Part shown: positions 1 to 18,140 of the stretch, piece by piece
Layout: the number at the start of each line of letters is the position of its first letter
How positions within the stretch are numbered: the stretch's first letter is position 1
Source of the DNA: an uncultured Lachnospiraceae bacterium
GTDB lineage: Bacteria; Bacillota_A; Clostridia; Lachnospirales; Lachnospiraceae
DNA length: 18,140 nucleotides
Assembly: GCA_947564305.1 (NCBI GenBank)
Contig: CANOBT010000109.1
Span: forward strand, 1-18,140
Reading direction: 5' to 3'
Translations under genes and position numbers: made by a program
Notes under the pieces: model-generated
What the model saw: only the letters and a program-made list of their open reading frames with translations
Databases searched by the model: none
What the model was told of the DNA's origin: nothing

Positions 1-137
1 TATATATAGTAAAAGGTTTTACTTTGAATGTATTTAGTATACCACCAATATCTAAAAAATTCAAGTTTTTTTTAAAATTAAGATAACATTTTAGATAATA
101 GTTTCTTAATTATTCCCATTCACAGACAATTCCAATA
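1..137. other. AT-rich gene-free left edge with small dyads
   Basis: No coding region is seen. The stretch is very AT-rich. It contains a near-perfect palindrome at 8-23 (AGTAAAA-GG-TTTTACT), and an 8-base inverted repeat ATCTAAAA (50-57) / TTTTAGAT (89-96). The 13-base word ACATTTTAGATAA occurs at 86-98 and again at 178-190, just upstream of the -10 box. These could be regulatory sites or the remains of a terminator from a gene left of the window; nothing visible decides this. Confidence 0.3.
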
Positions 138-205
138 ACCGATTAGGGACAAAAACCTACGGATTAGGGACAAGCCCACATTTTAGATAAAAAGTGTGCT
201 ATAGT
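138..205 (+). promoter_or_regulatory. Probable LytTR-activated promoter of the lanthipeptide operon
   Basis: Two copies of a 15-base element, AC(C/G)GATTAGGGACAA, lie at 138-152 and 159-173 and differ at one base. Their start-to-start distance is 21 bases, two helical turns, as for the direct repeats bound by LytTR response regulators in bacteriocin systems such as plantaricin. Downstream is a -10-like TATAGT at 200-205. The hexamer 17 bases before it (CACATT, 177-182) is not a -35 box, which fits an activator-dependent promoter with a start near 212. The operon encodes a LytTR regulator, so autoregulation is the natural reading. Binding is inferred; the repeats and spacing are directly visible. 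Confidence 0.62.
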
Positions 206-406
206 ATAGGCATCCGGCGGTTACTCTTTTCGTGTTGTCCAGTAACTTACCGTTCAAAAATGACTTTGCGTTCCTTCCAGCCCAGAGCCGCACTGTGTGA
301 CTCCTTCAATTATGTACGTAAAGCTGTTATAGGACATGCCGGATATGTAGATTGAGACAGCTAGGGTGTTCTCAGGTTCCAGGCAAAGTGTTTCAGGAAA
401 GTCTTT

Positions 407-493
407 ATGTTTCTGTCAGGCATGAGAGGCTTTCCAGGAGCGCCTGGCAAAAGGCAGGACTTTCAGGGAGTGCCCGGCATAGAAAGGGGGTAG
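407..493 (+). CDS. Possible 28-codon leader peptide with a 10-residue repeat
   Basis: A short reading frame runs from ATG 407 to TAG 491-493, one base before the ATG of the next gene at 495. AGGA at 395-398 lies 8 bases upstream, a usable ribosome site. The peptide is glycine- and proline-rich and holds an in-frame 10-residue repeat of pattern FxGxPG (phenylalanine codons at 431 and 461). The repeat is also visible in DNA: 430-449 and 460-479 match at 16 of 20 bases, 30 bases apart. There is no hydrophobic segment, so it is not an obvious secreted signal. It lies in the long leader of the lanthipeptide operon and could couple translation to the 196-aa gene. It may equally be a chance ORF over a duplicated leader segment. 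Confidence 0.3.
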   Translation: MFLSGMRGFPGAPGKRQDFQGVPGIERG

Positions 494-494
494 G

Positions 495-1085
495 ATGGAT
501 AAGGAAAAACTGGCGGTAGAAAGTATCAGGCTTGCGATGGCCAATCTTCAATTGAATGGCATGTCTCCGCAGGAAGTGCTCATAGGGAGTATCCGATATC
601 TGATAGAGTGCTGTGTTTCCGGGCAAAATGAGGGAGAAGAGTCACACAGTATGGAAACAGTCTCACAGAAAGAGGCAGCTATATTAAAACAGGCGATTCT
701 TTTTATCCAGGTTTATATTGAACTGGGATTTTCTTATGAAAGCCATGCAGGATTGTTTGAGCAGGTATTTCAGAAGGCAGGGTTGACGGAAGATGAGGTA
801 CTTTCTTTTAAACGGCGTTTTGCACGGAAGCTGAAGCTGAATAAATCCAATATTGACTCCGTACTTGGCAGATGGAATCCAAAGTATCATTCAGGTACAA
901 AAAAAGAAGTGATCAATGATATTATGGAGAAAATAAAAAATCATGAGCCAGGCGAATATTTTTACTACTCCAGGCAGAAATATTCTAAGCAGGAAGATGT
1001 CTATCAGTTAGTGGTGGAAGAGGACGGAAGTTATTTTTGCCATGTGAACAAGCAGAAGTATTATGAATTTGAGAACACGAGGTGA
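495..1085 (+). CDS. Unrecognised 196-aa cytoplasmic protein, first full gene of the lanthipeptide operon
   Basis: I do not recognise the family. The protein has no signal peptide or membrane segment. Residues 1-40 look helical. There is a charged stretch around residues 50-60, then a helical block (about 60-110), a basic stretch FKRRFARKLKLNK near 104-116, and a lysine- and tyrosine-rich C-terminus (about 150-196). The basic patch could contact nucleic acid, but no known DNA-binding fold is evident. The ATG at 495 is preceded by AAAGGGGG (483-490). The stop lies 6 bases before the response regulator, and the end of this gene (GAGGTGA, 1079-1085) supplies that gene's ribosome site, so the two are co-transcribed and probably coupled. 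The position suggests a regulatory accessory protein of the two-component system; this is inference from context only. Confidence 0.75.
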   Translation: MDKEKLAVESIRLAMANLQLNGMSPQEVLIGSIRYLIECCVSGQNEGEESHSMETVSQKEAAILKQAILFIQVYIELGFSYESHAGLFEQVFQKAGLTEDEVLSFKRRFARKLKLNKSNIDSVLGRWNPKYHSGTKKEVINDIMEKIKNHEPGEYFYYSRQKYSKQEDVYQLVVEEDGSYFCHVNKQKYYEFENTR

Positions 1086-1091
1086 GCAAAG

Positions 1092-1817
1092 ATGCAGAAA
1101 TATAAAGCGGCCATTGTGGATGACAGCCAGGATTATCGGGAAAAGGTTCAAACGGTCCTGCAGTCGATTGCCGAAAAATGTGAGAAAGCAATGGAGTGTA
1201 CGGAATTTTCCATGGCTGAGATGCTGGCATATGAACTGAGTTCAGGCGCTTATTTTGATATCTATGTCCTGGATATTGAGATGCCGGGGATGAACGGCAT
1301 GGAACTTGCACGCGGAATCAGGGAGAAGTATCCGGATGTCTGTATCATTTTTGTGACCTCATATTCCAGATTCGCCCTGGAGAGCTATGAAATTGACGCC
1401 TATCAGTACATATTGAAAGAGAAGCTGACAGAGCGGCTTCCGCGTGTTATGGAGAAGTTTTTCCGCAGGACAGCGGAGGAAACAGAGGATTCCTACTATA
1501 CGATTGAGACAAGCAGCAGAATGGAGAAAATTCGATTTAAGGATATCATCTGGATATACAAAAGCGTAAAAAATGCTGTGTTTGTGACAAAGGCGAAGTC
1601 GTATAAGCAGAGGATACCGCTGCAGGATATTTACAGAATGCTTCCACAAGGGGAATTCATATACATAGAGCGGGGAATCATTGTAAATATTTTGCACATC
1701 ACTGGTTTTGACGGGAATGAGATTGCACTTTCCAACGGTGAGGTTTTGAATGCCAGCAGGGCTTATCTCAAGAAAGTCAGGGAAGAAATTACAAGATACT
1801 GGAGCAGACAGATATAG
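1092..1817 (+). CDS. LytTR-family response regulator (AgrA/ComE-like)
   Basis: A 241-aa transcription factor with an N-terminal receiver domain (about 4-125) and a C-terminal LytTR DNA-binding domain (about 136-238). Visible receiver residues are the acidic pair D10-D11, phosphoacceptor D61 within YVLDIEMPGMNG, T89/S90 and K109. The LytTR part shows the usual order: a YYTIETSS strand, I(R)FKDIIWIYKS, FIYIERGIIVNILHI and the terminal NASRAYLKKVRE. Regulators of this class act as the output of peptide-pheromone sensor kinases and bind paired direct repeats; such repeats occur at 138-173. It lies 6 bases after the 196-aa gene and just before the histidine kinase. There is no sign of truncation. 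Confidence 0.93.
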   Translation: MQKYKAAIVDDSQDYREKVQTVLQSIAEKCEKAMECTEFSMAEMLAYELSSGAYFDIYVLDIEMPGMNGMELARGIREKYPDVCIIFVTSYSRFALESYEIDAYQYILKEKLTERLPRVMEKFFRRTAEETEDSYYTIETSSRMEKIRFKDIIWIYKSVKNAVFVTKAKSYKQRIPLQDIYRMLPQGEFIYIERGIIVNILHITGFDGNEIALSNGEVLNASRAYLKKVREEITRYWSRQI

Positions 1818-1910
1818 CGGACAAGGTGCATTTCAGCTTTGGACAGAAGAACGGTTAAAAAGATGCTTTATAGATTGGAAATAGTGGCGCAGGATTCTGG
1901 AGTTGGAATT

Positions 1911-3224
1911 ATGTTAAAAACATTAATATTAATTGGAAATGAGGCGTTTGGCCTGCTTCTTTGTATCTGTCTGGCTTATGGGATGCCCGAAGAAAAGATA
2001 GAAGAACGCACCGGAATACAGAAAATTTTTCTGCTGTTGGTAAGCACCGGCGTGATTGCCCTGAATGTGTGGAATCTGCGCTATCTTTATTATAACAGTT
2101 TCGTATGGATTCAGACGGATTTGTTTCTGATGTTTTTGTTCCGGTACAGTCCGGGCAGACACAATTTTATACGGGGCGGGATTGCAATATTGATAAAGCA
2201 TCTTACCATATATGTGGATTATGTGATCGGCTTTTTACTGGTGGGCGGCGGAAGAGTACGTTATCCGATGCGGACTGTCCTTTATAGCGAGAAGCTGGAG
2301 ATTATCATTATTTTTCTTGCAGTCAGAGCTGTGCTGCTCATCATCGTACTGGCAGCTCTTTCCAAAATAGGAGGGAGGTTTTCAGATTCCCGGCGGAACC
2401 GGGTGTTGTTGGTAACCCTGGATATTATCAGTTATATTGGTGTGTGCCTGATTCAGTATTTATTTTTAGGGGAAATTAATCATGTGCAGATTAACAGCTA
2501 TTATGTCGCACTCATGTTAGGGGTAATCCATTGCATTGTTTTTTTTATTTACGTGTCTGCGGTGAACAGGCGTGAAAAAGAGGAAAAGATTTATACAAAA
2601 AACAAATTAATGGAACTCAACTATCAAAAATTGTATGAAGAGCAAAAAAGGCTGGAGCAGACAGCGCATGATTTTAAAAATCATATCAATCTGATGATGA
2701 GGTATCTGGAAGAAGAAAAGTATGAGAAGGCGATAGAGTATGGACGGAAATTAGAAAATCCACTGGAAGTGATCAGCCAAAGAAGCTGGTCAGATAACAA
2801 AATTCTGGATACAATCCTGAATATTAAGCTGCTGGAGGCAAGAAAAAAGGAGATACAGATACATACGGAAATCGATAATATGGTGAACCTGCCGCTCTCA
2901 GATTATGATTTATGTGCAATCTTATCAAATCTGTTGGACAATGCGATTGAAGCCTGCGAGTATGTGGAACCGAAAAAGAGGGAGATTTCCGTATCCATAA
3001 AATCGATTGGACATTTGTTTATCATGAAAATTGTAAACAGTATGGAAAAGAAGCCGATCATAAGGAACGATAAGTTTCATACTACGAAAAGCGACAAGGA
3101 TGTCCATGGGATTGGATTGGAAAGTGTGGAAGCATCTATCAGTAAATATCAGGGAACCCTGCTGCTGGAGCATACCGAGGACCAGTTTTCGGCAGTGGTT
3201 TCAGTTACAGGAAAAAGTAATTAA
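1911..3224 (+). CDS. AgrC-type (HPK10, GHKL) sensor histidine kinase
   Basis: A membrane sensor kinase that probably detects an extracellular peptide and phosphorylates the adjacent LytTR regulator. The N-terminal ~215 residues hold about six or seven hydrophobic helices. They are followed by a coiled-coil-like linker (KLMELNYQKLYEEQKRLEQ), the HPK10 H-box HDFKNHI with the phosphoacceptor His at residue 253, an N-box LLDNAIEA, and a G-box HGIGLESV before the C-terminal ATPase end. The start is uncertain. ATG 1911 has GGAG 8 bases upstream and begins directly at the first helix. The same frame could open at TTG 1839 (AAGGTG upstream) or ATG 1863, adding 24 or 16 residues. No AgrB/AgrD pair is present, so the lanthipeptide encoded next is the best ligand candidate (inference). 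Confidence 0.9.
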   Translation: MLKTLILIGNEAFGLLLCICLAYGMPEEKIEERTGIQKIFLLLVSTGVIALNVWNLRYLYYNSFVWIQTDLFLMFLFRYSPGRHNFIRGGIAILIKHLTIYVDYVIGFLLVGGGRVRYPMRTVLYSEKLEIIIIFLAVRAVLLIIVLAALSKIGGRFSDSRRNRVLLVTLDIISYIGVCLIQYLFLGEINHVQINSYYVALMLGVIHCIVFFIYVSAVNRREKEEKIYTKNKLMELNYQKLYEEQKRLEQTAHDFKNHINLMMRYLEEEKYEKAIEYGRKLENPLEVISQRSWSDNKILDTILNIKLLEARKKEIQIHTEIDNMVNLPLSDYDLCAILSNLLDNAIEACEYVEPKKREISVSIKSIGHLFIMKIVNSMEKKPIIRNDKFHTTKSDKDVHGIGLESVEASISKYQGTLLLEHTEDQFSAVVSVTGKSN

Positions 3225-3248
3225 TTAAAAAAAACGGAGGAAAAACAA

Positions 3249-3401
3249 ATGCAGAATACAACACATAGAACAGAGTACATTGGAGATTTGAGAGCAGAAT
3301 TTCAGGAGATTGATAAGGCCTATGAGCATGAAAAGGCAGCAGAGGAAATCTTTTCCTTTACGGTAGACTGCTGTACGATTTATACACTTCTCTGCTGCTA
3401 A
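3249..3401 (+). CDS. lanA: Class II lanthipeptide precursor peptide (LanA)
   Basis: A 50-aa peptide with a perfect GGAGG at 3236-3240, 8 bases before its ATG, and only 13 bases before lanM. Residues 1-34 form an acidic, helix-prone leader (for example DLRAEFQEID at 13-22). The C-terminal core is SFTVDCCTIYTLLCC (36-50), with four Cys (41, 42, 49, 50) and four Ser/Thr (S36, T38, T43, T46): enough for four (methyl)lanthionine bridges. The core reads as two similar units, SxTxxCC then TxxTxxCC. No double-glycine (GG/GA) cleavage site is obvious; an Ala-Ala at 30-31 is the nearest small-residue pair. It does not match the lacticin 481 or mersacidin core patterns I know. Its identity as the LanM substrate rests on position plus composition. 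Sensing by the adjacent kinase is inferred. Confidence 0.86.
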   Translation: MQNTTHRTEYIGDLRAEFQEIDKAYEHEKAAEEIFSFTVDCCTIYTLLCC

Positions 3402-3414
3402 AGGACAGGCATGA

Positions 3415-6400
3415 ATGATGGATCAAAAGGGCTCATATTTAAGTGAACGGAATTATTTTACTGATGCCAGGAGTAAAGAGTCTGGAAAAACCGAATACTG
3501 GGAGGGGATTCTTGGAAAAGACAGGCTTTCACAGTTGGCAAAAGAGAATGAAAAAATAAGATTACATCTGGAGCAGGCACCGTACAGCGTTTTGAAAAAG
3601 AGAAAATTGTGGATAGAGACATCGGGGAAAAAGTACGGCAGGGAGAAGTTTACGGATATACTCAAAGGGGCGGAACCGTTGTTTGCACCTTTTTACCAGG
3701 ATATCCTTCAGGAAGGGCTGTCAAGATTCCGGCACAAAAGAATCACCGGAACCATCCCTTGTTCCGAACAGATTGAGAAAGATTTCCTGCGGTATACTAT
3801 GGATTGTCTGCAGAGAGTCTCTATCAGGGTCCTGATTTTGGAAATGCGTCAGATTAAAGAGGGGGACGGGCTCTGCGGAGAGGATGAAAGGGAAGAATAT
3901 CAGGATTTCCTGCGCCGGTATCTTGGGGATGAAAGCTATATCCATGGACTCTATGAACGCTATCCGGTATTATTTCGGATTCTGGAAGACCAGACAGAGC
4001 AGTGTGTGGATTATTTCTGCGAAATTATAGAACATCTGGAAACAGACAGGGAGGCTATTGAAACGCAGCTCCTGGGAGGGAAGTCTGTTACCATGCTTGG
4101 AAGTATCCGTTGTAAGCAGGGAGATGTACACCATCATGGAAAGAGCGTGGCGTCTGTCAATTTAAACGGGACAGAGGAGGTGCTTTATAAGCCCCATTCT
4201 CTGGACAATGAATGTATCTTTCAGGATCTTCTGAAAAGGGTCAGTGAAACGTATGGATTGTGGAATGAGAATATGGGTCTTAAGATTGTCAGCCGTCCGG
4301 ATTATGGTTGGGAGGAGAAGATATATTTTCAGGAGTGCGAGGCAGAGGGAGGGGTAAACCGGTTTTACGAAAGGGCGGGGATGCAGATTTTTCTGACCTG
4401 TCTTCTGCGGACGGTGGACCTGCACTGTGAAAATATGATTGCGCGGGGGGAATATCCGGTCCTGATCGACCTGGAGACATTGATTCATCTTACGGAGCAG
4501 GATACGAAACAGGATGAAGTATCCTGCTCCGTGTTAAGGTCAGGAATCCTGCCGGCATATCTGTCGGATGGCAAGGGAATCGGTCAGGATGTCAGCGCTT
4601 TGAGCGGCGAGGGCGGCAGGGAGAGCCAGATGATGATTCCGGTTATAAAAAATGCCTATACTTCACGAATGCGGATTGAGTACCGCCATGGAGTCATGGG
4701 ACAGACGCAGAACCGTGTGACGTATAAGGGAAGACCTGCACGAACCGCAGAGTATATGGAAGACTTGCTCCGTGGTTTCCGAAATGCCTATGAATGTGTG
4801 ATGGACAGCAAGGAATTGCAAAGCGTAATCCTGGAGATGGCAGAGGCCAGCGAGAGCCGTTATGTAGTTTCAGATACGATGAAATATGCGTCGCTGCTGA
4901 ACAGTTCTTATCACCCGGACCTTCTGGCAGACGGAGGAGATCGGGAACTGTTCCTTCATTCCGTCGGGTTAGTCGGAAAGACACGCAGAAAATGTCTGGC
5001 CGAATGTGAGACTGAGGCGATGCTGCGCGGTGACATTCCTTATTTTTATAGTAAAGGGCGGAATTTGATGTGTGAAAATCAGGTTTCTGCTCCCGATTAT
5101 TTTACGCATACACCGTGTCAGGCCGTCCAAAATAAAATGGCACAGTTAAGCCGGAGAGACGAACAGTTCCAGGTGAAGCTCATAGAGCTGTCAATTGCAA
5201 TTTCAGAAAAGCTTTGGAAAAGTATGCTCAATTCCGGTCGGAAAAGAAAGGACACGCAAGAGGATGCTATGAGCGGGGAACATTCAGATACGACAATCCT
5301 TTCTATCTGTGAAAAGATAGCAGGTCTCATTCTGGAAAATGTCTATGAGGATGAAGAGGGGAAACTGCAGATTCTGAGTATGGATATGTTGGAGCAGTCC
5401 AGAAGTAAGATCCGCAGGGTTAGCCGATACTTTTATGAAGGTATAGCAGGAATCGTCTTGTTTCTCTATGTGCTTGAAATGGAAAAAGCGCGGATGAACA
5501 AAACGGTGCCTGACAGAAAAGGGAGCACCCGGACCGTAAAAAAGGTATCAGAACGGCTCCTTGGGCAGTTAAAGGAGTATACAAAACATCTTGATATCTC
5601 AAAGGAAACACCAGAACTTCCCTCGGGGGAGCCGGGACGGACCGGAATGTTTGACGGGGAGTTCTCCATCGTATTTGCGTATCTTCTATTGTACGAGATT
5701 GGAAAAGAAGAGGAATACTTGGAGCTTGCGAAGCAGCATACAAAGAAGATACTGCCGCTCATACAAAAAGATAAAAATTTTGATTTGCTTGCAGGGAATG
5801 CAGGCGCAATCCTTGTCTTATTAAAATTATATGATATCACAAAGGACGGAGTATATCTAAGGATTGCCGCGGCAGCAGGAGATATCTTGTGCAGCGGAGC
5901 CGTAAAAATGGAATCCGGCGTCGGTTGGGCTGATTTCGGTAAAACGCCGCTGTGCGGCATGGCTCACGGGAACAGCGGGATACTGACCGCTCTTGCCAGG
6001 CTGTATGGGGAAACGAAAGAAACGAAATTTTACGATGTCTGCCTGCAATGTCTGGAGTACGAGGAAAGCAGGTATTCTAAGGAATTTCAGGACTGGAAGG
6101 ACCTTCGGAAAGTGGCGGCGGAATACGGACATGAAGACGGCCACGAAATGTCATGGTGCCATGGCTTTGGCGGGATTGCACTGTCACGGGTATTGGCGAT
6201 GGAAGCGCTGGACGGAAAAACAGGTGAAGAGACGGAACTGCTGCGGGGCTGTCTGGAGCGGGATATCAAGAGGGCGGTTCCCAAATTGGAAGAACATTTC
6301 CTGAGGCAGGGGATGTGTGTCTGTCATGGGACGATGGGAAACTATCGGATTATGAAGAAGCTGCAGGGATATTTTGATGAACAGACGTTAGAACGGGTGA

Positions 6401-6561
6401 GAGCGGACGTTTTTGAACAGGTCCTGTGTTGGGAGAAAGAGGAGCCGGACCTTCTGGTGCAGGAATACCATTCGCCGGGATTTATGAATGGACTGGCGGG
6501 GATTGGTTATTACTTGCTGAAAGAAATCGATGGGAGCTTGCCGGATATATTGGGATTGTGA
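3415..6561 (+). CDS. lanM: Class II lanthipeptide synthetase LanM
   Basis: A 1048-aa bifunctional enzyme that dehydrates Ser/Thr of the precursor via phosphorylation and elimination, and then cyclises with Cys thiols. The length is normal for LanM. The N-terminal dehydratase (DUF4135, lipid-kinase-like, roughly 120-620) shows a nucleotide-binding lysine in YKPHSL (K259), the catalytic D335-x-H337-x-x-N340 in VDLHCEN, and a metal Asp in LIDLET (D352). The C-terminal LanC-like cyclase (about 670-1048) shows GMAHGNSGI (848-856), SWCHGFGG (C915, H916) and CVCHGTMGN (C970, H971); the zinc ligands would be C915, C970 and H971. Adjacent ATGs at 3415 and 3418 both fit; AAAGGA at 3400-3405 favours 3415. 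All key catalytic residues are present, so it should be active. Confidence 0.97.
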   Translation: MMDQKGSYLSERNYFTDARSKESGKTEYWEGILGKDRLSQLAKENEKIRLHLEQAPYSVLKKRKLWIETSGKKYGREKFTDILKGAEPLFAPFYQDILQEGLSRFRHKRITGTIPCSEQIEKDFLRYTMDCLQRVSIRVLILEMRQIKEGDGLCGEDEREEYQDFLRRYLGDESYIHGLYERYPVLFRILEDQTEQCVDYFCEIIEHLETDREAIETQLLGGKSVTMLGSIRCKQGDVHHHGKSVASVNLNGTEEVLYKPHSLDNECIFQDLLKRVSETYGLWNENMGLKIVSRPDYGWEEKIYFQECEAEGGVNRFYERAGMQIFLTCLLRTVDLHCENMIARGEYPVLIDLETLIHLTEQDTKQDEVSCSVLRSGILPAYLSDGKGIGQDVSALSGEGGRESQMMIPVIKNAYTSRMRIEYRHGVMGQTQNRVTYKGRPARTAEYMEDLLRGFRNAYECVMDSKELQSVILEMAEASESRYVVSDTMKYASLLNSSYHPDLLADGGDRELFLHSVGLVGKTRRKCLAECETEAMLRGDIPYFYSKGRNLMCENQVSAPDYFTHTPCQAVQNKMAQLSRRDEQFQVKLIELSIAISEKLWKSMLNSGRKRKDTQEDAMSGEHSDTTILSICEKIAGLILENVYEDEEGKLQILSMDMLEQSRSKIRRVSRYFYEGIAGIVLFLYVLEMEKARMNKTVPDRKGSTRTVKKVSERLLGQLKEYTKHLDISKETPELPSGEPGRTGMFDGEFSIVFAYLLLYEIGKEEEYLELAKQHTKKILPLIQKDKNFDLLAGNAGAILVLLKLYDITKDGVYLRIAAAAGDILCSGAVKMESGVGWADFGKTPLCGMAHGNSGILTALARLYGETKETKFYDVCLQCLEYEESRYSKEFQDWKDLRKVAAEYGHEDGHEMSWCHGFGGIALSRVLAMEALDGKTGEETELLRGCLERDIKRAVPKLEEHFLRQGMCVCHGTMGNYRIMKKLQGYFDEQTLERVRADVFEQVLCWEKEEPDLLVQEYHSPGFMNGLAGIGYYLLKEIDGSLPDILGL

Positions 6562-6648
6562 TGATGCGGGCCACTGGAAATATCGTGGTTCAATAGATTC
6601 GGAAAGAATAGTATTTTTATTGTGGGATTTGCTGGCAGAATGGAGGTT

Positions 6649-6843
6649 ATGTTGAAAGAGGAAAAGAGAAAAAAATTGCTGGTTATACTATTATTGAATA
6701 GCGTGTTGTCTGCTTCATTGGCGTATGGTTTTATGGGCGGGACAGAAGTTTTGGTATATATAAAAATATTATGTGGATTTATATTCTCATTAACGCCATT
6801 ATTGGTAATCCGGTTAATTATTGTAGATTTTAAGAATTATTGA
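6649..6843 (+). CDS. Small two-helix membrane protein, unrecognised
   Basis: A protein of about 64 residues with a basic N-terminus (KEEKRKK) followed by two hydrophobic helices (about 11-29 and 35-57) and a short charged end. The start is not settled: GGAGG at 6642-6646 sits 2 bases before ATG 6649 and 5 bases before TTG 6652. A GTG at 6622 would add nine residues but has no clear ribosome site. It lies 87 bases downstream of lanM on the same strand, in sequence more AT-rich than lanM. Small membrane proteins next to bacteriocin genes are often immunity factors, so self-protection is a reasonable guess, but no family is recognised and a role in export or signalling is equally possible. Confidence 0.6.
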   Translation: MLKEEKRKKLLVILLLNSVLSASLAYGFMGGTEVLVYIKILCGFIFSLTPLLVIRLIIVDFKNY

Positions 6844-6928
6844 GTGAAGTGTTTGGGGGATTAATTGATTACGAGGTAGATGACAGAAGATCTTCATGAT
6901 CGGGTCAGAACAGGAGGAATTAAATTTT

Positions 6929-8002
6929 ATGGCTAAGAGGATGAAACGCATATTCATATGTATTATAGTTTTACTGGGGATAACATTATCCGTATTTGTG
7001 TCTGGTTCCAAAAATCAGAGTCAGGAAATCCTTGCTCCAATTGAGGTCGGCGGTATAATGACAGCTCTACATGATGCGTGTGCAACCGTGGTAGAAGTAG
7101 ATTATGATACAGGTATCCTCTTAGCCGAACTGGAGAAAGATTATGAAAAGATAGCATATCTTGAGGAAAAAGGTTTATCGGATTTAAATTATAAATTTTT
7201 TAATAAGAAAGAAGTTGTTCTGGAGTGTTCTAAGAATAAGATTTCTGAAAGTCATGTGAAGGATGGAGACAAAATATCTTTTTCGCTCTTTCTTTTTGAT
7301 ATCACTGATGATGAGGCTCCTGTACCGATACAGGAAATAAGAGTCTGTCCAAAAGAGGGCATTGAGAGCGCTGCGGCAGGCTTCTTTGAAGGAAAGTATG
7401 AATACCGCAAAGAGGATACATATTTTCATGGAGAAACGAAACTTTCTTCAACAGTTACAGAGGGAACAGTTATATATTGGCCCTATCTGGAACACATAAA
7501 AATAGTGTCGTCATCAGAGCCAACTTTGTGGGATGAAATGTATCTCAACGGATATGGCCAGGCATACAAGAAAGTAGTGGATGCAAAAATCCATATCGGT
7601 GATGAATGGCAGGATACAAAAATGAATCGGGAATATCCATATGGATATGGCGAAGATTTGGAGTTTAAATTTGACAGGGAAGAAGAGGCGGATGAACGTA
7701 AGATAGAAGTGTATACGACGGAATATACGGTAGACGTTTCAGAAAACTTTCGGTTGGAAGAGGAATTGAAAGCAACTGTCACGCAGGAATATTTTTTAGA
7801 GAAAGACTCAAATACGCTGATTAAAATCAGTACGGACTTGACAGATTTAAATGAGAAACTATTTATTGCGAATGATATTTCTGTAAATGGCGCTGCATTG
7901 GATACAGCACAGAAAAAGGCGGAAGAGGAAACAGGGTTATCAGAAATCGTGACATTGGAAATATTCAATTATGATGGTGATATTTCTATAGAGATTCCAT
8001 AA
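6929..8002 (+). CDS. Exported or membrane-anchored protein of unknown function
   Basis: A 357-aa protein starting at ATG 6929 with AGGAGG at 6912-6917. The N-terminus MAKRMKRIF followed by a hydrophobic run to about residue 25 is a signal peptide or anchor. There is no lipobox Cys, so it may be cleaved by signal peptidase I or remain anchored. The rest is acidic, soluble and beta-rich in appearance, with no motif I can name; repeated pairs such as YGYGEDLEFKFD and TEYTVDVSEN do not identify a family. It is 85 bases after the small membrane protein and ends just before a strong terminator, so it is the last gene of the lanthipeptide transcript. Immunity, peptide maturation and display at the cell surface are all possible; none is shown. 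Confidence 0.78.
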   Translation: MAKRMKRIFICIIVLLGITLSVFVSGSKNQSQEILAPIEVGGIMTALHDACATVVEVDYDTGILLAELEKDYEKIAYLEEKGLSDLNYKFFNKKEVVLECSKNKISESHVKDGDKISFSLFLFDITDDEAPVPIQEIRVCPKEGIESAAAGFFEGKYEYRKEDTYFHGETKLSSTVTEGTVIYWPYLEHIKIVSSSEPTLWDEMYLNGYGQAYKKVVDAKIHIGDEWQDTKMNREYPYGYGEDLEFKFDREEEADERKIEVYTTEYTVDVSENFRLEEELKATVTQEYFLEKDSNTLIKISTDLTDLNEKLFIANDISVNGAALDTAQKKAEEETGLSEIVTLEIFNYDGDISIEIP

Positions 8003-8024
8003 CAATTTATTCAAGGAAGCAGAC

Positions 8025-8076
8025 GGCATCGTTGGAAAAGATTATCTTATCACTCTTTTCCAATGGTGCCTCTTTT
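8025..8076 (+). terminator. Rho-independent terminator closing the lanthipeptide region
   Basis: Arms at 8025-8041 (GGCATCGTTGGAAAAGA) and 8054-8070 (TCTTTTCCAATGGTGCC) pair over 17 bp with two G-U wobbles and a 12-base loop. TCTTTT follows at 8071-8076. It lies 22 bases after the exported-protein stop. Confidence 0.85.
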
Positions 8077-8136
8077 AGGTTCGCGATATAAAATTGTTTT
8101 ACGTCGTATAGCATTTTTATCTCGCGTCATTCTTGC

Positions 8137-8165
8137 TTTACAAGATATACAATTCCCGCTATAAT
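8137..8165 (+). promoter_or_regulatory. Sigma-A promoter of the esterase/acyltransferase pair
   Basis: TTTACA at 8137-8142 and TATAAT at 8160-8165 are separated by 17 bases, close to consensus. Transcription would start near 8172, about 37 bases before the TTG start of the esterase, and separates this pair from the terminated lanthipeptide region. Confidence 0.78.
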
Positions 8166-8208
8166 AAGGAAGAACATAATCGGAAGTGTCAGAATGGAGA
8201 TGTAAAGG

Positions 8209-9210
8209 TTGATTAATAATGCGGCAAAAAAGATTTTGAAGGCGCTGTCATTTGACGGGATTGAGGTGGAAGCTTCCCGGCATCTGGCGGATTTGAAGAA
8301 ACTGGACCCATTGAAAATATTTTACAGGAAGATAGATCAGAAGATTTACAATCAGGACTATGAGGTTCCGGTGCGGATTTTCTTTCCCAATGAGAACTCC
8401 TATGAAAAGAATCAGACCGGATTTGGGAAGGTTTTGTTGTTTTTACATGGCGGCGGATGGGTGACGGAGAGCATTGATAATTATGAGCGGGTTTGCGCCC
8501 GGCTTGCCAATGCCACGAACCAATTTGTAGTGGCGGTGGAATACCGTCTGGCGCCGGAGCACAAATTTCCGGCGGGTCTGGAGGATTGCTATGCAGTGGC
8601 GAAAGCTATTTTTTCAAAACAGTTTCTGCTGAATGTAGACCCGGACGATATTACTTTGATTGGGGACAGTGCAGGCGGTAATCTGGCGGCAGCTTTGTCA
8701 CTGTTGGCGAGAGACAGGGGAGAATTTCTTCCTAAGAGGCAGATTCTTATTTACCCGGCAACCTACAATGATTATTCAGAGAATTCACCCTTTGCTTCTG
8801 TGAAGGAGAATGGAACGGATTATCTGCTGACAGCGGGGAAGATGAAAGACTATCTGGACTTGTATGCCGGAAGTGAGGAAGACCGGCAGAATCCCTATTT
8901 TGCTCCTTATCTGGCAGAGGACTTGCGTAATCAACCGGATACATTAGTTCTCACGGCTGAATATGACCCTCTGAGAGATGAGGGGGAGGCATATGGAAAA
9001 CGGCTTGCAGAATCAGGAAATCAGGTGCAGGTGAAGAGGATTGAAGGCGCGCTGCACGGATTTTTCGCACTGGGGATTAAGAACCCGCATGTGCAGGAAA
9101 GCTTACGTTATATCAATGAATTTTTAAGGGGGAATGGCAGTGAAGCAGAAATGGGTACACTGGCGGCGTCTGGACAACGCGGCGAAGCTGTTCTCAGCGG
9201 CGAGCAATAA
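8209..9210 (+). CDS. Alpha/beta hydrolase, HSL-type esterase/lipase
   Basis: A 333-aa cytoplasmic ester hydrolase of the hormone-sensitive-lipase family. Visible are the oxyanion motif HGGG (80-83), the nucleophile elbow GDSAG with Ser154, the acid Asp253 in EYDPLRD and the His283 of LHGF. The likely substrates are small acyl esters; none can be named. The start is TTG 8209 with GGAG at 8196-8199, and no in-frame ATG lies nearby. The last ~25 residues read into the start of the following gene in another frame and are not part of the usual fold, so the C-terminal tail is probably dispensable. The 77-base overlap with the next gene (71 if that gene starts at GTG 9140) indicates a coupled pair: an esterase beside an acyltransferase. 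Confidence 0.93.
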   Translation: MINNAAKKILKALSFDGIEVEASRHLADLKKLDPLKIFYRKIDQKIYNQDYEVPVRIFFPNENSYEKNQTGFGKVLLFLHGGGWVTESIDNYERVCARLANATNQFVVAVEYRLAPEHKFPAGLEDCYAVAKAIFSKQFLLNVDPDDITLIGDSAGGNLAAALSLLARDRGEFLPKRQILIYPATYNDYSENSPFASVKENGTDYLLTAGKMKDYLDLYAGSEEDRQNPYFAPYLAEDLRNQPDTLVLTAEYDPLRDEGEAYGKRLAESGNQVQVKRIEGALHGFFALGIKNPHVQESLRYINEFLRGNGSEAEMGTLAASGQRGEAVLSGEQ

Positions 9211-10957
9211 ACAAAACACAAGGGTGTTCCGATTCTATTGTGAACTAAAAGAGGATGTGCGGCCGAAGCTGTTAATGCAGGCGCTTGACCGTACTTTGGA
9301 GACGTACCCGTTGTTTTTGTCAGTGCTTCGAAAAGGGGTATTCTGGCATTATCTGGAAAAAAGCAGCCTTCGCCCGGAGGTGCGGGAAGAGCACAGGGAG
9401 CCTTGCAGCAGATTGTATATCCATGATAAGAAATCACTTCTGTTTGAAGTGTCCTATTATAAAAAACGGATTAATTTTGAAGTGTTCCATGTTCTGACAG
9501 ACGGTACGGGAGCAACTGCTTTTCTGAAGGAACTGGTGAAGAATTATCTGTATCTGGCACATGCAAAAGAGGGACTTGAGGATGTTTTTCTGCACCCGGA
9601 GGATATGACGGTCCAGGATCAGGAGGACGACAGCTTTGTAAAATATTACTCCAAAGAGGCGCGGAAAGCGAAAAAACGGAAAGAACCTGCATATCAATTG
9701 AAAAAAGTCCGAAAGGAAAACGGACAGCTCCGGGTGGATGAGCGGGTGTTGTCGGTGAGGGAAGTGTTGGAGCATTCGCGTAAAATGGGTGTTTCGATGA
9801 CAGTATTTTTGACGGCTGCGCTGTTGTGTGCCATTCATGAGGAGATGACAAGGCAGCAGGAAAAGCATCCGGTGGTGCTCATGGTCCCGGTAAACCTGCG
9901 GAAATTTTTCCCTTCGGATTCTATGCTGAATTTTTTTGGCTGGATTGAGCCGGGATACGATTTTCAGAGCCGGGATGGTTCCTTTGAGGATGTAGTAAGA
10001 CAGGTACAGCAATATTTTAAACAGGAATTGACCAAGGAAAAGATGGAGACGCATATGAGCGAACTGCTCGCGTTGGAGATGAATCCAGTCCTGCGTTTGG
10101 CTCCGTTGGAGTTGAAAAATCTGTGTATCCAGGCAGGAGCAAAAATCGCAGAGAAGAATGTGACTGCCGTCTTTTCTAATATGAGTGCAGTGGATATGCC
10201 GAAAGAATATTCCGGCTATATTGACAGGTTTGGAATTTATACGAGCACACCGAAGATGGAACTGTGTATCTGTTCCTTTGAGGACAAGCTGTCGCTGGGA
10301 TTTACCTCACGGTTCGACACGGAAAATATCCAGCGCAATTTTTACCGGATTCTTCGGGAGCAGGGAATCCATTCTGAGCCGGTGGAGCCGGATTTTCCCG
10401 AGCCGGATGTGCCGGGAGAACTGGAAATGAAAGTGTACAAGGGGTTCTGCCTGTTATGTTTGGCAGCCGTCCTTGTGATGTTTGCCCTGCATTTTAATTA
10501 TCACCCGGAAGTCCCCTGGACTTTGTTCTCTGCGGGAGGCATTGCCAGTATGTGGCTGGCCTCTACGATTGGATTTTTTAAGAGACATAACCTGCTGAAA
10601 AATACGATGTGGCAATTAATATTGGTGACAGTGGGGTCTATCATCTGGGATGTGCTGACCGGATGGCATGGGTGGTCGGTAGATTTTGTGCTGCCCTTGC
10701 TCAGTATAGGGGTTTTGTTTTCCATGATGGTGATATCTTATATACAGAAATATACAGTACGGGAATGCATGATCTATTTTGTCATGGCAGCAGGATATGG
10801 AGCCCTGCTTCCTTTGATACTGGTTCTGGCAGGTACTGTGACATTAAAACTTCCGAGTCTTCTTGGGGCCGGATTTTGCGTATTGTTCGTGGTCGGGCTA
10901 GTGTTGTTTAAAGGGAAAGAACTGAAAGATGAGATGAAGAAGAACTTTCATATATAG
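9134..10957 (+). CDS. Alcohol acetyltransferase-like (condensation fold) protein with C-terminal membrane domain
   Basis: A 607-aa protein. Residues 1-420 resemble alcohol O-acetyltransferase/condensation-type acyltransferases: the key motif HVLTDG (119-124) is the HxxxDG signature that holds the catalytic His, and GWIEPGYDF and SNMSAVDMP-like segments follow as in such folds. Residues about 434-595 hold roughly six hydrophobic helices, matching what I know as DUF6320 in Clostridia. The enzyme would transfer an acyl group to an alcohol at the inner membrane face; donor and acceptor are unknown. AAGGGGG at 9126-9132 is only 1 base from ATG 9134 but 7 bases from GTG 9140, so GTG 9140 (two residues shorter) may be the real start. 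The gene overlaps the upstream esterase and is probably translated by coupling. Confidence 0.85.
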   Translation: MAVKQKWVHWRRLDNAAKLFSAASNKQNTRVFRFYCELKEDVRPKLLMQALDRTLETYPLFLSVLRKGVFWHYLEKSSLRPEVREEHREPCSRLYIHDKKSLLFEVSYYKKRINFEVFHVLTDGTGATAFLKELVKNYLYLAHAKEGLEDVFLHPEDMTVQDQEDDSFVKYYSKEARKAKKRKEPAYQLKKVRKENGQLRVDERVLSVREVLEHSRKMGVSMTVFLTAALLCAIHEEMTRQQEKHPVVLMVPVNLRKFFPSDSMLNFFGWIEPGYDFQSRDGSFEDVVRQVQQYFKQELTKEKMETHMSELLALEMNPVLRLAPLELKNLCIQAGAKIAEKNVTAVFSNMSAVDMPKEYSGYIDRFGIYTSTPKMELCICSFEDKLSLGFTSRFDTENIQRNFYRILREQGIHSEPVEPDFPEPDVPGELEMKVYKGFCLLCLAAVLVMFALHFNYHPEVPWTLFSAGGIASMWLASTIGFFKRHNLLKNTMWQLILVTVGSIIWDVLTGWHGWSVDFVLPLLSIGVLFSMMVISYIQKYTVRECMIYFVMAAGYGALLPLILVLAGTVTLKLPSLLGAGFCVLFVVGLVLFKGKELKDEMKKNFHI

Positions 10958-11005
10958 AGAATTTTGTTGCAAAAATACAAGAATTGCATGCATGAAAAAT
11001 ATATG

Positions 11006-11040
11006 CAGGAAATCAATCTGTAAAGCAGGTTGCTTACAAA
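11006..11040 (+). repeat. 35-base imperfect repeat, copy upstream of pyrF
   Basis: It matches 13759-13793 at 29 of 35 positions and ends 15 bases before the pyrF ATG. The core TCTGTAAAGCAGG can fold as a five-pair hairpin with an AAA loop using G-U pairs; an alternative dyad is GTAAaGCA/TGCTTAC. It may be a leader RNA element shared by the two transcription units. It does not resemble the PyrR-binding loop I know. Confidence 0.55.
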
Positions 11041-11055
11041 AAGGAGGACATACAC

Positions 11056-11982
11056 ATGATTAACAAATTAGTAGAAAAAATTAAGAAAACAGAGGCGCCA
11101 ATCGTAGTAGGGTTAGACCCCATGCTCAACTATATACCAGAGCATATTAAGAAAAGCGCATTTGAGGAATACGGGGAGACACTGGAGGGCGCAGCGGAAG
11201 CTGTCTGGCAGTTTAATAAGGAAATCGTGGACCATGTGTACGATTTAATCCCGGCGGTGAAACCGCAGATTGCGATGTATGAGCAGTTTGGTGTTCCAGG
11301 TGTAATGGCATTTAAGAAGACAGTGGATTACTGCAAGTCAAAGGATTTGGTGGTGATTGGTGATATAAAACGCGGTGATATCGGTTCTACTTCTGCGGCA
11401 TATGCAATCGGGCATCTGGGGAGAGTACAGGTGGGCAGCAAGGAGTATGTTCCCTTTGATGAGGATTTTGCAACGGTGAATCCCTATCTTGGTTCGGATG
11501 GCGTGAATCCGTTTGTGAAAGTCTGTCAGGAGGAGAAGAAAGGAATTTTTGTTCTTGTGAAGACGTCAAATCCATCCAGCGGAGAGTTCCAGGATCGGAG
11601 AATCGGGGAGCGCCCTCTGTATGAATATGTAGGAGAAAAGGTGGCTGAGTGGGGCCAGCAGTGTATGGGAGCTGACTACAGTTATGTGGGTGCCGTGGTA
11701 GGCGCAACCTATCCTGAGGTTGGCAAGATTATGCGCAAAATTATGCCGAAGGCTTATATCCTGGTGCCGGGTTACGGCGCTCAGGGAGGTCAGGGAAGAG
11801 ACTTAGTGCATTTCTTCAATGAAGATGGGCTGGGGGCAATCGTGAATTCTTCGAGGGGAATCATTGCAGCTTATAAGCAGGATGCGTATTCCAGGTTTGG
11901 CGCTGAGAATTTTGGCGAGGCGTCACGTGCAGCGGTGGAAACGATGAAAGCGGATATCCAAAGTGCTTTGACTCAGAAATAA
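11056..11982 (+). CDS. pyrF: Orotidine-5'-phosphate decarboxylase
   Basis: It catalyses the last step of UMP synthesis, decarboxylation of OMP. This is the longer (~300 aa, type 2) PyrF form, 308 aa here. Visible are GLDPML (19-24), VKPQIAMYEQFG (68-79), the catalytic D103-x-K105-x-x-D108 in GDIKRGDIGS, VKTSNPSSG, the phosphate-binding region VPGYGAQGGQGRD, and IVNSSRGI. The start has AAGGAGG at 11041-11047, 8 bases upstream. It heads a pyrF-pyrK-pyrD run with short gaps (21 bases to pyrK). No convincing promoter was found in the 98 bases between it and the acyltransferase gene, so read-through from upstream is possible. Confidence 0.96.
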   Translation: MINKLVEKIKKTEAPIVVGLDPMLNYIPEHIKKSAFEEYGETLEGAAEAVWQFNKEIVDHVYDLIPAVKPQIAMYEQFGVPGVMAFKKTVDYCKSKDLVVIGDIKRGDIGSTSAAYAIGHLGRVQVGSKEYVPFDEDFATVNPYLGSDGVNPFVKVCQEEKKGIFVLVKTSNPSSGEFQDRRIGERPLYEYVGEKVAEWGQQCMGADYSYVGAVVGATYPEVGKIMRKIMPKAYILVPGYGAQGGQGRDLVHFFNEDGLGAIVNSSRGIIAAYKQDAYSRFGAENFGEASRAAVETMKADIQSALTQK

Positions 11983-12003
11983 TCTGAAAAAAAGGAGAAA
12001 ATC

Positions 12004-12786
12004 ATGTCTTGTAAACGAAAGGAAAAAGCCATTGTAATATCCCAGGAGTGCATCGCACGAGATATTTACAGTATGTGGATTCAGACAGAGGAAATCGGAG
12101 GATTTGCAATACCAGGGCAGTTTATCTCTATCTATACGGAGGACAAAAGCAAGCTTCTTCCGCGGCCCATCAGCTTGTGCGAGATAGACCGGGAGAAAAA
12201 ACAGCTTCGTGTGGTATACCGGGTTACAGGAACCGGGACCGGAACGGAACAGTTTTCCCGTTTGCAGTCAGGGAATCAGATAGAAATCCTGGGACCTCTG
12301 GGAAATGGATTTCCCCTGGAAGCGGGAGCGGGAAAAAATGTGTGCCTGATCGGCGGCGGAATTGGTGTGCCGCCGATGTTGGAACTGGCAAAACAAATTG
12401 ATGCCAGGAAGAATCTCGTAATGGGCTACCGGGATGAGCAGTTTTTGACAGAAGAATTTATAAAAAACGGGGAGCTTTATATCGCCACTGAGGATGGAAG
12501 TGCGGGAACCCGTGGAACGGTGATGGATGCCATCAGAGAAAATGCCCTGTCAAGCGAGGTGATTTATGCGTGCGGGCCTGCACCTATGCTGCGGGCAGTG
12601 AAAGCATATGCGGAAGAAAATCATATTTTATGCTATGTATCTATGGAAGAACGGATGGCATGTGGAATCGGAGCCTGCCTTGCCTGTGTATGTCAGTCAA
12701 AGGAAATCGACGAGCACAGCCAGGTACACAATAAACGGGTCTGCAAGGATGGACCGGTATTCTTAAGTACGGAGGTGGAAATCTGA
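12004..12786 (+). CDS. pyrK: Dihydroorotate dehydrogenase electron-transfer subunit (class 1B)
   Basis: The 260-aa FAD and [2Fe-2S] partner of PyrD that passes electrons from dihydroorotate oxidation to NAD+. The flavin-binding RPIS is at 54-57, the NAD-binding GGGIGVPP at 117-124, and ACGPAPML at 189-196. The iron-sulfur cysteines are C220, C225, C228 and C247 in CGIGACLAC...C, the standard PyrK pattern. The gene starts at ATG 12004 behind AAAGGAG, and its TGA stop shares one base with the upstream pyrD ATG candidate (TGATG at 12784-12788), consistent with stoichiometric production of the heterotetramer. Confidence 0.96.
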   Translation: MSCKRKEKAIVISQECIARDIYSMWIQTEEIGGFAIPGQFISIYTEDKSKLLPRPISLCEIDREKKQLRVVYRVTGTGTGTEQFSRLQSGNQIEILGPLGNGFPLEAGAGKNVCLIGGGIGVPPMLELAKQIDARKNLVMGYRDEQFLTEEFIKNGELYIATEDGSAGTRGTVMDAIRENALSSEVIYACGPAPMLRAVKAYAEENHILCYVSMEERMACGIGACLACVCQSKEIDEHSQVHNKRVCKDGPVFLSTEVEI

Positions 12787-13754
12787 TGAACAGCACGCCA
12801 AGAGACGCAAAAGAGGAGAAGAACATGCTGCCGGATTGTGTCAAAGATGAGGTGGACACCACCGTGAATCTGGCCGGTGTGGAGTTGAAAAATCCGGTTA
12901 TGACCGCTTCAGGAACCTTTGGTTCAGGAGAAGAGTACAGTGAATTTGTAGATTTGAACCGATTGGGAGCCGTTGTTACAAAGGGAGTGGCAAATGTGCC
13001 CTGGCCAGGCAATCCTACACCGCGGATTGCGGAGACCTATGGCGGGATGATGAATGCCATCGGCCTGCAGAACCCGGGAATTGATGTGTTTTGTAAACGG
13101 GATATCCCTTTATTGAAGAAATATGATACAAAAATCATTGTGAATGTCTGTGGAAAGACAACAGAGGATTATGTGGAAGTCGTGGAGAGGCTGTCGGACG
13201 AGCCGGTGGATTTGCTGGAGATTAATATTTCCTGCCCCAACGTCAAGGAAGGCGGGATTGCGTTTGGCCAGAATCCGCATGCGGCTGAGGATATTACAAA
13301 AGCGGTAAAAAGATATGCAAAACAGCCTGTGATTATGAAGCTGAGCCCCAATGTAACAGATATCGCGGAGATGGCAAAGGCTGTGGAGGCCGGCGGTGCA
13401 GATGTGGTTTCGTTGATCAATACGCTGACCGGAATGAAGATTGACATTCATCGTCAGACATTTGCTGTGGCAAATAAGACGGGAGGCGTGTCGGGGCCTG
13501 CAATCAAACCCATTGCGGTCCGTATGGTCTATCAAGCAGCTAATGCAGTGAAGATTCCGGTGATTGGCATGGGCGGTATTGCCTGTGCGGAGGATGCGCT
13601 CGAATTTATCCTGGCAGGTGCTTCGGCTGTATCTATAGGGACGGCAAATTTCTACAATCCGGGTGCAACCATTGAGGTAGCTGAAGGGATTGAGGGATAT
13701 ATGAGACAGCATAAGGTTCGCAGTCTTCGTGATTTGGTAGGGATTGTGAAATAG
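12786..13754 (+). CDS. pyrD: Dihydroorotate dehydrogenase, class 1B catalytic subunit
   Basis: An FMN enzyme oxidising dihydroorotate to orotate, with PyrK as redox partner. Visible are NPVMTASGTFG (36-46), KGVANVPWPGNPTPR (66-80), NAIGLQNPG (90-98), the class 1B catalytic Cys150 in ISCPNVKEGG, KLSPNV (185-190), and the FMN phosphate site GMGGI (261-265) and SIGTANF. Two starts are plausible: ATG 12786 with GGAGG at 12771-12775, overlapping the pyrK stop, or ATG 12825 with GAGGAG 7 bases upstream. The latter gives 309 aa, closer to the family's usual ~305. The N-terminal 13 residues of the longer form show no family feature. Confidence 0.96.
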   Translation: MNSTPRDAKEEKNMLPDCVKDEVDTTVNLAGVELKNPVMTASGTFGSGEEYSEFVDLNRLGAVVTKGVANVPWPGNPTPRIAETYGGMMNAIGLQNPGIDVFCKRDIPLLKKYDTKIIVNVCGKTTEDYVEVVERLSDEPVDLLEINISCPNVKEGGIAFGQNPHAAEDITKAVKRYAKQPVIMKLSPNVTDIAEMAKAVEAGGADVVSLINTLTGMKIDIHRQTFAVANKTGGVSGPAIKPIAVRMVYQAANAVKIPVIGMGGIACAEDALEFILAGASAVSIGTANFYNPGATIEVAEGIEGYMRQHKVRSLRDLVGIVK

Positions 13755-13758
13755 CGAA

Positions 13759-13793
13759 CAGGCAGTCAATCTGCAAAGCAGATGGGTTACAAA
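13759..13793 (+). repeat. 35-base imperfect repeat, copy upstream of the antiporter gene
   Basis: The partner of 11006-11040 (29 of 35 identical). It ends 16 bases before the antiporter ATG, the same placement as the pyrF copy. Its core TCTGCAAAGCAGA is a perfect 5-bp hairpin with an AAA loop. The sequence differences in the other copy keep pairing through wobbles. Confidence 0.55.
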
Positions 13794-13809
13794 TGAGAGG
13801 GAAAAAGGT

Positions 13810-14745
13810 ATGATTTCTACAGTATTACTATTCATACTAGGATTGATTTTAATCTGTGCCGGGGGCGACAGGCTTGTGGATGCGGCTGTGGCGATAGCAA
13901 AGAAGCTGAACATCCCAGAGATTGTGGTGGGTGCTACAATCGTAAGTCTGGGCACCACGCTTCCGGAAATCCTGGTTTCAACAACAGCGGCGTTTGATGG
14001 TTCGGCGGCCATTGCCGCGGGAAATGCATTTGGCTCTATCATATGCAATACGGCATTGATTGCCGGCCTGAGCCAGACTATCCGTCCGGCGGCGAAGGTA
14101 GGGGCTGCCTCTCTTGCATGGAGGAGCGCGTTCTTCTTTTTCGTGATAGGCGTGATGGAAATCTATGGATGTATTACAGGGGGCTACAACCGAATTTTTG
14201 GTGTGTTCCTCCTCCTGGCATTTATTGTATATGCATGTCTGAATGTCAGGCTTTCCTCCGGGGAAGAAGATGAGGAAGCGACGGAGAGTACGGAAGATGT
14301 GTCAATTTTAAAACAGCTTTTGATTCTTGCTGTCTGTGCAGCGCTGCTTTATGTGGGAGCAAATCTTCTGGTGGATAATGGAATACTGATTGCGCAGGCG
14401 CTTGGGGTTCCGGAACGCGTGATTGCGGTGACATTTATTGCGCTGGGGACCTCTCTGCCGGAATTGGTAACGTCCATGATGTCTTTGGTCAAAGGCTATG
14501 GAAACGTAGGTCTTGGCAATGTGATTGGAGCTAATATTCTGAATATGCTTCTGGTGATTGGGATTCCGGCGGTGGTACAGGGGATTCCGTTGGAGAGACA
14601 GACATTGATGGTGGATATTCCGTTGGCAATCCTTGTGATGGCAGTCCTGTTGGTGCCGATTTTGATTCGAAAAAAATCTTCACGTGCGCAGGGGATTGCC
14701 TTGTTGGGGATTTATATTGTGTATTGCGTTGCGTCTTTTCTATAG
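13810..14745 (+). CDS. CaCA-family sodium/calcium antiporter (YrbG-like)
   Basis: A 311-aa integral membrane exchanger with about ten helices in two inverted halves. The alpha-1 repeat is GATIVSLGTTLPEILVS (41-57, ion-binding Glu53) followed by GNAFGSIICN (71-80). The alpha-2 repeat is TFIALGTSLPELVTS (208-222, Glu218) followed by GNVIGANILN (236-245). An acidic cytoplasmic loop (about 150-163, GEEDEEATES) separates the halves. It probably extrudes Ca2+ in exchange for Na+ or H+. The start ATG 13810 has GAGAGGG at 13795-13801. It lies 55 bases after pyrD and may be part of the same transcript; no functional link to pyrimidine synthesis is evident. Confidence 0.94.
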   Translation: MISTVLLFILGLILICAGGDRLVDAAVAIAKKLNIPEIVVGATIVSLGTTLPEILVSTTAAFDGSAAIAAGNAFGSIICNTALIAGLSQTIRPAAKVGAASLAWRSAFFFFVIGVMEIYGCITGGYNRIFGVFLLLAFIVYACLNVRLSSGEEDEEATESTEDVSILKQLLILAVCAALLYVGANLLVDNGILIAQALGVPERVIAVTFIALGTSLPELVTSMMSLVKGYGNVGLGNVIGANILNMLLVIGIPAVVQGIPLERQTLMVDIPLAILVMAVLLVPILIRKKSSRAQGIALLGIYIVYCVASFL

Positions 14746-14776
14746 TTTCTAAGGGAATATGGTTATTACATAAAGG

Positions 14777-14842
14777 AAGAAATATACAATTGATAGATTG
14801 ATATAGCTATAAAGTTATTATCAATTGTATATTTCTTATTTA
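14777..14842. terminator. Probable bidirectional terminator between convergent genes
   Basis: A perfect 19-bp stem, arms 14777-14795 and 14819-14837, with a 23-base AT-rich loop. On the plus strand it is followed by ATTTATTTTTG. On the minus strand it follows the padR stop and is trailed by a shorter T run (CCTTTATG). It separates the antiporter (plus) from padR (minus). Confidence 0.75.
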
Positions 14843-15160
14843 TTTTTGTGTGATAGAGAGATATGGAGCTCCGTCCTGTACCATCGTTTTTAAACGCTCG
14901 TATTCCTTCGTCAGCATTTGGATACCGGCATCGGAGATGATGTAGGACTTCCGTCTGCCCTCCTCCGCTGTGAGCCGAATGATTTTCTTCTCTTCAAATC
15001 TGGAGAGCATAGCATATAAAGTGCCCGGACCCACTCGGATTCTTCCGCCCGAGAGCTGCTCTACTTTATTCATGATATCCACGCCGCAGCATTCTTCTGT
15101 CAATGCCAGAAGGATATAATACATGGGTTCTGTTAATGTCTGAAAAGGTTCTCTTGCCAT
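14840..15160 (-). CDS. PadR-family transcriptional repressor
   Basis: A 106-aa winged-helix regulator of the short PadR type. The family signature is clear: EPMYYILLALTEECCGVDIMNKVEQLSGGRI-type first helices (11-41), then the recognition segment VGPGTLYAMLSRFEEKKII (43-61) and the wing EEGRRKSYIISDAG (66-79), with a C-terminal dimerisation helix. On the minus strand the ATG at 15160 is preceded by GAGGA about 7 bases away. It lies 85 bases downstream of the DUF2812 gene in the same orientation, the usual partnership for this family, and probably represses the shared promoter at 16665-16693 via the paired operators there (inference). Confidence 0.93.
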   Translation of the reverse strand: MAREPFQTLTEPMYYILLALTEECCGVDIMNKVEQLSGGRIRVGPGTLYAMLSRFEEKKIIRLTAEEGRRKSYIISDAGIQMLTKEYERLKTMVQDGAPYLSITQK

Positions 15161-15245
15161 AGATTTTCCTCAATTTTCTTCCTTTGCTTCCGCGAAACAA
15201 CAGGTCAGGCGTACATATTACATGTATATTTTCAAAATGAAATTT

Positions 15246-16547
15246 TCACTGGCTAAATCCAAGTAATTTATGCCGGATGATTTCAATTTCGGTATCCTTA
15301 AGCCTTTCTGTTGAATATAAAACTAATATCCTGTCAGGATAACGGACAAGTTCTTTATAATTAAGGCCGATGTCGTTCTGGCTGATTGCCGCGAGGGAAT
15401 CCCAGGCTGTTGTCCTTTCCTGAAAGGAGTCTTTGGAACCCGGCATTTCTTCTTTCCACAGTTTGTTCAGGACCCAGGGATAGCGGCTCTGATAAATTGT
15501 GTACCGGAGGCTGTCTGTCTCTGCGATATTTTCCGAGGTGCTGTCCGAAAAACTTTCTTTGCCGTAGTCGATATAGTAACGGTTTGCACTTCCTAAAAAA
15601 CCTTCTATGTGGTCTTCATTTACCGAGACAATTTCTCCATCTATATGCCGGTAATCCGCCTGGACAAGCGGAAAATCGTCTATGTCTGTTGATATAGGGG
15701 CTGGTTTTGAAAATATAATTGTCATGGTCAAAGTAAGATAGGATACCATAATAACACCTGCGGCTGCCATCTGAAAGGTCCAGTTATCGGCCCGCGAGGG
15801 TCTCCAGATTGCAATTCCAGCCACTATAAGCAAACTCAAAATCAGTGTGACTGCTACGGGGAGAAAAAGAGGCTGAAAAATCTGTTCACGGCTGTACATG
15901 AGGAGTCCAATAAAAGGTAAAAATAGAAGGAATGTAAAAATTCTGGAATCCCAATGTTTTCTTTTGCCGTATATCGGAATCTTACCTGAATTTAATTGTC
16001 TGTTTCTGGTATAGGACCAATACAGCAGGATGAGGAAATCCAATAGTCTCTGCACAGACACAAGGCTCATGAATAAAAGTGTAAGAAGCATGGCATCATT
16101 GAAAATCCAGTTTTGGAAATCCCAGGACAACATACGAAACCACTGCATTCCTGTCAAAAAGAAGATAGGAATACTCAAACTCAGCCAGAGCCGCCATTCT
16201 GCCTTGCAAATATTTTTAAAACGTTCCTGTGGTTCTACAATCGCGATAGCATCCGGATTTTCCCTGCGGAAAATGCAGAATTTCCGATTGCTGTCAAGCA
16301 GTTTCCACCCGGCAGCGTCACAGTACTGCGCATATTCTTGTGCCTCTTCTTCGGGACGGGTGTCCATCTCGGTCCCATTTGGAAAAATTTCTACTATATA
16401 ATAGATATCAGCCGGCTCTCCCTTTTCAAATACCAGACCAAATCGCCATTCTTTAAAATGCCATCCCTGCAGCGACTGTTGATGCAGATATTCGGCAAAA
16501 GCATCACAATCTCTGTAACGAAAAGTGCTCATGACTCTTTTTCTCAT
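15246..16547 (-). CDS. DUF2812 domain membrane protein
   Basis: A protein of about 433 aa. The N-terminal ~95 residues are a DUF2812 domain (STFRYRDCDAFAEYLHQQ, then the GWHFKEW...FGLVF and WKLLDSNRKFCIFR segments). About five hydrophobic helices follow, roughly at residues 108-126, 132-160, 198-216, 222-248 and 258-280. The rest is a ~150-residue soluble C-terminal region, likely outside the cell. Function is unknown; family members are typically paired with PadR regulators. The frame is open from GTG 16592, but ATG 16547 has GGGGG 7 bases upstream and starts at the family's normal position, so it is preferred; ATG 16532 is another option. Confidence 0.85.
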   Translation of the reverse strand: MRKRVMSTFRYRDCDAFAEYLHQQSLQGWHFKEWRFGLVFEKGEPADIYYIVEIFPNGTEMDTRPEEEAQEYAQYCDAAGWKLLDSNRKFCIFRRENPDAIAIVEPQERFKNICKAEWRLWLSLSIPIFFLTGMQWFRMLSWDFQNWIFNDAMLLTLLFMSLVSVQRLLDFLILLYWSYTRNRQLNSGKIPIYGKRKHWDSRIFTFLLFLPFIGLLMYSREQIFQPLFLPVAVTLILSLLIVAGIAIWRPSRADNWTFQMAAAGVIMVSYLTLTMTIIFSKPAPISTDIDDFPLVQADYRHIDGEIVSVNEDHIEGFLGSANRYYIDYGKESFSDSTSENIAETDSLRYTIYQSRYPWVLNKLWKEEMPGSKDSFQERTTAWDSLAAISQNDIGLNYKELVRYPDRILVLYSTERLKDTEIEIIRHKLLGFSQ

Positions 16548-16635
16548 CTCAACACCCCCATTTGATAACGAATATGCTTTGAGTTTTTTCACTCGGATAC
16601 TTTACATTCTCCTTGTGCTCAATCTGTTTATATAA

Positions 16636-16688
16636 AATATCGAGTATCGATATTTTATAAGATGATTATATTATCGATACTCGATATT
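16636..16688. promoter_or_regulatory. Paired inverted operators, probable PadR sites
   Basis: A perfect 17-base inverted repeat: AATATCGAGTATCGATA (16636-16652) and TATCGATACTCGATATT (16672-16688), 19 bases apart. Each arm is itself an imperfect dyad, ATATCGA-3-TCGATAT, the size expected for a PadR dimer site. The right arm fills the -35/-10 spacer of the minus-strand promoter and the left arm lies just after its start point, an ideal layout for repression. Confidence 0.68.
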
Positions 16689-16693
16689 GTCAA
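16665..16693 (-). promoter_or_regulatory. Consensus sigma-A promoter for the DUF2812-padR unit
   Basis: On the minus strand TTGACA (16693-16688) and TATAAT (16670-16665) are separated by exactly 17 bases, a perfect consensus promoter. Transcription would begin near 16658, about 110 bases before ATG 16547. Confidence 0.85.
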
Positions 16694-16710
16694 GCACTTC
16701 ATAAATTCAG

Positions 16711-16739
16711 TTGAAAATAAATCTTCCAAAACGTATAAT
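16711..16739 (+). promoter_or_regulatory. Promoter of the HipA-like gene
   Basis: TTGAAA (16711-16716), a 17-base spacer and TATAAT (16734-16739) give a strong plus-strand promoter with a start near 16746. The TTG that could open the longest reading frame at 16711 is the -35 box itself, arguing for a downstream start codon. A dyad CTGTGCA (16761-16767) / TGCACAG (16775-16781) lies in the leader and could be an operator or RNA hairpin. Confidence 0.7.
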
Positions 16740-16821
16740 AAAGGTAAGTTCAGAACAGGACTGTGCATTTACTGTGCACAGATACCTGCCTAATGGAACA
16801 GAAATCATGAAGAGGTGCCAT

Positions 16822-17895
16822 ATGTTGTTACTTTTAAAAGATATTCCCCTACTGGATATCCAGGAAAACGGAGTCTGTACGATTCTGGATTTTGACAGGC
16901 TGCCGTTTGCTCTCAGGAAAGAAAACATTACATTCGTTGATTTTATTGAGTGGGCATCTAACCGCACGTTGTCCATTGGACGAAGCTATGCGAAGGAAAT
17001 ATTGAATGCCCTCCGGTTGTCTCAGACCAATCGGTATGCCGTATGTAAGGCGTGCCGGGGGCTCAGTCTGGAGGATGCGTATTGGATTCGTCAGGATGAA
17101 GATGAGAAGACGTGGGAGGAGGTCAGCCTGTTTCGTAATCCCCTGTCTTTATATATTACGGAGCTCTCTCTTTCAGGAACCAATGTGCATTATTCTGCGG
17201 ATATCCGGGAAAGGCATCCTATCCATACACCAGAGCTGACTACGCTGGGAACTCGTGCAAAAGGCTGGATTCGCCAAAACGGGGAGCTTTATCTTCATAA
17301 AGTTGGGAAATACGAGATTCCGGCAGATCAGATATTGACGGCATTGCATATCCCGCATATTCATTATCATGTTTCGTCTGAAGAAGACATCCACTCTTAT
17401 CTGACAGAAGAGCGCAGACAGTGGATTGAAAGCGTGGGAGATGCAATTGTCAATGCTAAGCTGTTTACTTCGGAAGATATTTCGATGGTGACATTTGAAG
17501 AATTCCAGACATTTTGTGGAAATTATGGGTTGGATGCATATGAGGAAGCCGTAAAAATTGACAGAGAGTTTTATTTGAAGATGCAGGTGGCAGATTATCT
17601 TCTCAATAATAATGACAGGCATGAACAGAATTGGGGATTTTTCATGGAAAATACCACTGGAAAGCTGATGGGCTATTGCCCTCTGTTTGACCACGACCAT
17701 GCTTTTGCCGGGTATTCCAATGTGATGTCACAGACAAGAAGAGAGGAGATGACGCTGTACGAGGCGGCTGCATCCGCACAGAAAGAATTGAGAATGGAGC
17801 TGGAAATACTTGATGAAATGGAACGGCCTGCGTTTTTGAGGGAAGAGCAGTGGGAGGCAGTATTGATGAGGAAGAGGAAACTTTGCGTTATATAG
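16822..17895 (+). CDS. HipA-like protein kinase domain protein
   Basis: A cytoplasmic protein of ~358 aa. The C-terminal half carries HipA-type kinase signatures: NNNDRHEQNWGFF (codons 17605-17643) with a catalytic-loop Asp (codon 17614) and Asn (17629), then CPLFDHDHAF with metal-binding Asp residues (17689, 17695). The N-terminal part (WASNRTLSIGR, LRLSQTNRYAVCKACRGLSLEDAYW) resembles Lachnospiraceae proteins of this class. The substrate is unknown. The start is unresolved: ATG 16822 has AGAGG 6 bases upstream and is used here. ATG 16807 and GTG 16774 are possible, and the frame stays open to TTG 16711, which lies in the promoter. No HipB-like antitoxin is adjacent, so a toxin role is not supported. 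Confidence 0.78.
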   Translation: MLLLLKDIPLLDIQENGVCTILDFDRLPFALRKENITFVDFIEWASNRTLSIGRSYAKEILNALRLSQTNRYAVCKACRGLSLEDAYWIRQDEDEKTWEEVSLFRNPLSLYITELSLSGTNVHYSADIRERHPIHTPELTTLGTRAKGWIRQNGELYLHKVGKYEIPADQILTALHIPHIHYHVSSEEDIHSYLTEERRQWIESVGDAIVNAKLFTSEDISMVTFEEFQTFCGNYGLDAYEEAVKIDREFYLKMQVADYLLNNNDRHEQNWGFFMENTTGKLMGYCPLFDHDHAFAGYSNVMSQTRREEMTLYEAAASAQKELRMELEILDEMERPAFLREEQWEAVLMRKRKLCVI

Positions 17896-17898
17896 AGT

Positions 17899-17946
17899 AT
17901 CAATGGTTATCATTTATATTTTGTGATGTCAATGGTAACCACTGAT
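17899..17946 (+). terminator. Possible terminator after the HipA-like gene
   Basis: Arms TGGTTATCATT (17904-17914) and AATGGTAACCA (17931-17941) pair over 11 bp with one wobble, and extend to 17899/17946 across one mismatch, with a 16-base loop. The following TTATTATAAATG is only loosely T-rich, so termination would be modest. Confidence 0.45.
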
Positions 17947-18017
17947 TATTATAAATGAAGAAAACTTTATATCAATTTTCTCTTTAAAAAGTTTCTTTGA
18001 AAAGTTACAAAAAACAC

Positions 18018-18072
18018 TTGCAAAGCGACAGAATATATGATATTATTCAAATTGCCGCTGAGGTGGCGGCAA
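18018..18072 (+). promoter_or_regulatory. tRNA promoter with a leader hairpin
   Basis: TTGCAA (18018-18023), 17 bases, TATTAT (18041-18046) form a good sigma-A promoter with a start near 18053. A 7-bp hairpin TTGCCGC (18052-18058) / GCGGCAA (18066-18072) falls at the very 5' end of the transcript, before the tRNA at 18089. Confidence 0.72.
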
Positions 18073-18088
18073 AATATATTGATTATCT

Positions 18089-18140
18089 GGCTCCGTGGTC
18101 AAGCGGTTAAGACATCGCCCTTTCACGGCGGTAACACGGG
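18089..18140 (+). tRNA. tRNA-Glu (anticodon TTC), cut by the window end
   Basis: GGCTCCG (18089-18095) is the 5' acceptor strand, followed by a D arm (GGTCAAGCGGTTAAGAC) and an anticodon stem TCGCC (18115-18119) / GGCGG (18127-18131) around the loop CTTTCAC with anticodon TTC at 18122-18124. The sequence then runs into the variable region and the first strand of the T stem (CACGGG). The T loop and 3' acceptor strand lie beyond the window. The identity elements match bacterial glutamate tRNA. Confidence 0.93.

Follow-up and report, generated by a model that had tools for sequence, protein, structure and literature searches.

A LanM-associated lanthipeptide precursor beside its own LytTR/GHKL two-component system in Lachnospiraceae, a candidate self-regulated signal

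The window, by which we mean the whole 18,140-nucleotide stretch of DNA from an uncultured Lachnospiraceae bacterium that was analysed here, carries on its forward strand a cassette in what proved to be its usual order: an orf495-type protein, a LytTR regulator, a multi-pass GHKL kinase, a lanthipeptide precursor and a LanM synthetase. The first gene, orf495 (495..1085), encodes 196 residues with a helical first half and beta strands at the C-terminus; it has no Pfam or NCBIfam match above cut-off or below E = 0.05, and its AlphaFold2 model (pLDDT 86) gave no clear fold match in a structure comparison. The response regulator (1092..1817) joins a receiver domain (PF00072) to a LytTR DNA-binding domain (PF04397). 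It is followed by the GHKL histidine kinase (1839..3224; PF14501, 1.3e-24), which has an HDFKNH H-box and about six hydrophobic segments by simple hydropathy, and the true start of which, as the starts of its homologues suggest, lies near 1911. The precursor gene (3249..3401) has a good ribosome-binding site, GGAGG at 3236..3240, 8 nt ahead of its ATG, and its end is separated by 13 nt from the gene for LanM, a class II lanthipeptide synthetase of 1048 residues (3415..6561). Two accessory reading frames lie behind LanM on the same strand: a hydrophobic ORF of 73 residues (6622..6843) that has no tblastn match in the related loci L001-L004, and a 368-residue protein with an N-terminal hydrophobic segment (6896..8002), the C-terminal part of which is kept in L002 (67%) and L004 (26%), with no tblastn match in L001 or L003.

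Translation of 3249-3401 gives the 50-residue precursor MQNTTHRTEYIGDLRAEFQEIDKAYEHEKAAEEIFSFTVDCCTIYTLLCC, in which we infer a leader of about residues 1-35 and a core of about residues 36-50 (3354-3398). It ends in SFTVDCCTIYTLLCC and, as an earlier note on this DNA stated, has four Cys and four Ser/Thr in its final 15 residues. Its assignment as a LanM-associated lanthipeptide precursor is borne out by the LanM gene (TIGR03897) directly 3' of it. A protein database yielded 2 homologues to a single-sequence search and 13 to a profile of six sequences, and the copies in L002 and L003, the one pair compared, show 2 synonymous and no non-synonymous differences. Because of these homologues and the purely synonymous differences we regard 3249-3401 as a real gene. 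It belongs to no curated family by Pfam at E<=0.1 or NCBIfam at E<=1, scans in which weak matches can be lost to HMMER filters, and neither database matched it to a lacticin 481 or mersacidin precursor family. To this extent the earlier interpretation is supported.

The synthetase matches TIGR03897 at 712 bits (cut-off 304) and has LicM2 (6st5) as its nearest solved structure. All thirteen positions that we take, from LanM structures, to serve catalysis or zinc binding are present (D237, H239, K259, D335, H337, N340, D352, E354, H851, C915, H916, C970 and H971), and they are identical in 20 of 22 cassette LanM, the other two sequences breaking off before the last sites. What class II biosynthesis asks of a locus, namely a synthetase with dehydratase and zinc-binding cyclase residues and an adjacent precursor with Ser/Thr and Cys in its core, is present in the window. 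In L024 (8145-16736) the LanM gene is broken up by other genes that have been inserted into it, which form two pairs between 9279 and 13946; one of these pairs has a further copy at 1486-3822.

We compared 22 cassette loci (the window, L001-L004, L020-L029 and L051-L057). LanM follows the precursor in all 22. Wherever upstream sequence is available, regulator and kinase stand ahead of this pair (21 of 21 loci), the contig of L023 ending too early and the kinase of L056 being split over two ORFs. Of these 21 loci, 15 have an orf495 homologue ahead of the main cassette. Four loci came from named genomes by way of LanM alignment, among them Schaedlerella arabinosiphila DSM 106076 (Lachnospiraceae). 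When 397 Lachnospiraceae genomes were searched, a precursor profile found the family in 11 genomes and a 24-sequence profile in 16 (18 places); a full LanM above the cut-off occurs in 27 of the 397, and all 16 cassette genomes are among these 27. Since precursor matches in 391 genomes sampled from the class were limited to the centre genome itself and one false match, the cassette family appears, as far as sampled, to be confined to Lachnospiraceae. Its surroundings vary: the window and L001 have pyr and esterase-like genes beside the cassette, L002 and L004 have a gene that looks radA-like by eye, and other loci have other neighbours. The flanking esterase-like, acyltransferase-like and pyr genes of the window are 81-91% identical to those of L001, from an uncultured Lachnospiraceae. 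Genomes G001 and G290 hold two modules each. In L053 (3142-13471) the first cassette is followed by another orf495-regulator-kinase set, and L055 and L052 have a second regulator or regulator/kinase.

The kinases are more alike in their catalytic than in their sensory parts. Among 22 of them, a set that includes the second modules of L053 and L055 and lacks L023 and L056, mean identity is 0.185 in the sensor halves versus 0.347 in the kinase halves, with five to nine hydrophobic segments by simple hydropathy. An HDxKNH-type H-box is matched in 14 of the 22 and DNA[IL]EA in 19, motifs that mark the AgrC-like kinase class. Dedicated signal-receptor pairs often co-vary; here the divergence of the core does not follow that of the sensor (r = 0.12; partial r = -0.11, a value equalled or exceeded in 1789 of 2000 permutations), in a test made weak by a compared core of only 16 residues and based on 19 of the 22 loci (L003, with the precursor of L002, L023, with no kinase, and L056, with its kinase in two ORFs, were dropped). 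The terminal T-[IL]-x-C-C is nearly constant while the sensors drop below 20% identity.

Ahead of orf495, on the forward strand at 141..173, the element GATTAGGGACAA occurs twice (141-152 and 162-173) with a period of 21 bp. Its 10-bp part TTAGGGACAA repeats with 0 mismatches, where shuffled sequences lead one to expect 0.01 matches at up to 3 mismatches, and the repeat is kept with this period at the homologous place in L001-L004, the surrounding DNA having otherwise changed. A -10-like hexamer, TATAGT (200..205, forward strand), lies 26 nt after the repeat, at a spacing similar to that in L001-L004; a consensus promoter scan of the window listed nothing at 200-205, as would fit an activator-dependent start. 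LytTR regulators usually bind two half-sites spaced by two turns of the helix. We scored the motif GGACAA-N15-GGACAA, out of 12, in 23 upstream regions (21 loci, that is all but L023, plus the second sets of L052 and L053, some gene starts being approximate) and in first-order random sequences; the scoring was not blind, as GGAC repeats in L020, L025, L026 and L054 had already been noticed. At period 21, 11 of the 23 regions score at least 10 (random mean 0.8), other periods from 12 to 33 give 0-6 regions, and 12 regions stay below that score. Among the 18 regions outside the window's own group, 6 score at least 10 (random mean 0.74), against 0-4 at the remaining periods between 12 and 40. A score of at least 11 is attained by 4 of them (L020, L026, L054 and L055), against 0-1 at other periods; in random sequences the mean for this score is 0.03 and the maximum 1 in 500, so that none of the 500 gives 4. 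We consider 141-173 a candidate LytTR operator of the cassette. In S. arabinosiphila a second GGACAA-N15-GGACAA site lies 2.5 Mb away (L030:9330-9360; G001:C1:5921329 onward), ahead of genes at L030:9784-11575 for a small membrane ORF, an ABC ATPase (PF00005) and a 370-aa ORF with no Pfam match; these are a possible further member of the regulon, perhaps an exporter.

The core was compared across 31 distinct precursors in window numbering, counted backwards from the terminal CC and leaving out P0130 and P0134, a near-copy and a fragment of the L002 precursor. Ser/Thr is found at position 36 in 29 of the 31 and at 38 in all, and Cys41 in 29; S/T46, C49 and C50 each occur in 31 of 31, a conservation of the end that is partly selected, as the precursors were found with family profiles and those read from DNA were picked as frames ending in CC. 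The pattern [ST]x[ST]xxCxxxx[ST]xxCC fits 28 precursors, the exceptions being P0132, L026 and L052. With these six positions kept, the constant set of three Ser/Thr and three Cys suggests three rings. In lacticin 481 the first Thr of TxSxEC is joined to the Cys of that motif, while of the two terminal Cys the first is linked to the second Ser/Thr and the last to a third Ser; by analogy, we favour S36-C41, T38-C49 and T46-C50 as the probable connectivity. In the window the additional C42 and T43 may form a fourth ring.

As a control we examined 12 ordinary LanM loci (L100-L111) from the 11 genomes of the 397 that have LanM and no cassette, a set in which L102 is a 6.4-kb contig that cannot be judged, L100 and L101 are near-identical, and L105 and L106 come from one genome. 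A C39-ABC transporter lies within the fetched stretch in 10 of these 12, ten such proteins from nine loci being confirmed by Pfam. Fourteen control precursors were picked by eye, a third one of L106 being left out and none being recognised in L105, L108, L109 or L111; a G[GAS] pair occurs somewhere in all 14, and T-x-[ST]-x-E-C, always with Glu, in 9. An orphan LanM in L109 (3248-6253), from a genome without the cassette, stands beside genes that look pilus-like by eye, and neither precursor nor C39 transporter was seen there.

This control bears on the earlier statement that the core has no TxS/TxEC motif, which is doubtful: SFTVDC fits the broader [ST]x[ST]x[DE]C, with Ser and Asp replacing the usual Thr and Glu. 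T-x-S/T-x-E-C binds lipid II, and its acidic residue probably matters for this. The broader motif is found in 8 of the 31 cassette precursors, and residue 40 is acidic in 9, of which 8 have Cys41; since the window keeps Asp40, a lipid II-type target is possible for its peptide. In keeping with lipid II binding by T-x-S/T-x-E-C, passages in the literature propose ring A as the lipid II-binding part (PMC5141572) and give TVSx[ED]C as a common class II motif (PMC13289728). One 76-aa control precursor (L100:10508-10738, L101:6573-6803), adjoining LanM and a C39 transporter, has a PAGN leader, a GAG motif, C-T-G-T-A-E-C and a terminal TIICC, and when it is aligned with five cassette precursors the leader glycine and glutamate, T38, C41, T46, C49 and C50 line up. 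From this alignment, the mostly non-acidic residue 40 and the lack of a G[GAS] pair between leader and core, the cassette peptides would seem to be reduced lantibiotics that have relaxed the acidic residue linked to lipid II.

A G[G/A/S] pair between leader and core is found in 0 of the 31 cassette precursors, and G[GAS] anywhere in 4, always within the core. With an HMM of the peptidase region, derived from ten control transporters, 13 proteins are detected in the control loci and no C39 peptidase in the 22 cassette loci. Across 19 host genomes, which cover 21 of the 22 loci, the Pfam C39 model gives strong C39-ABC matches (E<1e-30) in 5 and weak ones in 6 more, none within the fetched cassette loci. 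The Gly-Gly-type cleavage site and C39 transporter that characterise lacticin 481 and mersacidin are absent from the cassette precursors and loci. The protein at L021:1699-2448, downstream of LanM, is a Peptidase_C39_2 (PF13529), a different family, and could be a leader protease there. ABC ATPases occur somewhere in the fetched stretch of 8 of the 22 loci (six of the eight checked with Pfam), at varying places, and the window has none; the cassette loci share, therefore, no constant immunity transporter (LanFEG), though individual loci may have one. In L027 (1721-5263) an ABC ATPase (PF00005) lies 3.6 kb behind LanM with membrane-like ORFs between, possibly genes for immunity or export.

The gene neighbourhood best supports the reading, raised in the earlier note, of a signal rather than an antibiotic. 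We think it somewhat likelier than an even chance that the precursor yields a reduced, LanM-cyclised lanthipeptide that is the autoinducer of its own kinase, within a self-regulated cassette of Lachnospiraceae. The layout is that of a pheromone circuit, because the precursor lies between its own kinase and LanM, a promoter candidate could be read by the regulator, no C39 exporter accompanies it, and some genomes hold two modules. We also count in its favour the fixed gene order in 21 of 21 loci despite different genomic surroundings, the lower likeness of the sensor half, the period-21 GGACAA repeats, the intact LanM positions, the lack of a Gly-Gly-type site before the core and the precedent that lanthipeptides can act as signals (PMC10301443). 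Against it we count that core and sensor do not co-vary and the C-terminus is nearly constant, that neither an exporter nor a leader protease was identified and ABC ATPases occur in 8 of 22 loci, that the repeat is below 10/12 in 12 of 23 upstream regions, and that Asp40 of the window keeps a lipid II-type target conceivable.

Under this proposal, in which modification, ring pattern, leader removal, export, receptor binding and induction are all inferred, LanM would bind the leader, conserved around G-D-L-x-x-E-F-x-E, dehydrate the three conserved Ser/Thr and join each to a conserved Cys. The core would amount to the TxTxEC-type ring and C-terminal CC of an ordinary class II lantibiotic, shortened and with its acidic residue mostly lost. 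Once its leader is removed, the peptide would be exported in some way that does not involve a C39 transporter of the cassette, and the mature peptide of about 15 residues would bind the adjacent multi-pass kinase; the LytTR regulator would then bind the GGACAA repeats and switch on the whole cassette, a positive feedback.

The strongest alternative, which we consider unlikely and yet far from negligible, is a miniature antibiotic: a shortened peptide of the lacticin 481/mersacidin type that would engage lipid II via S36-x-T38-x-D40-C41, with the two-component system controlling production only. Many lantibiotics are indeed regulated by two-component systems; S-F-T-V-D-C resembles the motif of most ordinary precursors from the same sample; the 76-aa precursor of L100/L101, which has a C39 transporter nearby, is similar in its PAG-type leader, in T-G-T-A-E-C and in ending with TIICC; and the ABC ATPases within reach in some loci could serve immunity. 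However, [ST]x[ST]x[DE]C occurs in only 8 of the 31 cassette precursors, neither a C39 transporter nor a Gly-Gly-type site before the core is present, and it is regulation and modification that are constant in the cassette, whereas the ABC genes are not.

We give little credence to an intracellular regulator, in which LanM, or a modified peptide that is not exported, acts inside the cell like CA_C0082 of Clostridium acetobutylicum. No dedicated exporter was found for the cassette, and passages of PMC10301443 describe Clostridium LanM-like proteins next to agr that lack catalytic residues, of which CA_C0082 is a quorum-sensing effector that does not make the signal. However, its homologues are there described as 670-728 aa long and without zinc and dehydratase residues (PMC10301443, in part), whereas the window LanM is intact at 1048 aa and every cassette has its own Cys-rich precursor.

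Least credible of all is the earlier note's model of a structurally new lanthipeptide with two stacked modules and four nested rings (T38-C41 within S36-C42, T46-C49 within T43-C50), for which all eight required residues occur in the window, but the complete CC[ST]xx[ST]xxCC layout is found in 1 of the 31 distinct precursors, that of the window alone, with Cys42 in 3 (one of them, P0132, having Trp at 41), Ser/Thr43 in 11, and Glu at 43 in P0002, the nearest relative, despite its C42. The search profiles contained the C42 and T43 of the window, yet neither is conserved among the relatives.

Returning to the autoinducer, we hold more tentatively, at a little under an even chance, that these cassettes encode a widespread family of dedicated lanthionine-bridged pheromones, in which the lipid II-binding half of a lantibiotic has been cut to about 15 residues, transporter and cleavage site have been lost, and LanM replaces AgrB in a LytTR/GHKL circuit. 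If this is true, most LanM-bearing species in the 397-genome sample use LanM for signalling and not for killing, by an export route not yet described for class II lanthipeptides.

The cassette shares with lacticin 481 and mersacidin the LanM partner and an [ST]x[ST]x[DE]C motif ahead of two Cys at the C-terminus. Typical members of those groups, and likewise the ordinary loci here, have the acidic residue, a Gly-Gly-type site and a C39 LanT, whereas the cassette core has only about 15 residues with the acidic residue mostly lost, and both the site and LanT are absent. Mersacidin has reportedly been described as autoinducing (by Schmitz et al. in 2006). The cassette resembles Agr (AgrB/D/C/A) in that a short precursor is accompanied by a LytTR regulator and a multi-pass GHKL kinase, and in having a direct-repeat operator candidate ahead of its own operon. 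Agr peptides are closed as thiolactones and AgrD has a C-terminal tail; in the cassette LanM replaces thiolactone formation and the precursor ends with the core. No AgrB is found among the scanned window proteins, and AgrB (PF04647) is present in only 4 of the 19 host genomes. CA_C0082 resembles the cassette as a LanM-family gene tied to an AgrCA-type signalling locus, but proteins of its type are encoded downstream of agr genes, where AgrD serves as signal, according to passages of PMC10301443, while the cassette LanM has its own precursor. The same passages state that lanthipeptides can act as signals (PMC10301443). Ordinary Lachnospiraceae LanM clusters (lah and L100-L111) share host family and class II chemistry with the cassette; the lah cluster of Lachnospiraceae strain C6A11 is described, in part of PMC6363468, as having double-Gly leaders and a C39 transporter, unlike the cassette.

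Among the papers listed by our literature searches none is on a LytTR-GHKL-precursor-LanM cassette, and the term LytTR is absent from the main text of PMC13289728, PMC12715929 and PMC7268733. The parts are individually of known kinds; what appears to be new is how they are combined, that LanT is lost and how far the family is spread. Class II lanthipeptides are usually mined as antibiotics through LanM with LanT and a Gly-Gly leader, and mining of this kind would score the cassette as incomplete or overlook it. If the peptide is a signal, gut Lachnospiraceae would have a peptide quorum-sensing language that agr searches have missed, and a protease-resistant inducer would be at hand for circuits in commensals; it would also have to be asked how a lanthipeptide is exported when LanT is lacking.

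Two further features lie near the far end of the window. The protein encoded at 16711-17895 matches HipA_C and PI3/PI4-kinase weakly, with scores that do not reach the curated cut-offs, and at 18089-18140 is the start of a tRNA gene (Rfam RF00005) that is cut by the window end.
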